Assembly: GCA_021463845.1 (NCBI GenBank)
Contig: JAJTXV010000001.1
Location: 62,001-126,000, forward strand
Length of the DNA stretch: 64,000 nt
Source: Anaerolineales bacterium
GTDB taxonomy: Bacteria > Chloroflexota > Anaerolineae > Anaerolineales > UBA11579
Direction of reading: 5' to 3'
Part shown: piece by piece, positions 1-64,000 of the stretch
Position numbering within the stretch: the stretch's first letter is position 1
Layout of the letters: each line of letters opens with the position of its first letter
Notes under the pieces: generated by a model
Databases searched by the model: none
What the model saw: only the letters and a program-made list of their open reading frames with translations
Told to the model about the DNA's origin: nothing
Program-made: the position numbers and the translations under genes

Positions 1-1
1 G

Positions 2-226
2 GCCGAGGCCGCCCATCAGTGGATCGCCTCGGTGGCGGCCCGCTCCGGCGATAGCCTGCAGACCCAGCTCCAGCAGGCCCTGGCCGGGCAGACTCCCACT
101 GCGGCGTCCGGCATTGGTATCGAGCACCTTAATCCATCCTTGTTCAGCCAGTCTCGTCTCGATTTCATTCAGATCACCATCGATGAATTGCTCAGCGGCG
201 TTCTGGTTTGGCAAACCGGGCAGTAA
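2..226 (+). CDS. C-terminal fragment of an unknown protein (5' end outside window)
   Basis: An open frame enters from the left edge and stops at TAA (224-226), giving about 74 residues. An internal GTG at 32 could be read as a start, but the frame is open to the window edge, so this is more likely the tail of a longer protein. The residues are mostly soluble and mixed in character, with no motif I recognise, and the end reads ...LLSGVLVWQTGQ. It is followed by a 145-bp gap holding the promoter of the BMP lipoprotein gene. No function is assigned. Confidence 0.45.
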   Translation, partial: AEAAHQWIASVAARSGDSLQTQLQQALAGQTPTAASGIGIEHLNPSLFSQSRLDFIQITIDELLSGVLVWQTGQ

Positions 227-262
227 ACAGGTTAAAGATTTCGGCCTTTTAAGCCCGGCTCA

Positions 263-291
263 TTTACACCCGAATTTCTTCGTGATAGACT
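263..291 (+). promoter_or_regulatory. sigma70-like promoter of the BMP lipoprotein gene
   Basis: TTTACA (263-268) and TAGACT (286-291) are separated by 17 nt, close to the housekeeping consensus. Transcription would begin near 298, giving a leader of roughly 74 nt that carries an AGGAGG Shine-Dalgarno sequence ahead of the ATG at 372. Confidence 0.55.
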
Positions 292-371
292 CGCTCAACC
301 TAACTGAGGTGCGGAACTAGCGCGTCAGCGCCTAGCCGTGCCTAAGAGACCTTCCAGGAGGAAGAGAGTAT

Positions 372-1472
372 ATGAACAAGAAGCTGTATTCTTTGTTCGG
401 TCTGCTGCTCGTGGCCGCCCTCGTGCTGGCCGCTTGTGGTGGTGCAGCCCCCGCTGCGACCGAAGCCCCGGTCGAAGAAGCTCCGGCTGAAGCGACCGAA
501 GCCCCGGCTGAAGAAGCCCCGGCCGAGGCTGTTGCCCTCGCGTGTCAGGTGACTGACGTGGGCGGTATTGATGACAAGTCGTTCAACGCCACCGCGTACA
601 AGGGCATCACCGATGCCGTTGCCGCTCTGGGCGTTGAGGGCCAGTACCTGGAATCTCAGGAACAGGCTGACTACGAGACCAACATCAACGCCTTCGTTGA
701 CCAGGGTTGCGATCTGATCGTGACCGTGGGCTTCCTGCTGGGCGATGCCACCTACGCCGCTGCTGACGCCAACCCGGGTCAGAAGTTCGCCATCGTGGAC
801 TACGGCAGCAACTTTGACGGCAACACCCGCGAGAACCTGGTCGGCCTGAACTTCGCCACCCAGGAAGCCGCCTTCCTGGCTGGCTACGTGGCTGCTGCCA
901 GCACCCAGACCGGCGTTGTCGCCACCTTCGGTGGCCTCAACATCCCGCCCGTTACCGCCTTCATGGATGGTTTCTGGCACGGCGTGAACTACTACAACGC
1001 TGAGAACGGCACCTCCGTGCGCGTGCTCGGTTGGGACGCCAACACCCAGGACGGTCTGTTCGTGGGTAACTTCGAAAGCACCGATGACGGCCGCACCATG
1101 GGCGAGAGCCTGCTGGATGAAGGCGCCGACATCATCATGCCCGTCGCTGGCCCCGTTGGCCTGGGCACCGCCGCTGCTGTTACCGAGCGCGGCAACGCCT
1201 GGATCATCGGTGTGGACACCGACTGGACCGTGAGCGCCGCCGAGTACACCCCGGTCATCCTGACCTCCGTGTTGAAGAACATGGACATCGCCGTGTACGG
1301 CCAGATCGAAGCTGTTGTCAACGGCACCTATGCCGGTGGCGACTACCTCGGCACCCTGGCTAACGGTGGCGTCGGCCTGGCTGGCAGCTTCCCCGATCTG
1401 CAGGCTGCTCTGGACGTGATTGCGGCCGGCATTGCTGACGGCAGCATCCAGACCATCGGTGCTCCTCAGTAA
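372..1472 (+). CDS. BMP-family nucleoside/purine ABC transporter substrate-binding lipoprotein
   Basis: This is the extracytoplasmic binding protein of a BmpA/TmpC-type importer, which captures nucleosides or related ligands outside the membrane. A lipoprotein signal peptide ends at Cys22 (box LAAC). An Ala/Pro/Glu-rich linker with near-repeats of EAPAEE follows to about residue 55. The PF02608 (Bmp) fold then begins with VTDVGGIDDKSFN, a hallmark of the family, and the 366-residue length is normal. AGGAGG lies about 9 nt before the ATG. A strong terminator separates it from the ATPase and permease genes, so it can be made in excess over the membrane complex. The exact ligand cannot be read from sequence; nucleosides are the best guess from the family and from the matching permeases. 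Confidence 0.9.
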   Translation: MNKKLYSLFGLLLVAALVLAACGGAAPAATEAPVEEAPAEATEAPAEEAPAEAVALACQVTDVGGIDDKSFNATAYKGITDAVAALGVEGQYLESQEQADYETNINAFVDQGCDLIVTVGFLLGDATYAAADANPGQKFAIVDYGSNFDGNTRENLVGLNFATQEAAFLAGYVAAASTQTGVVATFGGLNIPPVTAFMDGFWHGVNYYNAENGTSVRVLGWDANTQDGLFVGNFESTDDGRTMGESLLDEGADIIMPVAGPVGLGTAAAVTERGNAWIIGVDTDWTVSAAEYTPVILTSVLKNMDIAVYGQIEAVVNGTYAGGDYLGTLANGGVGLAGSFPDLQAALDVIAAGIADGSIQTIGAPQ

Positions 1473-1490
1473 GCTTGTAATGCAGTAAGT

Positions 1491-1529
1491 AAAAAGAGGC
1501 TCGGCGAAAACGCCGAGCCTCTTTTTTTT
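1491..1529 (+). terminator. intrinsic terminator after the BMP lipoprotein gene
   Basis: A perfect stem, AGAGGCTCGGCG with loop AAAA and its complement, is followed by a run of T. It uncouples the binding-protein gene from the transporter genes downstream. Confidence 0.9.
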
Positions 1530-1560
1530 GTGCATCAGAAGGGCGTGAGGGCATTCATGT

Positions 1561-1566
1561 TAGAAT
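1561..1566 (+). promoter_or_regulatory. probable -10 element for the importer ATPase operon
   Basis: TAGAAT lies 40 nt before the chosen ATG at 1607. It overlaps the earlier in-frame ATG at 1565, which would therefore be untranscribed, and this favours 1607 as the real start. No clear -35 is visible. Confidence 0.4.
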
Positions 1567-1606
1567 GCCCTCGCTCACTAGCAAACCCCTATTTTCTGAG
1601 GTGTGC

Positions 1607-3133
1607 ATGGCTCCTGTGCTTGAGTTGCGCGGAATCACAAAACGTTTTCCCGGTGTGTTGGCCAATGATCGGATTGACCTCACCCTCAATGCAGGAGAAG
1701 TTCACGCCCTGTTGGGCGAGAATGGCGCCGGCAAATCCACCCTGATGAATATCCTCTACGGCTTGTACAAGCCGGACGAGGGCGAAATCATTGTCAAAGG
1801 CCAAAAGCTGGAGATGCAATCTCCTACCGATGCCATCCGCGCCGGCATCGGCATGGTCCACCAGCACTTCATGCTCATCCCGGTATTCACCGTCACCGAG
1901 AACGTCATGCTCGGTGATGAGACCACCAAACTGGGCGGCGTGTTGGACCGCGCCGCCGCAGCCAAGCGCATCCGCGAGATCTCCGAAGCGTACCAACTCG
2001 CCGTAGACCCGGATGCCTATGTCTCTGACCTGCCTGTCGGCGTGCAGCAGCGCGTCGAGATCATCAAGCTCCTCTATCGCAATGCTGACATCCTTATCCT
2101 GGATGAACCCACTGCGGTACTCACCCCGCAAGAGGCCGACGAGTTCTTCAAGATCCTCAAGACCCTGACCGAGCGCGGCAAATCCATCATCTTCATCTCG
2201 CACAAGCTGCGTGAGGTGCTGGAGATCGCCAACCGCATCACCGCCATCCGCCTCGGCAAAGTCGTCGGCTCCACCACCCCCAAGCAGGCCAATGAAACCA
2301 AGCTGGCTTCGATGATGGTGGGCCGCCCGGTCGATCTCAAGCTAGATAAGAAGCCCGCCAAGCCCGGCGCAGTGCAGCTCAAGGTTGAGGATTTGGTGGT
2401 GGCGGATGACCGCAACCACGTTACCGTGGATGGTGTCAGCTTTGACTTGCACAAGGGCGAAGTCCTCGGCATTGCCGGCGTGCAGGGCAACGGCCAGACT
2501 GAACTCGTCGAGGCCATCACGGGTCTGCGTGACCCCATCGGCGGGCGCATCACCCTGGGCGATGGCGTGGATATCACCCGCGCCCACCCGCGTGAATTCA
2601 CCGAACTGGGCAGCGCCCACATCCCCGAGGACCGCCAGCTCGATGGCCTCGTGCTCAGTTTCCCCGTCGCTGACAATCTGGTGCTCAATACCTATTACAA
2701 CCGGCCCTTTGCCAAGGGCATCATGCTGCAGGAAGACGCCATTTACGAACAGGCTGACCGCCTGATCGCCGAGTTTGACATTCGCACGCCGAATGCCGAG
2801 ACCAGCGTCGGCTCGCTCTCCGGCGGCAACCAGCAGAAGGTCATCGTGGCCCGCGAGCTCTCCCGCCCCGGCAGCCTGGTGGTCGCCTCACAGCCCACCC
2901 GCGGCCTGGATGTCGGCTCCATCGAATACATCCACGGCAAACTGCTCGAGAAGCGTGACGAAGGCGTGGCCGTGCTGCTCGTCTCCTCTGAGCTTGACGA
3001 GATCATGCAGCTCTCAGACCGCATCGCCGTGATGTACCGCGGCAAGATCGTAGACATCGTTGACGCCAAAACCACTGACAAGACCAAGGTCGGTCTGCTG
3101 ATGGCTGGCGTCCGTGACAAGGCCAGGAGCTAA
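1607..3133 (+). CDS. Nucleoside/sugar-type ABC importer ATPase with two fused nucleotide-binding domains
   Basis: This is the cytoplasmic motor of the BMP importer. Two ABC domains are fused, as in RbsA/NupA-type proteins. The first has Walker A GENGAGKST (residues 37-45), a relaxed signature LPVGVQQRVE and Walker B ILILDEPTAVLTP. The second has a degenerate P-loop GVQGNGQTE, signature LSGGNQQK and ASQPTRGLD in place of the usual DEPTRG. A degenerate second site is typical of this family. The start was moved to ATG 1607 because the domain begins immediately after it; an in-frame ATG at 1565 overlaps a -10-like hexamer. The permease gene follows after 6 nt. Confidence 0.9.
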   Translation: MAPVLELRGITKRFPGVLANDRIDLTLNAGEVHALLGENGAGKSTLMNILYGLYKPDEGEIIVKGQKLEMQSPTDAIRAGIGMVHQHFMLIPVFTVTENVMLGDETTKLGGVLDRAAAAKRIREISEAYQLAVDPDAYVSDLPVGVQQRVEIIKLLYRNADILILDEPTAVLTPQEADEFFKILKTLTERGKSIIFISHKLREVLEIANRITAIRLGKVVGSTTPKQANETKLASMMVGRPVDLKLDKKPAKPGAVQLKVEDLVVADDRNHVTVDGVSFDLHKGEVLGIAGVQGNGQTELVEAITGLRDPIGGRITLGDGVDITRAHPREFTELGSAHIPEDRQLDGLVLSFPVADNLVLNTYYNRPFAKGIMLQEDAIYEQADRLIAEFDIRTPNAETSVGSLSGGNQQKVIVARELSRPGSLVVASQPTRGLDVGSIEYIHGKLLEKRDEGVAVLLVSSELDEIMQLSDRIAVMYRGKIVDIVDAKTTDKTKVGLLMAGVRDKARS

Positions 3134-3139
3134 GACGCG

Positions 3140-4483
3140 ATGGCAAAAAAGAAGGCAACCCGCAAGTCCGCGGCGGCTAAAAAGCAGCCCGCCAAGAAGA
3201 CGACCAAAAAGACTGCCCCGGTAAAGGCCGCCAAGCCGCCCAAAGTCGATAAGGCCCCGGCCGCTGCGCCCAAGGGCGCCCTTGGCATCTTCCTGCAGGA
3301 GATCTCGGCCGCCCCCTGGATGGTGACGGCCCTGGCCATCATCACCGGCCTCGTGCTCGGTGGCCTCATCGTCGCCCTCACCACGGAGCAGATGTACGCC
3401 CTGTGGAGCACATCCCCAGTGGAAGGGCTGCGCGCCGGTTGGCAGGCAGCCATGAACTCCTACACTGCCTTGTTCCACGGCTCGATTGGCAATCCCACCC
3501 GCATCATCGAGGCCTTTCAAGGCGGCGACCCGGCTGCCATTCGGAGCGCCATCAACCCGTTCTTTGAAAGCCTCAACAAGTCCGTTCCCTACATCTTCGC
3601 TGGCCTCTCCGTAGCCCTCGGCTTTCGGGCTGGCCTCTTCAATATCGGCGCCGAAGGCCAGCTCTTCATGGGCGCCGCCGCCGCCGTCTACGTCGGCTTC
3701 GCCGTTACCGGCTTGCCGGCCATCATCCACATTCCGCTGGCCCTGTTGGCAGGCGCGGCGGGCGGTATGCTGTGGGGCTTCATCCCCGGCTTACTTAAAG
3801 CCAAGACCGGCGGGCATGAGGTCATCAACACCATCATGATGAACTACATTGCCTTCCGCCTGAGCGACTTTCTGTTGCGCGGCCCGCTGCAGCGGGCCGA
3901 CTCGTTCAATCCCATCAGCCCCTTCATCCTGGATAGTGCGAAACTGCCGCGTTTCTTTGAGGCGCCCATTCGCTTCCATCTTGGCTTCTTCATCGCCCTG
4001 GGCGTGGCCTTCCTGGTGTGGGTCCTGCTGTTCAAGACCCGCTGGGGCTTTGATCTGCGCACCGTCGGCGCCAATCCGGACGCGGCGCGCTACGCCGGCA
4101 TGAACATCGTCTGGGTCACCATCGCCGCCATGAGCCTGGCAGGTGGCCTGGCAGGTCTGGCCGGCGCCAACGAGGTGCTGGGCATCAACCACAACCTGGC
4201 CGCGGCCTTCTCCTCCGGCTACGGCTTCGATAGTATTGCGCTGGCCCTCTTAGGCAAGAGCCATCCGCTCGGCGTCGTCCTCGCTGCGATCTTGTTCGGC
4301 ACCTTGCGCAATGGCGCCATCCAGATGCAGCTCACCGCTGGCATACCCATTGACATCATCTCGGTGATGCAGGCCATCATTCTGGCCTTCATTGCTGCGC
4401 CAGCCATCATCCGCACCATCTTCCGCCTGCGCCAACCCAGCCATGGCGAAGAAAGCGTGCGTGTGCGCGGCTGGGGAGGTTAG
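3140..4483 (+). CDS. BMP/nucleoside ABC importer permease 1, with a Lys/Ala-rich histone-like N-terminal tail
   Basis: This is one of two membrane subunits of the importer (BPD_transp_2 family). Residues 1-47 form a strongly basic tail of K/A/P/T repeats (KKATRKSAAAKKQPAKK and similar). A first hydrophobic segment follows near 57-80, and then a multi-spanning core with the family stretch FRAGLFNIGAEGQLFMGA near residue 155. The core continues through GHEVINTIMMNYIA to the C-terminus. AGGAG lies 10 nt before the ATG, and the next in-frame Met is inside the first membrane segment, so the tail is very likely translated. Such tails are not typical of this family and resemble bacterial H1-like proteins. 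The gene is tightly linked to the ATPase before it and the second permease after it. Confidence 0.9.
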   Translation: MAKKKATRKSAAAKKQPAKKTTKKTAPVKAAKPPKVDKAPAAAPKGALGIFLQEISAAPWMVTALAIITGLVLGGLIVALTTEQMYALWSTSPVEGLRAGWQAAMNSYTALFHGSIGNPTRIIEAFQGGDPAAIRSAINPFFESLNKSVPYIFAGLSVALGFRAGLFNIGAEGQLFMGAAAAVYVGFAVTGLPAIIHIPLALLAGAAGGMLWGFIPGLLKAKTGGHEVINTIMMNYIAFRLSDFLLRGPLQRADSFNPISPFILDSAKLPRFFEAPIRFHLGFFIALGVAFLVWVLLFKTRWGFDLRTVGANPDAARYAGMNIVWVTIAAMSLAGGLAGLAGANEVLGINHNLAAAFSSGYGFDSIALALLGKSHPLGVVLAAILFGTLRNGAIQMQLTAGIPIDIISVMQAIILAFIAAPAIIRTIFRLRQPSHGEESVRVRGWGG

Positions 4484-4485
4484 AC

Positions 4486-5754
4486 GTGGCTACCCATACT
4501 GCAACTCTCGCTAAAACCGGCGTGCAGATCTCGAGCACCCGTCGCATCGTCATGGGCGTCATCTTCCTCGCCCTGGCCGCCGTCATCTGGTTCTATTTCG
4601 GCCAGGGCATGAATCCGGAGCTGGTGACCACTTTCGGCCTCAACTCGGCCGGCTCTTCCATCATGCTGCCGGATTGGGTCTTCAACACCCTCAACACGCT
4701 CAACCTGCTGGCGGGCGTCTCCGCCGCCCTGGGCGCATTCCAGCTGGCCCGCGGCTTCGGCAAAAGCACCAACCTGGTGCTCGGCTTGGTGGTGGCCTTC
4801 TTCCTGTTCGCGTTCCTCTCCTGGGCGGCCGCAGGCGCCTCGCTCAACCTGGCCGGCCTGCTGCGTACCACGCTACAGCGCGCCGTGCCGATCACCCTCG
4901 GGGCGCTCTCGGGCATCCTGTGTGAGCGCGCTGGCGTGGTCAACATCGCCATCGAAGGCATGATGCTGGCCGGCGCCATGGTCTCAGCCTTGGTCGCCAG
5001 CTTGTTCAACAACTGGGTCGGCCTGCTGGCCGGCATTGGCATCGGCGCTGTGCTGGCCCTCATCCATGGCGTGCTTTCCATCAAATACAAGGCTGACCAG
5101 ATCGTCTCCGGCACCGTCATCAACATCTTCTCCACCGGCATGACTTCGTTCATATCGGCCAAGTTCCTGCAGAAGTATCAGGAGCTCAACAACCCGGCCA
5201 TCTTCGCCCCGATTGAGATCCCGCTGCTGTCCAAGATCCCTTTCATCGGCCCCATCCTGTTCACCCACAACCTGTTCATGTACGGCATGTTCATCCTGCT
5301 CTTTGTGCTCCAGTTCGCGCTGTTCTACACGCGCTGGGGTCTGCGCATGCGCTCGGTGGGTGAGCACCCCAAGGCCGCCGATACCCTGGGCATCAATGTC
5401 ATCCGCACCCGCTACATGGCCGTCACCCTGGGCGGCATGATGGCGGGCTTCGCCGGCGCCTACTTCACGCTCGGCTCGGTGGGCCGCTTTGACGAAGTCA
5501 TGACCGCCGGCCGCGGTTTCATCGGCCTGGCCGCCATGATCTTCGGCAACTGGAACCCGTTCGGAGCCTTCGGCGCCGGCCTGTTGTTCGGCTTTGCCGA
5601 CATGCTGGCCTCGCGCCTGGCGATCCTTGGCGTGCGCATCCCGTCTGAATTCCTGCTGATGGCGCCGTACATCGCCACCATGATCGTGCTCGCCGGCGTG
5701 GTGGGCCGCAGCCAGGCGCCTGCCGCCGACGGCAAGCCGTACGACAAAGAATAA
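4486..5754 (+). CDS. BMP/nucleoside ABC importer permease 2
   Basis: This is the second membrane subunit of the importer, pairing with the upstream permease. Extra N-terminal membrane segments (roughly residues 20-40, 60-80 and 95-115) precede the conserved core, where ITLGALSGILCERAGVVNIA and IEGMMLAGA are family hallmarks, as is RAVGEHPKAADTLGI-like text (here RSVGEHPKAADTLGI). Translation begins at GTG two nucleotides after the previous stop, with GGGGAGG inside the end of the previous gene, so coupled translation is likely. The 422-residue length is longer than many homologues because of the N-terminal segments. A terminator closes the operon. Confidence 0.9.
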   Translation: MATHTATLAKTGVQISSTRRIVMGVIFLALAAVIWFYFGQGMNPELVTTFGLNSAGSSIMLPDWVFNTLNTLNLLAGVSAALGAFQLARGFGKSTNLVLGLVVAFFLFAFLSWAAAGASLNLAGLLRTTLQRAVPITLGALSGILCERAGVVNIAIEGMMLAGAMVSALVASLFNNWVGLLAGIGIGAVLALIHGVLSIKYKADQIVSGTVINIFSTGMTSFISAKFLQKYQELNNPAIFAPIEIPLLSKIPFIGPILFTHNLFMYGMFILLFVLQFALFYTRWGLRMRSVGEHPKAADTLGINVIRTRYMAVTLGGMMAGFAGAYFTLGSVGRFDEVMTAGRGFIGLAAMIFGNWNPFGAFGAGLLFGFADMLASRLAILGVRIPSEFLLMAPYIATMIVLAGVVGRSQAPAADGKPYDKE

Positions 5755-5770
5755 GCAACTCGCATCCATA

Positions 5771-5808
5771 AAGAGGCGTGTGCGGTCATCCGCATGCGCC
5801 TCTTTTTG
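5771..5808 (+). terminator. terminator of the nucleoside importer operon
   Basis: GAGGCGTGTGCGG pairs with CCGCATGCGCCTC across a TCAT loop, with two wobble pairs, and is followed by TTTTT. Confidence 0.85.
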
Positions 5809-5837
5809 TTCTTGTAGTGCGGCAGCCTAGCTGCCGA

Positions 5838-5843
5838 TATAAT
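5838..5843 (+). promoter_or_regulatory. -10 element TATAAT before the DUF4260 gene
   Basis: A perfect TATAAT sits 18 nt before the ATG. A short leader containing the GAGGTG ribosome site would result. No convincing -35 is seen. Confidence 0.5.
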
Positions 5844-5861
5844 GACCGGCTGAGGTGACCC

Positions 5862-6224
5862 ATGCGCAATCTACTTAAACTCGAAGAAGCCGCTCTGTTC
5901 GCCCTGGCCGTGTTTGCCTACGCGGGCATGGGCCTGCCATGGTGGTGGTTTGCGCTGCTGCTGTTCGCGCCCGACCTCTCGGCCATCGGTTACCTGGCCG
6001 GGCCGCGGGTGGGAGCCTTCACCTATAACCTGTTCCATCACCGCGCCCTGGCTGTGCTGCTGTTCGCGCTCAGCGTGCCCATGGGCTCCATTCCGCTGCG
6101 CGTGGCCGGCATCATCCTATTTGCCCATGCCAGCCTGGACCGCGTGTTTGGCTATGGCCTGAAGCATTCCGACTCGTTCCAGAACACCCACCTTGGCCCG
6201 ATCGTTCGCCGGAGGCAGCCATAA
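5862..6224 (+). CDS. DUF4260 family small membrane protein
   Basis: A 120-residue protein with about four hydrophobic segments. It carries the DUF4260 landmarks LLFAPDLSAIGYLAGPRVG (near residues 37-55), YNLFHH, then HASLDRVFGYGLKHSD and a C-terminal NTHLG. The family is found in many bacteria and its function is unknown. GAGGTG lies a few bases before the ATG. The stop codon TAA overlaps by one base the apparent AUU start of the ABC-F gene, so the two genes are probably cotranscribed and translationally coupled. Confidence 0.85.
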   Translation: MRNLLKLEEAALFALAVFAYAGMGLPWWWFALLLFAPDLSAIGYLAGPRVGAFTYNLFHHRALAVLLFALSVPMGSIPLRVAGIILFAHASLDRVFGYGLKHSDSFQNTHLGPIVRRRQP

Positions 6225-7870
6225 TTGGTTTCAGCCTCGACCAGGTCACCGTTACCTATAACGCAGAACCGGTATTCAAGAACCTCTCCTGGGAAATTCA
6301 TAAAGACCGCTGCGTTGGCCTGATCGGCATCAACGGCAGTGGCAAAAGCACCCTCCTACGCCTGATCTCGGGTGAGCTCACCACTGAGACGGGCTACGCC
6401 AACATGCGCGGCAAGCTCACCATCGGCTACCTGCCGCAGGAGCCGCGCTTCAACCCCGAGCACACCTTGCTGCAGGAGGCCCTGACCGCCCACACGCGCC
6501 TGTTCGAGCTTGAGCGCTCGCTGGCCTTGGTGGAAGAGCAGATGGGCCAGCCGGAGGTCTACAGCGATGAGAAGCGTCTCAGCCGCAAGCTGGAGGAGCA
6601 CGCCCAGCTGCTGGAGGAGCACACCCGCATCGGCGGCCCCGGCTACGCTGGCCAGGTGCGCGCCACGCTGCTTAACCTCGGCTTTGCTGAGCACGAGCTT
6701 GACCTGCCGGTCACGAGCCTAAGCGGCGGCCAGAAGAAGCTGCTGGGCCTCACCAAGCTGCTGGTCACCCGCCCGGACATCCTGCTGCTGGATGAGCCCG
6801 ACAACCATCTTGACATGGCCGGCAAGGAATTCCTTGAGCAGTACATCCGCAGCTACCCGGGTGGGGTGGTGCTCATCTCGCACGACCGCTTCATGCTGGA
6901 TGTGGTCGCCGACGAGATCGCCGAGCTGCGCGATGGCAAGGTCACCGTCTATGAAGGCAACTACTCCGAGTTCGTTGCCCTCAAGGAAGCCAAGCTGCTG
7001 GAGCAGCAGCGCCAGTTCAAAGTGCAGCAGAATGAGATCAGCCGCCTGGAGCAATCTGCCAAGCGTATGCTCATCTGGGGCCGCTCCCACGAGAACGAGA
7101 AGCTCATCCGCCGCGCCAAGTCGATGATGAAGCGCATCGAGAAGATGGAGAAGGTCGAGAAACCCAAGGCTGACCCGCGCTCCATGAACCTGCAGTTCAA
7201 AGGTTGGCGCGGCAGCAATAAGGTGCTCGAGCTAACCAATATCGCCAAAGGCTTCGATAGCAGCGCCGGCAAGAACCAGGTGCTCAGCGGCCTCGATCTC
7301 ACTCTGTGGCACGGCGAGCGGGTCGGCCTGGTCGGCCCCAACGGGGCCGGCAAGTCCGTCCTGTTCCGCCTGCTGCTCGGCCGCGATGCGCCCGACCAGG
7401 GCGAGGTCAAAGTCGGCCCCAGCATCCAGACCGGCTACTACGCCCAGGAGCACGAGACGCTCGACCACTCCATGACCCTGATGGACACGGTGCGCCGCGC
7501 CGCCAACCTGTCTGAGGCTAATGCGGTCAAACTGCTGGACAAGTTCGTTTACGAGTACCAGCGCATCAACAACCCGGTCGGTACGCTCTCCGGCGGCGAG
7601 CGCAGCCGCCTGCAGCTCATCCTGATCATGCTTAGCGGGGCCAACTTCCTGCTGCTGGACGAGCCGACCAATAATCTCGACATCCGCTCGGCCGAAGTGC
7701 TGGAAGAGTCACTGGCCGAATTCGAGGGCAGTGTTCTGGCCATCTCGCACGATCGCTACTTCCTCGACCGGGTGGCCACCCGCATCGTTGAGCTCGAAGA
7801 CGGCAAGCTGGTCGAATACCCTGGCGGCTACTCAGACTATCAGGCCGCCAAAGCCAAGCTGGAACTTTAA
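6224..7870 (+). CDS. ABC-F family ATPase (ribosome-associated), apparent AUU start
   Basis: A soluble protein with two ABC domains and no membrane segment; ABC-F proteins act on the ribosome as translation factors or in antibiotic resistance. Domain 1 has Walker A GINGSGKST (near residue 38), signature LSGGQKKL and LLLDEPDNHLD. A charged linker rich in Lys/Glu follows (about 255-325), and domain 2 has GPNGAGKSV, LSGGERSRLQ and LLLDEPTNNLD. Homology starts at once with IGFSLDQVTVTY, upstream of the first ATG at 6404, which would delete the first Walker A. No ATG, GTG or TTG fits. GGAGG (6211-6215) is correctly placed for ATT at 6224, or ATA at 6221. The length of about 548 residues fits the family. 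Confidence 0.88.
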   Translation: MGFSLDQVTVTYNAEPVFKNLSWEIHKDRCVGLIGINGSGKSTLLRLISGELTTETGYANMRGKLTIGYLPQEPRFNPEHTLLQEALTAHTRLFELERSLALVEEQMGQPEVYSDEKRLSRKLEEHAQLLEEHTRIGGPGYAGQVRATLLNLGFAEHELDLPVTSLSGGQKKLLGLTKLLVTRPDILLLDEPDNHLDMAGKEFLEQYIRSYPGGVVLISHDRFMLDVVADEIAELRDGKVTVYEGNYSEFVALKEAKLLEQQRQFKVQQNEISRLEQSAKRMLIWGRSHENEKLIRRAKSMMKRIEKMEKVEKPKADPRSMNLQFKGWRGSNKVLELTNIAKGFDSSAGKNQVLSGLDLTLWHGERVGLVGPNGAGKSVLFRLLLGRDAPDQGEVKVGPSIQTGYYAQEHETLDHSMTLMDTVRRAANLSEANAVKLLDKFVYEYQRINNPVGTLSGGERSRLQLILIMLSGANFLLLDEPTNNLDIRSAEVLEESLAEFEGSVLAISHDRYFLDRVATRIVELEDGKLVEYPGGYSDYQAAKAKLEL

Positions 7871-7877
7871 CCCACCC

Positions 7878-7962
7878 GTCATTGCGAGCGAGTGCAACGA
7901 GCGTGGAATCTGGTTTTATCCCCAGTTAAAAAGACAGATTGCTTCGCTGCGCTCGCAATGAC
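7878..7962. repeat. dispersed palindromic repeat, copy 1 (GTCATTGCGAG type)
   Basis: GTCATTGCGAGC at the left and GCTCGCAATGAC at the right form 12-bp perfect inverted ends enclosing AGATTGCTTCGCTGCG. It lies directly after the ABC-F stop and could form a hairpin that ends transcription. Related copies lie at 17863, 24704 and 28322. Confidence 0.7.
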
Positions 7963-7980
7963 AAATGTTTTTGTCAGTAG

Positions 7981-9564
7981 TTAGGCGTCTGTGGCTATTT
8001 GTGGAGCCTTCTTCGTATCCGTACTGCTGGCCAGCTGCGCAAATACCTTCAAATCCGGCCACAGCACCGCCATCGCCAGCAGCATGCCCAGCACCATGCC
8101 CGCCAGCGCGGCCACAAAGCCTGGCAGCGGCGCCCACTGCATCACCGCATACAACGCCGCGGCGCCCAGCAGGCTGCCGGCGGCCGTGCGCACCAGGGTG
8201 CTGCGCGTATCGCCCAGGCCTGGATAGCGCCGCGCCAGTAGCCACAGCAGCACGATCGCTTCCAGCGTGAAGGCGACCGTGCCCGCCAGCGCAATGCCGC
8301 CGGCGCCCATGCTGCGGGTCATCAGGATCGCCAGGCCCACGAACAGCGCCGAGTTGATGCCCGCCGCCCACATGGGCGTGCGCGCCTCTTGCTGGGCGTA
8401 GAACGAGCGCGAGCCGATCTCCAGCAGGGCGTGGCCGGTCAGGCCGGCCAAGTACAGCTGCGTGATCCACACGATCAGGTCCACTTCGCTGGCCGAGTAG
8501 ACCGGGAAGGCGCGCTCCAGCAGCGGGCGCAGCCCCATGCCCAGCAGCAGAGCGGCGGGGATGGTCAACGCCAGGATGGTGCGCACCGCGCCGTTGACCG
8601 CAGCGGTGAAGCCCGGTTTGTCGCCACGCGTGAACAGCTGCGCCACACTGGGCAGCAGGGCGATGGCGAGGGCGCTGCCGATGAGCGTCTCCGGCACTTG
8701 CATAATGAACCAGCCTAAATTCAGCGCCGTGATCGAACCCTCGGCCAGCCCAGAAGCCAGGTTGTCACGCGCCACAAAGTAGATATGGATGAAGAACATG
8801 GTCAGCACGCGCGGCGCCATCAGCACCAGTACCTTGCGCACGCCCTCAGTACGTAGCCCCAGCACCGGCTGCCAGCGGAACCCGTAGGCCAGCAGCCCCG
8901 GCACCTGGATCGCCAAGTGCAGCGCGGCGCCCAGGATCACGCCCCACATCAGGCCGTGAATGCCCATGTTGAAGTGGGGCAGGTCAAACCCGCCAATGTT
9001 GTACGAGCTGCTGGGCGCCAGGATCAAGGCGCCAAAAATCTGGCCAATGTTGTACAGACCCGGTGCCAGCGCCGGCAGCAGGAAGTGCTTGTTGGCCTGC
9101 AGCCCGGCCATGGCCAGGCCGCTGATGGAGAAAATAATAATGGCGATCAGGTCCAGCCGCATGAGCTCCACCGCCAGCGCTTTCTGCTCAGCGGGGAAGC
9201 CGGGGGCGATGATCGTCTCGATGATCCACGGCGCCAGCATGGCGATCACTACGGAGAGCGCGGCGGTCACGATGAACGCCAGGTTCAGAATGCGTACGAA
9301 AAGGTCCCAGGCGCCCTGGCGGCCGCTTTTTTCCAGGTACTCAGACAGCACCGGGATCAACGCCACGCCCAGTGCGCCGCCGCTGATCAGGGCCGAGAGC
9401 AAGTCTGGGATGTTGTTGGCCGCATTGAAGACGTCCAGCTCGTATGAGAGGCCAAACTGGTTATTTACGATCAGCTGGCGCGCAAAGGCCAGAACCTTAT
9501 CAAGCCCAAAGAATGCGGCAATGATCAGGGTGGAGCGGGCAAAGTGGCTCAATTTGATTTTCAT
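7981..9564 (-). CDS. murJ: MurJ/MviN-type lipid II flippase
   Basis: An integral membrane protein that flips lipid-linked peptidoglycan precursor across the membrane. From the chosen start it has 527 residues and about 14 predicted membrane segments. Family text near the N-terminus includes FGLDKVLAFARQLIVNNQFG and AANNIPDLLSALISGGALG, the latter matching the conserved MviN P-x-L-F-R-x-L-x-x-G-A-x-x region. The frame is open 54 codons further upstream, but that part reads like noncoding Arg/Ala-rich text. ATG 9564 (MKIKLSHFAR) or ATG 9588, eight codons earlier, fits the family start. It is transcribed towards the ABC-F gene and diverges from the ABC exporter operon. Confidence 0.9.
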   Translation of the reverse strand: MKIKLSHFARSTLIIAAFFGLDKVLAFARQLIVNNQFGLSYELDVFNAANNIPDLLSALISGGALGVALIPVLSEYLEKSGRQGAWDLFVRILNLAFIVTAALSVVIAMLAPWIIETIIAPGFPAEQKALAVELMRLDLIAIIIFSISGLAMAGLQANKHFLLPALAPGLYNIGQIFGALILAPSSSYNIGGFDLPHFNMGIHGLMWGVILGAALHLAIQVPGLLAYGFRWQPVLGLRTEGVRKVLVLMAPRVLTMFFIHIYFVARDNLASGLAEGSITALNLGWFIMQVPETLIGSALAIALLPSVAQLFTRGDKPGFTAAVNGAVRTILALTIPAALLLGMGLRPLLERAFPVYSASEVDLIVWITQLYLAGLTGHALLEIGSRSFYAQQEARTPMWAAGINSALFVGLAILMTRSMGAGGIALAGTVAFTLEAIVLLWLLARRYPGLGDTRSTLVRTAAGSLLGAAALYAVMQWAPLPGFVAALAGMVLGMLLAMAVLWPDLKVFAQLASSTDTKKAPQIATDA

Positions 9565-9790
9565 GGCGGGTTGAAAGATTGTATCCATAAGCAGGGTTTG
9601 ACGAAACCCTGCCTTTGGTATAGACTTCCAGCGTTGGTTTTGTCTGGTTGGCGCGTGCGCCGCCAGGCGGCTTCTTGTTGCGGCTCGCCCCCCTTTGCCT
9701 ATCAATTGGATAGTCTGTTTTCGCACATCCCTTTATGGATGGCTGTTTTAGTGTCTGGCGCCCAGGCGCACTGCACCAGGAGTATGGATA

Positions 9791-11608
9791 GTGGCTACAC
9801 AAAGTAACTTAGAAAATATCGATTTCAAGAAAGTCGTCTCGCAGAAGCGGCTCAAGGGCTTCTTCGGTTTGCTGCAGGGTAACTATGGCCCGTACGCCAT
9901 GGCCACCTTCAGCTTGGCGGTCTCGGCCGTGTGCCGCTCGCTGGTCTACCTGCTGCTGGCCTACTTTGTGGATGATGTGCTCGGCCAGCCCAATTTTCAG
10001 TCACGCGTGCCACTGGTGGCGCTCGGCTTCCTGGGTTTGGCGCTGGTGCAGGGCGTCTTCACCTATGCCAGCGGCACGCTGGCCGGCCGCACCGGCGAGC
10101 GCGTCGTGCAGCGCCTGCGCAACTACCTGTATGACCACTTGCAGCGCCTGACCTTCAGCTACCATGACCGCAACAAGACCGGTGAGCTGATCCAAAAGGT
10201 CACCTCGGATGTGGATGCCGTGCGCCGCTTCATCGCCCAGGAGTCGATCGAGTTTGGCCGCATTGTCAGCCTGTTCCTGGTCAACTTTGGCCTGCTGCTC
10301 TACATCAACTCTCAGCTGGCCTGGCTTTCGGTCATCTGTGTGCCCATCACGGTCGGCATGTCGATCTACTTCTTTGGCCGCATCTCCAAGGCCTATGAAG
10401 CCTTCCAGAACCAGGATGGCGTGCTGTCCTCTGTCTTGCAGGAGAACCTGAGCGGTGTGCGCGTGGTCAAGGCCTTTGCCCGCCAGCGCTACGAGATCGA
10501 CAAGTTCGAGAAGGAGAACTGGAGCAAATACCTGCTGGGCCGCAAGCTGCTGCTGTGGCACTCGGTATTCTGGCCGGTGTCCGACATCATCACCGGCGTT
10601 CAGATGCTGGTTGGCTTCTACCTAGGCGCCCAGTTGACCGTTCAGGGCGTGCTCAGTCTGGGCGACTACATCGCCTATGTCAGCGTGCTGGTCTGGCTAC
10701 TGTGGCCCATCCGCAACCTGGGCCGCGTCATCGTGCAGATGAGCCAGGGCCTGGTGTCCTTCGACCGTGTCTCCAGCATCATCAAGGAGACCCGCGAGCC
10801 GCTCGACGAAGGCGACTACCAGCCCGAGACCCGCCCGCGCGGCGAGCTGGTATTCGAGGATGTAGGCTTCGAGTACGAGCCCGGCCAGCCGGTGCTGAGC
10901 AACATCAGCTTCCGCGTCCAGCCTGGCCAGACCGTGGCGCTGCTTGGTTCCACCGGCTCCGGCAAGACCAGCCTGGTGAGCCTGCTGCCGCGTTTCTATG
11001 ACTACACCAGCGGCCGCATCCTGCTGGATGGCGTCGAGCTGAAACGCTACCCGCGCCGCTACCTGCGCGACAACATCGGCATCGTGCTGCAGGAGCCGTT
11101 CCTGTTCTCGCGCAGCATCCGCGACAACATTCGCTACAGCGTAGCCAATGACACCCCAGACAGCGATATCGAACAGGCCGCCCGCGCCGCCGCCGTGCAC
11201 GACGTCATCAACACCTTCCCCAAGGCTTACGAGACCCTGGTGGGGGAGCGCGGCGTGACCCTCTCCGGCGGCCAGAAGCAACGCGTCACCCTGGCGCGCA
11301 CCCTGCTCAAGAACCCGGCCATCCTGGTCCTCGACGATGCCACCTCCTCGGTGGATACCGAGACCGAGGCTGAGATTCGGGCGGCCCTCAAGCGTTTGAT
11401 GGAGAACCGCACCACCTTCCTCATCGCCCACCGCATCCAAAGCGTGATGCTAGCTGACCTAATCCTCGTCTTTGATGGCGGCAAGATCGTCCAGCAGGGC
11501 ACGCATGAAGAATTGCTAGCGCAGGATGGCATATACCGCAAGGTCTTCGACATCCAAACCATGATCGAAGAAGAAGTCCAGCGCGAAGTTGCCTCTGCTA
11601 CAGGCTAG
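9791..11608 (+). CDS. ABC exporter half-transporter A (degenerate Walker B)
   Basis: A type I ABC exporter with six membrane segments (about residues 30-320) followed by one ATPase domain. The domain has Walker [10 protein letters not shown] (near 386), intact signature LSGGQKQR (near 490), Walker [13 protein letters not shown], and the switch His in LIAHR. The catalytic Glu after Walker B is Asp (D516). With the partner gene 9 nt downstream this forms a heterodimer. The start is GTG, with AGGAG 8 nt before. Substrate is not predictable; relatives export drugs, lipids or peptides. Confidence 0.9.
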
Positions 11609-11617
11609 GAACAAAAA

Positions 11618-13453
11618 ATGGAAGATTACAACGAATTTCAAGAAGAAGAATTTTCGACCAAGTTCAACGGTCGTACCATCCTGCGCATCCTGGCCCAGTT
11701 GAAACCCCACTGGCCCTGGGTGCTCGGTTTCCTGTTCGCCATCACCCTGGTTTCCGGGCTGGACTCGTACTTCACCTACCTCAATAAACGCATTATTGAC
11801 GAAGGCGTTGCCCAGCGTGACCTCGGAGTGGTGTTTGAGCTCATGAAGCCGTATGCAGCCCTGCTGCTGGTGCAGGCCGCTGCGGTCTTCGCCTTCATCT
11901 GGCTCACCGGCGTGCTCGGCGAGCGGGTGCGCTACGACCTGCGCAAGAAGATGTTCGAGCACCTGCAGAACCTCTCGCTGTCGTACTACAACCGCACCCC
12001 GGTGGGTTGGATTATCTCCCGCGTCACCTCGGATTCAGACCGGGTGGCCGAGCTGGTCACCTGGGGCATGCTGGATACCACCTGGGGCATCATGAACATC
12101 ATTACCGCCATGTACTTTATGGCGATCATCAACTGGAAGCTGGCCCTCATCGTGTTCGCCTGCATCCCCGTGCTCATCGTGGTCGCCTCGTGGTTCCAGA
12201 AGCGCATCATCAAGGAGTACCGCGAGGTGCGCAAAATCAATTCGCGTATCACCGGCGCCTACAACGAGAACATCACCGGTGTACGCGTCGTCAAGTCGCT
12301 GGGCCGTGAAGTGGCCAACCTGCGTGAGTTCAGCGGCACCACGGGCGAAATGTACCGGGCCGGCTTCCGGGCCGCCTGGCTCTCGGCCCTGTTCCTGCCG
12401 GTGGTGCAGATCATCACCGCCATCTCGCTGGGCAGCATCATCTGGTATGGCGGCCTGCAAACCGAATTCGGTGGCATGACCCTGGGCGGCATCCAGGCCT
12501 TCATTTCGTACATGACCTTTATGCTGTTCCCGATCCAGGAAATGGCCCGCGTGTATGCCGAACTGCAGCACGCCGTAGCCTCGGCCGAGCGCATCTTCTC
12601 GATGGTGGATGCGGTGCCCACGGTGGTCAACCTGCCCGGGGCCAAAGACCCCGGCACGATCAAGGGTGATATCGTCTTTGAGAATGTGCGCTTTGCTTAC
12701 GACGACGCGCCGGATGAAGCCGTGCTGTCTGATTTCAATCTGCAGGTCAAGCAAGGCGAGAACATCGCCCTGGTCGGCCCCACGGGCGGCGGCAAGAGCA
12801 CCATCGTGAATCTGATCTGCCGCTTCTTTGAGCCCACCCAGGGCCGCATCCTCATCGGCGGCACGGACTACAAGGATTTCACTCTGCACGGCATCCAATC
12901 GCGCATCGGCGTGGTGCTGCAGACCCCGCACCTGTTCTCGGGCACCATTCGTGAGAACATTCGCTACGGCCGTCTAGATGCGTCTGATGCTGAGGTCGAA
13001 GAAGCCGCCAAGCTGGCCGGCGCGCACCGCTTCATCGAGGATCTGGACGGCGGGTACAGCGGCCAGGTGGGCGAGGGCGGTAACCTGCTCTCGGTCGGCC
13101 AGAAGCAGCTCATCAGCCTGGCTCGCGCCGTGCTGGCGAATCCGGAGTTCTTCGTGATGGACGAGGCCACCAGCTCGGTTGACACACTGACCGAGGCGCT
13201 GATCCAGCAAGGCATGGAGACCATGATGAAGGACCGTACCAGCTTCATCATCGCCCACCGCCTCTCGACCATCAAGCGGGCTGACCGCATTCTGGTCATT
13301 GAAGGCGGGAAGATCGCTGAGATGGGCAGCCATGCGGAGCTCATGCGCCAGAAGGGCCACTACTACAACTTATACACCCAGCAGTTCCGTGACGAGCTGA
13401 CTGGCAAACAGGACCCCTTCCTCGCCGGCCGCCCTGCGGCTGCGGCTGGCTAA
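11618..13453 (+). CDS. ABC exporter half-transporter B (degenerate signature motif)
   Basis: Partner of the preceding half-transporter, with the same layout: an acidic N-terminal stretch, six membrane segments, and an ATPase domain with Walker A GPTGGGKST, signature LSVGQKQL (near 491) and Walker B FFVMDEATSSVD with catalytic E516 intact. The signature Gly is replaced by Val. In the dimer the altered signature faces the altered Walker B of subunit A, so both defects fall in one composite ATP site while the other stays canonical. This matches known heterodimeric exporters such as TM287/288 and BmrCD. A strong terminator follows. Confidence 0.9.
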   Translation: MEDYNEFQEEEFSTKFNGRTILRILAQLKPHWPWVLGFLFAITLVSGLDSYFTYLNKRIIDEGVAQRDLGVVFELMKPYAALLLVQAAAVFAFIWLTGVLGERVRYDLRKKMFEHLQNLSLSYYNRTPVGWIISRVTSDSDRVAELVTWGMLDTTWGIMNIITAMYFMAIINWKLALIVFACIPVLIVVASWFQKRIIKEYREVRKINSRITGAYNENITGVRVVKSLGREVANLREFSGTTGEMYRAGFRAAWLSALFLPVVQIITAISLGSIIWYGGLQTEFGGMTLGGIQAFISYMTFMLFPIQEMARVYAELQHAVASAERIFSMVDAVPTVVNLPGAKDPGTIKGDIVFENVRFAYDDAPDEAVLSDFNLQVKQGENIALVGPTGGGKSTIVNLICRFFEPTQGRILIGGTDYKDFTLHGIQSRIGVVLQTPHLFSGTIRENIRYGRLDASDAEVEEAAKLAGAHRFIEDLDGGYSGQVGEGGNLLSVGQKQLISLARAVLANPEFFVMDEATSSVDTLTEALIQQGMETMMKDRTSFIIAHRLSTIKRADRILVIEGGKIAEMGSHAELMRQKGHYYNLYTQQFRDELTGKQDPFLAGRPAAAAG

Positions 13454-13467
13454 CAGCCTGAGAAAGC

Positions 13468-13506
13468 AAAAAACGCCGCACATATACTGTGCGGCGTTTT
13501 TGTTTC
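13468..13506 (+). terminator. terminator of the ABC exporter pair
   Basis: AAAAACGCCGCACA and its complement flank TATAC and are followed by a T run. Confidence 0.9.
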
Positions 13507-13531
13507 CCCCAAAGCCAGCTAAAGGTCTCGT

Positions 13532-13563
13532 GTCGCCCTGAGCGCAGCGAAGGACCATCTTGG
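13532..13563. repeat. dispersed intergenic repeat related to GTC-CCTGAGCGCAGCGAAGG elements
   Basis: The short motif GTCGCCCTGAGCGCAGCGA, then AGGACCATCTTGG, resembles small mobile-type intergenic repeats of many bacteria that read GTCATCCTGAGCGAAGCGAAGG. Only one copy is seen in this window, so membership is an inference. It lies in the 263-bp gap before the LCP gene. Confidence 0.4.
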
Positions 13564-13716
13564 GTGTATGAACTACCGCCAACATAGTTGACATCCAGCT
13601 GCGCTTACCTGCGCACTAACGCAACACTAAGCCCGCCACCGCCGTTACCCATCATGAGCACGGCATAATATTCACGCTTTTCATCCTTCATCCCTCAGCA
13701 TTTCATCCTTCTAAAC

Positions 13717-14748
13717 ATGGATCCTTACGAAAACTACGAACCCCCGCTGCGCCCTGGCGCCGAAGATCCGCAACAGCCGGCCGCGCCTGTGCAGCCGGAT
13801 ACCCGCCCGCAGCCTCACCTGCGCCCGCAGCCAGCCCGCAAGCCAACCGAGGTCCGGCCGGTCACCTCGCGTGACCTGGCCGGCCACACCACGCTTGACG
13901 CGACCCGCGCCCAGCGTCCGGCCGCTGACCGGCGGCGCGGCTGCCTCTCAGTCCGCCCGCTCCTGCTCATCATCGTCGCCCTGACCGCCTACCTGCTCAC
14001 TCCGCTGCCCAACAACCTGCTCATCATGGGCATTGACCGCACGCCGGATGGCACAGACATCGGGCGCAGCGACACCATGATCCTGGTCAGCGCCCGCCCG
14101 CTGACCGGGCGGATCGAGATGCTCTCGATCCCGCGTGACCTGTGGGTGCCCATCCCCGGCTACGGCGAGAACCGCATCAACGCCGCTCACGCCTTCGGCG
14201 AGGGCGCCGGGCGGGGTGGTGGGCCGCGCCTGGCCCTCGAAACCATCCGCGCCAACTTCCGCGTCAATGTCAATCACTATCTACGCATCCGTCTGGCCGG
14301 CTTTCCGGCCGTGGTGGATGCGCTTGGCGGCGTGGACATCACGCTGGATGCGCCGACCGCCGGCTATCCTGCCGGCACGCATCACCTCGATGGTACGCAG
14401 GCGCTCGCCTTCGTGCGTGATCGCACGGGCGATGACTTCTTCCGCATGGCCCACGGGCAGCTTTTCATCGTCTCGATCGGCAAAAAGATGCTCAATCCGC
14501 TCGAATGGCTGCGCATCCCCGGCGCAATGATCGCCCTGGCCGAGGCAGTCGACACCAATCTGCCGATGTGGCTGTGGCCGCGCTACGCGTTCGTGTTCCT
14601 GCGCGCCATCGTGTTTGATGGCATGCACGCGCTCACCCTGCCGCGTGAAGCCGTAACACCCTGGGTGACGGGCGGTGGCGCGTATGTCTTGCTGCCTAAT
14701 TGGAATTTAATTCTTCCGCTGTTGCAGGAAATGTTTGGCATCTTTTAG
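13717..14748 (+). CDS. LytR-CpsA-Psr (LCP) family cell-wall glycopolymer ligase
   Basis: LCP enzymes attach lipid-linked glycopolymers to peptidoglycan outside the membrane. Residues 1-75 are cytoplasmic, rich in Pro/Arg/Gln. One membrane segment spans roughly 82-100 (LLLIIVALTAYLLTPL). The LCP domain then begins with NLLIMGIDRTPDGTDIGRSD, and continues with MLSIPRDLWVPIPGYGENRINAAHAFG and GGVDI. The Arg and Asp residues that bind the pyrophosphate lipid (DR, RSD, PRD, RIN) are present. Length is normal at 343 residues. No Shine-Dalgarno sequence is seen before the ATG, so translation may be leaderless or weak. Confidence 0.88.
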   Translation: MDPYENYEPPLRPGAEDPQQPAAPVQPDTRPQPHLRPQPARKPTEVRPVTSRDLAGHTTLDATRAQRPAADRRRGCLSVRPLLLIIVALTAYLLTPLPNNLLIMGIDRTPDGTDIGRSDTMILVSARPLTGRIEMLSIPRDLWVPIPGYGENRINAAHAFGEGAGRGGGPRLALETIRANFRVNVNHYLRIRLAGFPAVVDALGGVDITLDAPTAGYPAGTHHLDGTQALAFVRDRTGDDFFRMAHGQLFIVSIGKKMLNPLEWLRIPGAMIALAEAVDTNLPMWLWPRYAFVFLRAIVFDGMHALTLPREAVTPWVTGGGAYVLLPNWNLILPLLQEMFGIF

Positions 14749-14788
14749 CTGCATGCGATGGTTAAGTTTTTCTCGCGCATAAAAACAA

Positions 14789-14818
14789 AAAATTTTTTGC
14801 GCGCGCGCAAAAAATTTT
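14789..14818. repeat. 30-bp perfect palindrome, A/T tracts flanking (GC)5
   Basis: Reading outward from the centre between 14803 and 14804, GCGCGCGCGC is flanked by T6 and A6 tracts and then by A4 and T4. All 30 positions are symmetric. The core is alternating purine-pyrimidine and the flanks are A-tracts. It lies just after the LCP gene and may end transcription or bind a dimeric protein. Confidence 0.85.
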
Positions 14819-14828
14819 GCGCAAAACA

Positions 14829-14905
14829 TCGCTTTTTGACATTTTTTGCACACTTAAAACATTTTTCGCACGTTTTTGCACGCAGTTTTACACACGTTTT
14901 AGACA
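14829..14905 (+). repeat. Irregular array of T-tract plus CAC units
   Basis: Units such as ATTTTTTGCACAC (14841), ATTTTTCGCACG (14861), TTTTTGCACGC (14873) and GTTTTACACACG (14885) follow one another with 10-20 nt phasing. The patch is conspicuously A+T-rich against its G+C-rich surroundings and lies upstream of the histone-like peptide gene. Possible protein-binding or bent DNA. Confidence 0.5.
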
Positions 14906-14977
14906 TCACACGCCATATACTTTTCTAAATCACTCACTGTTTTTTACAATGAGTGCAATCCGGAAGGAGAAAGAAAG

Positions 14978-15100
14978 ATGGCTGTTGCTAAGAAGAAGGC
15001 TGCAAAGAAGAAAGTTGCCAAGAAGGCCGTGAAGAAGGCCAAGAAGACCGTCAAGAAGACGGCCAAGAAGGCAACGAAGAAGGCCGCTAAGAAGCGCTAG
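14978..15100 (+). CDS. 40-residue histone H1-like Lys/Ala-rich peptide
   Basis: A very short gene encoding a peptide made almost only of Lys, Ala, Thr and Val, starting MAVAKKKAAKKK and ending KKAAKKR. The composition and KKAxKK periodicity resemble the C-terminal tail of histone H1 and bacterial H1-like proteins, so binding to DNA or RNA is the likely role. Support for a real gene comes from GGAAGGAGA 8 nt before the ATG, a TACAAT -10-like element at 14945-14950, and a strong dedicated terminator 15 nt after the stop. A basic ribosome-associated peptide is the main alternative. The same kind of sequence is fused to the N-terminus of the importer permease at 3140. Confidence 0.8.
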   Translation: MAVAKKKAAKKKVAKKAVKKAKKTVKKTAKKATKKAAKKR

Positions 15101-15113
15101 GTTTTCTTTTTCA

Positions 15114-15156
15114 AAAAACAAAGAAGCGGTGCATTTATGCACCGCTTCTTTGTTTA
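15114..15156 (+). terminator. terminator of the histone-like peptide gene
   Basis: AAACAAAGAAGCGGTGCA and its complement surround a TTTA loop. The A-rich left arm gives a matching T-rich end, so it could work in both directions. Confidence 0.85.
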
Positions 15157-15171
15157 AACTGGTTTTGCGGG

Positions 15172-15177
15172 GATAAT
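15172..15177 (+). promoter_or_regulatory. -10-like GATAAT, 6 nt before the adenosine deaminase ATG
   Basis: The position implies a transcript starting at or next to the A of the ATG, so a leaderless mRNA. No Shine-Dalgarno sequence is visible. Confidence 0.45.
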
Positions 15178-15183
15178 TAGCCT

Positions 15184-16194
15184 ATGTCGAACATCCACCC
15201 CGGCCTGCCCCTCATTGACCTGCATCGTCACCTGGATGGCAGCGTGCGCCTCCAAACCATTCTTGACCTTGGCCGCCAGCACAACCTGCCGCTCCCGGCC
15301 TGGGACCTCGACACCTTACGCCCTCACGTGCAAGTGGCCGATATCCAGCCCAATATCATGGAATTCATCGCCCGTTTCAAGTGGATGGTGGGCGTAATGG
15401 TGGATTACGACGCGGTCGAGCGCATCGCTTATGAGAACATCCTCGATGCCCACGCCGAGGGCATAGACTACATTGAGCTGCGTTTCAGCCCGGCCTTCAT
15501 GGCCACCGGCCACGAGCTCGACCCGGCCGAGATCTGTGCCGCGGTGGCCGCCGGCGTGCAGCGCGGCGTGGCCGACACGGGCGTGCAGGCTAACCTGATC
15601 GGCATTATTAGCCGCCATTTCGGGGCAGAGCAGGGTATGCAAGAATTGAACGCGCTGCTGACCCATCGCGACCGCTTCGTCGCCCTGGACCTCGCTGGCG
15701 ACGAGGGCCGCTATCCTGGCTCTCTCTTCGTAGAACACTTCCGCCTGGCCCGTGAGGCCGGCTGGCATATTACCGTCCATGCCGGCGAGGCGGCTGGCGC
15801 GGAGAGCATCTGGCAGGCCGTGCGTGACCTGGGGGCCACCCGCATCGGCCACGGCGTGCGCGCCATGGATGATCCCGCCTTGGTCGCCTACCTGGCCGAG
15901 CATCGCATCGGTATCGAGGCCAACCTGACCAGCAACGTCCAGACCAGCACCGTGCCCAGCTATGCCGCCCATCCCCTCAAGGCCCAGCTGGAAGCCGGAA
16001 TCCTCGCCACCATCAACTCAGACGACCCCGGCATCAGCGCCATCACCCTGCCGTACGAGTATGACGTGGCCGCCCCACGCGCCGGCCTCAGCCTGGCCCA
16101 GATCCACCAGGCTCAGCAAAATGCCCTCGAGCTGGCCTTCCTGCCCCCGGCAGCCAAGGCCGCCCTTTTGCAAGCCAAGGAGGCTCAAAAATGA
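15184..16194 (+). CDS. add: Adenosine deaminase family protein
   Basis: Cytoplasmic zinc hydrolase converting adenosine (or deoxyadenosine) to inosine in purine salvage. Zinc and substrate motifs are in order: DLHRHLDGS with His14 and His16, the GDEG-type loop (LAGDEGRYPG), HAGEAAGAESIW with the catalytic Glu, RIGHGVRAMDDP, NLTSNVQT, and NSDDPGIS with the final metal Asp. The 336-residue length is typical. Some members act on adenine or aminofutalosine instead, so exact substrate is less certain than the chemistry. The gene overlaps the next one by four bases (ATGA). It fits functionally with the nucleoside importer at 0.4-5.8 kb. Confidence 0.9.
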   Translation: MSNIHPGLPLIDLHRHLDGSVRLQTILDLGRQHNLPLPAWDLDTLRPHVQVADIQPNIMEFIARFKWMVGVMVDYDAVERIAYENILDAHAEGIDYIELRFSPAFMATGHELDPAEICAAVAAGVQRGVADTGVQANLIGIISRHFGAEQGMQELNALLTHRDRFVALDLAGDEGRYPGSLFVEHFRLAREAGWHITVHAGEAAGAESIWQAVRDLGATRIGHGVRAMDDPALVAYLAEHRIGIEANLTSNVQTSTVPSYAAHPLKAQLEAGILATINSDDPGISAITLPYEYDVAAPRAGLSLAQIHQAQQNALELAFLPPAAKAALLQAKEAQK

Positions 16195-17117
16195 ACGTTC
16201 TCATTACCGGCGGCAGCGGCCTGTTGGGCCGCCGCCTCACCCGCCACCTGCTGGCCTCCGGCCACCAGGTCACCATCCTCAGCCGCAACCCGCAAGCCGT
16301 CACCGGGCTGCCCGCCGCCGTCACCGTGGCGGGCTGGGACGGGCGCACGGCGGCCGGCTGGCAGCCGTACGCCGATGCGGCGGACGCCATCGTTAACCTG
16401 GCTGGCGCCAGCATCAAGGGCGACGGCTTTCTGCCCAGCCGCTGGACTCCCAAACGCAAGGCCCTCATCCTCAACAGCCGCGTCCAGGCTGGCCAGGCGG
16501 TGATGGAGGCTTTGCGGGCCGCGCCCAAAAAACCACGCACGCTGCTGCAAGCCTCGGCGGTGGGCTACTACGGCCCGCGCGGCGCTGAGCCCGTGATGGA
16601 AGACAGCGCCCCCGGCGCCGACTTTCTGGCGGGCGTTTGCCAGCAGTGGGAAGCCAGCACCCAGGAGGCCGAGTCACTCGGCGTGCGCCGCGTGGTGCTG
16701 CGCACCGGCCTGCCGCTCAGCATGCAGGGTGGGGCTATGCCGCTGCTGGTGCTGCCCTTCCGCCTGTTCGCCGGTGGCTGGTTCGGCGACGGGCGCCAGC
16801 ACTATCCCTGGATCCATATCGATGACTACATCGCCGCCCTCGCTTTCCTGCTCGAGAATGACAAGACGCGCGGCGTCTTTAACATCAGCGCGCCGCAGCC
16901 CGTGCCCAACCGCCAGTTCGCTGCCACGCTGGGGCGCGTGCTGCGCCGCCCCAGTTGGCTGCCTACGCCGCGCTTCGCCATGCAGCTGGCCTTGGGCGAA
17001 GTCTCCACCGTCGTGCTCGACGGGCAGAACGCCGTGCCGGCTGCCCTGCAGCAGGCCGGCTTCGCGTTCAAGTATCCGGAACTCGAACCCGCCCTGCGCG
17101 ATCTGCTAACCAAATAG
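16191..17117 (+). CDS. TIGR01777 family NAD(P)-dependent epimerase (YfcH/SulA-like)
   Basis: An extended short-chain dehydrogenase fold. The N-terminal nucleotide loop is ITGGSGLLGRRL (residues 4-15). NLAGASI and SAVGYYGPRG follow, the latter holding the active-site Tyr region typical of the family, then HIDDYIAALAFLL. The C-terminal DUF1731-type part contains LPTPRFAMQLALGE and ends in DLLTK. The physiological substrate of the family is unknown. Start ATG overlaps the adenosine deaminase stop, so the two are coupled. Confidence 0.87.
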   Translation: MNVLITGGSGLLGRRLTRHLLASGHQVTILSRNPQAVTGLPAAVTVAGWDGRTAAGWQPYADAADAIVNLAGASIKGDGFLPSRWTPKRKALILNSRVQAGQAVMEALRAAPKKPRTLLQASAVGYYGPRGAEPVMEDSAPGADFLAGVCQQWEASTQEAESLGVRRVVLRTGLPLSMQGGAMPLLVLPFRLFAGGWFGDGRQHYPWIHIDDYIAALAFLLENDKTRGVFNISAPQPVPNRQFAATLGRVLRRPSWLPTPRFAMQLALGEVSTVVLDGQNAVPAALQQAGFAFKYPELEPALRDLLTK

Positions 17118-17118
17118 G

Positions 17119-17203
17119 GCGGTACGCAGCTGTGCAATCACAGCATGTAGAAGCGTTACTCGGCGAAGCCGAGTAGCTTCTACCGCGCAGCGTAGCTGCG
17201 CAA
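17119..17203. repeat. Nested inverted repeat in the 220-bp gap before flavodoxin
   Basis: GCGGTA/TACCGC outer arms, GTAGAAGC/GCTTCTAC middle arms and ACTCGGC/GCCGAGT inner arms fold into one long imperfect hairpin. It has no T run, so it may be a small dispersed repeat rather than a classical terminator. Nothing else is seen in this gap except the flavodoxin ribosome site. Confidence 0.5.
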
Positions 17204-17337
17204 CCATCAGACGAATTCTTGATAGCAGTTGAACATAGACTTCGCCTGTTGCCCTAGATTCCTGTTCCCAGCGCTCCTACACTAGCGGCGTATTCCAGGG
17301 CGGCTTTACGCTGCCGCCCACATCACACAGGAGCAGC

Positions 17338-17853
17338 ATGGCAACGATTGGTTTATTTTTTGGATCCTCCACTGGCAACACCGAGAACGCCGCTGAGCAA
17401 ATTCAGAAGCTCTTGCAGGCCGCCGGGCATGAGGTCAATCTCCTCAACGTCTATTCTGAATCCGTGCAAAGCATGCAGAACTACGAGTACCTCGTGCTGG
17501 GCATCCCCACCTGGGATATTGGCGAAATACAGGAAGACTGGAAGAACGTGTGGGACGAGCTCGACACCCTTGACCTGGCTGGCAAGAAGGTTGCCGTCTT
17601 CGGCCAGGGTGACCAGCGCGGCTACCCAGCCACCTTCCAGGATTGCATTGGCCTGCTGGCCAAGAAGGCCCGCGAGCGCGGCGCCAGCCTGGTGGGCTTC
17701 ATGTCCACCGATGGCTTCACCTTTGACGAGTCCCTCGGCCTCGAGGACGGCAAGTTCATGGGCCTCTCGCTGGATGACGACAACCAGCGGGACCTCACCG
17801 AAGGCCGCATCGCCGCCTGGGTGCCCCAGGTGATTGCCGAATTCGGCATCTAG
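17338..17853 (+). CDS. Long-chain flavodoxin
   Basis: A small FMN-binding electron carrier. The phosphate-binding loop is GSSTGNTEN (residues 9-17). The FMN-stacking loops are PTWDIGEIQEDW (Trp near 59) and FGQGDQRGYPATF (near 95-107). At 171 residues and with the extra loop it belongs to the long-chain class, like FldA. AGGAG precedes the ATG by 5 nt. It stands alone between a foldback repeat and a shared terminator. The electron partner is not encoded nearby. Confidence 0.92.
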   Translation: MATIGLFFGSSTGNTENAAEQIQKLLQAAGHEVNLLNVYSESVQSMQNYEYLVLGIPTWDIGEIQEDWKNVWDELDTLDLAGKKVAVFGQGDQRGYPATFQDCIGLLAKKARERGASLVGFMSTDGFTFDESLGLEDGKFMGLSLDDDNQRDLTEGRIAAWVPQVIAEFGI

Positions 17854-17862
17854 GTTCCTTCC

Positions 17863-17904
17863 GTCATTGCGAGACGCAGGCTTGCCTGCGCACGAAGCAA
17901 TCCC
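17863..17904. repeat. dispersed palindromic repeat, copy 2
   Basis: GTCATTGCGAG opens and GAAGCAATCCC closes the unit, enclosing a hairpin GCAGG-CTT-GCCTGC. It is nearly identical over about 40 bp to the copy at 24704. Confidence 0.7.
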
Positions 17905-17917
17905 CAAGCCAGAAAGC

Positions 17918-17949
17918 AAAAAAACGCCAGCATTCGCTGGCGTTTTTAT
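17918..17949. terminator. bidirectional terminator between flavodoxin and the zinc peptidase gene
   Basis: AAAAACGCCAGC pairs with GCTGGCGTTTTT around ATTC, with A run before and T run after. Two convergent genes meet here. Confidence 0.9.
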
Positions 17950-17965
17950 TTGTATTCCAAGCAGG

Positions 17966-18658
17966 CTAGCTGTTACGCCGCCCCATGCCCATCACTAGCG
18001 AGGCATAGTACAGCAGCTGCATCACCGCCGTGAACAGCGCGGCCACATAGGTCAGCGCGGCCGCGTTGAGCACATTGTTCACGCCAGCCTGCTCCTCCTG
18101 GCTGGTGATGATGCCCGCGTCCATCAGCAGGCGCCGAGCGCGGGTCGAAGCGTCGAACTCGACCGGCAGGGTAGCCAGGGCGAACACGGCGCCGCCGGCG
18201 AACACGATCACACCCAGCCAGGCCAGCTCGGTGAAGTTGAGCGCAAAGCCGGCCATCAGCAGGATCCAGCCCAGCCACGAGCCGATGTTGACCATCGGCA
18301 CCAGGGCGGCCCGCAGGCGCAGCGGGCCGTAGTCCTCGCGGTCCTGCATGGCGTGCCCCAGCTCGTGGGCCGCAATGGCCAGCGCCGCCACCGAGGGGCT
18401 CTGCGCCACACCCTGCGACAGGCGCAGCGTCTTGCTGCGCGGGTCGTAATGATCGCTCAGGCGGCCGGCCACTTGCTCGATGCTCACGTTCAGCCCGCCG
18501 CGCTGGGCCAGCTTCTGAGCCGCCTGGGCGCCGGTCAGCCCGCTGCGGGCTGCTACCCGGCTCCAGCGGCCATAGGCTGAGTTCACATACCATTGCGCCA
18601 GCATCATGGCCAGGAAGGCTGGCAGCATGTAAATAAAGTATCCAGAGTTAAAGAACAT
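17966..18658 (-). CDS. Membrane zinc metallopeptidase (Zn_peptidase_2 / YugP-like)
   Basis: An intramembrane or membrane-anchored protease. An N-terminal hydrophobic segment (residues 8-22) precedes a conserved central region with zinc motif HELGH (98-102) in AIAAHELGHAMQ. Two or three hydrophobic segments occupy 115-165, followed by a DxG-like AGIITSQEEQ stretch and a last hydrophobic C-terminal segment. The 230-residue length matches PF04298. AGGAGG lies 6 nt before the ATG. It is the last gene of a minus-strand run starting at the GT4 gene and lies 20 nt after the CtpA-type protease, suggesting a shared envelope role. Its target is unknown. Confidence 0.88.
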   Translation of the reverse strand: MFFNSGYFIYMLPAFLAMMLAQWYVNSAYGRWSRVAARSGLTGAQAAQKLAQRGGLNVSIEQVAGRLSDHYDPRSKTLRLSQGVAQSPSVAALAIAAHELGHAMQDREDYGPLRLRAALVPMVNIGSWLGWILLMAGFALNFTELAWLGVIVFAGGAVFALATLPVEFDASTRARRLLMDAGIITSQEEQAGVNNVLNAAALTYVAALFTAVMQLLYYASLVMGMGRRNS

Positions 18659-18678
18659 CTATCCTCCTAAGGTTCAGC

Positions 18679-20154
18679 TTAGTTGCCGCTTAGCAGGCGG
18701 ATGGCTTCATCCAACTGCGGGTCACGCCCGGCGTCCACATCTTCTTGGGTCAGCGGCACTACATAGTCCGGCTCCAGCCCCAGGCCGTGGATCTGGCGCC
18801 CGTCGGGCGTCAGCCAGCGGGCGATGGTCACGCGCAGCGCGCCCTGGTCGTCCGAGAGCATGCGCGTGATCTGCACCGAGCCCTTGCCGAAGGTGGTTTC
18901 GCCCACCAGCGGGGCGCGGCCGTAGTCTTGCAGGGCGCCCGCCAGGATCTCGGACGCGGATGCCGAGCCGGGATTCACCAGCACCACCATCGGGATCTCA
19001 GTCGCCACTCCGCCGCCCTCTACTTCATAGGTATAGCGCGAGCCGTCGTTGTAGTCCTCCAACAGCACCACGCCATCTGTCAAAAATTGTGAGGTGATCT
19101 CAACCGCCGTGTCCAGGTAGCCACCGCCGTTGTTGCGCAGGTCGACGATCAGGCCGCTGGGGTTCTGCGCCAGCAGTTCTTCCAAGGCCACTTGCATGTC
19201 CCGCCCCGAGTCGGCGCCGAAGGTGAACAGCTGCACATAGGCAATGTTGCCTTCCAGCATTTCGCTTTCTACGCTCGGCACAATGATGCGGCTGCGTACG
19301 ATCGTAACGTCAAAGGGCTCCTCGCCCTCGCGGCCGATCGTCAGCGTGACCGGCGTGCCGGCCGGGCCAAGAATGCGGTTGACCGCCAGTGAACTGTCAA
19401 TTTTGCTCATGTCCTCGCCGTCGATGGCCAGCACCTGGTCGCCCGGGCGCAGGCCGGCGGCTTCCGCCGGCGAGCCTTCCATCGGCGCAATGATCACCAC
19501 GAACTCGCCGCCGGTGTCCACCCAGGCGCCGATGCCTTCATAGTTGCCCTGCAGCTCCAGGTCGGCCTGGAACAGCTGCACCGGGTCCATGAAGCCGGTG
19601 TGCTGGTCGCCCATGGCGGCCACCGCACCGTGCAACGCGTCGCGCATCAGCTGCTCGTAGCTGGTGTCCAGCTCCACGCCACTGTACTGCACCTGGCGCC
19701 AGGTCTCCCAGAAGGGCAGCATGGCATCGTACAACGCCTCGGGCGTGTTGGCCTCATCGGCCAGTTGGCTGGCGCTGGGGGCGTCTGCAGCCGGGGTCAG
19801 CTCCGCCAGGTTCACTTCCAGCGCTTCCAGGCTGGCTTTCAAGCCGTCGTGCGCCCCTTGGGCGAACAGGGTGTCATTTACCGGCTGGTCGTAGAAGTCC
19901 TGGTGCAGAATGTCGTTGACCTCCCACACCGGGTTGAACAGCCGTCCCAGCTCCACGCTGCTGCCAACCGGGGTCTGTACCTCCGGCCCGGCCGGGGTGG
20001 GGCTCTCGTCCAGCAATGATTGCGGGTCACTCAATACTTGGGTGATCTCGTCCCGCAAAGTCCAGCCAAACATGGCAACACTGGCTACGCAAATGCACAT
20101 AGCAACCAGAATCAAAGCCACAAGAATGGCTACAAGCGGTTTATTTGATTTCAT
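18679..20154 (-). CDS. C-terminal processing peptidase (CtpA/S41A family)
   Basis: A secreted or membrane-tethered serine protease. Residues 8-30 are a signal anchor. Low-complexity Pro/Thr text follows to about 65. A PDZ domain near 200-290 contains GIGAWVDTGGEFVVI and GLRPGDQVLAIDG. The S41 core carries GLIVDLRNNGGGYLD, the catalytic Ser region NPGSASASEILAGAL and the Lys in TFGKGSVQ, the Ser-Lys dyad of CtpA. It ends GLEPDYVVPL as in other CtpA proteins. The length of 491 is normal. The small membrane protein gene lies 84 nt upstream. Confidence 0.92.
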   Translation of the reverse strand: MKSNKPLVAILVALILVAMCICVASVAMFGWTLRDEITQVLSDPQSLLDESPTPAGPEVQTPVGSSVELGRLFNPVWEVNDILHQDFYDQPVNDTLFAQGAHDGLKASLEALEVNLAELTPAADAPSASQLADEANTPEALYDAMLPFWETWRQVQYSGVELDTSYEQLMRDALHGAVAAMGDQHTGFMDPVQLFQADLELQGNYEGIGAWVDTGGEFVVIIAPMEGSPAEAAGLRPGDQVLAIDGEDMSKIDSSLAVNRILGPAGTPVTLTIGREGEEPFDVTIVRSRIIVPSVESEMLEGNIAYVQLFTFGADSGRDMQVALEELLAQNPSGLIVDLRNNGGGYLDTAVEITSQFLTDGVVLLEDYNDGSRYTYEVEGGGVATEIPMVVLVNPGSASASEILAGALQDYGRAPLVGETTFGKGSVQITRMLSDDQGALRVTIARWLTPDGRQIHGLGLEPDYVVPLTQEDVDAGRDPQLDEAIRLLSGN

Positions 20155-20238
20155 AGGATGGTCCGTTCTGATGGATGGCGAATAAGTTTGTCAATTTGGG
20201 TAAGCGTATCACGGGCGGATTAGAGCGGTATAAACATT

Positions 20239-20454
20239 TCACTCGTCTTTCTTCAAGGCCTCCACCTTGCGGGCCAGCTCTTCCATCTGCTCGTCGCCGG
20301 GTTTCCACGGGTCGCGGGCATCTTTGATGATCTTCTTGGCGATCTCGATCTGGCCGACTGCATTGCCGCGCCGCGCCCCGGCATACAGCACCGCCAAAAT
20401 GCCCACTGCCACGAACAGCGTCAGGCAAATGATGACGATGGCGCGCTCACCCAT
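20239..20454 (-). CDS. Small single-span membrane protein
   Basis: A 71-residue protein with one N-terminal membrane segment (residues 4-26, IVIICLTLFVAVGILAVLYA) and a charged amphipathic tail (IAKKIIKDARDPWKPGDEQ, ending ALKKDE), probably cytoplasmic. I recognise no family. Its ATG overlaps the last 8 bases of the HAD gene, so translation is probably coupled. Codon third positions are G/C-rich like its neighbours, supporting a real gene. It sits before CtpA, so an accessory envelope role is possible but only a guess. Confidence 0.65.
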   Translation of the reverse strand: MGERAIVIICLTLFVAVGILAVLYAGARRGNAVGQIEIAKKIIKDARDPWKPGDEQMEELARKVEALKKDE

Positions 20455-21097
20455 GCGGCAATTCTACCAGCGCGGGCATCGCCTCGATCAGCTGCTCCAC
20501 CCGGGCAATGCTTACGTCCGCGGCCGGGTCCGGCTCCCCGCTGCCCACCAGCGCCGTAGACGCGCCCAGCTGTTTCGCCGCCGCTAGGTTCACCGGCATA
20601 TCGTCCACGAACAGCGCCTGGCTGGCCGCCGTTCCGCTGCGCTCGAAGGCCAGCTGGTAGGCAAACGGGTGCGGCTTGCTGTGGAACTGCATCTCGCGCA
20701 CATCCAGAATGCCTGCAAAGTGCCGCTCCACGCCTAATGCCCGCAGCACCCGCTCGGCGTGATAGCTGGCCGAATTGGTGAAGATGTACTTGGTCTGCGG
20801 CAGCTGGCTTAGCAGGGCATCCAGCGCCGGGTTGGGGGCGATCAGCTGCTCGATCGGCAGCTCATGCGTGTAGCGCAGGTAGGCTTCCGCATCAATGGCG
20901 TAGTGGGTCTGCAACCCGCGCAGCGAGGTGCCATAGGTCTTGAGGTACAACTCACGGATCGGCTGTACTTCCGCTTCGGGGATGCCGACCACTTCATGCA
21001 TGTACTGGGCGATGCGCCCACGCAATGCGTCCCACACCCCACTGTCCTTGGGATACAGAGTGTCGTCCAGATCAAAGAATATAGTCCGAATAGGCAT
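20447..21097 (-). CDS. HAD-family hydrolase, pyrimidine 5'-nucleotidase-like
   Basis: A cytoplasmic phosphatase of the haloacid dehalogenase superfamily. Motif I is FFDLDDTLYP (Asp9 and Asp11). Motif II is FTNSASYHAERVL, where Asn replaces the more frequent Gly, typical of the SDT1/PHM8-like pyrimidine nucleotidase group. Motif III is the Lys in HSKPHPFAYQ, and motif IV is LFVDDMPVNL. The cap is helical (residues 20-95). The length of 216 fits. It is 19 nt downstream of the GT4 gene and overlaps the next small gene. Substrate assignment to pyrimidine nucleotides is by subfamily resemblance only. Confidence 0.85.
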   Translation of the reverse strand: MPIRTIFFDLDDTLYPKDSGVWDALRGRIAQYMHEVVGIPEAEVQPIRELYLKTYGTSLRGLQTHYAIDAEAYLRYTHELPIEQLIAPNPALDALLSQLPQTKYIFTNSASYHAERVLRALGVERHFAGILDVREMQFHSKPHPFAYQLAFERSGTAASQALFVDDMPVNLAAAKQLGASTALVGSGEPDPAADVSIARVEQLIEAMPALVELPHG

Positions 21098-21116
21098 AGA
21101 TGCGGTCGTAACGGCG

Positions 21117-22292
21117 CTACTTGCGCGGGCGGCGAATGCTGGGCAGATGAAAGTCCACCATGTCGCGCGGTGCGCGGCGCGGCAGCTTCAGCGCTTTGTC
21201 ATACTGTGCAAACAGCGTATCGAACGAGTTTTGCCAGCTCTGCGTTTGGGCTTTCTTGTAGCCGGCCTGGCCCATCTGTTTCAGCAGGGCCGGGTCGCTC
21301 GCCAGCTTCTTGACCGCCTTGAACAAGCGCTCCGGGCTCTCGGAGGGATACTGCAGGCCGGTCTTGCCATTGTCCACCAGGTCCACCACGCCGCCGGAGT
21401 TGGGCGCGATCACTGGCAGGCCCGATGCCATCGCTTCGACGACCACGTTTCCGTAAGTCTCCTCGGCCCCTGTGAACACGAACAGGTCGCCGGAGGCATA
21501 CGCCTGCGCCAGGTTTTCGCCGCGCAGATAGCCGGTGAACACGGTTGGCGTGTTTTTGAACACGCGCTCCAGCCGTTTGCGGTCTGGCCCGTCGCCCACG
21601 ATTGCCAGGCGCAGCCCGGGAATATCCCGAGCGATCGGCAGCAGCAGGTCCACCCGCTTCTCGCGTGATAGGCGGCTGACAAATATCGCCAGCACCTTGC
21701 CTTCCTCGCCGCCGGTCAGTTTCTTGCGCCATTGGGCGGTGCGTTTCTTGGGCGAGAAACGCTCCAGGTCCACGCCGCCCGGCCAGACTGTCAGCCGCTT
21801 GAAGCCCTTGGCGACCAGCTGCTTGCGCGTAAAGTTGGAGGGCACCAGGTTGATGTCAGCCCGGTTGTGAATGAACTTGTAGAACTGGAATACCGGCTCA
21901 GACACCACGCCCATCTTCCAGCGCCGGGCAAATCCGGAAACATCCGTCTGGTACGAGGCCACTACCGGGATGGAATTCTTCAGCGCCACCCGCAACCCGG
22001 CGATCCCCAACGAGGTCGGGTTCACCAGGTGGATGAGGTCGGGCTTGAAGGCCAGCACCTTCTTCTCCACCCGCGCCACCGGGGTGGCGATGCGCAGCTC
22101 CGGGTAGAACGGGGTCTTCATGCTGCGGTGGCGCGAGATGGGAGTGGCCGCATAGTGCTCGATCGAGCCGCTGGGGGCGAACAGCATGCTCTCATGCCCC
22201 TGTTCCTCTAAATAGTCGAACAGCTGCAGCAGGGTAACAACAATGCCGTCAATTTTGGGCAGGAACGTTTCCGTAAAATAGGCAATTCGCAT
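21117..22292 (-). CDS. GT4 family glycosyltransferase (mannosyltransferase-like)
   Basis: A GT-B fold retaining glycosyltransferase. The N-terminal domain begins MRIAYFTETFLPKIDGIV, the pattern of the MgtA/PimB-like group, with KIDGIV forming the acceptor loop. Middle text includes VASYQTDVSGFA and VWPGGVDLERFSP. The C-terminal domain carries FVSRLSREKRVDLLL, GDGPDRKRLE and the sugar-nucleotide E-x7-E motif in EETYGNVVVEAMASG. The 391-residue length is typical. Relatives add mannose or glucose to lipids such as diacylglycerol or phosphatidylinositol. It heads a minus-strand run. Confidence 0.9.
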   Translation of the reverse strand: MRIAYFTETFLPKIDGIVVTLLQLFDYLEEQGHESMLFAPSGSIEHYAATPISRHRSMKTPFYPELRIATPVARVEKKVLAFKPDLIHLVNPTSLGIAGLRVALKNSIPVVASYQTDVSGFARRWKMGVVSEPVFQFYKFIHNRADINLVPSNFTRKQLVAKGFKRLTVWPGGVDLERFSPKKRTAQWRKKLTGGEEGKVLAIFVSRLSREKRVDLLLPIARDIPGLRLAIVGDGPDRKRLERVFKNTPTVFTGYLRGENLAQAYASGDLFVFTGAEETYGNVVVEAMASGLPVIAPNSGGVVDLVDNGKTGLQYPSESPERLFKAVKKLASDPALLKQMGQAGYKKAQTQSWQNSFDTLFAQYDKALKLPRRAPRDMVDFHLPSIRRPRK

Positions 22293-22377
22293 GGTTGAGC
22301 CGCTCGCAGAGAGAGGGCCGCGCTCAGCGGCCCTGATTTCCTAATTCTACTCGGCTTCTGCCCCGAGCCTTTGCGGC

Positions 22378-23295
22378 CTAGTGTGCGTGGGCATGGGCCT
22401 CGACTGCATTCATGCAGTCGTTTGGCCCATATTCGATCTCGATCGTGGTGTGCACCAGATTGCGGTTCTTCAACAGCTCGCGGATCTGGTTGCGCAGCCC
22501 GATCACCGCCCGCCGCTCGGTCTTTTCTTCGACCATCACGTGCAGGGTCAATACGTGGCTCTCGCCCTCCAGTGACCAGGCGTGCAGGTGGTGAGTTGAC
22601 AGCACCCCCGGCAGCGCCTGCACCTGCTTGCTGATCTCATCCAGGTTGATCTGCTCTGGCACCGCTTGCAGGAACAGCTTGACCGTCTTGCCCAGGTTGC
22701 GCACCACGTTGTAGAGGATGTATAGCGAGATAAGGATCGAGAGGATCGGATCCAGAATGGGGGCGTCCACCAGCATCATCACGATACTGGCGATCAGCAC
22801 GGCGGCCCAGCCCAGCACGTCTTCGATCAGGTGCCAGGAGATGACCCGCGCATTCATTGACTCTTCGTTCTTCAAACGCAGCGCCGCCACCCCGTTGATG
22901 GCGATGCCCAGCACCGCCATCAAGGCCATGCCGGGCGCGTGGGTCTCTTCCGGGTTCATCAGGCGCGGCACCGCCTGGAACAGGATCAGCGTGCTGCCCA
23001 CCACCAGGATGATGGTGTTGATCAGCGCGCTGAGCAGCGAGAAGCGGCGATAGCCATAGGTATATTGGGCGTCTTCCTCTTTGCGGGAATACTTCTCCAA
23101 GTACCAGCCCATCCCCAACGACATGGCGTCGCCAAAGTCGTGCAACGCATCCGTAAGGATGGCCAGGCTGTTGGTCAGTAGCCCGCCGATGATCTCGGCG
23201 ACTGCGAAGCCCAGGTTGAGCAGAAATGCGGTGCGAATGTTTTGAGTTGAGCCGTGATGGTGGTGATGGCTGTGGTCGTGATGCTGGTGGGTCAT
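22378..23295 (-). CDS. Cation diffusion facilitator, zinc-type (ZitB/CzcD-like)
   Basis: A membrane antiporter that exports divalent metal, most probably Zn2+. It has a His-rich start (MTHQHHDHSHHHHHG), six membrane segments and a cytoplasmic ferredoxin-like domain ending AHAHAH. The transport site reads DALHDFGD in TM2 and HLIEDVLGW in TM5, both HxxxD as in zinc CDFs rather than the DxxxD of manganese CDFs. The His-rich ends may bind incoming metal. The start codon overlaps the stop of the upstream metalloregulator by four bases, so the two are coexpressed. Confidence 0.92.
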   Translation of the reverse strand: MTHQHHDHSHHHHHGSTQNIRTAFLLNLGFAVAEIIGGLLTNSLAILTDALHDFGDAMSLGMGWYLEKYSRKEEDAQYTYGYRRFSLLSALINTIILVVGSTLILFQAVPRLMNPEETHAPGMALMAVLGIAINGVAALRLKNEESMNARVISWHLIEDVLGWAAVLIASIVMMLVDAPILDPILSILISLYILYNVVRNLGKTVKLFLQAVPEQINLDEISKQVQALPGVLSTHHLHAWSLEGESHVLTLHVMVEEKTERRAVIGLRNQIRELLKNRNLVHTTIEIEYGPNDCMNAVEAHAHAH

Positions 23296-23987
23296 AGAGT
23301 CTCTACGTATACCTGGCTGGTGATGCGCGGCCCCAGCACGATCTCTTCTTTGCGCCCGCGCAGCTTCACATGCAGGTTGCCGTCAAATTCTGAATAGGCC
23401 GTCACCGTCAGCTCGGCGCTGGGCACCACGCCCAGCTCGCTCAGGTGAAGTAGCAGATCGGCCACACTGTCACGCACTCGCGTCACGCGTGCCCGCTGCC
23501 CGGTGCGCAGGGCGCTCAGCGGCGTCTCGTCGCTTTCGGGCAGGCTCAAGTCCATACGCGGGATCGGGTCGCCGTGCGGGTCGTGGCGCGGGTCGCCCAG
23601 CGCATCGGCGATGCGCTGCTCGAACTGCTCGCTGATCACGTGCTCCAGCCGGTCGGCTTCCTCGTGCACTTCGTGCCACTCGTAGCCCAGGATCTGGTGC
23701 AGGAACAGCTCCAGCAGGCGGTGGTGCCGGATCGTCTCCAGTGCCACGCGCTCGCCTTGCTCGGTCAGCAGCACGCCGCGGTGTTTCTGGTACTCCACCA
23801 GGGCGGGCTGCGTACCGGCCAGCTTTTGCAGCATGCCGGTCACTGAGGCTGGCGCCACGTTCAAGTATTCGGCCAGCGCGTTGGTAGAGGCGCGGCCTTC
23901 GCCGCGGGTCAGCTCATAGATCGCCTTGAGATAATCCTCAATGGATTGGGAAAGCGGCTCTTTGGCATTCGCCGCAGGCTTTGGCAT
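23292..23987 (-). CDS. DtxR/MntR-family metal-dependent transcriptional regulator
   Basis: A metal-sensing repressor or activator. Residues 10-75 form the winged-helix domain (SIEDYLKAIYEL, VAPASVTGMLQKL). Residues 80-150 form the dimerisation and metal domain with IRHHRLLELFL, EVHEEADRLEHVIS and GDPRHDPHGDPIP. Residues 165-231 are an SH3-like FeoA domain. In the primary metal site the residue that is Cys in iron-sensing DtxR (C102) is Asp here, which suggests a non-iron metal such as manganese. Coupled with the CDF exporter it probably controls metal efflux. The mRNA may be leaderless. Confidence 0.9.
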   Translation of the reverse strand: MPKPAANAKEPLSQSIEDYLKAIYELTRGEGRASTNALAEYLNVAPASVTGMLQKLAGTQPALVEYQKHRGVLLTEQGERVALETIRHHRLLELFLHQILGYEWHEVHEEADRLEHVISEQFEQRIADALGDPRHDPHGDPIPRMDLSLPESDETPLSALRTGQRARVTRVRDSVADLLLHLSELGVVPSAELTVTAYSEFDGNLHVKLRGRKEEIVLGPRITSQVYVETL

Positions 23988-23995
23988 AACGAAAG

Positions 23996-24001
23996 TGTAT
24001 A
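23996..24001 (-). promoter_or_regulatory. -10-like TATACA, 8 nt before the DtxR-family ATG
   Basis: Read on the minus strand, TATACA is followed by CTTTCGTT and ATG. The 70-bp gap to the divergent gene must contain any operator for the regulator; none could be defined by eye. Confidence 0.45.
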
Positions 24002-24057
24002 CGCCGCATAGAGCAGTGTCAATGCAAATGCTTTATACTGCGATGAGATAACTGAAA

Positions 24058-24696
24058 ATGAATAGCGTTGTCATTTGCCCGTGGTGTGGCACAAACTACT
24101 TAAGTTTCCAGTCCAACTGCAGCAACTGCGGCGGCACCATGCCCGCGCCGGCGCGCACGGCTGCGCCGGCCGCGTCGCAGCCGCGTGCTCGCGGCGAACT
24201 TACCTGGCCGCCATCGCCGCCGCGCAGCATCGCACCCAACTACGTCTGGAAGATCCTGGGGCAGGATGGCTGGGTCATCTCCATGTCCGTCTTTATACTG
24301 CTCGGCGTCATCTTCACTATGGTCGGCGGCGGGCTGACCCTCGGCATCATCACTGCCTTCGTGGGTTTGCCCTTCGTTGGCATGGGGTTGCTCTTCCTGG
24401 GTGGCGCTGGCGCGGTGCTCAATTGGCGCTACCAGCAAGCCGTCCAAACCGTCGAGGTGCTCAAGTCCGGCCGCGCCAAAGAGGGCGAGGTCATCAGCCT
24501 GGAGCCCAATCACAGCGTGCGCATCAATGGCCGCATGCCGTGGACCATTCGCTACCAGTTCACTCTCGACGGTAAGCTCTATGAGGGCAGCACCAGCACC
24601 CTCAATAACCCGCAGCTCACCCATGCCCCCGGCCCTGCTGTGGTGCTGTATCTCCCCGACCATCCCGAAAAGAACCAGCTCTACCCACACCCATAA
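24058..24696 (+). CDS. Zinc-ribbon membrane protein with DUF3592-like C-terminal domain
   Basis: A 212-residue protein. The N-terminus is a zinc ribbon, CPWCGTNYLSFQSNCSNCGG (residues 8-27), followed by a Pro/Ala-rich linker. Two hydrophobic segments cover about 78-98 and 100-125 (VFILLGVIFTMVGGGL, FVGLPFVGMGLLFLGG). The soluble tail (135-212) has VRINGRMPWTIRYQFTLDGKLYEG and VVLYLPDHPEKNQLY, the pattern of DUF3592-like domains. Function is unknown. TATACT lies 18 nt before the ATG and no Shine-Dalgarno sequence is seen. It diverges from the metalloregulator. Confidence 0.75.
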   Translation: MNSVVICPWCGTNYLSFQSNCSNCGGTMPAPARTAAPAASQPRARGELTWPPSPPRSIAPNYVWKILGQDGWVISMSVFILLGVIFTMVGGGLTLGIITAFVGLPFVGMGLLFLGGAGAVLNWRYQQAVQTVEVLKSGRAKEGEVISLEPNHSVRINGRMPWTIRYQFTLDGKLYEGSTSTLNNPQLTHAPGPAVVLYLPDHPEKNQLYPHP

Positions 24697-24703
24697 GTCT
24701 TCC

Positions 24704-24743
24704 GTCGTTGCGAGGCGCAGGTTTGCCTGCGCACGAAGCAATC
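24704..24743. repeat. dispersed palindromic repeat, copy 3
   Basis: GTCGTTGCGAG to GAAGCAATC, with internal GCGCAGG-TTT-GCCTGCGC. About 37 of 40 positions match copy 2 by eye. It follows the stop of the zinc-ribbon protein. Confidence 0.7.
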
Positions 24744-24903
24744 TTTTTTCGATGCTGAATAAAAGCCGCCTGCTAACCGTAGACAATAGTACTTAGCTCC
24801 CCATAACAGCCGAAAAGTGAATCGTGTTAACATCTGCATCTGGCAAACAGTACCAAGTTTGAGGGGCACCCCCGTACGATTTGGAACCTGTAGTCTGAAA
24901 TTT

Positions 24904-24917
24904 GCAAGAAAGGAGTT
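24904..24917 (+). promoter_or_regulatory. conserved csp leader element with distant Shine-Dalgarno sequence
   Basis: GCAAGAAAGGAGTT is identical to the element before the second cold-shock gene. AGGAG ends 13 nt before the ATG in both, longer than the usual 5-9 nt. Confidence 0.6.
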
Positions 24918-24928
24918 CCAAATCCAAC

Positions 24929-25138
24929 ATGGCTGATCGTGAGCAGGGAACCGTGAAGTGGTTCAATGGCTCCAAGGGCTTCGGCTTCATCTCCCGTGAC
25001 GGCGCTGACGACGTTTTCGTCCACTACAGCTCCATTCGCGGCGATGGCTTCCGCAATTTGGAAGAGGGCCAAAAGGTGGAGTTCACCGTGGTCCAGGGCG
25101 ACAAGGGCCTCCAGGCGCAAGACGTTATCGCTCTGTAA
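24929..25138 (+). CDS. Cold-shock domain protein 1
   Basis: A 69-residue single CSD protein that binds single-stranded RNA/DNA and acts as an RNA chaperone. RNP1 is KGFGFISRD (residues 16-24) and RNP2 is DVFVHYS (about 29-35), with the N-terminal [13 protein letters not shown]. The ATG at 24929 was chosen because [12 protein letters not shown] aligns with the paralogue [12 protein letters not shown]; an ATG nine codons earlier would overlap the ribosome-binding region. A long leader precedes it, as is usual for csp genes. One Tyr replaces the more usual Phe in RNP2 (VHYS). Confidence 0.93.
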
Positions 25139-25156
25139 TCATCAGAACGAAACTAA

Positions 25157-25190
25157 AAAGCTCCGGCATTTTGCCGGAGCTTTCAGTTTA
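25157..25190 (+). terminator. terminator of cold-shock gene 1
   Basis: AAAGCTCCGGCA and its complement around TTT, followed by a broken T run (TTTCAGTTT). It faces the end of the lipoprotein gene on the other strand. Confidence 0.75.
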
Positions 25191-25219
25191 AGTTCTGCGC
25201 AGCTGCCGAAGGCAGCGTA

Positions 25220-25996
25220 TCACGGCCAAGGCACATCCGCGAACGGTGTATAGCCGTGCTTCTCCGCAGCGGCCACCCGGGCATAGCCCGGGATGCCGCA
25301 GCTGCGATCGTCGACAACATCGGCCGCCGTGCCCCACGAGCCGACCGCCGTGAACACGTATTCGCCGCCCTGGCACACCCACGCTTCCACTATGTACGGC
25401 GTCTGCTCTGAGTCGTCGCCGGCATTCAGCTGAATGGGGTTCCAGCGTACGGTCACCACGTCGCCGCTGCGGCTGGCGCTGACCCCGCTCAGACCAAAGG
25501 TATAGATGTAAGACCAAGCCAGCACGATATGCGGGTCACGCGGCGGCAGTGAATTGCGGTCCCCGTTGAACTGCAAATATTGCTCACCGCCGTTGACCCA
25601 GCAGCGGTTGTTGCCGCCGATCGCCTGGGCCAGCACCCAGTTGCTGTGCTCCATGCGGCCCACAACTTCGATGTTGCCGCCGCCCGGGAAGGTGAACTTG
25701 TACAAATAATCCGCCCCCGGCCCAAAGCGGCACGATAGGCGTCCGTCCACCAGCACCCTGGCGCGCAGCGAGCTCACATAAGTCGGCGTGATCGTGGGGG
25801 TGTCGGTGGCGGTCGGCACCGGAGTTGGCGTCTCGGTTGGGGTGGGCGTCGCGCTCGGTATCGGCGTCTCTGACGGCGTGATGGTGGCCGGCGCCGGCAG
25901 CGGCGTCTCTGTGGGCGCCGGCGCCAGTGCGCCGCACGCGCTGAGTAACACGCTAAGTGTAAGCATGAGCAAGAGTGGTGCGGCGCGTCGTTTCAT
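25220..25996 (-). CDS. Lipoprotein with Pro/Thr linker and SH3-like domain, paralogue A
   Basis: A 258-residue secreted lipoprotein. The signal peptide ends at a lipobox LSAC (Cys near 21). Residues 25-72 are a linker of Pro/Thr/Glu repeats. The folded part starts near 78 with LSCRFGPGADYLYKF, a pattern seen in bacterial SH3-like domains, and has five further Cys (CW, CQ, CG) that could pair. The C-terminal half has VVTVRWNPIQL, YIVEAWVCQGGEYVF and ends HGYTPFADVPWP. It is clearly homologous to the product at 26985 over the whole folded part. Function is unknown; cell-wall binding is a guess. It diverges from the CPBP protease over a shared promoter. Confidence 0.8.
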   Translation of the reverse strand: MKRRAAPLLLMLTLSVLLSACGALAPAPTETPLPAPATITPSETPIPSATPTPTETPTPVPTATDTPTITPTYVSSLRARVLVDGRLSCRFGPGADYLYKFTFPGGGNIEVVGRMEHSNWVLAQAIGGNNRCWVNGGEQYLQFNGDRNSLPPRDPHIVLAWSYIYTFGLSGVSASRSGDVVTVRWNPIQLNAGDDSEQTPYIVEAWVCQGGEYVFTAVGSWGTAADVVDDRSCGIPGYARVAAAEKHGYTPFADVPWP

Positions 25997-26005
25997 AGCC
26001 TTTGC

Positions 26006-26013
26006 ATTATACT
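26006..26013. promoter_or_regulatory. overlapping divergent -10 elements (ATTATACT)
   Basis: On the minus strand TATAAT lies 9 nt before the lipoprotein ATG. On the plus strand TATACT (26008-26013) lies 35 nt before the CPBP gene ATG. One short site can serve both genes, so only one polymerase can be bound at a time. Confidence 0.5.
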
Positions 26014-26048
26014 TTCAGGCACATTGGCTCACGGCCGGAGGCGCGTGC

Positions 26049-26879
26049 ATGAAAGAACCAGGTTTCTTTAGTAATTACGACACCAGTGTTGTCATCGGCA
26101 TCCTGTTGGCGGTCGGCTTCGCCGTCGCCCTCGTTGTCGTTGGCCCCGGCGTCGCCACGCGCAACTTCCTGGCCGAGGCGGTCATCCTGGCCGCCACCTT
26201 CGCGGTCGCCCGCCAATACCTGCCCTGGAAAGACGCCCCCAAGGAGCGCCTCAAAGGCCCGCGCCGCGAGCTGGGTCTTGCTCTCATCGGTTACATATTG
26301 ATCATGATTGGCGCCCGCGCCCATTACACCTTCGGCCTGGCCTGGCCCTGGCTGGCTGGCGCCGTGCTGCTGCCACTCATTGCGCTGGTCTCGGCCGGCT
26401 ACGGCCCCAAAGCCTGGGGCCTGCGTCTGCCCAAGCCCGCCGAGATCGGTGTGCTGGCGGTGGTGGTCTTACTGACCTATGGCCTCAGCCGCGCCCTCAG
26501 CGCTGTACTGCCGCCCAGCGAACTGCCCAGCGAAGATGTCATTAACCTCGTCGCCCCGGCCTTCACCACCATCGGCAATGTGGTCCTGATCGCGGTCGTG
26601 GCCGCCATCTTGGAAGAGATCTTCTTCCGAGTCTATTTGCAGCCGCGCCTGGCCGCTTACCTGCCGGGCCGCTGGGCTGTTCTGGTCCAGGCGCTGATGT
26701 ACAGCGCCGCTTTCCTGCCGCTCTATCTGTATGGCAATCGCTATCCGCTGCCGTTGGCCGCCGCGCTCGTGCTGGTCACCACCAATGGCGTCCTCGCCGG
26801 TTACTTCTGGCGCAAAACCGGCAACCTGTGGCTCCTGATCCTGCTGCATCTGCTTGCCTTCAGCCGCTTTGGGTTGTAG
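26049..26879 (+). CDS. CPBP family intramembrane metalloprotease (CAAX protease-like)
   Basis: A 276-residue protein with about eight membrane segments. The catalytic motif EExxxR is seen as LEEIFFRVYLQ (Glu189, Glu190, Arg194). The later two motifs are weaker: TTNGVLAGYFWRKTGNLW and ILLHLLAFSRFGL, with His in the last. GGAGG is 8 nt before the ATG. The open frame extends further upstream but that part lies opposite the lipoprotein Pro/Thr linker and is not coding. It lies between two paralogous lipoproteins. CPBP proteases process prenylated proteins or peptides; the substrate here is unknown. Confidence 0.88.
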   Translation: MKEPGFFSNYDTSVVIGILLAVGFAVALVVVGPGVATRNFLAEAVILAATFAVARQYLPWKDAPKERLKGPRRELGLALIGYILIMIGARAHYTFGLAWPWLAGAVLLPLIALVSAGYGPKAWGLRLPKPAEIGVLAVVVLLTYGLSRALSAVLPPSELPSEDVINLVAPAFTTIGNVVLIAVVAAILEEIFFRVYLQPRLAAYLPGRWAVLVQALMYSAAFLPLYLYGNRYPLPLAAALVLVTTNGVLAGYFWRKTGNLWLLILLHLLAFSRFGL

Positions 26880-26921
26880 CTCAAGTGAGCAGTAATGAGT
26901 GAGCAGGTTTAGAATCGATAC

Positions 26922-26951
26922 AAAAAAGAGCAGGCTTGCCTGCTCTTTTTG
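26922..26951. terminator. bidirectional terminator between the CPBP gene and lipoprotein B
   Basis: AAAAAGAGCAGGC-TT-GCCTGCTCTTTTT. Imperfect outer arms (CAAGTGAGCAGT... and ...CTGCTCACTTG, 26882-26979) extend the foldback. Confidence 0.9.
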
Positions 26952-26984
26952 TATTCACTGAACCCTGCTCACTGCTCACTTGCA

Positions 26985-27764
26985 TCACGGCCAAGGAACG
27001 CCCACCCAGCCCGTGTACCCATGCTTGTCCGAGCCGAACGCCCGCGCATACGAGGCCTCGCTGCAGTTGCCTTTCTCGTCGTGGATCTCGATCGAGGTGT
27101 TGTTGGTGCCATACGCCCGGAACACGAACTCACCATTCTGGCATACCCAGGCTTCGACCAGGTACTTGTTCTGCAAAGAATCATCGCCCGGCAAGTATTC
27201 GAACGGCTCCCAATACACCGTCACAATATTGCCGCTGCGCCGGGCGTTCACGCCCTTGAGCGGCTCGTAGGGCTGGGTGGTGTACGGCAGCACCAGGTGC
27301 GGGTTATCGATCGGGTATATCAGGCTGCGGTCGACCCCCAGGGTGATCAGCTCCTGGCTGACCCAGCATTTGCGCGTCCGGCCGAACTGCTCCAGGGAAA
27401 CGAACCACCAGTTTTGGTTGCGTTCCATGTGGCCCTGCACTTCCACCGTATCGCCCTTGTATAGTGTTGACGCCAGCAGGTAGCCGCCGCCTGGGCCGTA
27501 GCGGCAGCTGGCCATGTCTACGTTAACAGTCCCCCAGTTGAAACTGGGCGTCGGCGGCAGGGTGGCGCTCGGGGTAGGGGTGATGCTCGGTGTCAGCGTA
27601 ACCGTCGCGGTCGGCGTGCGGCTGGCCGTAGCCGTGGCGCTGGGGGTCAGGGTCGGCGTATCTGTCGCGGTCGGGGTCACCGTCGGCTCCGGGGCCAGGG
27701 CACTGCAGGCGCCTAAGAGGGCGGCCGTTACCAGTAAGGAAATCACTAAAATTGTTCTGCGCAT
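26985..27764 (-). CDS. Lipoprotein with Pro/Thr linker and SH3-like domain, paralogue B
   Basis: A 259-residue secreted lipoprotein. MRRTILVISLLVTAALLGAC gives a standard lipobox with Cys20. A linker of Thr/Pro/Ala repeats follows to about residue 75. The folded part has ASCRYGPGGGYLLAS, KCWVSQELI, GNIVTVYWEPFEY, YLVEAWVCQNGEFVF, and ends HGYTGWVGVPWP, matching paralogue A throughout. ATG 27764 was chosen over an upstream in-frame ATG at 27788 because it begins the signal peptide and lies 6 nt after TATAAT. The pair probably arose by duplication around the CPBP gene. Confidence 0.8.
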   Translation of the reverse strand: MRRTILVISLLVTAALLGACSALAPEPTVTPTATDTPTLTPSATATASRTPTATVTLTPSITPTPSATLPPTPSFNWGTVNVDMASCRYGPGGGYLLASTLYKGDTVEVQGHMERNQNWWFVSLEQFGRTRKCWVSQELITLGVDRSLIYPIDNPHLVLPYTTQPYEPLKGVNARRSGNIVTVYWEPFEYLPGDDSLQNKYLVEAWVCQNGEFVFRAYGTNNTSIEIHDEKGNCSEASYARAFGSDKHGYTGWVGVPWP

Positions 27765-27770
27765 AGCCAC

Positions 27771-27776
27771 ATTATA
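27771..27776 (-). promoter_or_regulatory. -10 TATAAT, 6 nt before the lipoprotein B ATG
   Basis: Perfect hexamer read on the minus strand, followed by GTGGCT and ATG. This implies a leaderless mRNA and rules out the earlier ATG at 27788 as part of the message. Confidence 0.5.
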
Positions 27777-28015
27777 CAGCCCAGCCAATCCGGCCTGCTT
27801 TTAACCTCTGGAGAAATGCGCAGCTTGCTGCGCATTTTTCATATATACATCTTACAAATTTCGTGATATATTCTCAGGCGTAGGTTAGTAGTGGTTTTTC
27901 AAGGTTTTCCCCCCACAGTCCTTACAACTGTCCTTGAATGTACAGGTGTGAATTCAGCATTGCTGTGTTCCACGCTGTCGCGCCGCCATGGCGTAAGAGC
28001 GCTCTACCTAACTCT

Positions 28016-28029
28016 GCAAGAAAGGAGTT
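28016..28029 (+). promoter_or_regulatory. conserved csp leader element, second copy
   Basis: GCAAGAAAGGAGTT again, with AGGAG ending 13 nt before the ATG. The leader between about 27870 and 28040 holds no gene and may fold. Confidence 0.6.
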
Positions 28030-28040
28030 AATAGATCGCA

Positions 28041-28253
28041 ATGGCAGAACGCATTCAAGGCACCGTGAAGTGGTTCAATGGCACCAAGGGCTTCGGTTTC
28101 ATCACCCGTGAGGGTGGCCCGGACGTCTTCGTCCACTTCAGCGCCATCAGCGGCGAAGGCTTCCGTAACCTGGAAGAGGGTCAGAAGGTGGAATTCACCG
28201 TCACCCAGGGCCAGAAAGGCCCCCAGGCTCAGGACGTCGTCGTCGTCGGCTAG
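28041..28253 (+). CDS. Cold-shock domain protein 2
   Basis: A 70-residue CSD protein, about 80 percent identical by eye to cold-shock protein 1. RNP1 is KGFGFITRE and RNP2 is DVFVHFSAI, with canonical Phe. It starts [19 protein letters not shown]. It has a long upstream leader, a Shine-Dalgarno sequence at unusual distance shared with its paralogue, and its own terminator. Likely role: RNA chaperone, possibly induced by cold or constitutive. Confidence 0.93.
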
Positions 28254-28278
28254 TCACCTAGCCTACAAACGCTGACAC

Positions 28279-28316
28279 AAAAACACCGCCCGGCGCAAGC
28301 CGGGCGGTGTTTGCTT
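28279..28316 (+). terminator. terminator of cold-shock gene 2
   Basis: AAACACCGCCCGGC-GCAA-GCCGGGCGGTGTTT, followed by TTGCTTT. Confidence 0.85.
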
Positions 28317-28321
28317 TAACC

Positions 28322-28396
28322 GTCATTGCGAGCCAATAGCCGCACTTGTGAGGCTATTGGAGAAAGGCGGGACGAAGTCCCACCGCCGAAGCAATC
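28322..28396. repeat. dispersed palindromic repeat, copy 4 (with longer centre)
   Basis: GTCATTGCGAG opens and GAAGCAATC closes the element, as in copies 2 and 3. The 55-bp interior instead has CCAATAGCC/GGCTATTGG and GGCGGGAC/GTCCCACCGCC foldbacks. Confidence 0.65.
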
Positions 28397-28426
28397 TTGA
28401 AGTTAGCTTCTTATCGCACGCAGCAT

Positions 28427-28576
28427 CTAGTTCGGGCGCTCGTCGGCGTCTTCGTCGGCCGTCTCCGGCACCGTGCGCGTCGGGTCCGTTGCCGGGGCCG
28501 CGTTGCCGCCGTGATCCTCGGTCACCCCGCGGTTATCGTCCTCGCCTTCCGGCATCTGGCGCTCGTCGTCTGTCAT
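28427..28576 (-). CDS. 49-residue acidic, probably disordered protein
   Basis: A short minus-strand frame with AGGAGGA 4 nt before its ATG. It begins MTDDERQMPEGEDD and ends ADEDADERPN, with Asp/Glu making up about a third of the residues, no hydrophobic segment and no Cys. Third codon positions are strongly G/C, as in neighbouring genes. I recognise no family. The charge and lack of hydrophobic core suggest a disordered peptide; whether it is a regulator, a DNA mimic or a stress peptide cannot be told. It lies convergent to cold-shock gene 2, across repeat copy 4. Confidence 0.6.
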   Translation of the reverse strand: MTDDERQMPEGEDDNRGVTEDHGGNAAPATDPTRTVPETADEDADERPN

Positions 28577-28826
28577 GTCATCCTCCTGGGTAGTGGGTTG
28601 TACTCACCACAACGAGCTATCCGCCCAACCTGTGCCTCGCCGAATGCGGGGCAACAAAACTGAGAGGTACTCCTGGGCTCGTCACCGAAGCGCGGAGTTG
28701 CGGCACGCTGCGCAGCAGCCTTTTTTTTGATGAGGCGGTCGAATCGCCAAAGCATTCTGCTAGCAACACCTATTGCTCAAATGTAGTGGCTAATGTTACG
28801 CTTGTATCAATTGCGGGATTTTAGCT

Positions 28827-29882
28827 ATGATGACTACTTTTATACAAACTGAGGATTCTGACACGGAACAGTGGAGAATTCTAGGACAGTTCTCTTACCC
28901 TGCAAATATACACAGGCATTTTGTCCAAAATGGGATTTCAGAGCCGCCAGATGGACTAGTTGAGTTTATCTCAGCTGCACTATCGCAAGCGCAAGAATAC
29001 TTTTCTGTTGCTCGAAATGCCCAGTTAACAATCTCTCCCCTTCTATATTATTACGGTGCTTCTAATCTACTATGTGGAGTGGGAGCACTTTTGAGTGGTT
29101 TCCAACTACCTATTGAACATCATGGCATGCTGGCTGAAATGCCTTCACGGAATAATAACCAAATTGCAGACTTGGTCATAAAGCCTGTGAATCCGCAGAA
29201 TGGGGCATTGCAATTGTTGGCAAATGTCTTTTCTCATGAGCCGGAAATAGTGAATGGGGGAGCCTGGGATTTCGGGGAAATTTTAGGATCGATTCCAGAC
29301 CTAAGGTCTGAATACGAACAGATGTATGTGGATCGAAGGCCATATACTTTACCAGTTGAGGTTTTAAAAACTAGACGCGGGGAAGTAGAGCGCATAGCGT
29401 TGATTCACACCACTAGATTGCGTGATGTCCCTGGCACTCTAAAGCAGATAAAGGACTTCCAAAAGGCTTATCTGGAGCCACAGATTAAAGACCACTTCGT
29501 TTTCCTGCGTAAGAAACTCCGTGACCATGAAATTGGCGAAAGATCAATTTTTGGCGGAAAACATCTGCAATTAACGCACGAAAAGAATGGAAGACAATTT
29601 GCTCCCAGTCAGATAATACTGATGTTTATGGGGTTATTCGGATTGGGATTTGTATCACGTTATAGGCCGGAAATTTGGAATAGATTTGTTACAAGGGATG
29701 AGACTGGCGAGCGCCAATTGATTCTGAAATTTATTGATACTTGTCATCGATTCCTTCCTAATTTAGCATTGAATAGGATTCGCGGAGAGATAGTTCAATT
29801 TGTAAACAGGATTGACCAGCCAACTGATTTACGCACGTCACTTACTGATGACGATATCAAAAAGCTTGAGCGATTGGGGTAA
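28827..29882 (+). CDS. YaaC-like protein (first gene of an A+T-rich two-gene cassette)
   Basis: A 351-residue soluble protein. The stretch AQLTISPLLYYYGASNLLCG (residues 65-84) and a later MGLFGLGFVSRYRPEIWNRF resemble YaaC-type proteins (PF14175), in which a helical region with a Tyr-rich turn and an RYxPxxW motif recur. Function of that family is unknown. Base composition is clearly A+T-rich compared with the flanking genes, and codon use follows. No Shine-Dalgarno sequence is obvious before the double ATG. The second gene follows after 3 nt, so the two are one operon. Horizontal transfer is likely. Defence or stress roles are possible from the island-like setting but nothing in the sequence proves it. 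Confidence 0.7.
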   Translation: MMTTFIQTEDSDTEQWRILGQFSYPANIHRHFVQNGISEPPDGLVEFISAALSQAQEYFSVARNAQLTISPLLYYYGASNLLCGVGALLSGFQLPIEHHGMLAEMPSRNNNQIADLVIKPVNPQNGALQLLANVFSHEPEIVNGGAWDFGEILGSIPDLRSEYEQMYVDRRPYTLPVEVLKTRRGEVERIALIHTTRLRDVPGTLKQIKDFQKAYLEPQIKDHFVFLRKKLRDHEIGERSIFGGKHLQLTHEKNGRQFAPSQIILMFMGLFGLGFVSRYRPEIWNRFVTRDETGERQLILKFIDTCHRFLPNLALNRIRGEIVQFVNRIDQPTDLRTSLTDDDIKKLERLG

Positions 29883-29885
29883 CAA

Positions 29886-30842
29886 GTGAGTATATTAGAA
29901 ACTGCATATCTTCTTGCGAAAAGTGTGACAAAGACGCCTAGAAGAGATGAGCTTTTTAGGCTGATATCTGGACTCGATCAAACTAACTTTGGTTATGCGG
30001 CGCGGCATCAGTATTATCAGTTGGCAGGCTATTTAATTGTTGATAAAAACCAATCGGAAATTGGAGAGAAAACAGGTTTCAACGTGCATAAGATTAGACA
30101 GGAAGAGCTGCAATTAATTTCCAGCTTCCATGCCCAGTTAGCCGTAATGAGTAAGCAATGTGTTTCTACCTTACTAGTTTATAACCCCAATCTTTGGGGA
30201 GTTGTTAATCCATATGAATTAGCGGAACTAGAAGAACCATTGCTGAATGACGTTCGGTTTGATGAAGGCATCGTCCACAGTCTCCGCGAGGCATTTAGTC
30301 AGCATCCGAGTATCCAAGCTCTTATAAGCGAACCCATAAGGGATTTTGATCCTTTGCAATTGAGAAAGCAGGTTGCCTCCTTCGAGAAATCTATTTTTAG
30401 CCAGGATGAACCTCCTGAAGCTTTAAAGAGATTAATCTTCGCTTCCGGCAAGAAGAGTGAGGAGAGGAGAGCTCTAAGATTCCTTGCTAATCTAGCCGTT
30501 TTGCGAGCCTCTCTGACTATGTTGAATCAGTTGATTTTTCAAGCACTAATAAGTAATAAGCTCGTAGCTTTTGACGAAGACTTGATTATCGAACTTCGTC
30601 AACATAGTAACATTTCTGGCCACTTGTTCGAGCTGCTCGCTCTCATGAACGGTCATTCGTTTAGAGTAGAAGTTAATGATCTTGTTCTTTTAGTTGCTCT
30701 AGATAATCAGCCTTCGCAGTTAGCATGGGTCCAGTCGAGTTCTTTTCAGATGTCACAGGAAACCGGAGATACCGTTTTACTTGATCTAAGAAAGCTTGAT
30801 GATCATTTGAGCCTATTTGGCTCCCTGCAAACGCTAGCCTAA
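29886..30842 (+). CDS. Unknown all-helical protein (second gene of the cassette)
   Basis: A 318-residue protein with no family I recognise. It starts at GTG, 3 nt after the YaaC-like stop, with GGGG six bases before. The residues suggest helix throughout: Leu- and Gln/Glu-rich stretches, no signal peptide, no membrane segment, no Walker, nuclease or zinc motif seen. Landmarks are YQLAGYLIVDKNQSEIGEKT near 46-65, LLVYNPNLWGVVNP near 96-110, and a C-terminal segment beginning SGHLFELLALMNGHSFRVEV. It shares the A+T-rich composition of the first gene and stands with it alone between a cold-shock locus and the ileS T-box, so the two products probably act together. Confidence 0.65.
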   Translation: MSILETAYLLAKSVTKTPRRDELFRLISGLDQTNFGYAARHQYYQLAGYLIVDKNQSEIGEKTGFNVHKIRQEELQLISSFHAQLAVMSKQCVSTLLVYNPNLWGVVNPYELAELEEPLLNDVRFDEGIVHSLREAFSQHPSIQALISEPIRDFDPLQLRKQVASFEKSIFSQDEPPEALKRLIFASGKKSEERRALRFLANLAVLRASLTMLNQLIFQALISNKLVAFDEDLIIELRQHSNISGHLFELLALMNGHSFRVEVNDLVLLVALDNQPSQLAWVQSSSFQMSQETGDTVLLDLRKLDDHLSLFGSLQTLA

Positions 30843-31018
30843 CAGTAGTTGCCCCAAATTTCTATGCATGTTTTCTTCTGTACCTTATATCTTGGCACGC
30901 CTCGTGCCGCTGCCAGCGAGCTACGCGGCACAAAAGCGGCGCTGCTAATGGAGTTGCTGCCTTGCTGGCGCAAGGCTTATGCAGCTCCTCCTCTTGCCGT
31001 CCACTCTATGGCATAATC
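30843..31018. other. gap before the ileS T-box; no gene seen
   Basis: Only a foldback GCCGCTGCCAGCG...CGCGGC near 30910-30930, which may end the cassette transcript, and a CATAAT -10-like hexamer at 31012-31017 that could start the T-box RNA. No coding frame of note. Confidence 0.4.
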
Positions 31019-31314
31019 ATCCCAGAGACGAGTACGCCAACAACCAAACCCTTCTAGCGAGCCTGGGCCGGTGTGAGCCAGGTGGTGTGGCTGGCCGAAC
31101 ATCCCTCTGTTGTACGCAAGCTGAACGCTGATAGCTGACCACTATCAGCTACTAAGTGCGCCGGGCTTGTATCCCGTTACCACTGCGAGGCCAGGCAGCC
31201 GCTTTCAGCCGCTGCCGGCCACTAAGTGCCGGCCTCGCGCCGGAACATGGGTGGTACCGCGGGCTAGCTCCCGTCCCATGTGTTGCCAAGCAACACATGG
31301 GACGGGAGCTTTTT
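31019..31314 (+). ncRNA. T-box riboswitch, isoleucine-specific (ileS leader)
   Basis: A tRNA-sensing leader that lets transcription continue when uncharged tRNA-Ile is abundant. The S-turn signal AGAGACGAGTACG starts stem I, with a distal loop CCGGTGTGAGCC. The specifier loop reads GAAC-ATC, an Ile codon at 31101-31103. Helices for stems II/III (CTGATAG/CTATCAG; GAGGCC.../...GGCCTC) follow. The T-box sequence TGGGTGGTACCGCGG lies at about 31249-31263; its UGGU bulge would pair with the ACCA end of a tRNA with discriminator A, as tRNA-Ile has. A terminator hairpin competes with it. The downstream gene is ileS, which confirms the amino acid. Confidence 0.92.
31266..31314 (+). terminator. conditional terminator of the ileS T-box
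   Basis: A perfect 20-bp stem, AGCTCCCGTCCCATGTGTTG with loop CCAAG, then TTTTT. Its left arm overlaps the antiterminator partner, the standard T-box arrangement. Confidence 0.92.
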
Positions 31315-31335
31315 GTTTCCGCCCGGCAGCAGCGA

Positions 31336-31360
31336 GTCGACCAGTCAACTAATCGACTAA
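31336..31360 (+). repeat. 25-bp repeat (GTCGACCA...CGACTAA), leader copy
   Basis: GTCGACCAGTCAACTAATCG then ACTAA. It matches 22 of 25 positions with a second copy inside ileS at 33743. It lies between the T-box terminator and the ileS ribosome site. Confidence 0.65.
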
Positions 31361-31396
31361 GCAACATCGATTAGTGAAAGTGTAAACAGGAGCAAC

Positions 31397-34300
31397 ATGT
31401 CATTCAAAGAAGTACCCAACAAAGTAGATTTCGTCGCCCAGGAGCATGAGACGCTGGCCTTCTGGCAGGCCGACCGCTCGCTATCTAAACTGCGCGCCCT
31501 GCGTGCCGGCGCCAAGCCCTGGTCCTTCATTGATGGCCCCATCACCGCTAATAACCCCATGGGCGTCCACCACGGCTGGGGCCGCACCTACAAAGACCTC
31601 TACAACCGCTACTACGCCATGCAGGGCCGCCAGCTGCGCTACCAGCAGGGCTTTGACTGCCAGGGCCTGTGGGTCGAGGTGGAGGTTGAGAAAGAGCTCA
31701 AGTTCGCCAGCAAGCGTGACATCGAGGCCTACGGGCTCGACCAGTTCGTCCTGCGCTGCAAAGAACGCGTCCTGCGCTTCGCCGCCGTCCAGACCGAGCA
31801 GTCCATCCGCCTCGGCTACTGGATGGAGTGGGACGATCCCGCCCAGCTGCGCTGGTTAGCTGACCAGCTCGCCGCCGATCCGCAATCCGAGATCGCCTAC
31901 GCTGGCCCCGCCGGTGGCGCTGCCGGCACCGTCGAGCAGGTCGTCGGCCACCTCGGCCTGCCCGAGCTCGGCGGTAGCTACTTCACTTTCAGCGACGAGA
32001 ACAACTACATGATCTGGGCCTTCCTCAAGAAGTGCTGGGAGAGGGGTTGGCTCTACCGCGGCGCAGACTCCATGCCCTGGTGCCCGCGCTGCGCTACCGG
32101 CATCAGCCAGCACGAGATCGAGAGCGATGGCTACAAGGAAGTCACGCACAAGTCCATCACCCTGCGCCTTCCGCTGCGCGGCCGCCAGAACGAGTACCTG
32201 CTGGCCTGGACCACGACTCCGTGGACCCTCACCAGCAATGTTGCCGCCGCCGTCGGCCCGGAGCTGGATTATGTCAAGGTCAAGCAGGGCGATGACATCT
32301 ACTACCTCTCCAAGGGCACCTTGGCCATGCTCAAGGGTGAGCATGAAATGCTGGCTGAGCTCAAGGGCCGCGACATGGAAGGCTGGGCCTACGACGGCCC
32401 CTTCGATGACCTGCCCGCCGCCAACGAGCCCGGCGGCCACCTGGAGCTGCGCGACCTGGTGAAGGGCGTGACCCAGTCCGCCAAGGAGGCTCACCGCGTC
32501 ATCCTCTGGGATGAGGTCGGTGAGGCCGAAGGCACCGGCATCGTCCACATCGCCCCCGGCGCCGGCGCTGAGGACTATCAGCTTGGCCTGCAGAACAAGC
32601 TGCCCATCATCGTCCCCATCGATGACGAAGCCCGCATTGTGGAGGGGTTTGGGCAACTTGCTGGAATGACGACAACTGAAGTGCCGGACTTGGTCGCACA
32701 ATTACTTGACGAGAAGGGGCTTCTATACAAGTACGAGCCATATACCCACCGCTATCCCACCTGCTGGCGTTGCAAGACCGAGTTGGTTTGGCGCGTGGTC
32801 GACGAGTGGTTCATCAGCATGGGCGAAAGCTTCGACAAGCCCCGTGAGGAGCTGACCGCCGAGGAGAAAGCCAACAATCTGCGCTACCAGATCATGGATG
32901 TGGTCGACCAGATCCGCTGGGTGCCGGAGTTCGGTCACGCCCGTGAGATGGACTGGCTGCGCAACATGCACGACTGGATGATCAGTAAGAAGCGCTACTG
33001 GGGCCTGGCGCTGCCCATCTGGGTCTGCGATACCTGCAAGCAGCACACCGTCGTCGGCAGCGAGGATGAGCTGGCCGAGCGCGCCGTCGCCGGCTACGAT
33101 ACTTTCGCCGGCCACACGCCGCACCGGCCGTACATCGATGCCGTCAAGGTCAAATGCGAGCACTGCGCCGAGGGCCACATGACCCGCATCCCGGATGTGG
33201 GCAACCCCTGGCTGGATGCCGGCATCGTCAGCATGAGCACCCTGCGCTACCGCGCCGAGCCGCAGTACTGGCAGCAGTGGTTCCCGGCCGATTGGATCAG
33301 CGAGAGCTTCCCCGGCCAGTTCCGCAACTGGTTCTACAGCATGCTCGCCATGGGCACCGTGATGGCTGAGACCGCGCCGTTCAAGAATCTGTTCAGCTAT
33401 AGCACGCTGCTGGACGAGCACGGCGAGTCCATGCACAAGAGCAAGGGCAACTCCATCGAGTTCAATCAGGCCGCCGACAAAATGGGCGTGGATGTGATGC
33501 GCTGGATGTACTGTGCCCAAAAGCCGGAGAACAACCTGCTCTTCGGCTACAACAAGGCTGACGATGTGCGTCGCCGCTTCCTCATCCCGCTGTGGAACAT
33601 CTACAGCTTCTTCGTCACCTACGCCCGCCTTGATGGCTGGACGCCGAGCTTTGCCCCCTTCGACCCGAACCATCCCGAGGGCGCCACGCCACAGTCCGAC
33701 AACCCGCTCGATAAATGGATCCTGGCTCGACTAAATCAAACTGTCGACCAATCGACCAATCGACTAAACAATTGGGATGCCTTCGGCGTCACCCTCGCCG
33801 TCGAGTCCCTCATTGACGATATGTCCAACTGGTACGTGCGCCGCAGCCGCCGCCGCTTCTGGCGCAGCGAACAGGACGGCGACAAGCAGGCCGCCTACAC
33901 CACGCTCTGGCATGTACTCGTCAAGCTCATCCGCACCATCGCGCCGCTGACTCCCTTCGTGGTCGAGGAGATGTACCAGAATCTCGTCGCCGCCCACAAC
34001 GATGCGGCCTACTCCAGCGCGCACATGACCCTGTATCCGCAAGCCGACACCGCCGCCATCGACGAGACCCTCATCAATGAGATGGGCCTCGCTCGCCAAG
34101 TGGCTAGCCTCGGCCTCAGTGCCCGCGGAGCGGCCAATTTGAAAGTCCGCCAACCGTTGGCCAAGGCCCTGGTTCATGCCTCTGGCGGGACCAAGCAACT
34201 CGCTGACTATCTGACCGATATCATCAAGGACGAGCTGAACATCAAAGAACTCTCCTTCGTTGAACAAGCCGGCCAGCTCGTCACCTACAGCCTGCAACCC

Positions 34301-34813
34301 AACAACGCCAAGCTCGGCCCGCGCTTCGGCGCCGATTTCCCCAAGCTGCGCGCCGCCCTCAACGCCCTCGACGCGGCGGCCGTCGCCGCCCGCGTGGCGG
34401 CCGGCGAGCCCGTCCAGCTCACGCTGGATGGCAACGAGATTGAGCTCGCCGCCGATGAGATGCTGGTCAACAGCCAGCCCGCCGAAGGCCTGGCCGTCGC
34501 CGCCGAGAAAGGCGTCACCGTCGGGCTCGATACCACCCTCACGCCCGAACTACGCGCCGAAGGCACCGCCCGCGAGCTGGTGCGCCGCATCCAGGACATG
34601 CGCAAAAAGGCCGACTTCAACATCGAAGACCGTATCCGCACCTACTACATCGTGGATGGTGAGCTGGCTGCCGTGCTGGCCGAGTGGGCGGAGACTATCA
34701 AGTCCGAGACGCTCAGCCTCAAGCTCACCGCTGGCCCAGCGCCGGCTGGCGCTTACACCGAAGAGCACAAAGTGGATGGCGCTACGGTAACCTTGGCGGT
34801 GGAGAAAGTATGA
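31397..34813 (+). CDS. ileS: Isoleucine--tRNA ligase (divergent, 1138 residues)
   Basis: Charges tRNA-Ile in the cytoplasm. It is a class I synthetase with the catalytic region at both ends of an inserted editing domain. The HIGH region reads PMGVHHGWGRTYKD and KMSKS reads MHKSKGN, both off the textbook form. GFDCQGLWVEVEVEKEL follows HIGH. The editing domain contains LLAWTTTPWTLTSNVAAAVG near residue 275. The anticodon-binding region has LVDDMSNWYVRRSR-like text (here IDDMSNWYVRRSRRRFW), and the C-terminal tail is of the long, eukaryote-like type. Control by the Ile T-box agrees with the name. AGGAG precedes the ATG. Residues near 783-791 are encoded by the copy of a dispersed 25-bp repeat. 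Confidence 0.92.
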   Translation: MSFKEVPNKVDFVAQEHETLAFWQADRSLSKLRALRAGAKPWSFIDGPITANNPMGVHHGWGRTYKDLYNRYYAMQGRQLRYQQGFDCQGLWVEVEVEKELKFASKRDIEAYGLDQFVLRCKERVLRFAAVQTEQSIRLGYWMEWDDPAQLRWLADQLAADPQSEIAYAGPAGGAAGTVEQVVGHLGLPELGGSYFTFSDENNYMIWAFLKKCWERGWLYRGADSMPWCPRCATGISQHEIESDGYKEVTHKSITLRLPLRGRQNEYLLAWTTTPWTLTSNVAAAVGPELDYVKVKQGDDIYYLSKGTLAMLKGEHEMLAELKGRDMEGWAYDGPFDDLPAANEPGGHLELRDLVKGVTQSAKEAHRVILWDEVGEAEGTGIVHIAPGAGAEDYQLGLQNKLPIIVPIDDEARIVEGFGQLAGMTTTEVPDLVAQLLDEKGLLYKYEPYTHRYPTCWRCKTELVWRVVDEWFISMGESFDKPREELTAEEKANNLRYQIMDVVDQIRWVPEFGHAREMDWLRNMHDWMISKKRYWGLALPIWVCDTCKQHTVVGSEDELAERAVAGYDTFAGHTPHRPYIDAVKVKCEHCAEGHMTRIPDVGNPWLDAGIVSMSTLRYRAEPQYWQQWFPADWISESFPGQFRNWFYSMLAMGTVMAETAPFKNLFSYSTLLDEHGESMHKSKGNSIEFNQAADKMGVDVMRWMYCAQKPENNLLFGYNKADDVRRRFLIPLWNIYSFFVTYARLDGWTPSFAPFDPNHPEGATPQSDNPLDKWILARLNQTVDQSTNRLNNWDAFGVTLAVESLIDDMSNWYVRRSRRRFWRSEQDGDKQAAYTTLWHVLVKLIRTIAPLTPFVVEEMYQNLVAAHNDAAYSSAHMTLYPQADTAAIDETLINEMGLARQVASLGLSARGAANLKVRQPLAKALVHASGGTKQLADYLTDIIKDELNIKELSFVEQAGQLVTYSLQPNNAKLGPRFGADFPKLRAALNALDAAAVAARVAAGEPVQLTLDGNEIELAADEMLVNSQPAEGLAVAAEKGVTVGLDTTLTPELRAEGTARELVRRIQDMRKKADFNIEDRIRTYYIVDGELAAVLAEWAETIKSETLSLKLTAGPAPAGAYTEEHKVDGATVTLAVEKV
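33743..33767 (+). repeat. 25-bp repeat, copy inside ileS
   Basis: GTCGACCAATCGACCAATCG then ACTAA, read in frame as VDQSTNRL. The leader copy, in the same phase, would also read VDQSTNRL. Confidence 0.65.
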
Positions 34814-35172
34814 AACTGAATCCACTCACGCCCGAAGAACAGCGCATCATCCTCCGCAAGGGCACAGAGATGCCCTTCACCGGCGAGTATGACCGCCACT
34901 ATGCCGCCGGCACCTATGTCTGCCGCCAGTGTGACGCGCCGCTGTACGGCTCAGAAAGCAAGTTTGACGCTCATTGCGGCTGGCCCGCCTTCGACGCCGA
35001 GATCCCCGGCGCCGTCGCCCGCCACCCAGACCCGGACGGCTACCGGGTCGAGATCACCTGCGCCAACTGCGGCGGCCACCTCGGCCACGTCTTCGAAGGC
35101 GAAGGCTTCACGCCCACCAACACCCGCCACTGCGTCAACTCCATCTCCATGAAGTTCGTCCCGGCCGAGTAA
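34810..35172 (+). CDS. msrB: Peptide-methionine (R)-S-oxide reductase
   Basis: Reduces the R form of methionine sulfoxide in proteins. The 120 residues carry the structural zinc Cys pairs C38/C41 (CRQC) and C84/C87 (CANC), a Cys at 56 in HCGWPAF that can resolve the disulfide, and catalytic C108 in RHCVNSISMKF, a Cys form not a selenocysteine. GHLGHVFEGEGF is also conserved. The ATG overlaps the ileS stop (ATGA), with GGAG nine nucleotides before, so it is translated with ileS and falls under the same T-box. That pairing is unusual but plausible for operon reasons. Confidence 0.95.
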   Translation: MKLNPLTPEEQRIILRKGTEMPFTGEYDRHYAAGTYVCRQCDAPLYGSESKFDAHCGWPAFDAEIPGAVARHPDPDGYRVEITCANCGGHLGHVFEGEGFTPTNTRHCVNSISMKFVPAE

Positions 35173-35180
35173 CAAAATGT

Positions 35181-35242
35181 GTCATTCCGAGTGGGTATTG
35201 CTATCCACATCAGATCGCCGAACCCGCATCAGCGAGGAATCC
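35181..35242. repeat. intergenic repeat with GTCATTCCGAG/GCGAGGAATCC ends
   Basis: Left end GTCATTCCGAG and right end GCGAGGAATCC resemble widespread small repeats of the GTCATTCCGAGCG...AGGAATCT type. The interior is unique. One copy in this window. Confidence 0.45.
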
Positions 35243-35277
35243 TTTAAGCGATGTATTCCAAGAGGGTGCACGATTCG

Positions 35278-36066
35278 ATGACCACCCAACGCATCTCCGC
35301 CAACGGCCGTCTCGTCTACTACCGCCAGGCCGCCACCGCCCAGCACTGGGACTCCGTTTGGAAATCTCAGGACACGGAGCGCCTGTACGCCGAAGCCACC
35401 AAAGGCGAACTCGACTACTACACAGACATCTTTCCCCGCCATCTGCCCAAAACCGGCAAGATTCTAGAGGCGGGCTGCGGCTTGGGCCAATACGTCATTG
35501 CCCTGCGCCAGCGCGGCTATGACGCTGAGGGGGTGGATTACGCCGCAGAGACCATCCGCTTCCTGAACCAACGCTTCCCAGACCAGCCCTTCCGCGTGGC
35601 AGATGTCACCGCCATGCAGGTGCCGGATGGCTACTACAGCGGCTACATCTCGCTCGGCGTCATGGAGCACCTGCAAGAAGGGCCGCAGCTCTTCTTGCAG
35701 GAAACGCATCGGATCCTGGCGCTGGGCGGCATTGCCTGTATCTCAGTGCCGTATCTTAATTTTCTGCGCCGCCTGAAAGCCCGCCTCGGCTTGTACGGCC
35801 GCCCCGGCAGCGAGACGCTCCCTTTCTATCAATACGTCTACTCAGCTGGCGAGTTCACCCGCATTCTGGAGCAGCACGGCTTTGAAGTCGTTGCTCGTTA
35901 TCAATACGGGGGCTATAAAGGGGTAAAGGATGAGCTAGCCTGGCTCACCACGCTCTTCAATTGGCCGCAGGGTTGGCGCGTGCGCAAATGGCTCATGAAT
36001 TCCAAATGGGTCAATGCACACAACGGGCACATGATGATGTATGTGGCACGCAAAGCACCCAAATAA
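35278..36066 (+). CDS. Class I SAM-dependent methyltransferase
   Basis: A Rossmann-fold methyltransferase. Motif I is ILEAGCGLGQYVIAL (near residue 62), then EGVDYAAETIRFL, VADVTAMQVPDGYYSGYISLGVMEHL and a C-terminal HDxxLWLTTL-like stretch, the layout of small-molecule or lipid-glycan methyltransferases (Methyltransf_11/23). Start 35278 (MTTQRIS) has GAGGGTG 9 nt before; an ATG nine codons earlier (35251) is the alternative. Substrate unknown. A bidirectional terminator separates it from the helicase gene that comes from the other side. Confidence 0.85.
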   Translation: MTTQRISANGRLVYYRQAATAQHWDSVWKSQDTERLYAEATKGELDYYTDIFPRHLPKTGKILEAGCGLGQYVIALRQRGYDAEGVDYAAETIRFLNQRFPDQPFRVADVTAMQVPDGYYSGYISLGVMEHLQEGPQLFLQETHRILALGGIACISVPYLNFLRRLKARLGLYGRPGSETLPFYQYVYSAGEFTRILEQHGFEVVARYQYGGYKGVKDELAWLTTLFNWPQGWRVRKWLMNSKWVNAHNGHMMMYVARKAPK

Positions 36067-36097
36067 AAAATCGGCTCCCATAGGGAGCCGATTTTTA
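36067..36097. terminator. bidirectional terminator between the methyltransferase and helicase genes
   Basis: AAAAAATCGGCTCCC-ATA-GGGAGCCGATTTTT with A and T runs on both sides. Confidence 0.92.
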
Positions 36098-37399
36098 TTA
36101 CTTGTACGAGGCCAGCCGCTTGGCGTACTGGTCGTTCTCACGGTGTTTGCGCGGTGAGCGCGTGCGCGCCGGCCGGTTCTGCGGGGCCGGGCGGCTGCCC
36201 GGCGTGGGGCGCTTGCCGCCCATCGGTCGCCGGCTGGCCACTGGGCGTTCGCCCATGCTTGTGTCAACCGCTGGCTTAGCGGAGTAGTCGAAGCCGTCCA
36301 GCTTGCGGGTCTCGATCTTGCCCATCACGCGCTCCAAGGCGCGCAGCATGTCGCGGTCGTCTTCGGTCACTACCAGCGTAAAGGCTTCGCCGGTGCGCTG
36401 GGCGCGGCCGGTGCGGCCAATGCGGTGGATGTAGGCGTCGGTGGTGTCTGGCATGTCATAGTTGATCACCAGTTTGATGCTCTCGATATCCAGGCCGCGG
36501 GCGGCAATGTCCGTCGCCACCATTACCTGATAGCGCCCATCGCGGAAGCCCTTGAGCGCCGATTGGCGCTGGTTCTGCGTGCGGTTGCCGTGCAGCGCAG
36601 TGGCCAGGTAGCCCTCGCGCTCCAGTTGGCGCGTCACTTTCTGAGCGCGGTGTTTGGTGCGGGTGAAGACCAAGACCGACTCTGCATCCGAGCGTTTGAG
36701 CATCTCCAGCAGCATGGGGGTCTTGAGGTGGCGCGGCACCGTGTACAGCGTGTGCGCTACCGTATTGGCCGGGGCGCTGATGCCCACGGCCACACGCTTG
36801 GGCTTGTGCAGCAGCGTGGCGGCCAGTTCTTCCACTTCTTTGGGGAAGGTGGCCGAGAACAGCATGTTCTGGCGCTTGGGCGGCAGCAGATGGATGATGC
36901 GCTTCACATCCGGCAGAAAGCCCATGTCAAACATGCGGTCAGCCTCGTCCAGCACCAGCACTTCAATCTTGTCGAGGCGGGCGGAGCGCTGGTTGGCCAG
37001 GTCGAGCAGGCGGCCGGGGCAGGCCACGATGATCTCAGCGCCGCGGCGCAGCGCTTCCACCTGCGGGCGGGCGCCTACGCCGCCGTACACGGTGACGCAG
37101 CGCAGGCCGGTGCCGCTGGCCAGCGTGACGATAGTCTCGCGGATCTGCTCGGCCAGCTCACGGGTGGGCGTGACGATCAGCGCCCGCGATTGGTTGCGCG
37201 GCCCGTTGAGCAGCTTGTTGAGGATCGGCAGCACGAACGCGGCCGTCTTGCCGGTGCCGGTTTGGGCAGTGCCAATGATGTCGTGCCCGTCAATGGCAAC
37301 GGGGATGGCCTGTTCCTGGATGGGCGTGGGCTGTGTGTAGCCGGCGCGTTGGATACCCTTGGACAGACGCGAATCAAGGTTGAACTCAGTAAATTTCAC
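36098..37399 (-). CDS. DEAD-box ATP-dependent RNA helicase (RhlE-like)
   Basis: Unwinds RNA in ribosome assembly or mRNA decay. Motifs in order: Q-motif (TPIQEQAIP near 25-33), I AQTGTGKTAA, Ia PTREL, II VLDEADRMFDMGF, III FSATF, IV VLVFTRTKHRAQ, V TDIAARGLD and VI HRIGRTGRAQR. The last 60 residues are a basic Arg/Pro/Gly-rich tail (ASRRPMGGKRPTPGSRPAPQ), as in RhlE-type proteins that bind RNA. AAAGGAATATT precedes the ATG. A long leader of about 130 nt is predicted from the promoter below, which recalls cold-induced helicases. Confidence 0.93.
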   Translation of the reverse strand: MKFTEFNLDSRLSKGIQRAGYTQPTPIQEQAIPVAIDGHDIIGTAQTGTGKTAAFVLPILNKLLNGPRNQSRALIVTPTRELAEQIRETIVTLASGTGLRCVTVYGGVGARPQVEALRRGAEIIVACPGRLLDLANQRSARLDKIEVLVLDEADRMFDMGFLPDVKRIIHLLPPKRQNMLFSATFPKEVEELAATLLHKPKRVAVGISAPANTVAHTLYTVPRHLKTPMLLEMLKRSDAESVLVFTRTKHRAQKVTRQLEREGYLATALHGNRTQNQRQSALKGFRDGRYQVMVATDIAARGLDIESIKLVINYDMPDTTDAYIHRIGRTGRAQRTGEAFTLVVTEDDRDMLRALERVMGKIETRKLDGFDYSAKPAVDTSMGERPVASRRPMGGKRPTPGSRPAPQNRPARTRSPRKHRENDQYAKRLASYK

Positions 37400-37535
37400 A
37401 ATATTCCTTTGTATTCAGAAGTCTACGGGGGTGTCCGCCAGAATGACGGGCCGAAACTGAAGTTCAAACCAAGCGCTCAACGAGCACAGAACAAACAGCG
37501 ACTGCTGAATAACGATAGTTGGATAAGACTGGCAG

Positions 37536-37563
37536 AGTATACAGGCAAAGGGGTGAAAGTCAA
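37536..37563 (-). promoter_or_regulatory. sigma70-like promoter of the DEAD-box helicase gene
   Basis: Read on the minus strand, TTGACT, then 16 nt, then TATACT. It is the strongest consensus promoter in the window. The start near 37529 gives a leader of about 130 nt without a gene. Confidence 0.65.
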
Positions 37564-37638
37564 GCAAGCGGAGTATGAGAAATGTTTGAGTTTGGTGCCT
37601 GGATAAGTGGTGTATATTTCCGCAGTTCGAGAGAGGAT

Positions 37639-38940
37639 ATGATGAAGAAATTCTTTGCAGACCCTGGCCACCGCACCGTTGCACTGATCTGGTTGGGCTG
37701 GGTGATCGCCATTATGGGCTTCCAGGCCTATCTGCCCGCCCGGCTTGAGCTGGCTCGGCCTGACTATGCCATCGAGTGGACTCCGCAGGAGACCCGCGCC
37801 GGCGCCCAGGACGACAAGCTTTATCTCAATGAGCCGTTCCTGAATACGCACGTTTCCTGGGATTCGGAGTTCTACCTAGGCGTGGCGTTGGAGGGTTACC
37901 ACTCCGAGAATATTCGCCAGGTCAATGGCTACTTTGACCCCAGCGATGCCGTGCTGGATGTGTGGCCGTTCACTGCGCCCGCGTCGGTGCCGCCCGGCCA
38001 GCGCCTCTCGATGAGCATGGCCTTCTTCCCGCTGTATCCGCTTGCCATCCGCGCCTCCAGCCTGCCGCTGAGCCTGCTGGGTATGACGCCCATCGCCACC
38101 GCGACGCTGGCCGCGGTCAGCGTGTCCTTGCTTGGCACCCTGGCCGGCATGCTGGCCTTGTACCAGCTCGCCAAGGATGAACTGGGTGAGGACGGCGGCT
38201 TACGGGCTGCTTTTTATCTTGTCATCTTCCCCAGTGGCTTCTTTCTGGCGCAGGTATATACCGAAGGCTTGTTTGTGGGCCTGGCGTTCTGGTCTTTGCT
38301 GATGGCGCGCCGCGGGCACTTCGTTTGGGCCGCAGCTTTGGCGGTGCTGGCCACGTATGCCCGCGCGGTGGGCGTGCTGCTGGCGCTACCGCTGCTGTAT
38401 CACTGGGTTCGGAGTGGGGCCTGGAAGCAATTGCTGCCGGCGAACTTCTCACCCCGCGCCCTCGGCAGCCTGCTGCTGGCGGCTGCGCCGCTGCTGGCGT
38501 TCGCCTTGTGGCGTATCTCGTACTACGGCCAGTCCTTCACCATCGTTGAGGACGTGTGGTTTGGCCGCGGCCTGCTGGAGTGGGACAAGACTTTCTACAA
38601 CTGGGGTGTGGTGCTCGGCATTTTGCGGGATGGTGTTTCCCAATCCGCCGCCTACTATTCACTAGAACTGGCTGGCATCCTGTTCGGCTTCGTGGCCTGC
38701 CTGATCGGCCTGCGCCGGCATCCCGACCTGGCTTTGTTCGGCTTGGCCGCGGTGTTCCTCTCCTTTACAAGCGGTCAGGCGCAGGGGATGTATCGCTATA
38801 TTCTGGTGGTTCCGCCGGTGTTTCTGCTGTTGGCGCGGGCGGGCAAGCATGCCGCCTTTGACCGCTCGTGGAGCATGGTCAGCCTGCTGCTCATGAGCAT
38901 TATGGCTGCGTTGTTCTCGTTTGATCTTTGGGCTGGTTAG
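37639..38940 (+). CDS. PIG-V-like GT-C membrane glycosyltransferase (probable mannosyltransferase)
   Basis: A multi-spanning membrane protein of about 433 residues. After the first span, the outward loop has SWDSEFYLGVALEGYH, matching the WDxxWY pattern of PIG-V-type transferases. FFPLYPLAIR and FPSGFFLAQVYTEGLF are further family text. About ten hydrophobic segments follow. Such proteins use polyprenyl-phosphate sugar to glycosylate lipids or proteins outside the cell. ATG 37639 or 37642 (MMKKFF) follows a GAGAGG; an ATG 57 nt upstream is less likely. It ends 41 bp inside the 3' end of the Mrr-like gene on the other strand. Confidence 0.78.
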   Translation: MMKKFFADPGHRTVALIWLGWVIAIMGFQAYLPARLELARPDYAIEWTPQETRAGAQDDKLYLNEPFLNTHVSWDSEFYLGVALEGYHSENIRQVNGYFDPSDAVLDVWPFTAPASVPPGQRLSMSMAFFPLYPLAIRASSLPLSLLGMTPIATATLAAVSVSLLGTLAGMLALYQLAKDELGEDGGLRAAFYLVIFPSGFFLAQVYTEGLFVGLAFWSLLMARRGHFVWAAALAVLATYARAVGVLLALPLLYHWVRSGAWKQLLPANFSPRALGSLLLAAAPLLAFALWRISYYGQSFTIVEDVWFGRGLLEWDKTFYNWGVVLGILRDGVSQSAAYYSLELAGILFGFVACLIGLRRHPDLALFGLAAVFLSFTSGQAQGMYRYILVVPPVFLLLARAGKHAAFDRSWSMVSLLLMSIMAALFSFDLWAG

Positions 38941-39481
38941 CAGCTCTGATCTGTTCAGCCAGGCCATTGCGGTCAATTAGCCTGCAATTTGTTCCAGCCG
39001 CCAGATCCTTAGCGGGTTTGGTGAAGGAGCTGTTGGTGATGACAACAGCCCGGTCGCAGTTATGAAAACTCATGCCAGCAATGGCAGCGCGCACTGCTTC
39101 TATAGTCACAGGCTGGTTCCAGCGCTTGACCTGAATGGCATGTCTACGACCACCACGGCTTGCGATCAGATCCACGCCGAAATCATCGTAGCCACCAATG
39201 CGCTTGACCTCATATCCTTGTGACTTGAGCAAGTGCTCAATGAAGCGTTCAAATTCCACGCCGCTCATTTGATCCACCCCATAGATATTCAATGGGCGAG
39301 TGATCTTGAAATAGCGCACCAGGCGCCAGACAATAATCATCAGCCCGGCAAGGAGCAGCAGGGTAGCTAGTGAGCGCAGCCAAGGGATGCTGCTAAAGTA
39401 GCCAGCAATAATGATGATCAAGCTGTTGGCTAGGAATTCGCCCAGATCAGATTTTGCTTTTCGTTTGCGTCGTTTTGACAT
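38900..39481 (-). CDS. Membrane-anchored Mrr-like restriction endonuclease domain protein
   Basis: A 193-residue protein. A Lys/Arg-rich start (MSKRRKRKAKSD) precedes two hydrophobic segments (about 15-30 and 36-54). The remaining part is an Mrr_cat domain: FERFIEHLLKSQGYEVKRIG, then the PD-(D/E)xK core as DFGVDLIASRGGRRHAIQVK, with Asp, Gln and Lys visible, then AAIAGMSFHNCDRAVVITN. The domain cuts DNA in characterised Mrr proteins. Attachment to the membrane is unusual for a restriction enzyme but is seen in a group of such proteins of unknown role. AAGGTGGG is close to its ATG and it starts 31 nt after the FAD oxidoreductase. Confidence 0.82.
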   Translation of the reverse strand: MSKRRKRKAKSDLGEFLANSLIIIIAGYFSSIPWLRSLATLLLLAGLMIIVWRLVRYFKITRPLNIYGVDQMSGVEFERFIEHLLKSQGYEVKRIGGYDDFGVDLIASRGGRRHAIQVKRWNQPVTIEAVRAAIAGMSFHNCDRAVVITNSSFTKPAKDLAAGTNCRLIDRNGLAEQIRAANQPKDQTRTTQP

Positions 39482-39512
39482 TTCCCACCTTGCAATCGTT
39501 TTGGATCTTATC

Positions 39513-40877
39513 CTACAGCTGCCAGCTTTCGCCCCAGTTGGCCAGCAGGACTTGGTAGCTAGGGTCCTGATAGCGCGCCAGGCTGAACAGCGGCGCATAT
39601 TCCGGCAGCGCCGCGCCGGTGATGTGCCCGGCTACCAGCTCGGCCAGGCCGGCGGCGGCCATGATGCCGTAGCCGGAGGCCGCGCCGATGACATACGCGT
39701 CGGGCACGCCCAGCGGCCCCGCCAGCGGGCGGTTCTCCTGCGTCTTGGTGTAATAGCCGCCATCCACGCTGGGGCGCGGCATGCGCTCGAGATAGCCGCG
39801 CATCCCAGGCAGGATGCGGCCCAGGCCGCGGATGGCGGTCTCGGCGTATAGCGGGTCTTCGGCGATCGGGAAGGTGGGCGCTACCTGCTCGTTGTGCACA
39901 TCCCACAAGATCAATATGCTTTGCGCCGCCGCGTCGCCCTCTGGGCGCGTGTGCGCCCCTGAGGGCAGGCGGCCCAGCAGCCAGGCGGTTTCGGGATCCT
40001 CAGCCAGCATGGCGCGCTCGTCCTCGCTCCAGCTTAATTCTTGTTCATCGGCGCAGATCACCAAGGGCGCATCGCGGCCGACCGCGACGAGGTGGTCGTT
40101 GAACGCGGCCTTGAGGTGTAATTCGTTGTAAATGGGGATGTCTACGCCCAGCAGTTTGCTTACCGCGCCAATGTGTGGCCCGGCCGCGTTAATAAAGGTG
40201 CTGGTGGCGATGTGGGTGCCGTCTGCCAGAATCACTCCGGACACTGCGCCGCCGGCGGTCTCCACCGCGGCCACACGGCCAGTGATGAGCTCAACCCCGG
40301 CCGCCCGCGCCTGCTCCCACATCCACATGCCGTAGCTTTGGGCGCTCAGCCAGCCGGCCCGGCGCACGTGCAGCGCCGCAGCCGTCTCTGGCGCTAAGTA
40401 CGGAAAGTGCTGCCGGATCAGCGCTGCATCCGTCAGCAGGTCGGCGCCATCCGGCCCCTCGTATCCTTCGGCATGGTGGGGAGCGTAGCTGGCGCTGCCG
40501 GCGGCGTGCTCGCGCAGGTCGCCGGCGCCCAGGCCAGCAGCCTCGGCTGCTGCGCTGCGCAAGCCGGCGATCTGGGCTGCGTCGGTGGTGACGTACAGGT
40601 AGCCGCGCCGGTTGAGCTTGAACATGTTGTTGCAAGCCGCGGCGCGCTGTTCCATTAGCGTGATACTGCGGTTCATGAGCTGCACCATGGCATCACCCGG
40701 GCCGGGCCACCAGTTGCGGTAGCACTCACTGGATTTGTCTGAGGTCAGGGTCAGGGGCGGATGTTCATCCACCACCAGAATGTTCTTGACGCCCTGTTGG
40801 GCCAGTGCATAGGCGGTGCTGACGCCCAGGATGCCTGCACCGCAGATCACCACCTGAGCCGTTTTCGATTTTGTCAT
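39513..40877 (-). CDS. FAD-dependent oxidoreductase (DAO family, sarcosine-oxidase-like)
   Basis: A 454-residue flavoenzyme of the D-amino-acid oxidase fold. It begins with the FAD-binding loop VVICGAGILGVSTAYALAQQG (GxGxxG, residues 9-29), followed by NILVVDEHPP with the adenosine-binding acidic residue. The central part includes FINAAGPHIGAVSKLLG. The C-terminus has the second FAD contact GAASGYGIMAAAGLAELVA. It resembles sarcosine or glycine oxidases in layout, but the substrate is not predictable. It is the first gene of a two-gene minus-strand unit with the Mrr-like protein, though the link may be only positional. Confidence 0.85.
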   Translation of the reverse strand: MTKSKTAQVVICGAGILGVSTAYALAQQGVKNILVVDEHPPLTLTSDKSSECYRNWWPGPGDAMVQLMNRSITLMEQRAAACNNMFKLNRRGYLYVTTDAAQIAGLRSAAAEAAGLGAGDLREHAAGSASYAPHHAEGYEGPDGADLLTDAALIRQHFPYLAPETAAALHVRRAGWLSAQSYGMWMWEQARAAGVELITGRVAAVETAGGAVSGVILADGTHIATSTFINAAGPHIGAVSKLLGVDIPIYNELHLKAAFNDHLVAVGRDAPLVICADEQELSWSEDERAMLAEDPETAWLLGRLPSGAHTRPEGDAAAQSILILWDVHNEQVAPTFPIAEDPLYAETAIRGLGRILPGMRGYLERMPRPSVDGGYYTKTQENRPLAGPLGVPDAYVIGAASGYGIMAAAGLAELVAGHITGAALPEYAPLFSLARYQDPSYQVLLANWGESWQL

Positions 40878-40998
40878 AATGTGTCAAAGGATATTGTAGT
40901 GGAATTTTTTTCTCACCCACATTGCTGATGGTTGGCGCTATCCTTTTGACGGGATAAGAATTCCTTTGCCATCAATTGCATGCGAAAGGAGCTAGGCG

Positions 40999-41751
40999 AT
41001 GAAACAACAATGGACCCTGTTCAAACGGGGAAGGGCGGCGATTGGCTTTGGCGTTGCGCTGGTTTCTATCGGAGTTTTGCTTTCGGCTTGTGCAGCGCGC
41101 AGTGGCGCCCCTGCCGCAAATATAGAAGAGGTGCTGGATCTGATGTCCACCAGTCACACGCGGTGGCATACCGTTCAGGGGCAAGCAGTTGTTGTATGGA
41201 CGGGTACTCAGGGGCAGCAGCAGGAGTATGAACTGGATTTTGCAGTTTCTCAGCCTGCTGCTGCTCGTTTTGCGTCAGTTAAGGCGCATATTGCGCCCGT
41301 CTACGATGTGTGGATGAGTGATGGCACCTATATTTACGAGATCAACACGGCAGCCGGGACATACGTTCGGAGCCAGTTGCCGGCCTTTGCTCTTGATCTC
41401 AGTGGGATGGAGAACCCGGAGACTGGCCCAGACCCTGTAGCCATCATCCATCCATTCTCTATGTTGATCCCATCTCCGGTTGCGCAATACATCTACCCAC
41501 ATTGGTTCGCACAACAGGTGAATGGCTCCTACCAGCTTCTAGGAGAGGAAGAGTGGCTGGGCCGCAAGGTCTGGAAAGTTGAATGTGTAACTGAGACGGC
41601 TACAAGTCTGGCGTGGATCGATCAAAGCACTGGAGTGATCCTGCGTTTCCAGCAACCGGACTATGTTGACTTTCGGATAACTTCCGTAGTTTTCGATGAA
41701 TCCATAGATACGGAAGTTTTTACACTTCCGGCCGACTATGCTCAGGAGTAG
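40999..41751 (+). CDS. Lipoprotein of the LolA/RseB-like fold
   Basis: A 250-residue secreted lipoprotein with lipobox LLSAC (Cys near 31) after a Lys/Arg-rich start. The folded part has VQGQAVVVWTGTQGQQQEYELDF, VWMSDGTYIYEINTAAGTY and a late LAWIDQSTGVILRFQQPDY, the pattern of the single-sheet domain found in LolA, LppX and RseB that binds lipid or peptide. AAAGGAG precedes the ATG by 6 nt. Function unknown; a lipid-carrier or sensor role is likely from the fold. G+C content is a little lower than the neighbours. Confidence 0.7.
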   Translation: MKQQWTLFKRGRAAIGFGVALVSIGVLLSACAARSGAPAANIEEVLDLMSTSHTRWHTVQGQAVVVWTGTQGQQQEYELDFAVSQPAAARFASVKAHIAPVYDVWMSDGTYIYEINTAAGTYVRSQLPAFALDLSGMENPETGPDPVAIIHPFSMLIPSPVAQYIYPHWFAQQVNGSYQLLGEEEWLGRKVWKVECVTETATSLAWIDQSTGVILRFQQPDYVDFRITSVVFDESIDTEVFTLPADYAQE

Positions 41752-41759
41752 TGCGCAGG

Positions 41760-42671
41760 CTATGAGCTTAGCGCTTGGATAGCGTGGGTTGCTTGCAGGG
41801 CACGCTCCGGCGCAAGATCTTGCAGCGGGCTGCGCACGGGCCACAGCGGCAGGCCGTGTTGGCTGTGCAACATGGCTTTGAGGTAGGCGGGCGCAGGCGG
41901 CATGGCGTCCATGGCGGCTCGCGCCATATCCAAAGTGGCCTGGTGTTCGCTAACATCCTTGCCCCACAAGAAACCTTCATACACGGCGCGCAGTTCGGCG
42001 CAGCGCAGATTGGCCAGTGCCGTAATGGCGCCGGCCGCACCGGCTTGCAGGCCGCTGGTCATCAGCTTGTCGTTGCCCACCAACACCGCGCAGCCCGGCA
42101 GCCCGGCGGCATACATCTCCGCCGAGGCCTGGTCACCTGTTGAGTCTTTGAGCCCGGCAAAGCGGGTGGGGTAGGCTGCCTGCAAACGCTGCAGCAGGCT
42201 CAGCGGCAGCGGCACGCCGCTCACGGCGGGGATGTGATAGCCCAGCAGCCAGCGCCCCTCGGGCACGCTGCCCTCGATCACCCGGCTATACCAGTCAAAC
42301 AGACCATCTTCGCTGACATTGCGCATGAAGTACGGAGGCAGTACCACCACGGCATCGAATCCCAGCTCGAAGGCGGCCTTGTTGAGTGCGATCGTTTCCG
42401 TCAGGCTGGGCGTACCCGTGCCAGCCAGCAGGCGGAACTCCTGCGGCCGGGCCGCTGCGGCCGCTTTGAAGATCTCGACGCGCTCGGCAGCCGAGAAGCT
42501 GGTGCCCTCGCCGGTGGTGCCAAGCAGCAAGGCGCCGTGTGCGCCGTGCTCGGCGAAGAAGCCCAGCAGGCTCGGCCAGGCGGAAAGATCGGGCTGGTCG
42601 TCAGCCGTCAGGGGAGTGACCGCCGCGGTATATACACCGGAGAGCGGATGAGTGAGGTTGGGTGAGGGCAT
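41760..42671 (-). CDS. Dihydrodipicolinate synthase/N-acetylneuraminate lyase family aldolase
   Basis: A class I aldolase of the DapA superfamily, 303 residues. Family text includes GVYTAAVTPLTADDQPDL, LLLGTTGEGTSFSAAERVEI (near residue 50), LAGTGTPSLTETIALN, VVLPPYFMRN and YHIPAVSGVPL with the Tyr of the active site. The Schiff-base Lys is in FAGLKDSTGD. The C-terminus carries AAGAAGAITALANL. Members cleave or form sugar acids, so the true substrate may be a 2-keto-3-deoxy acid rather than a lysine precursor. ATG 42671 lies 7 nt after TATAAT; a longer frame to 42737 is not supported. Confidence 0.87.
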   Translation of the reverse strand: MPSPNLTHPLSGVYTAAVTPLTADDQPDLSAWPSLLGFFAEHGAHGALLLGTTGEGTSFSAAERVEIFKAAAAARPQEFRLLAGTGTPSLTETIALNKAAFELGFDAVVVLPPYFMRNVSEDGLFDWYSRVIEGSVPEGRWLLGYHIPAVSGVPLPLSLLQRLQAAYPTRFAGLKDSTGDQASAEMYAAGLPGCAVLVGNDKLMTSGLQAGAAGAITALANLRCAELRAVYEGFLWGKDVSEHQATLDMARAAMDAMPPAPAYLKAMLHSQHGLPLWPVRSPLQDLAPERALQATHAIQALSS

Positions 42672-42678
42672 GGCCGTG

Positions 42679-42684
42679 ATTATA
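42679..42684 (-). promoter_or_regulatory. -10 TATAAT, 7 nt before the DapA-family ATG
   Basis: Perfect hexamer on the minus strand followed by CACGGCC and ATG. It overlaps the last bases near the EamA gene stop at 42688. Confidence 0.5.
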
Positions 42685-42687
42685 AGG

Positions 42688-43593
42688 TCATGCCAGGAAC
42701 AGGATCGCCACCCCGGCCAGCGCCACAACCGTGCCAATAATGCCGCGCGCCGTCAGCTTTTCTTTGAAGACAAAGTGTCCGATCGGCAAGAGGAAGATCG
42801 GCACCATGGCGATCAGTGTGCTGGCAATGCCAACCTCTGTATTCTGGATCGAAACAAGTGACAGCCACACGCCGCTCACCGGCCCAAACAGGGCTCCGAT
42901 CAAGAGCAGGCCAAATGCCTTGGGCTGCTGGCGCAATGTGCCAAATGTGCCGCCTGCCTGCCCGCGCAGCAAGGTGAAGAGCCATATGCTGGTGGTGGCA
43001 GTGAGCATACGCAGCACTTGTGCTGAAAGCGCCGGGAAGTCGCCCTCCAGGCCGTACTTGGCCGTGATGGCGCCCAGAGTCTGGCCCAGCGCGGCCAGAA
43101 ACGCGAACAACAGCCCGAACAGATACACCCGCTGCTGTGACTGGCTGCGGGGTTGGCCATCGGGCTCAGAAACCACCCACAGCACGCCGCCCAGCCCCAG
43201 CAGCATGCCCAGGATCTGGACCGCGTTGAGGGTCTCGTCGAACAGGAAGTAACCAAAGATGGCCGCCACCACCGGTGCCGTGCTGAACACCAGCATGGTG
43301 AGCCGCGTGCCCAGCTGCACGAAGGCCTGGAACAGCGCCGCGTCGCCCAGGGCCAGGCCGATCACGCCTGACAAGCCCAGCCAGATCCAGCGCTCGCGGC
43401 TGGCATCTGGGACCAGGCTGCCGTACAGCAAGAGATGCAGCCCCAGCAGGATCAGCGTGGCCACCAGCAGGCGGGTGCGGTTCACCACCTGCGAGCCGAC
43501 CAGGCGCGAGCTCAACGTAAAGAAGCTGGCGCCGCCAGCAAAGAATACGGCTGTGGCCAGGCCAGCAAGTTCACCTAGATAAGGAATGGGCAT
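42688..43593 (-). CDS. EamA/DMT family transporter
   Basis: A 301-residue membrane protein with ten hydrophobic segments arranged as two five-span EamA repeats. The second begins near residue 155 (VYLFGLLFAFLAALGQTLGAI). Conserved features include a small-residue-rich GLAGVIGLALGDAALFQAF and NTEVGIASTLIAMVPIFLLP, then a final AGVAILFLA. Such transporters move metabolites, amino acids or drugs; the substrate is not predictable. GGAG and a TATACT (43611-43616 on this strand) precede its ATG. It diverges from the YfhO-like gene. Confidence 0.87.
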   Translation of the reverse strand: MPIPYLGELAGLATAVFFAGGASFFTLSSRLVGSQVVNRTRLLVATLILLGLHLLLYGSLVPDASRERWIWLGLSGVIGLALGDAALFQAFVQLGTRLTMLVFSTAPVVAAIFGYFLFDETLNAVQILGMLLGLGGVLWVVSEPDGQPRSQSQQRVYLFGLLFAFLAALGQTLGAITAKYGLEGDFPALSAQVLRMLTATTSIWLFTLLRGQAGGTFGTLRQQPKAFGLLLIGALFGPVSGVWLSLVSIQNTEVGIASTLIAMVPIFLLPIGHFVFKEKLTARGIIGTVVALAGVAILFLA

Positions 43594-43633
43594 GTATTCT
43601 CCAGTGGCGAAGTATACGCCCTGGTTGTTACTT

Positions 43634-43639
43634 TATAAT
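43634..43639 (+). promoter_or_regulatory. -10 TATAAT, 9 nt before the YfhO-like gene
   Basis: Perfect hexamer. The spacing predicts a leaderless message or a leader of about two nucleotides. No Shine-Dalgarno sequence is present. Confidence 0.5.
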
Positions 43640-43648
43640 TTTTGAGAA

Positions 43649-45802
43649 ATGAAAAGGCTTTTTTCTGAAGCGTTACATAAGATTGAGCTGGTTTTGAGCA
43701 ATAGGACTGTCCTGGTATTTATCCTTTGGGCGCTGCTATTGTCTTTTGAATACTTGGCTTTTGGAGTGCAATCTTATGTAAAGATCCATGACAACGCCGA
43801 CGTAACCCTGCCACTAAAGCTGGCCAATGTTTTGAGTAATCCTTGGTCATTCAGCAGCTGGGATCCACACCAGCTGGGAGGAACAGACAAGCTTACTGAA
43901 GTTGGTAGTTTTGATTTGCTCAATTTCTTCTTTTATGTGCTTCCCGGCTGGCTTGCATACGGCTCAGTAATTCTGCTCCAAAGATTTGTAGCTGGGTACT
44001 TTACTTTTCGATTGCTTACCCGGCATTTGCACATTCGACCGATATTTGCACTCTTGCCTTCGTTGATCTACTCAATGTTCTCTCAACAGGGCATCAATCT
44101 TCAGTTTGATGGCTTTACGTTATACGATTCGCTCGGGTTACCCGCCGTACCTGCCGTTCTCTTCTTTCTTGGAGAGCTAACGGTCAAGCCCACCCAATCT
44201 TGGCGGACGCTGCTTGCTTCTGCCGCCCTAGGGTTTTTTTACTCTAGTGTTTCCTTTTATGCATATTCAATATTCCTGATCCCGCTGTTGGTGTTGTGGT
44301 TATTCTTTCTAAAGGCGGGAAAGAATCGGCCGGCAATACTTTTGGCATTTTTACTAGGGTGGTTTGCATTGGAGGCAATTGAAATTGTCGCTGCCTTAAA
44401 TTACTCAGCATTTTCACATCGTGTGAATACTAGTTATTGCACCGACATTGGTCTATGGAACGGTCTGACACGGGCGACTCAAAGGCAGTTTTTGTCAGGA
44501 ACGAATTTGCTGCCGTTCCTGGTTGGATCTATCGGGGCCGCGCTGAGCCTGCAAAGGTCTGATGATCGCAGGCCGCTTCTTGTTTTCATCTTGGCTGTCG
44601 GATTTGCTTTTGCCAGTGTGTTGCTTCCCGCCTTTTTTTGTTCCGATCTGAATCCTTTAGCCTTTCTCAGAGGCTTTAACTCTGGTCGATTTTTTCTGTA
44701 TTCGCCGTTCTTGACGGTTGTCCTGCTAGGCCTTTCTCTACAGAAGATAGATTGGTGGTTGCGCAACAGACCTGGATTTCCTCAGTTTTTGACCTATTTG
44801 CTGGTGGGGCTACTGTTTTTGAATGTGGCAAGTCAGGTAGTTTCAGTGAAACAGGCTACCTTGTCAGCAAGGTTAAACGGAAGCAACTATGCAAATCTGT
44901 TTGAGAATCCATACCTCGATTATTTGAGTACTTTGACGTCCGCGCATACTGAACCAGTGCGAACAGTGCTGCTGTATGAACATGAAAGTCAATACAACCC
45001 GGGCTATTTCTGGGCCTATGGGATTTCCACCCTTGATGGATATGGAAACATGTACCCTTCTTGGCTGGGCGAATTTTGGCGAGCGGTGCTTGATCCAATG
45101 ATGATTCGCTACCCTGAATGCAGGTATGGCATTCGTCTTGCCCTCGGTGAAACCAGGCTTTACTTGTCTAATGGCTGTGACGTTGGGGAACAAGTTGATC
45201 TATCAAAGCCGGCTGAGTTGTTTAACTTTAATCTTCTTAGTCTTGCAAGTGTTAGATACGTTTTGAGTGCTCAGCCGTTGCAAGATAGAGGGAGCCTTCA
45301 GGAGATAGACACGTCTGGAATTAACTGCCCAGCGGGGTGTCTGCGCTACTACATCTATGAAAATCCAGCGGCCGCCAGTTTTCTGACCGCATACTCAGAA
45401 ATTAGCCAAAGACCGAGTGAAGAGGATGTTCTAGAAGCTCTTCGTCTCTTGGATTTGGTGCCAGATGCGGTGCTCATTGATGCTCCCCAGCTTAGTGGAT
45501 TGCCAGTACAAGACCTGGGGGGTTCTGCTTCAACAATAAATCTGCTGGATTCTGATAATGATCAAGTGATTTTTCGGTTTAGCAGCCTAGATGCGAAGAT
45601 AGTTGTCTTGAATTCTACTTACACCCCCGACTGGAAGGTGTTTATAGATGGGGTTGAGACCAGAGTCTTGCGCGCAAATTACATTTTTAAAGCCGTTTAT
45701 GTGCCTGCGGGAGAACACTTGATTGAATTTGTGTATGCCCCTCCATATTCGTATAGGCGAATTTTGATAGAAAGCGAGATCTACTCAAATGAGATACCCT
45801 GA
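43649..45802 (+). CDS. YfhO-like multi-spanning membrane protein
   Basis: A 717-residue protein with about 12 hydrophobic segments to residue 400, then a soluble domain. The first outer loop includes KIHDNADVTLPLKLANVLS and SWDPHQLGGTDKLTEVGS. The C-terminal end carries YTPDWKVFIDGVETRVLRAN and VYVPAGEHLIEFVYAPP, close to the conserved end of YfhO proteins (for example WxxxVDGxE and VPAGxHxVxF). YfhO-type proteins are linked to lipoteichoic acid or glycan glycosylation. Base composition is clearly A+T-rich compared with both neighbours, suggesting acquired DNA. It begins a run of sugar- and methyl-transfer genes. Confidence 0.72.
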   Translation: MKRLFSEALHKIELVLSNRTVLVFILWALLLSFEYLAFGVQSYVKIHDNADVTLPLKLANVLSNPWSFSSWDPHQLGGTDKLTEVGSFDLLNFFFYVLPGWLAYGSVILLQRFVAGYFTFRLLTRHLHIRPIFALLPSLIYSMFSQQGINLQFDGFTLYDSLGLPAVPAVLFFLGELTVKPTQSWRTLLASAALGFFYSSVSFYAYSIFLIPLLVLWLFFLKAGKNRPAILLAFLLGWFALEAIEIVAALNYSAFSHRVNTSYCTDIGLWNGLTRATQRQFLSGTNLLPFLVGSIGAALSLQRSDDRRPLLVFILAVGFAFASVLLPAFFCSDLNPLAFLRGFNSGRFFLYSPFLTVVLLGLSLQKIDWWLRNRPGFPQFLTYLLVGLLFLNVASQVVSVKQATLSARLNGSNYANLFENPYLDYLSTLTSAHTEPVRTVLLYEHESQYNPGYFWAYGISTLDGYGNMYPSWLGEFWRAVLDPMMIRYPECRYGIRLALGETRLYLSNGCDVGEQVDLSKPAELFNFNLLSLASVRYVLSAQPLQDRGSLQEIDTSGINCPAGCLRYYIYENPAAASFLTAYSEISQRPSEEDVLEALRLLDLVPDAVLIDAPQLSGLPVQDLGGSASTINLLDSDNDQVIFRFSSLDAKIVVLNSTYTPDWKVFIDGVETRVLRANYIFKAVYVPAGEHLIEFVYAPPYSYRRILIESEIYSNEIP

Positions 45803-45856
45803 CACTGCTCCCCGCGAAGTGCGCCGTGCACCAAAACTGCATGTTTCGCGCTCCTT

Positions 45857-45862
45857 TATAAT
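45857..45862 (+). promoter_or_regulatory. -10 TATAAT, 8 nt before the GT2 gene
   Basis: Perfect hexamer placed so that transcription starts within a base or two of the ATG. Confidence 0.5.
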
Positions 45863-45870
45863 CTTGGCCT

Positions 45871-46593
45871 ATGCGTCCTAAGAATAGTGGGGTTTCCATC
45901 ATTGTCCCCACTTACAATGAGAAAGAGCATATTGCAGACTTGATTGAGTCCTTGTATGCCAATATCGCTGCCCCGTTGGAGGTCATCGTCGTGGATGACG
46001 CGTCGCCGGATGGCACCGCGGATGTAGTGGCAGGCCTGCAATACCCCAGCCTGCGCCTCATCCGCCGCAAGGCCCGCGGCCTGGCCGCCGCATTCCATCG
46101 CGGCATCCTGGAGGCCAAGGGCGACATCCTGGGCTGGATGGATGCCGATATGACCATGCCCGCCGCCGTCATGAACCAGCTCATCGAGCAGTTGGATGAA
46201 TATCACATCGCCATCGGCTCGCGCTATGTGGAAGGCGGCAGCGACAACCGCCACCCACTGCGCACGCTGGCCAGCCGTGCGGTCAACGGCTTGGCGCGGC
46301 TGGTGCTCAATAATGCTGTGCGCGACTACGACAGCGGCTTCATTGCCATCCGTCGCGAGGTCTTCGATCATGTCACCCTCATCCCCTTTGGGTATGGGGA
46401 TTACTTCATTGAGTTTATTTATGATGCGCACCGGGCCGGTTTGAAGATCAAAGAAGTTGGTTATGCGTTTCGTGATCGCAGTGTCGGTGTGTCCAAATCG
46501 GCTCCTTCGCTCATCAGCTTCTTTGTCACTGGCCTGCGCTACATCCTGCGGATCTTTAGCTTGCGTCTGCGTTTTATTACCGGCCGGGATTGA
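45871..46593 (+). CDS. GT2 glycosyltransferase, polyprenol-phosphate mannose synthase-like
   Basis: A cytoplasmic GT-A transferase, 240 residues. IIVPTYNEKEHIADLIESL (10-28), VVDDASPDGTADVV and MDADMTMP give the nucleotide-sugar and metal-binding Asp residues. SRYVEGGSDNRHPLRTLASR and NNAVRDYDSGFIAIRREVF match dolichol/polyprenol-phosphate mannose synthases. The C-terminal tail is soluble with no membrane anchor. It would make the polyprenyl-linked sugar used by GT-C enzymes such as the PIG-V-like protein at 37639. The stop overlaps the next gene's ATG (TGATG). Confidence 0.88.
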   Translation: MRPKNSGVSIIVPTYNEKEHIADLIESLYANIAAPLEVIVVDDASPDGTADVVAGLQYPSLRLIRRKARGLAAAFHRGILEAKGDILGWMDADMTMPAAVMNQLIEQLDEYHIAIGSRYVEGGSDNRHPLRTLASRAVNGLARLVLNNAVRDYDSGFIAIRREVFDHVTLIPFGYGDYFIEFIYDAHRAGLKIKEVGYAFRDRSVGVSKSAPSLISFFVTGLRYILRIFSLRLRFITGRD

Positions 46594-47321
46594 TGCAAGT
46601 TTCCGAATACCCGCGTCTGTATGCCGCCGAGGATAGACTGTGGTGGTTTCGTGCCCTGCATCAGGCCGTGCGCTACTTGCTGCCCCGGCCGCATCAAGGC
46701 CAGCTGCTGGAGATCGGCTGTGGCACCGGCGGCCTGATGCGCCAGCTGGCGCAGCCTGGCCTGCAGGTGACCGGCATAGACCTTGCGGCTGAGGCGGTTG
46801 GGTATGCGGCCACCCGCGGCGCGGGGCCAGTGGCGCGGGCCAGCGCCAACCAGCTGCCTTTCCCTGACCGCAGCTTTGACTTTGTCACCTGTGTGGACCT
46901 GCTCGAGGTGGAGACGGTGCAGCCCGAAGCGTTGGTGCAGCAGGCCCTGCGCGTCCTGCGCCCGGGTGGCTATGGCGTGTTCGTGATGGCCGCGCACCAA
47001 TGGCTGCTCAGTGAGCATGACCGCGCTGTCAACTCCGTGCGCCGCTTTAACCTCGCGCAATTGCGCGATCTGTTTGCGGGTAAACCTGTGCGCGTCGTGC
47101 GCGGTACGTACTTGTTCTTTCTGGTCTTTCCGCTGGTTGTGCTGCGCAAGCTGGTCAACAAGCCGCGCAATGAGCAGGGCAGTGTCTCAGATGTCAGTGT
47201 GCCTCCGCAGATCGTTAACTTGCCCTTGTACTGGCTGTGCTGGCTGGAGAATCAATGGCTGCGTATATCTAATCTGCCGATGGGCTCATCCGTACTGGTG
47301 GTGGTGCAAAAACATGGCTGA
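46593..47321 (+). CDS. SAM-dependent methyltransferase (Methyltransf_11 type)
   Basis: A 242-residue Rossmann methyltransferase. QLLEIGCGTGGLMRQLA (motif I near 38), VTGIDLAAEAVGYA, RSFDFVTCVDLLEVE and VLRPGGYGVFVMAA are in canonical order. The segment after residue 140 has RRFNLAQLRDLFAGK, as in methyltransferases of glycan or lipid clusters. It shares TGATG with the GT2 gene. Its stop lies inside the start of the next methyltransferase gene, so three genes are translated together. Confidence 0.85.
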   Translation: MQVSEYPRLYAAEDRLWWFRALHQAVRYLLPRPHQGQLLEIGCGTGGLMRQLAQPGLQVTGIDLAAEAVGYAATRGAGPVARASANQLPFPDRSFDFVTCVDLLEVETVQPEALVQQALRVLRPGGYGVFVMAAHQWLLSEHDRAVNSVRRFNLAQLRDLFAGKPVRVVRGTYLFFLVFPLVVLRKLVNKPRNEQGSVSDVSVPPQIVNLPLYWLCWLENQWLRISNLPMGSSVLVVVQKHG

Positions 47322-47925
47322 GCGCATCTGGCTTGACCGCCTGGAGGCCACCCGCCCGTACCAGTGGCTGCGTCTGCAGATGAACAAGGGCCTGGTGGAT
47401 TTCCTCGTGCAGGCCGTGTTGGCTGGCCGCAGCCGCATGCGCCTGGCTGAGGTGGCCTGCGGCAGCGGCTTTGCGGCCCACCTGCTGGCCCAGCGGCCGG
47501 AAGTGGGGCTCAGCATTGCCGCCGATCTGAACCTTGAGGATTACACCCAGGCAAACATTCCTGGCTTCGCCGCATCATTCCTGTTGACCGACCTCTTTCA
47601 TCCTGCGCTGCAACCCGGCTCGCTGGATCTGGTGTGGAATTCCTCGTCCATTGAAGAGATCGACAACCCGCAAGCCGCCGTAACCAGCATGGCTGCCCTG
47701 GCCAAGCCGGGCGGCTTCGTGTTCGTCGGTGTGCCCAGCCGCGGCGGCCTGGCCGGCCTGCTGCGCCTGTTGCCTTCGGCGCGCACGCGCGCCTGGCTGG
47801 GCCGTGTGTACAGCCGCGCCGAGCTGCGCGGCCTCCTGGCCGGCGCCGGGCTGCAGCCGGTGCGCGAGACCGCTTATCTCTTCGGCACATTTATCGGCCT
47901 GCTGGCACAGAAGCCCGGCAACTGA
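47314..47925 (+). CDS. Second SAM-dependent methyltransferase-like protein
   Basis: A 203-residue protein of the same fold. RLAEVACGSGFAAHLLAQRP gives motif I, then SIAADLNLEDYTQ, LDLVWNSSSIEEIDNP and MAALAKPGGFVFVGVPSRGG. Loop VPSRGGLAGLLRLL and the length are typical. Translation begins at ATG 47314, overlapping the previous gene by 8 bases; the frame is open further upstream but that reads as a shadow of the previous gene. Substrate unknown; position suggests glycan or lipid modification. Confidence 0.8.
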   Translation: MAERIWLDRLEATRPYQWLRLQMNKGLVDFLVQAVLAGRSRMRLAEVACGSGFAAHLLAQRPEVGLSIAADLNLEDYTQANIPGFAASFLLTDLFHPALQPGSLDLVWNSSSIEEIDNPQAAVTSMAALAKPGGFVFVGVPSRGGLAGLLRLLPSARTRAWLGRVYSRAELRGLLAGAGLQPVRETAYLFGTFIGLLAQKPGN

Positions 47926-47937
47926 TTCCAAACACAT

Positions 47938-47943
47938 TAGAAT
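47938..47943 (+). promoter_or_regulatory. -10-like TAGAAT, 6 nt before the thiolase ATG
   Basis: It lies in the 24-bp gap after the methyltransferase gene and implies a leaderless thiolase mRNA. Confidence 0.45.
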
Positions 47944-47949
47944 TGCGCC

Positions 47950-49179
47950 ATGGCAGAACTATACGAAGCAGTCATTATTGACGGAGTCCGCACTCCGATC
48001 GGAGCCCTGGGCGGCGCTTTGGCCGCCGTGCGGCCGGATGACATGGCCGCCCTTGTGCTCAAGGGCTTGATGGAGCGCACTGGGGTCAACCCGGCCGAGG
48101 TTGAAGAAGTCATCATGGGCTGCGCCAACCAGGCTGGCGAGGACAACCGCAATGTTGCCCGCATGGCGGTGCTGCTGGCCGGCTTCCCGGTGGAAGTGCC
48201 TGCCGTCACCGTCAACCGCTTGTGCGCCTCAGGCCTCAACGCGGTCAACACCGCCGCCCGCGCCATCAAGGCTGGCGAGGGAGATGTCTACATCGCCGCC
48301 GGGGTTGAGAGCATGACTCGCTCGCCATATTCGGTTGCCAAAGCAGCCCAGGCTTACGAATACGGCAACGTCACCATGTGGGATACCACCCTCGGCTGGC
48401 GTTTTCCAAACCAGAAGCTAAAAGACGCCTACGGCAATGATTCGATGGGCGAGACCGCTGAGAACTTAAACGAAGCTGAGCCCATCTCTCGTGAGGAGCA
48501 GGACCGCTTTGCTCTGCAAAGCCACCAGCGCGCCATCGCCGCCATGGATGCCGGCCGCTTCAAGGATGAGATATTGCCGGTGCCGGTGCCGCAGCGCAAG
48601 GGTGACCCCGTGATCGTGGATACTGACGAGCGCCCCCGCCGCGACACCAGCCTGGAGAGCCTGGCCAAGCTGCGCCCGGCCTTCCGCAAAGACGGCACCG
48701 TGACCGCCGGCAACTCCTCCGGCCTCAACGACGGCGCCTCGGCCCTGCTGCTCACCAGCGCCGCCAAAGCCAAGGCGCTGGGCCTCAAGCCGCTGGCCCG
48801 CGTGGTGGCTTCGGCCGCCGCCGGCGTGCCGCCGCGCACCATGGGCATTGGCCCAGTGCCTGCCGTGCGCAAAGCCTTGCAGCGCGCCGGGCTTAAGATC
48901 GAAGATATTGGTCTGGTGGAGTTGAATGAGGCCTTCGCCGTGCAGTCGCTAGCCGTGCTGCGCGAGCTAGACATCAGTGAAGACATCACCAATGTCAATG
49001 GCGGGGCGATTGCCTTGGGCCATCCGCTCGGCTGCTCTGGCGCCCGTATCCTGACGACCCTGCTGCACGAGATGCGCCGCCGGGCGGCCAGCATGCCGCG
49101 CCCCTTCTACGGCTTGGCTACCATGTGCGTCGGTGTCGGGCAGGGCGAAGCTACCATCGTGGAATGGTTGGGCGACTAG
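47950..49179 (+). CDS. Thiolase (acetyl-CoA or 3-oxoadipyl-CoA acyltransferase type)
   Basis: A 409-residue homodimeric acyl-CoA enzyme. The nucleophile Cys is C92 in [11 protein letters not shown]. The second half has the conserved [20 protein letters not shown] and the active-site Cys in [10 protein letters not shown], with the His in [15 protein letters not shown] near residue 140 is typical of the PcaF/3-oxoadipyl-CoA branch, but that branch overlaps acetyl-CoA C-acetyltransferases, so the substrate chain is open. No other beta-oxidation gene is nearby. Confidence 0.9.
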
Positions 49180-49197
49180 GCTCTAAGCGCTTGCATA

Positions 49198-50253
49198 TTA
49201 ATCCCCGGCCATTTCGTTCTTGAATGCCGCCAGCGCCGGCACGGGGGTCGGGTCGTAGCCGTAGGCCATTGCCAAGTAAAAGCTCACATAGTCGCCATAA
49301 TGCAGCGCCGTCCACAGGTTGGCCATGCGCGTCGAACCCGTGGCAGTGATCATGTCCGTGTTCTGGCCTTCGACCATGACCGCGGTGCGCGTCAGCTGCG
49401 TGCGTTTCTGATTGCGGAGATGGTCGTGCGCGGCTAGCAGGAACAGCGCCATGCTGGCATTGAACTGGGCTTCGGGCTGCATCAAGCCCTGCAGTGCGTT
49501 GTGATTGGTCTCAGGGATGAACTCAAAGCTGGCGGCCGCTTTGGAGTTCTCGTTGATCTGCGCCTTCCAACGCCGTGCCACCGGCGCCATCAGCCCCGCG
49601 CCGTACACGGTCACCCAGCGGCCCATCAGCTGGCCGCCCATGCGCTTGGCGGGGTTGCTGGTGTCGGCCACCTCGGCTACGAAGCTGGCCTGCTGCGCCT
49701 TCATGGCGGCCACTGCGTCGGCCACTTCGGCGGCCGGGTCGGGCAGCAGCCCCAGCCGCGATACCAGCGCCAGCAGCAGCCCAAAGGAATAGCCCACCGC
49801 GGTACGCGGCTGGCCTTTGTGATCGAATTGCCAAAGCGGGTTGCCGTCTTTGAGGGCCAGCTCGGCCAGCTTACCGCCGGTGCACACCACCAGGATCCGG
49901 CTGCCGGCGGCCTTGGCCGCCTGATGCGCTTCCAGCGTCTCTTCGGTATTGCCAGAGTGTGACGAACACACCACTAGCGTGTCACTATTGACCCAGGCAG
50001 GCAGGCCATAATCGCGGTGAGTGGTCAGGCTGGCTTTCAGCTGCGGTTCGCCATAGGCGGCCAGCAGGTCAGCGCCGATGGCCGAGCCGCCCATACCGGC
50101 CACGATGATCTGCTTCACGCCCTGCCAATCCGGCAGCGGCAGGTTTTGGCCCAGCTGCCAAGCGGCTGCCAGCTGGTCAGGCAGCCCGTTGATGTGGCCG
50201 ATCATGTCTTCGGGGTCCAGAGCTTTTAGTTGTTCGAGGTCATTCAGATTCAT
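49198..50253 (-). CDS. Bifunctional phosphoglucose/phosphomannose isomerase
   Basis: A 351-residue SIS-domain enzyme interconverting fructose-6-phosphate with glucose-6- or mannose-6-phosphate. Features are IIVAGMGGSAIGADLLAAYG (phosphate-binding loop, near 49-68), VVCSSHSGNTEETLEAHQAA with the SIS motif, and ETNHNALQGL with the catalytic His in a PETNHN motif. The N-terminal 40 residues are helical. It overlaps the end of rsmI by 14 bases and so is probably translated with it. Mannose-6-phosphate production fits the mannosyl-type transferases in the window. Confidence 0.88.
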   Translation of the reverse strand: MNLNDLEQLKALDPEDMIGHINGLPDQLAAAWQLGQNLPLPDWQGVKQIIVAGMGGSAIGADLLAAYGEPQLKASLTTHRDYGLPAWVNSDTLVVCSSHSGNTEETLEAHQAAKAAGSRILVVCTGGKLAELALKDGNPLWQFDHKGQPRTAVGYSFGLLLALVSRLGLLPDPAAEVADAVAAMKAQQASFVAEVADTSNPAKRMGGQLMGRWVTVYGAGLMAPVARRWKAQINENSKAAASFEFIPETNHNALQGLMQPEAQFNASMALFLLAAHDHLRNQKRTQLTRTAVMVEGQNTDMITATGSTRMANLWTALHYGDYVSFYLAMAYGYDPTPVPALAAFKNEMAGD

Positions 50254-51082
50254 TCGAGGCGTCCTTACGGAGTTGTTCCAGCAGTGTGTAGACCTGGCTG
50301 CGCGGCCAGCCGGTTTCGGCGGCCACTTGTTTGGCCAGTTGCGAGGGCGGAGTGCTCTCCAACCCGGCGCGCAGCACCGATTTTACTTGCTCTTCATCCC
50401 AGGCCTTCTCGTCCGGCGCGGCCCCGGCTACCACAAGCGTGAACTCGCCGCGGGCCGGTTCTTTGGCGTAAAAGGCGGCGGCTTCGCTCAGCGTGCCGCG
50501 GAAGAAGCGCTCGTACAGCTTGGTCAGCTCGGCGGCCACCGCCACCTGGCGCTCGCCCAGCACGCTGTGCAGGTCGGCCAGCGCGGCTTGCAGCCGGTGC
50601 GGGCTTTCCAGCCACACCAGCGTGTAGGGCAGGGCGGCGGCGGCCTGGATGGCGCGCTGCCGCTCGCTGGCTTTGTGCGGCAAATAGCCCAGGTACACGA
50701 AATGGTCGCTTGGTAGGCCGCTGGCCGCCAGCGCAGCCACCGGTGCGCTTGGCCCCGGCACCGGGCTCACCTGGTGCCCGGCCGCCAGCGCCGCCTGCAC
50801 CAGCAGGTAGCCGGGGTCATTGATCCCCGGCATACCCGCGTCCGAGATCAGGGCGACATCGCCCTGCGCCAGCGCTTCCAAAATTGGCTCGAGCTTGTGG
50901 CTTTGATTGTGTTCGTAATAACTCGTGATGCGCGTGTTGATCTCAAAATGTCTAAGCAGTTTCTTGCTGTGGCGCGTATCTTCTGCCGCGATCAGCTGCA
51001 CTTCCTTCAAAATGCGTACAGCCCGCGGGCTCATATCCTCAAGATTGCCGATGGGAGTGGCTACCAGAAACAAGGTGGCCAT
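50240..51082 (-). CDS. rsmI: 16S rRNA 2'-O-ribose C1402 methyltransferase
   Basis: Methylates the ribose of C1402 in the decoding centre. This TP-methylase fold of 280 residues starts [20 protein letters not shown], the RsmI hallmark. AAEDTRHSKKLLRHF, DVALISDAGMPGINDPGYLLV, VSPVPGPSAPVAALAASGL and LVWLESPHRL follow, all typical. The C-terminal RsmI-specific HTH-like part ends WPRSQVYTLLEQL. Start 51082 overlaps the last base of the DUF951 gene; an upstream frame of 49 codons with Gly/Ala/Pro-rich text is not coding. Confidence 0.95.
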   Translation of the reverse strand: MATLFLVATPIGNLEDMSPRAVRILKEVQLIAAEDTRHSKKLLRHFEINTRITSYYEHNQSHKLEPILEALAQGDVALISDAGMPGINDPGYLLVQAALAAGHQVSPVPGPSAPVAALAASGLPSDHFVYLGYLPHKASERQRAIQAAAALPYTLVWLESPHRLQAALADLHSVLGERQVAVAAELTKLYERFFRGTLSEAAAFYAKEPARGEFTLVVAGAAPDEKAWDEEQVKSVLRAGLESTPPSQLAKQVAAETGWPRSQVYTLLEQLRKDASNESE

Positions 51083-51282
51083 CAGCTTTGCTTCTCGTCT
51101 TCGTCTAGGATCTTTTTCATGCGGTGGGCCAATTGGCGGCGCTCCAGCAGCACCCGCCGCCCGCACCCCAGGCACACCAGGCCAATATCCGCCCCCAGAC
51201 GCACGACCTTCCAGTCCGTGCTGCCACATGGGTGCACTTTGCGCAGGCGCACAACATCATCCAGCTTGAGTTCGGGCAGCAT
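51082..51282 (-). CDS. DUF951 family zinc-ribbon-like protein
   Basis: A 66-residue protein with [20 protein letters not shown] and [13 protein letters not shown], the DUF951 signature, including three Cys able to bind zinc with a His. Ends in a basic-acidic helix. Function unknown; the small size and fold suggest nucleic-acid or translation-linked work. A TACCAT hexamer 6 nt before its ATG is a possible leaderless promoter. It is the first gene of the unit with rsmI and the isomerase, so it may act in translation. Confidence 0.88.
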
Positions 51283-51288
51283 GCCGGA

Positions 51289-51294
51289 ATGGTA
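51289..51294 (-). promoter_or_regulatory. -10-like TACCAT before DUF951
   Basis: Minus strand TACCAT, then TCCGGC, then ATG. Weak consensus, but the spacing agrees with other leaderless-type starts in this window. Confidence 0.3.
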
Positions 51295-51322
51295 TCACGC
51301 CGGTTTGCAGCGCTCTGGCCGC

Positions 51323-51328
51323 TATAAT
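51323..51328 (+). promoter_or_regulatory. -10 TATAAT, 6 nt before the M50 protease gene
   Basis: Perfect hexamer, then TCCTGC and ATG at 51335. Predicted transcription start coincides with the ATG. No Shine-Dalgarno sequence is seen. Confidence 0.55.
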
Positions 51329-51334
51329 TCCTGC

Positions 51335-51973
51335 ATGCTCGACATGACCGTTTCTGACTTGATCGCCCGCATCATTGTGCTGGTGGTGGCTTTCACCGTG
51401 CACGAGTTTGCGCATGCCTACACCGCCGACCGCTTCGGCGACCCAACGCCGCGTGCCATGGGCCGCCTGACCCTAAACCCGCTCGCCCACCTTGACCCGC
51501 TCGGTTCGCTGCTGCTCATCGTGGCCGGCTTCGGTTGGGCTAAGCCCGTGCTGGTCAACCCGGACATCCTGCAGCGCCGTCACCCGGCCGCCATGATGCT
51601 GGTTGCCCTGGCCGGGCCGGCCAGCAATCTGCTGCTTGCCGTTCTGGCCGCTATTCCTTATCAGCTTGGCCTGGTTACGTTGTCTGCACCCGGCGCGCTG
51701 TTACCCAGCCCCTTTCAGCTTTTGCAGGCCTTCGTCTTCATTAACTTGCTGCTGATGTTCTTCAATCTCATCCCAATCTTCCCGCTCGACGGCGAAAAGA
51801 TCCTCACCTATTTCCTGCCCCCCAGTGGCAAAGACTTCATGGCAAGCATTCGCCCTTACGGCTCGCTCATTCTGCTGGCGGCAATCTTCCTGCTGCCGCG
51901 GCTGGGTATCGATGTTCTTGGCTATCTGGTATGGGAGCCGATGCAGGCGCTCTACCGCGTCCTGATGGGTTAG
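51335..51973 (+). CDS. Site-2-protease-like M50 zinc metalloprotease
   Basis: A 212-residue intramembrane protease of the short S2P (YwhC/Rv1051-like) group. Zinc motif HEFAH (residues 23-27) lies in the first membrane segment. [20 protein letters not shown] follows, and the second active-site motif is [14 protein letters not shown] with Asp. There are five or six hydrophobic segments and no PDZ domain. The ATG at 51335 fits both the TATAAT position and the family start; a longer frame upstream runs across rsmI. Substrates are unknown. It converges with the lipoprotein gene, overlapping its stop by a few bases. Confidence 0.9.
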
Positions 51974-52800
51974 GGCAGCAGCAAAACTTCCACGGCGCTG
52001 AAGTGCGCCGTGCCCGGGATGTTGTAGCCCCGTTCGCTCACCGCCACCTGCAGCCAGGTCGGCTCGTTGACCTTCACATTCAGCACGGTTTCAAAAATGG
52101 CCGGGCGGCTCAGTTCGTCCTGCGTGTAGATCTCGCGGGCCACCAGCACGCGGCCCTCGCGTGTGATCAGCTGGATGCTCAGCGGCCGGTTGCTGGCCGT
52201 GTAGGCCGTTCCGCTGATCACGATCTCGCCGCTGATTTGCTGCCTGTCGGTTGGCTGACTCAACGTGATGTGACTTTGTTCGTTGCCCGGCACAATGTTG
52301 GTCTGGCCCTCACCCAGCAGGATCAGCTCGACTGAATTGAGCGCTTGGGTGCGCCCGTAGCCGTCCACTGTGCGCAGGGTCAAGCGTGCTGGCAGCGGCG
52401 GGCGGCTGACCTCGAACGGGAGCTGCATTGCAAACTCGGCTGTGCTGGCCCCCAGCACCTGGCGCACGAGTATGCGTCCAGCCTGGTCGCTTAGCTCCAC
52501 GATGACATGACCGTCGGCGCCAGCTTGCAAACGAGCATCGATGGCAATCGGGGAGCTTACCTGGGAGCCGCTGCCGGGCGACAGGATGAAGATGTCTGCA
52601 ATTGAGATTGCATTATTGTTAATATCTGCAATTTCTGTTGCGTCTATTGGCGGAGCAGTTTCCGTGGCCGTAGGTTGCGCAGTGCTACTAGGTTTCGTTG
52701 GAGTTGGGGAGGCCGCTGGCGCCGCGGCGCAGCCTGCCAACAGCAGGCTGAGCGCCACCAGCGCCGTCAAGAACTTAGGAAAGCGAGGACCACACTTCAA
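51970..52800 (-). CDS. Lipoprotein with two Gmad2-type Ig-like domains (start uncertain)
   Basis: Secreted lipoprotein of about 276 residues. Lipobox LLLAGC follows a hydrophobic stretch, then a Thr/Pro/Ala linker. Two similar sections start ISIADIFILSPGSGSQVSSP and ITLSQPTDRQQISGEIVIS, each followed by VxLxDxxGRxLVxR text, as in Gmad2 domains found in spore-germination and cell-surface proteins. Only TTG starts are available: 52800 gives a signal with Lys/Arg in the n-region (chosen), 52770 a shorter one. It overlaps the end of the dehydrogenase gene, so translation is coupled and weak starts are plausible. Role unknown. Confidence 0.65.
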   Translation of the reverse strand: MKCGPRFPKFLTALVALSLLLAGCAAAPAASPTPTKPSSTAQPTATETAPPIDATEIADINNNAISIADIFILSPGSGSQVSSPIAIDARLQAGADGHVIVELSDQAGRILVRQVLGASTAEFAMQLPFEVSRPPLPARLTLRTVDGYGRTQALNSVELILLGEGQTNIVPGNEQSHITLSQPTDRQQISGEIVISGTAYTASNRPLSIQLITREGRVLVAREIYTQDELSRPAIFETVLNVKVNEPTWLQVAVSERGYNIPGTAHFSAVEVLLLP

Positions 52801-53863
52801 GTTTGGTGCCCACGCGCTTGATGATCTCATCCGTGAAGGCTTTGGTGCCCAAGTGGCCGCCCAGATCCGTCGTGGCGTGCCCGTTGTGGATGGCCTCGAA
52901 CACGGCCTCGTAGATGGCCCGCGAGGCGCGCTCGCTGGCCTTGCCGGGCACATAGCTCAGCAGCGCGCCCAGCGCCAGGATCATGCCCATCGGGTTGGCA
53001 ATGTCCTTGCCTTCCAATGCCGGGGCGGTGCCGTGCGGCGCTTCGGCCATCACGGCTTTGACGCTCTGGGTTTCGCTATCCACGGCCAGCACCAGGCTCT
53101 CGGAGCCGGCAATGCTGCCGAACATCTGCAGGATTAGGTCAGACAGCAGGTCGCCGTCACGGTTCATGGCCGGGATCACCAGCGCCTGCCCGTTGGCTTG
53201 CAGCAACAGGGCCAGCGTGGCGTCGATCAAGAGCGGGCGGTACTCCACATCCGGGTGGCGCAGCGAGGCCGCGTCCATCTCTTCCTTGAACATGCCTTCG
53301 TACACCGGGCTGACCGTGTACTTGGGCCCACCAAACACGGTTGCGCCGTTCTTCTTGGCGTACAAAAAGGCAAATTCGGCCACGGCCTGGCAGGTGGAGC
53401 GATGGATCTGCGAGGTGCGGTAGGCGACCTCGTCACCGTCAATACTCTCGCGCCATTCCTTGGCGCCGTATGCGTCTTCCACCGCCATACGCGCCACCGC
53501 GATCGGAGCGTGCACTCCGGCCACCGGGAGCACGTTGGGTATGCGCCGCCCAGTGCGCAGAATCACTTGCGCCTTCATCGCATTGCGCAGGATCGCATTC
53601 GGGCTGCCCAGGGTGCCACTTTCCGGGGTGATCGTGGCCGCTTTCAGGCCAAAGCCGCATTCCACCATCGCTTTGCCAGCTGCGTGCACCACTTCGTTCT
53701 TGGTGGCTTCGCGGTTGGCCAGGCTCAGGTCAAAATGCTCAAACGCAAAATCCACACCCAGCGCTTCCGCTACACGCAGGGTTTCCAGCATTAATTCTTC
53801 CCCGGTCTGGTCGCCATGCATCAGGACCACACGCAGGGGGTTACTTTTGTGGGGCGTACTCAC
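52775..53863 (-). CDS. Isocitrate/isopropylmalate dehydrogenase family protein
   Basis: A beta-decarboxylating NAD(P)-linked dehydrogenase, about 362 residues. It begins RVVLMHGDQTGEELM, an altered form of the usual GDGIGPE start. The phosphate and metal motif region has SIDGDEVAYRTSQIHRSTCQ, and the metal Asp cluster is MNRDGDLLSDLILQMFG. The C-terminal AMAEAPHGTAP-like VMAEAPHGTAPALEGKDIANP is a strong family mark. The substrate may be isocitrate, isopropylmalate or homoisocitrate; the altered loops prevent a choice. GTG 53863 has AGAGG before it and overlaps the response regulator. Confidence 0.83.
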   Translation of the reverse strand: MSTPHKSNPLRVVLMHGDQTGEELMLETLRVAEALGVDFAFEHFDLSLANREATKNEVVHAAGKAMVECGFGLKAATITPESGTLGSPNAILRNAMKAQVILRTGRRIPNVLPVAGVHAPIAVARMAVEDAYGAKEWRESIDGDEVAYRTSQIHRSTCQAVAEFAFLYAKKNGATVFGGPKYTVSPVYEGMFKEEMDAASLRHPDVEYRPLLIDATLALLLQANGQALVIPAMNRDGDLLSDLILQMFGSIAGSESLVLAVDSETQSVKAVMAEAPHGTAPALEGKDIANPMGMILALGALLSYVPGKASERASRAIYEAVFEAIHNGHATTDLGGHLGTKAFTDEIIKRVGTKLEVWSSLS

Positions 53864-54209
53864 CAATTACCTCTAGCAGTTCTTGTAGTCGAATGGGTTT
53901 TTCCAGTGAAGCGACCGCGCCGCTGGCACGTGCCTCTGACTGGATTTCGCTTAGATTGAGCGCCGAGAGCGTCACGATCGGGATGTCGCTGGTCTCAGGC
54001 AGGCTGCGCAGCTGTTGGATCATCTGCAGGCTGCGGCGGCCATTCAGGTTCACATCCGTCACGATCAGGTCGGGGCGCGCTTCCTGGGCCAGGCGCAGAG
54101 CCTCCTCTTCGCTGGCGGCCGTGATCGCCTGATGGCCCATGATCGTGGCTGCTTGGGTGAGCAGCTTGCGCGTCAGGGGCTCGTCATCTACGAAGAGAAT
54201 GTTTGCCAT
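53841..54209 (-). CDS. Single-domain response regulator
   Basis: A 122-residue CheY-like receiver with no output domain. The acidic pair is VDDEP (Asp8-Asp9), the phospho-acceptor is Asp52 in IVTDVNLNG, then a Thr in VTLSALN and the Lys of LEKPIR. All catalytic positions are present. It likely relays signals from an unlinked histidine kinase. It overlaps the dehydrogenase gene by 23 bases, an odd pairing. TATCAT lies 9 nt before its ATG, so the mRNA may be leaderless. Confidence 0.9.
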   Translation of the reverse strand: MANILFVDDEPLTRKLLTQAATIMGHQAITAASEEEALRLAQEARPDLIVTDVNLNGRRSLQMIQQLRSLPETSDIPIVTLSALNLSEIQSEARASGAVASLEKPIRLQELLEVIGEYAPQK

Positions 54210-54218
54210 AGGGCGTCA

Positions 54219-54224
54219 ATGATA
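54219..54224 (-). promoter_or_regulatory. -10-like TATCAT, 9 nt before the response regulator ATG
   Basis: Minus strand TATCAT, then TGACGCCCT, then ATG. A Shine-Dalgarno sequence is lacking. Confidence 0.35.
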
Positions 54225-54258
54225 CCTGACGCGGCCGCCTCTACTCCCCGCTCCTTAA

Positions 54259-54290
54259 CAAAAAGGCCGCCCATCGGGCGGCCTTTTTTG
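54259..54290 (-). terminator. terminator of the M32 carboxypeptidase gene
   Basis: AAAAAGGCCGCCC-ATC-GGGCGGCCTTTTTT. Symmetric enough to work in both directions. Confidence 0.9.
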
Positions 54291-54303
54291 TTGTTTGCAA
54301 AGT

Positions 54304-55806
54304 CTACAGACCGTAGATGTCTGTGAACTTCCTTTCCAAGTAGCGAATGTAGGCGTCGCCGTTGATCTTGGAGCCGGTGATGCGCTCGACCATCACCTGG
54401 GGCTCGAACTTGGCGCCCGGCGCATGCACGTGCTTGTTCAGCCACTGCAGCAGCGGGGCGAACTCAGCCGTGCGGATCTTGTTCTCGATGTCCGGAATGT
54501 CGCGGCCGATCACTTCCCATAACTGGGCCGATACCAGGTTGCCCAGCGCATAGGTGGAGAAATAGCCCATCAAGCCGAACGACCAGTGCACATCCTGCAG
54601 CACACCTTCCTTGTCATTCGGCGGGGTGACGCCCAGATACTTGGTGAACAGCTCACTCCAGTACATCGGCAGCTTCTTGACCTCGGCCTCGCCCTCCATG
54701 ATGGCCATTTCCAGCTCCATGCGTAGCATGATGTGCAGGTTATAGGTGGCCTCGTCCGCCTCGACACGAATATAAGACGACGCCACCTTGTTGATGGCCT
54801 TGTAGAAGGTCTCCATGTCCACACCCTTCAACTGCTCAGGGAATACCTTCTGCAGTTTGGGGAAGTAGTGCTCCCAGAATGGCTTGGAGCGGCCAACCAG
54901 GTTCTCCCACATGCGTGATTGCGATTCGCCGATCGCCAGCGAGGGGCTGTTGTACAGCGGCGTGCGCTTCAAGTTCTCGGCTACGCCTTGAGCGTGCATG
55001 GCGTGGCCGGCTTCGTGCAGCGTGCCGAAGAAGTACGGGTTGAAGAAGTCCGGATACACGCGGGTCGTGATGCGGTGGTCGCCCCAGCCCAGCGTGGTCT
55101 GAAACGGGTGGGTGGTCTTGTCCAGGCGGCCTTGCTTCCAGTCGTAACCGAAGTCGGTCACCACGCCCACGCCAAAATCCCACTGGCCCTTTTCGTCAAA
55201 GGGCTGGTGCAGCACCGAATCATCCACCTGCTGCGCTTCAGAGATGCGTTTGATGAGGTCGACCTGCTTGGGGCGGATGTCATCGAAGATGACCTTCACG
55301 TCCTTGGCCTTCATGCCCGGTTCGTAAATATCCAGCATCGGGTCGTATACATGATCGTACGGAGCATACAGCTCGGCGAAACGGCGCGCCCAGTCCACCA
55401 ACTTCTCCAGATGCGGTTCAAAGATGGGGAAATCGGACTTAATGCGCGCTTCCTGCCAGGCCTGGTTGCCCATCGTGGTCAGCTCGGCGCGTTCAGCCAC
55501 CATGCGGCTGGGCACCTTGGTGTCCTTGTCAAAATGACGCCGGGTGACCGCCACCAGGCGTGCTTCGTCTGAGTCTGGATCCCAGTCGCCGGCTTGCTTC
55601 TCCAGCGCATCCAACAGCTTGCCCACCTCGGCTGAGGTGAACTTCTCATGGGCGATCTTGTCCAGCGTCCCCTGAGCCTGGCCGCGGGCTTCGGCGCCCA
55701 TCGGCGGCATGTAGGTCTGCTGGTCCCAACCCAGCACTGCGCTGGCGTTGTTGATGTCTGAGATCTCGCCCAGAATTTCTTTCAGATGTTCCAGTTCTTT
55801 GCTCAT
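54304..55806 (-). CDS. M32 family carboxypeptidase (thermostable carboxypeptidase 1-like)
   Basis: A 500-residue cytoplasmic zinc carboxypeptidase. The zinc motif is HEAGH in YFFGTLHEAGHAMHAQG, with the later Glu ligand in the SQSRMWENLVGRS region, the M32 hallmark. DDIRPKQVDLIKRI and HPFQTTLGWGDHRITTRVY are also typical; the latter carries the DxRxT motif as DHRITT. MSKELEHLKEIL at ATG 55806 has AAGGAGA before it, so 14 upstream codons are not used. Acts as a peptidase, cutting residues from C-termini of peptides. Confidence 0.92.
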   Translation of the reverse strand: MSKELEHLKEILGEISDINNASAVLGWDQQTYMPPMGAEARGQAQGTLDKIAHEKFTSAEVGKLLDALEKQAGDWDPDSDEARLVAVTRRHFDKDTKVPSRMVAERAELTTMGNQAWQEARIKSDFPIFEPHLEKLVDWARRFAELYAPYDHVYDPMLDIYEPGMKAKDVKVIFDDIRPKQVDLIKRISEAQQVDDSVLHQPFDEKGQWDFGVGVVTDFGYDWKQGRLDKTTHPFQTTLGWGDHRITTRVYPDFFNPYFFGTLHEAGHAMHAQGVAENLKRTPLYNSPSLAIGESQSRMWENLVGRSKPFWEHYFPKLQKVFPEQLKGVDMETFYKAINKVASSYIRVEADEATYNLHIMLRMELEMAIMEGEAEVKKLPMYWSELFTKYLGVTPPNDKEGVLQDVHWSFGLMGYFSTYALGNLVSAQLWEVIGRDIPDIENKIRTAEFAPLLQWLNKHVHAPGAKFEPQVMVERITGSKINGDAYIRYLERKFTDIYGL

Positions 55807-55919
55807 GTGTCTCCTTCTGCTAGTTTCTGGTTGAAAGCAAAAAAGCACTCACCACAAAGTCCACAAAGTTACTTCGTTACTTTCTAATCTTCGTGTCTCT
55901 TGTGTCTTTGTGGTTGCCT

Positions 55920-56855
55920 CTATTTCACCTGCCAGCGTAGCGCCTTGCCCAGCAGGGCGTTCGCCACCTCATCGGCCACGTCCAGGGCGGCGCGTGTCTG
56001 CGCTTCGGCCGTCTGGGCGCCCATATGCGGCGTGGCGATCACGCGTGGGTGGCGCACCAGGTCCGTGGCTCCCGGCGGCTCGGTTGCATATACGTCCAGC
56101 GCCGCCCCGGCCACCTGGCCGCGGGTGAGCGCGTTGAGCAGCGCATCTTCATCGATCACGCCGCCGCGCGCCGCGCACACTATGTACACGCCGCGCTTCA
56201 TCTTCTCAAACGTGACTTCGTTGAGCATGCCGCGTGTTTCGGGCAGCAGCGGCAGGTGCAAAGTCAATACATCGCTGCGGCTGTACACCTCGTCCAGCTT
56301 GGCTGCCAGGGCGCCGCGGCTTTGGATCGTGCTGTCATCCAGAAAGGGGTCAAAGCCCAGCACCTGCATGTCGAACGCCGCCGCCCGCCGCGCCACCTGA
56401 GCGCCAATGTTGCCCATGCCCAAAATGCCCAGCGTCTTGCCGGCCAATTCAGCGCCCTCGAACGACTTCTTGTCCCATTCGCCGGCCTTCATGCTGGCGT
56501 CGGCGCGCGGCACGCTGCGCACCAGCGCCAGCATCAGCGCCAGGGTCAGCTCGGCCACCGCCACACTGGTGGAAACCGGGGTATTCACCACGGCCACTTT
56601 GTGGGTCGCGGCCGCCGCCAGGTCAATATTGTCCACGCCTACGCCCGCCCGGCCTACCACCTTCAGGTTTGGGGCGGCGGCCAGCACCTCGGCGGTCACC
56701 TTGGTGCGGCTGCGCACGATCAGCCCGGTGTACTCTGGCAATACCTTCAGCAGCTCGCCTGCATCAATGCCGGCGCGGTCATCCGCCTGCAGGCCAGCGG
56801 CCTGCAGGCGGCCAACGGCTTCGGGGGATAGAGAATCTGCAATGAGTACTTTCAT
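55920..56855 (-). CDS. D-isomer specific 2-hydroxyacid dehydrogenase (3-phosphoglycerate dehydrogenase-like)
   Basis: A 311-residue NAD-dependent enzyme. The substrate domain begins MKVLIADSLSPEAV and includes LIVRSRTKVTAEVL. The NAD-binding core has GKTLGILGMGNIGAQVARRA (GxGxxG), then a conserved VLTLHLPLLPETRGMLNE, CAARGGVIDEDALL, and a His in TPHMGAQT; the catalytic Arg, Glu and His set is intact. No ACT domain is attached, so this is the short SerA form without classical serine regulation. ATG follows a spaced TACAAT but no good Shine-Dalgarno sequence. Confidence 0.88.
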   Translation of the reverse strand: MKVLIADSLSPEAVGRLQAAGLQADDRAGIDAGELLKVLPEYTGLIVRSRTKVTAEVLAAAPNLKVVGRAGVGVDNIDLAAAATHKVAVVNTPVSTSVAVAELTLALMLALVRSVPRADASMKAGEWDKKSFEGAELAGKTLGILGMGNIGAQVARRAAAFDMQVLGFDPFLDDSTIQSRGALAAKLDEVYSRSDVLTLHLPLLPETRGMLNEVTFEKMKRGVYIVCAARGGVIDEDALLNALTRGQVAGAALDVYATEPPGATDLVRHPRVIATPHMGAQTAEAQTRAALDVADEVANALLGKALRWQVK

Positions 56856-56936
56856 GGGAGCAAACTTTCACTATCTCGGAATAGGCACGATTGTAAGCGC
56901 GTTTGCCTGGCTTGCGCCCTACGCTGGTACGCGTGC

Positions 56937-56942
56937 TAGAAT
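56937..56942 (+). promoter_or_regulatory. -10-like TAGAAT before the large S41 lipoprotein gene
   Basis: TAGAAT with a leader of about 26 nt that contains GAGGAGGAG. Confidence 0.45.
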
Positions 56943-56974
56943 CCGCCGCAACTGCTCACTCCTGAGGAGGAGAC

Positions 56975-59455
56975 ATGCGCCCTTATCACTTTCTGCTTAT
57001 CGTTGTTGCCCTTGCCCTCGCCGCCTGCGGGTCGGCTGGCGGCCAGGGTACCGCTGGCCCTGCCAGCGGCTTCGAGCCCGCCACCATCCAGAATGACGAG
57101 GGTGGGGTGGCCACCATCACCGGCGAACTGACCTACACCTATCCCTTCTTCACCGATGGCGTCGCCCAGCCGCTTGTGATCCTCGAAGACCAGGCCGGCT
57201 TTGTTGACCGTGACCGTGGCTACCTGATGCCGGTCGCTTCCCAGGTGATGGGCCAGATCACCTCTGACTTCTACGTCTCGCCTTTCACCTACAGCATCTC
57301 GCTCCCCATCGTGCCACAAGGCGGCATCCGTGATGTTGACCAGAACGGCGAAGACAACGGCGGTGTACTGGTGTTCGCTCCCGCCTACTGGACCAATGCC
57401 TTCGGCGATCCCTTCCTTGAAAAGCGTGACCTCGGCGGCGGTGGCTGGTCCACCGCCTACACCTCCGTGCGCACCAGCGAAGAGGCCGCCACCGAGCGTG
57501 AATACATCGGCGGCAAGCTGCTGGTCTACGCGCCCGATGGCCAGCAGGGTTTTCCCTCTGGCTTTGGCCCCGACAATATGCTCTTCACCGAAGATGATCC
57601 CGTCGTCGGCATTCCCCAGGGCTACACCCTGGTGGATTTGGATACCGACCCCTTCACCTTTGACCGCTCCAACGCGGTGGTCATGGATCTGCTGGAGCCT
57701 GAGGGTGCCGCACTCGATGACTTCTCTGATCTGCCCTATGGCGAGGCCTTCGACGCCATGATCACGATGATGCGCCAAGAGTACGCCTTCACCGAGCTCA
57801 AGGGCATTGACTGGGACGCGCTGGATGCTGAGTTCCGTCCGCGCTTTGAGCAGGCCGAGGCCGAGAACGACGAAGATGCTTACTTCTTCGCCATGCGCGA
57901 CTTCCTGTGGTCCATCCCGGATGGCCACATCGGCTTCTCCTTCCCCGATGTGCTCAACCAGCAGTTCAACATTGACATCGCCACCGGCCTGGGCATGTCC
58001 ATCCGAGACACCAGCGACGGCCGCGTCATCGTCAGCTTCCTGACCCCCAACGGCCCTGCCCAAACCGCTGGCATCCAGCTCGGCGCGCAGATCATCAGCC
58101 TGAATGGCGAACCCATTGATGACGTTGTATCCCGCGCCATTCCCTGGTCATCGCCCTTCAGCACGGAGCACACGCGCCGCCTGCAGCAGCTGCGCTACGC
58201 GGTGCGCTTCCCTGACCCCGTTGACATCACTGTGGAATATCAAAACCCGGGGGGTGCGCCCGCCACAACCGTGGTTCGCTCGCAGATCGAGTACGACAGC
58301 TTCAACCAGTCGTCCTTCTTCGGCGCTACCACTGGCTTTGAGTTGCCCGTTGAGTTCGAAGTCCTGGATAGCGGCTATGGCTATGTAGCCATCTACTCCT
58401 TCTTCGATAATGAAGTGCTCACCATCCAACTGTGGGAGCGCATGATCAACACCCTCAACACCAATGAGATCCCCGGCCTCGTGATCGATATGCGCAACAA
58501 CGGCGGCGGCTTCGGTTTCCTGGCCGATCAGATGGCGGCCTACTTCTTCGCTGAAGAAATGGCCATCGGCCTCGGCTCCGCCTGGGATGAAAGCCTGGGT
58601 GACTTCTACACTGACCCCAACACACCTGACATGCTCTACCCGCCCTCAGAGGATATGCAGTATCACGGCAAGATCGTTGTGCTCGTCTCGCCCAACTGCT
58701 CCAGCGCCTGCGAGTTCTTTGCTCATGACATGACCATCCAGGACCGCGCCACCATCGTGGGCCACTATCCCACTGGTGGTCTGGGCGGCGGCGTGAAGGA
58801 CTTTGAAATGCCCGGCATGACCGTGCGTTTCCCCATCGCCCGCCCCATGGACCTTGATGGCAACATCATCATCGAGGATGTTGGCGTGGTGCCGGACGTG
58901 GTCGTGCCGGTGAACGAGGAGACCCTCTTTAGTGATGGCGACCCACTGCTCGAAGCCGCCATCGCCGTCCTTGACAACCCGGCCGGCGCCGGCGTGGTAC
59001 CCTCCGGCCCGCCTGAACTGGATAGCGACTACAACGCTCTGGCCCAGCTGCAGGCTGGCGTGCCGACCCTGTTTGATGTGGCCCGCGAGGAATATAGCGA
59101 CGCCGAGCACCAAACCCCCGGCACGCTGTACTACACCATCGTGCTGCCCCAGTCGACTGACATCGTGGGCGGCTACTACTGGTGCACGACCACCGCCGAA
59201 GAATTGGCCGATAACTGGGCCAAGATGAGCGTCACGGTTGAGCTCAATGGCGAGGTCATTCCCAATGACCAGCTGGACTTTGAGTCGCATCCAGACCTGC
59301 CGTGCAATCTGCTGACCGCCCTGATGAGCGACTGGCCGGCGGGTGAGCACCACGTGGTGGTCACCACTGTGCACAGCGCCGCGCTGAATGATGGCTACGG
59401 CGATTACCCTGCGGGTACGTACGTCTCAGACTTCCGCATTTTTGTCGAGAAGTAG
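56975..59455 (+). CDS. Large S41-family peptidase lipoprotein (826 residues)
   Basis: A secreted lipoprotein with lipobox ALAAC (Cys19). Residues 45-240 form a beta-rich region of unknown type. A helical cap (about 255-330) with MMRQEYAFTELKGIDWD precedes a PDZ-like part (about 335-400, GMSIRDTSDGRVIVSFL). The S41 core reads GLVIDMRNNGGGFGFLADQM, then SPNCSSACEFFAHDM at about 571-585 where the catalytic Ser would lie, then GHYPTGGLGGGV, lacking the Lys of CtpA. It therefore belongs to the tricorn/IRBP-like side. A C-terminal beta domain follows from about 680. GAGGAGGAG lies before the ATG. Confidence 0.82.
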   Translation: MRPYHFLLIVVALALAACGSAGGQGTAGPASGFEPATIQNDEGGVATITGELTYTYPFFTDGVAQPLVILEDQAGFVDRDRGYLMPVASQVMGQITSDFYVSPFTYSISLPIVPQGGIRDVDQNGEDNGGVLVFAPAYWTNAFGDPFLEKRDLGGGGWSTAYTSVRTSEEAATEREYIGGKLLVYAPDGQQGFPSGFGPDNMLFTEDDPVVGIPQGYTLVDLDTDPFTFDRSNAVVMDLLEPEGAALDDFSDLPYGEAFDAMITMMRQEYAFTELKGIDWDALDAEFRPRFEQAEAENDEDAYFFAMRDFLWSIPDGHIGFSFPDVLNQQFNIDIATGLGMSIRDTSDGRVIVSFLTPNGPAQTAGIQLGAQIISLNGEPIDDVVSRAIPWSSPFSTEHTRRLQQLRYAVRFPDPVDITVEYQNPGGAPATTVVRSQIEYDSFNQSSFFGATTGFELPVEFEVLDSGYGYVAIYSFFDNEVLTIQLWERMINTLNTNEIPGLVIDMRNNGGGFGFLADQMAAYFFAEEMAIGLGSAWDESLGDFYTDPNTPDMLYPPSEDMQYHGKIVVLVSPNCSSACEFFAHDMTIQDRATIVGHYPTGGLGGGVKDFEMPGMTVRFPIARPMDLDGNIIIEDVGVVPDVVVPVNEETLFSDGDPLLEAAIAVLDNPAGAGVVPSGPPELDSDYNALAQLQAGVPTLFDVAREEYSDAEHQTPGTLYYTIVLPQSTDIVGGYYWCTTTAEELADNWAKMSVTVELNGEVIPNDQLDFESHPDLPCNLLTALMSDWPAGEHHVVVTTVHSAALNDGYGDYPAGTYVSDFRIFVEK

Positions 59456-59469
59456 CCAACCGCATCTGT

Positions 59470-59506
59470 GCAAAAAAAGAGTGGAGCAAAGCTCCACTCT
59501 TTTTTG
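59470..59506. terminator. bidirectional terminator between S41 lipoprotein and RpiB genes
   Basis: AAAAAAAGAGTGGAGC-AAA-GCTCCACTCTTTTTT. Convergent genes end on each side. Confidence 0.92.
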
Positions 59507-59935
59507 TTATCGCTCGGCGTCAAGCGCCTCGATCTGCGCCAGACAGGCGTCGTCGTTGGCGTTGGGCACATATTGCGTACCGAACCAGCTTAGTAATATC
59601 TCGCCGGCCAGCGCTGCGGTGGTGGTGCGCAGCGAGAGGCACAGCACATTGGCATTGTTCCACAGCCGTGCGCCGCGGGCGGTTTCCGCGTCCGCGCACA
59701 AGGCGGCCCGCACGCCGGCCACTTTGTTGGCCGCCATGCTCACGCCGGTGCCCGTCCAGCAGAACAATACGCCTTCATCCGCCTGGCCGCCGGCTACCGC
59801 CTGCGCCACCTGGCGGGCAGCCTGCGGCCATAGCGCCACCGGCAGCAGCTCGGCCTGGTGGCCGTGCTCCTGCAGCCAGGTAACCACATGCTCCACCACC
59901 GGGCTGGCCTCGTCCGTACCAATGAGAATTTTCAT
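59507..59935 (-). CDS. rpiB: RpiB/LacA/LacB family sugar-phosphate isomerase
   Basis: Interconverts ribose-5-phosphate and ribulose-5-phosphate, or related sugars. The protein is 142 residues. It begins MKILIGTDEASPVVEHVV with Asp8. The catalytic Cys is C59 in LFCWTGTGVSMAANKVAGVRAAL (first 20 shown as LFCWTGTGVSMAANKVAGVR), retaining the CxTGxGxSxAANKxxGxRAAL pattern with Trp where Gly is usual. AKLWNNANVLCLS-like text (ARLWNNANVLCLSLRT) includes the second motif. LacA/LacB partners are absent, so RpiB is favoured. Last gene of the unit with ogt and the LLM oxidoreductase. Confidence 0.82.
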   Translation of the reverse strand: MKILIGTDEASPVVEHVVTWLQEHGHQAELLPVALWPQAARQVAQAVAGGQADEGVLFCWTGTGVSMAANKVAGVRAALCADAETARGARLWNNANVLCLSLRTTTAALAGEILLSWFGTQYVPNANDDACLAQIEALDAER

Positions 59936-59962
59936 AGGTGATTTCCTGGCAATCTCAAATCT

Positions 59963-60496
59963 CTACTCTCTAACTAGCGTTCCTTCCAACTTCAGCAACC
60001 ACCGTTTGGTCTCCAGCCCGCCAAAGCCGCCGTAGCCGGCCAGGCTGCCGTCGGCCCCGATGATGCGGTGGCACGGAATGATGAACGAGATCGGGTTGCT
60101 GGCCTGCACGCCGCCTACCGCGCGGGCCGCCCGCGGCTTGCCCACTGCCGCGGCAATATCGCCATACGAGGCGGTCTGGCCGTAGCCCACCGCCATCACA
60201 GCTTTGCGCACCGCCACCTGGAACGGCGTCATGCCGCTGAAATCCACCTTGACCTCAAAACGGCGCCGTGTGCCAGCCAGGAACTCGTGCATCTGCTCCA
60301 GCACCTCCGCCAGGGCGGCGGGCTGCTTGACCAGCTGGGCCGGGCCGCGCTCCAGCACATGGTCACAGAAGCGCGCTTCGTCAATTCCATACGCCGCCGA
60401 CCAGACGCCGCGTGCACTGACCGCGGCCCACACCAGGCCAAGCCGCTTGTGCGGCTTGGCTGCGTAGAACAGCAGGGGCAGGGCGGGTTTGGTCAT
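59963..60496 (-). CDS. ogt: Methylated-DNA--protein-cysteine methyltransferase
   Basis: A suicide repair enzyme that removes alkyl groups from O6-guanine. Of 177 residues, the N-terminal 80 are a divergent ribonuclease-like part. The DNA-binding half has TPFQVAVRKAVMAVGYGQTA, then SYGDIAAAVGKPRAARAVG with the Arg finger region, and the acceptor site PCHRII with Cys142. The active-site Glu or its equivalent is in GLETKRWLLKLEG. Its start overlaps the LLM oxidoreductase stop by four bases. Confidence 0.92.
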   Translation of the reverse strand: MTKPALPLLFYAAKPHKRLGLVWAAVSARGVWSAAYGIDEARFCDHVLERGPAQLVKQPAALAEVLEQMHEFLAGTRRRFEVKVDFSGMTPFQVAVRKAVMAVGYGQTASYGDIAAAVGKPRAARAVGGVQASNPISFIIPCHRIIGADGSLAGYGGFGGLETKRWLLKLEGTLVRE

Positions 60497-61395
60497 TTGC
60501 GGTTGCGTTCGGCGGCCACCAGCTCGCGCGTGGCCGGCGCTACTTCCTTGGCGAAGCGCTCGATCGTGTTGGCGTCATCCGCTGCCAGAATGAACGCGCT
60601 GGTCCCGTATTGGAAGGTCATTTCGGCCAGCTGCTCGGCCCACAGTTGCGGCGTGCCATGCAGCAGGCCGTTGTCGTGCGGCCCAAACTGGCCGCCAATG
60701 TTCAGCATGCGCCGCACGCTGGCGGCCGGGCGGCCAGCGGCTTCGGCAGCTTCATCAATATGCTGGTTCATGCGCGCCAGGCTGGGCGGGCCTTTTTCCA
60801 GATAGGCTAGGCTGGGTACCCAGCCGTCGGCCAGCTGCCCGGTCAACGCCAGGATGCGCGGCTTGTACGCGCCGACCCAGATCTCGATCTTGTGAGCGGG
60901 CGCCGGGCCGCGTTTGGCGCCGTTCACTTGATAGAACGTGCCATTCAGCCGCGCCCCGCTGCGCTCTTCCGTGTCCCACAGCATGCGCATGATCTGGATC
61001 GCCTCGCCCAGCGCCTCGATCGATTCGCCCGGGCTTAGCCGCCGGCCGCCCATGGCGGCGATCGCATCCCAAAACCCGCCGGCGCCCAGCGCCATTTCAA
61101 AGCGGCCGCCGCTTAGCAGGTCCAGGCTGGCTGCGCTGCGCGCCAGCACGGCCGGCTGGCGCAGCGGCAGGTTGTGCACATTGGCGCTCAGGCGGATGCG
61201 CTGCGTGCGCGCCGCCACATACGAGAGCAGCGTCCAGGTGTCGTGGAAGCGGGGCTGGTAGGGGTGGTCCTGGAAAGTGGCCAGGTCCAGCCCGGCCCGC
61301 TCGGCGGCCAGCGCCAGCTCTACGGCTTGCTGGGCTGGCTGGGCCACCGGCGTAATAAAGGTTCCGAACAGCAGCTCATGCCCGTAATCGTTCAT
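60493..61395 (-). CDS. LLM-class flavin-dependent oxidoreductase
   Basis: A luciferase-like monooxygenase fold of 300 residues that uses FMN or F420. It starts ELLFGTFITPVAQPAQQAVE after MNDYGH. Family text is ERAGLDLATFQDHPYQPRFHD, LSYVAARTQRIRLSANVHNL, FEMALGAGGFWDAIAAMGG and a late KIEWVGAYKPRILALTGQ-like stretch (KIEIWVGAYKPRI). F420 use is suggested by resemblance to mycobacterial and methanogen F420 enzymes but is not certain. AAAGGAG precedes the ATG at 61395; an upstream frame of 38 codons looks noncoding. First gene of a three-gene unit. Confidence 0.85.
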   Translation of the reverse strand: MNDYGHELLFGTFITPVAQPAQQAVELALAAERAGLDLATFQDHPYQPRFHDTWTLLSYVAARTQRIRLSANVHNLPLRQPAVLARSAASLDLLSGGRFEMALGAGGFWDAIAAMGGRRLSPGESIEALGEAIQIMRMLWDTEERSGARLNGTFYQVNGAKRGPAPAHKIEIWVGAYKPRILALTGQLADGWVPSLAYLEKGPPSLARMNQHIDEAAEAAGRPAASVRRMLNIGGQFGPHDNGLLHGTPQLWAEQLAEMTFQYGTSAFILAADDANTIERFAKEVAPATRELVAAERNRK

Positions 61396-61454
61396 GCGGC
61401 TCCTTTCGTGTGATGAGTTGCAAAGGTAGCACGGCAAGCTGCCGTGCCACCGTG

Positions 61455-62342
61455 CTAGAAATTGGAATAGCGGTCGAGATAGCCTTTTTCGCGTGCTTGG
61501 TGATCGCAATAGCGGAAGACGACAAAACCCAGTACTGTGAACAGCGCCGTCAGCCCAGCCAGAATGCCCAGCAGCTGCATGTCTGAGAACTGGCTGAAGG
61601 TCGGAAACGACTCAGCCACCTGGCCCACCACCGAGCGCCGCAGCAGCTCCAGCCAATACGAGATCGGGATGATGTAACCCACCGGCTGCAGCCACGCGGG
61701 CAGAATACTGAGCGGGAACACCGCGCCGCTGAACAGATACAGCGCGCCCGCCACGGCCTCGCCCATAAAATTGGCATTGTTGACGATAAGCAGCATCACG
61801 CTGCCCAGCACCAGGCCCATCATCGCCAGCATGACGATGCCCAGGGTCAAGCTCACCGCGAACAACGGCCAATTCACGAGGCTCAGGTCCAGCGGTACGT
61901 CAAGAAAGTACACACCTGCCGCGATCGTGATGAATACTGCCAGACTGCCAAAGGCAAACTTGGCGAAGCCGCGCCCCAGCAGGTACACTGGCACATGCAC
62001 CGGGGCAATATAGATGTACTTCAGCATCCGGTAGATCTCGCGGTCATCGATCACCGTCCACGAGACTCCGGTCAGCACGGCGGCTACATATATATAGAAG
62101 GCGTTGCCTAGATAGATATAGGCGAACATGGGATCGTCAAAATTGCCGTTGGTGATGACGCTGTACATCACCACCAGGATCGCCGCGCCAGACAGTGGCT
62201 TGATGACTGAGTAAATAAAGAAGATCAGCGGGTCAGCCCAGTTGGACTCGATCTGCCAACCCAGCCAGGCCGCGGCGCGGAAGGTGCGCCCGGAAACGCC
62301 GCGCTCCTTGACCGGCTTGCGAATGTCTTGCGTAGCCTGCAT
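61455..62342 (-). CDS. ABC-2 type exporter permease B
   Basis: A 295-residue membrane protein with six main hydrophobic segments of the ABC2_membrane fold. The N-terminus is a cytoplasmic Lys/Arg-rich helix (KPVKERGVSGRTFR). The conserved late segment is LYLFSGAVFPLSILPAWLQP, holding the FSGAxFP-type motif, followed by ISYWLELLRRSVVG. Partners are the ATPase and the other permease directly upstream, only 1 nt away. The substrate may be a drug, lipid or polysaccharide. Confidence 0.87.
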   Translation of the reverse strand: MQATQDIRKPVKERGVSGRTFRAAAWLGWQIESNWADPLIFFIYSVIKPLSGAAILVVMYSVITNGNFDDPMFAYIYLGNAFYIYVAAVLTGVSWTVIDDREIYRMLKYIYIAPVHVPVYLLGRGFAKFAFGSLAVFITIAAGVYFLDVPLDLSLVNWPLFAVSLTLGIVMLAMMGLVLGSVMLLIVNNANFMGEAVAGALYLFSGAVFPLSILPAWLQPVGYIIPISYWLELLRRSVVGQVAESFPTFSQFSDMQLLGILAGLTALFTVLGFVVFRYCDHQAREKGYLDRYSNF

Positions 62343-62343
62343 G

Positions 62344-63186
62344 CTATCTCCTCGACTCCGTAAGGCGTCCTTCGCGCACCGCCAGGCGCTCCATGTAGCC
62401 CAGCAGCCAGCGCGCCCCGATCAGAAACACCACGCACAACCCAGCCAGAATGGCCAGCTCGGTTTGCACCGGCAGAAAGCCTAGCTCTGTGCCGCCGCTG
62501 AACGAGAGCTGGCGCATGGCGTCCATACCTAGCGTCAACGGGATGAACGAGGCCCCGGCCGCGATCCAGAAGTCCAGACTCTTGATCGGGAAGTAAAAGC
62601 CGGAGGCCAGATACACCGGCTCCTGGGCCAGGTTGGCATAGTGCCAGGCCTCGCGGTTGAGCAGCAGGAACAGCGAAGCGGTCATCATGCCCAGGCCGTA
62701 CAAGGCCACCATGGTGAGCATGAACACCGCGAACAGCAGCAGGTAATTGCTCACTTCAAAGCTGACGTCAAACAGCAGTGTGCCCACCAGCGTGATCACC
62801 AGGGCGCGCAGCCCAGTGGAAAACAGACCGCCGAAGGCCATGCCGAGCAGGATCGCCATCAGCGAATTGGGGGCCATGATGTAGAGCGCCAGGTTGCCGG
62901 TCTGCTTCTCCCAATACATCTGGCTGCTCATCGACCACAGGATATTGAGCCAGAAGGCGGTCATGGCGCCACCCATGACCACAAAGCCAATATAGACATC
63001 CGGTGCGCCAATGGCACGATAAATGAAGACGTAGGCCGCCACCGAGAGCACCGGCAGAAAGACTTCGAAGAAGAACCAGCTCAGCTCACGCAGCAGGCCA
63101 ATGATGCGCGGGTAGGCGCGGCCCACCACCGTCTGCAAAAACAGGCGCCAGCCGCTGTTCTTAGGAACTCGATCCGTCAGCGCCAC
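62344..63186 (-). CDS. ABC-2 type exporter permease A
   Basis: A 280-residue membrane protein with six hydrophobic segments. YVFIYRAIGAPDVYIGFVVM and MYWEKQTGNLALYIMAPNSL are in the expected order, the latter giving the cytoplasmic contact helix with Glu near the substrate-binding loop. The last segment is LAILAGLCVVFLIGARWLLGY. It overlaps the ATPase stop by 26 bases and is followed after 1 nt by permease B, so this is a compact operon. Confidence 0.87.
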   Translation of the reverse strand: MALTDRVPKNSGWRLFLQTVVGRAYPRIIGLLRELSWFFFEVFLPVLSVAAYVFIYRAIGAPDVYIGFVVMGGAMTAFWLNILWSMSSQMYWEKQTGNLALYIMAPNSLMAILLGMAFGGLFSTGLRALVITLVGTLLFDVSFEVSNYLLLFAVFMLTMVALYGLGMMTASLFLLLNREAWHYANLAQEPVYLASGFYFPIKSLDFWIAAGASFIPLTLGMDAMRQLSFSGGTELGFLPVQTELAILAGLCVVFLIGARWLLGYMERLAVREGRLTESRR

Positions 63187-64000
63187 TCTCGGCCTCCTTC
63201 ATGCTGTGCCCCACCAGATTGACAAACACATCCTCAAGTGAAGGTTCGCGCTTCTGCAAATTGAGAATATGGATGTCTTTGCCGGTCAGCGTATTCACCA
63301 CGGAGCCCAGCGCGTCATCTTCGGCCAATATCAGCTCCAGCACCGCCGCGCCGTCCTTGGGCTCGTGGCTCACCTTGCGCACGCCGCCCAGCGCCTCCAG
63401 GGCTTCGGGCTGCAGGCCGTTGAGCGGGCTGACCTCCATGCGGTAGATCACATCGCGCTGCAGCTGGCGCTTCAGGTTGGCCGGGGTATCGCAGGCCAGC
63501 ACCTGGCCGCCGTTAATGATCGCTACCCGGTCACACAGCTCATCCGCTTCCACCATGTAGTGGGTGGTCAGCAGCAGGGTGCGGTCGCGGTTTCCTTCCA
63601 TCCAGCCGCGCACAAAATTGCGCACATCCATGCTGGCTTCCACGTCCAGCCCCAGGGTCGGCTCATCCAGGAACAGCACCTCGGGGTCGGTCAGGAAGCC
63701 GCGCACAATGTTCATCTTCTGGCGCAAGCCGGTCGAAAGGTCAGATGACTTGGTGTTCATGCGGTCACTCATGCGCACGATCTCGAGCAACTGCTTGATG
63801 CGCTCGTTGGCCAGCTTGCTGGGGATGCCGTAGAACTGGGCGAACATCCACAGGTTCTCGCGCACGGTCAGCAAGCCGTAGCCGGAGGATTCGCCGCCCG
63901 AGACCATGTTGATACGCGGGCGCACCTTCTCCGGCTCGGCGGCCACATCGTAGCCCGCCACCCGCGCCACGCCGGAGCTGGGCGCCAGCAGGGTGGTGAG
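63161..64000 (-). CDS. ABC-2 type exporter ATPase (5' end outside window)
   Basis: Nucleotide-binding subunit of the exporter. The frame is open through the right edge, so the N-terminus with Walker A is missing. Visible are the Q-loop region MVSGGESSGYGLLTVRENL, signature LSTGLRQKMNIV (a Thr and Leu variant of LSGGQ), Walker B VLFLDEPTLGLDVEA, D-loop and the switch His in LLTTHYMVEADELCDRV. The C-terminal 70 residues form the extra domain seen in ABC-2 drug or polysaccharide exporters. An internal GTG at 63970 is not a start. At least 279 residues. Confidence 0.9.
   Translation of the reverse strand, partial: LTTLLAPSSGVARVAGYDVAAEPEKVRPRINMVSGGESSGYGLLTVRENLWMFAQFYGIPSKLANERIKQLLEIVRMSDRMNTKSSDLSTGLRQKMNIVRGFLTDPEVLFLDEPTLGLDVEASMDVRNFVRGWMEGNRDRTLLLTTHYMVEADELCDRVAIINGGQVLACDTPANLKRQLQRDVIYRMEVSPLNGLQPEALEALGGVRKVSHEPKDGAAVLELILAEDDALGSVVNTLTGKDIHILNLQKREPSLEDVFVNLVGHSMKEAESGADGSSS

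Follow-up and report, generated by a model that had tools for sequence, protein, structure and literature searches.

The YaaC family (PF14175) has, to our knowledge, no established function. In Bacillus, YaaC is a solo, chromosomal gene. Literature searches on YaaC function, on YaaC with HEPN and on DACNV returned nothing usable, and terms for the YaaC family were absent from the open library searched. A 64-kb stretch of a 2.3 Mb Chloroflexota genome (G000), referred to here as the window, encodes a protein that lies far above the family cut-off and carries the family's YYG, HG and RYxPxxW features. It differs from most other members examined in having a partner gene directly behind it, and its subfamily adds a WNxFVxxDETGE element.

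Three groups of conflict systems offer the closest points of comparison. DACNV/SEFIR operons have a predicted immune role; an operon of this type is, like the window pair, a low-GC two-gene unit, and in one genome (G733) it occupies the same slot before a DTD gene, bounded by the same repeat, as a copy of the pair in a congener (G563). However, it has no family in common with YaaC or the partner. MqsRA loci are represented by an MqsA-like gene in the same csp-ileS interval of two relatives (G007 and G008), but their proteins are unrelated to the pair and differ in size. LA2681 is among the HEPN conflict families, with a conserved Rx4-6H motif and fusions to TPR (PMC3710099). An LA2681-type HEPN protein is encoded in the same slot in another relative (G001), a YaaC relative on a Methylorubrum plasmid has an Abi_2 gene in front of it, and the N-terminal half of YaaC shows a weak alignment with HEPN whose register is plausible, but Rx4-6H is conserved in neither protein of the pair. 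The pair, which matches no catalogued defence system, is most suitably classed as a mobile two-gene cassette of conflict type, and its partner family is new.

The gene pair between csp and ileS

The pair lies on the forward strand between two conserved flanks: the cold-shock gene csp (28041-28253, + strand) on the left and the T-box leader of ileS (31010-31281, + strand) on the right. The T-box leader matches Rfam RF00230 with 68.7 bits and an E-value of 6e-14, under the gathering score of 93, and a cspA thermoregulator match at the csp flank (E = 2e-13) is likewise under the Rfam gathering score. In the ORF list, yaaC (28827-29882) starts with ATG and encodes 351 aa, whereas the partner gene (29886-30842) starts with GTG behind a GGGG-type ribosome site and encodes 318 aa. 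The 3-nt gap between them and the GTG start agree with the coordinates of an earlier note on this DNA, which had described an A+T-rich two-gene stretch here; the A+T-rich stretch itself begins at about 28720 and not at 28690 as claimed.

The composition of the pair sets it apart from its surroundings. Its GC content is 0.42, while 2-kb windows across the whole 64 kb have a mean of 0.606 (sd 0.042) and reach their minimum, 0.418, at the position of the pair. Third-position GC is 0.38-0.39 in the pair, whereas csp has 0.79 and ileS 0.84. Comparison with the empty sites of G007 and G008, BLAST synteny and the drop in GC together place the inserted A+T-rich module at 28675-30970, with edges that are approximate to within a few tens of bases. 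A possible intrinsic terminator on the + strand, a GC stem followed by T8 that matches the consensus in a pattern scan, lies at the module's left edge (28697-28727). Elsewhere in the window (43649-45802), a further A+T-rich gene (GC 0.46, 717 aa) stands ahead of a glycosyltransferase-like gene.

A second copy of the pair, in a genome of the same genus (G005), permits a test of coding status. Between the two copies, YaaC is 60% and the partner 42-43% identical, both alignable end to end, with pS of 0.83 and 0.79 and pN of 0.26 and 0.37 for yaaC and the partner, respectively. Because the proteins align along their whole length while synonymous sites are saturated, both are real coding genes, and the pair is under purifying selection.

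The first protein is a member of the YaaC family, as the earlier note had supposed from its likeness: Pfam PF14175 is matched over residues 50-318 with an E-value of 7.4e-29 and 101.6 bits, compared with a curated cut-off of 27. An alignment of 17 members shows that the family-wide YYG, HG and RYxPxxW features are kept, and the window's subfamily is marked by RYxPExWNxFVxxDETGE. Its relatives encoded with the partner are 60% (G005), 45% (G563) and 34% (G938) identical, and the invariant candidate residues are H99-G100, R278-Y279, E282 and D291-E295. The window's genome also carries a second YaaC-family gene at the end of another contig (C16, locus L028, 11184-12218), 22% identical to the first, with a GC of 0.44 in surroundings of 0.65; its downstream sequence lies beyond the contig end.

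The partner matches nothing in Pfam, NCBIfam, PHROGs or PADLOC, and a profile of its relatives found no credible match among PDB sequences, in line with the earlier description of a product without recognisable motif. The same searches dispose of the idea that it is a fragment of a housekeeping protein. Its relatives are 43% (G005), 29% (G563) and 25% (G938) identical, with invariant candidate residues F35-G36-Y37, A39-R40, Q42, Q45, R207, Q215-L216 and Q219-A220. AlphaFold2 runs from two-row alignments, which comprised the window and related-locus sequences only, gave pLDDT values of 44.6 and 30.7 for the two proteins and unusable models. The partner is thus far predicted, by a low-confidence model, to be a mostly helical protein of a new family.

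The N-terminal helices of YaaC fall in a suggestive register with HEPN domains, but the profile comparison is without significance. The hhalign score was 23.1 with a probability of 4.3%, far below significance, and a larger YaaC alignment scored only 17.8. Shuffled alignments reached 23.1 in none of 120 cases with blocks of 4 and in 3 of 120 with blocks of 12. No R..H spacing of 4-6 is conserved across copies of YaaC or the partner as the Rx4-6H RNase motif would require; no catalytic motif is conserved in either protein, as the earlier note had also judged by eye.

Distribution, pairing and movement

Among the Chloroflexota genomes searched, the partner was found in four (G000, G005, G563 and G938), which represent three genera and two classes, and in all four a yaaC of the window's subfamily stands immediately before it. 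In G000 and G005 the two genes are separated by 3 nt; in G938 they abut with no gap (0 nt), and in G563 they overlap by 4 nt. Within the window's genus, 2 of 11 genomes carry the partner, and the YaaC model matches the same two; YaaC matches are rare across the class (1 of 298) and the phylum (7 of 400). With the partner profile, the order to which G563 belongs yielded one copy, and its class yielded one more, that of G938. A scan of genome contigs with the YaaC subfamily matched the G563 copy alone, and one with the partner matched none; no copy of the pair was found in viral contigs, phages or plasmids. Pairing is known from four pairs only, and most other readable YaaC genes of the phylum have no partner.

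Low GC is common to all four copies relative to their surroundings: 0.40-0.42 in the window's genus with flanks of about 0.6, 0.41 in G563 with flanks of 0.50-0.56, and 0.54-0.56 in G938, where most neighbouring genes are at 0.66-0.72. The other YaaC genes of the phylum are mostly low in GC too (0.37-0.44 in surroundings of 0.49-0.65), with the exceptions of loci L043-L045.

The copies occupy three chromosomal settings: the csp/ileS site, the position before a DTD gene in G563, and a position 180 nt from a tRNA-Val gene in G938. In G007 and G008, which lack the module, the common flanks align about 95 nt apart compared with about 2.3 kb in the window. In G563, the pair and a third gene are bracketed by two copies of a 62-nt repeat, and the corresponding site of G742 is empty with one repeat copy. 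The third gene (locus L042, 7260-8174, 304 aa) has no counterpart in the other three copies and no family above cut-off, and is therefore treated as lying outside the system.

The G005 pair stands at the same csp/ileS site as the window's, with a different left spacer. Between G000 and G005, ileS has a dS of 0.34 and a dN of 0.012, whereas yaaC and the partner have dN values of 0.32 and 0.51 and are both saturated at synonymous sites. The two copies of the pair must therefore have split long before their hosts, and each came to this one site, by arrival or by exchange, independently of the other. These observations bear directly on the possibility that the pair is a vertically inherited, fast-evolving and lineage-specific unit lost in other relatives. 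Its presence at the same place in two genomes of the genus would fit such a history, but the synonymous saturation of the pair beside a dS of 0.34 in the adjoining ileS contradicts it, as do the foreign GC and the relatives at different sites in another class, and it is considered very improbable. The pair is instead mobile and of foreign composition. The earlier note had called it a foreign-looking cassette, and low GC relative to the flanks, sporadic presence and empty sites in relatives all bear this out; a pair present in every relative with normal composition would have looked different from the 2 of 11 genomes and GC of 0.42 found here.

Several features of the insertion sites are recorded alongside. 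Just left of the G005 pair (locus L020, about 4231-4296), the spacer contains part of the 3' end of csp, an apparent scar that suggests the use of csp sequence in a recombination event. Cross-matches to relatives revealed a second csp-like copy in the window (24903-25125), about 3 kb upstream of csp (28041-28253) and about 80% identical to it in DNA; such a duplication of csp could supply material for recombination at the csp/ileS site.

A 60-62-nt imperfect palindrome, TCCAGGGACACCATACCAATTAGGCCTACTACAAATTAGGTATTATGTCCCCAGAATACC, clusters between gene cassettes that are about 0.7-3 kb long, in one orientation per cluster, at loci L109, L110, L111, L114, L116 and L042 (in the G748, G563 and G733 genomes). 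It is present in 5-20 copies per genome, compared with 0 for a reversed-pattern control. Some of the cassettes that it bounds appear by eye to encode HEPN, ImmA/IrrE or DUF262 proteins and one encodes a SEFIR protein by Pfam, while others are metabolic. The arrangement is reminiscent of cassettes arrayed between recombination sites, although the palindrome has no obvious attC core.

Other occupants of the slots

The sites that hold the pair hold other genes in related genomes. In G001, the csp-ileS slot contains a low-GC gene for a TPR and HEPN_LA2681 protein (PF18733, E = 1.5e-37) with its RNVLTH motif intact; in G007 and G008, the interval contains an MqsA-type antitoxin gene; and in G002, it contains two genes of 777 and 301 aa that are not defence-like by Pfam. 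The DTD slot of G733 holds low-GC DACNV/DAC (2e-17) and SEFIR/TIR (1e-17) genes between copies of the G563 repeat, and that of G737 holds an HTH and M78 peptidase pair. The slots of the pair are thus exchanged with immunity-type genes.

On plasmids, YaaC relatives lie near Abi_2, ABC-3C, SIR2, SymE and DUF4231/SLATT genes, an association that has no matched control; ends of plasmids are in any case rich in genes of this sort. The hypothetical genes adjoining these plasmid YaaC loci include no relatives of the partner. On the Methylorubrum populi plasmid pMPPM03 (locus L100, 7685-9614), 58 nt separate a YaaC-like gene from an upstream Abi_2 gene with an RNRVAH motif, which may be a second pairing that involves YaaC. 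In G491 (locus L043, 5454-7045), a 155-aa ORF with RNAFEH stands directly upstream of a YaaC gene, near an integrase-like gene.

A survey of genomes of the kind proposed in the earlier note thus found conserved pairing in scattered taxa, with defence-type neighbours.

Function of the pair

The pair constitutes a horizontally mobile operon whose two genes appear translationally coupled. Given the tight coupling and the strict co-occurrence, the subfamily-specific YaaC and its mostly helical partner would work jointly, probably in a single complex. That the slots are exchanged with immunity genes suggests a role in defence or a related conflict; the module would be an anti-phage (abortive-infection-like) or toxin-antitoxin-like unit carried in exchangeable cargo slots. 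If it causes growth arrest, it would do so by chemistry other than that of an Rx4-6H RNase or as a non-enzymatic binder, because Rx4-6H is absent from both proteins.

The pair shows the traits expected of defence genes in being sporadic, mobile and located in slots common to other immunity genes. PADLOC models matched neither YaaC nor the partner at E ≤ 1, and none matched the relatives scanned at E ≤ 0.1; PHROGs and NCBIfam likewise gave no match to either of the two proteins. The toxin-antitoxin or phage-defence hypothesis of the earlier note accordingly gains from slots common to HEPN_LA2681 and DACNV/SEFIR genes, by association only, and finds no match in any known defence-system model.

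A classical two-gene toxin-antitoxin system, in which one protein would arrest growth unless counteracted by the other and the pair is kept by addiction and not by phage defence, would account for a compact, coupled, mobile and sporadic pair and sits well with the MqsA-type gene in the same interval of G007 and G008. It is nonetheless an unlikely reading: at 351 and 318 aa, both genes are longer than those of most type II toxin-antitoxin pairs, no toxin or antitoxin family is matched in Pfam, PADLOC, NCBIfam or PHROGs, and most YaaC relatives occur without this partner, which suggests that YaaC needs none as an antidote. Fairly unlikely too is a mobile cassette outside any conflict, with an accessory role connected with stress, nucleotides or regulation, carried in a cargo slot of general use. 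The 777- and 301-aa genes of the G002 slot are not obviously defensive, repeat-delimited arrays in the G563 genus hold metabolic genes as well, and the solo chromosomal YaaC of Bacillus would fit a role of this kind, but immunity-type co-occupants recur at two independent sites and YaaC occurs on plasmids beside defence-type neighbours.

By association, the module is with somewhat better than even confidence a coupled mobile operon whose most likely role is defence or a related conflict, and on the same associative grounds the pair is a good candidate for a new system of anti-phage or toxin-antitoxin type. A broader proposal, for which the chances seem rather below even, is that YaaC proteins are a widespread but so far unrecognised component of bacterial immune modules with interchangeable partners, namely the new helical family here and Abi_2/HEPN-like proteins elsewhere, and that the present pair is the first defined two-gene type. 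The partner represents a protein family covered by no library searched. YaaC is annotated across bacteria, and its fixed partner, low-GC mobile copies and slot exchange with HEPN and SEFIR genes give it a testable role in conflict with phages or mobile elements.
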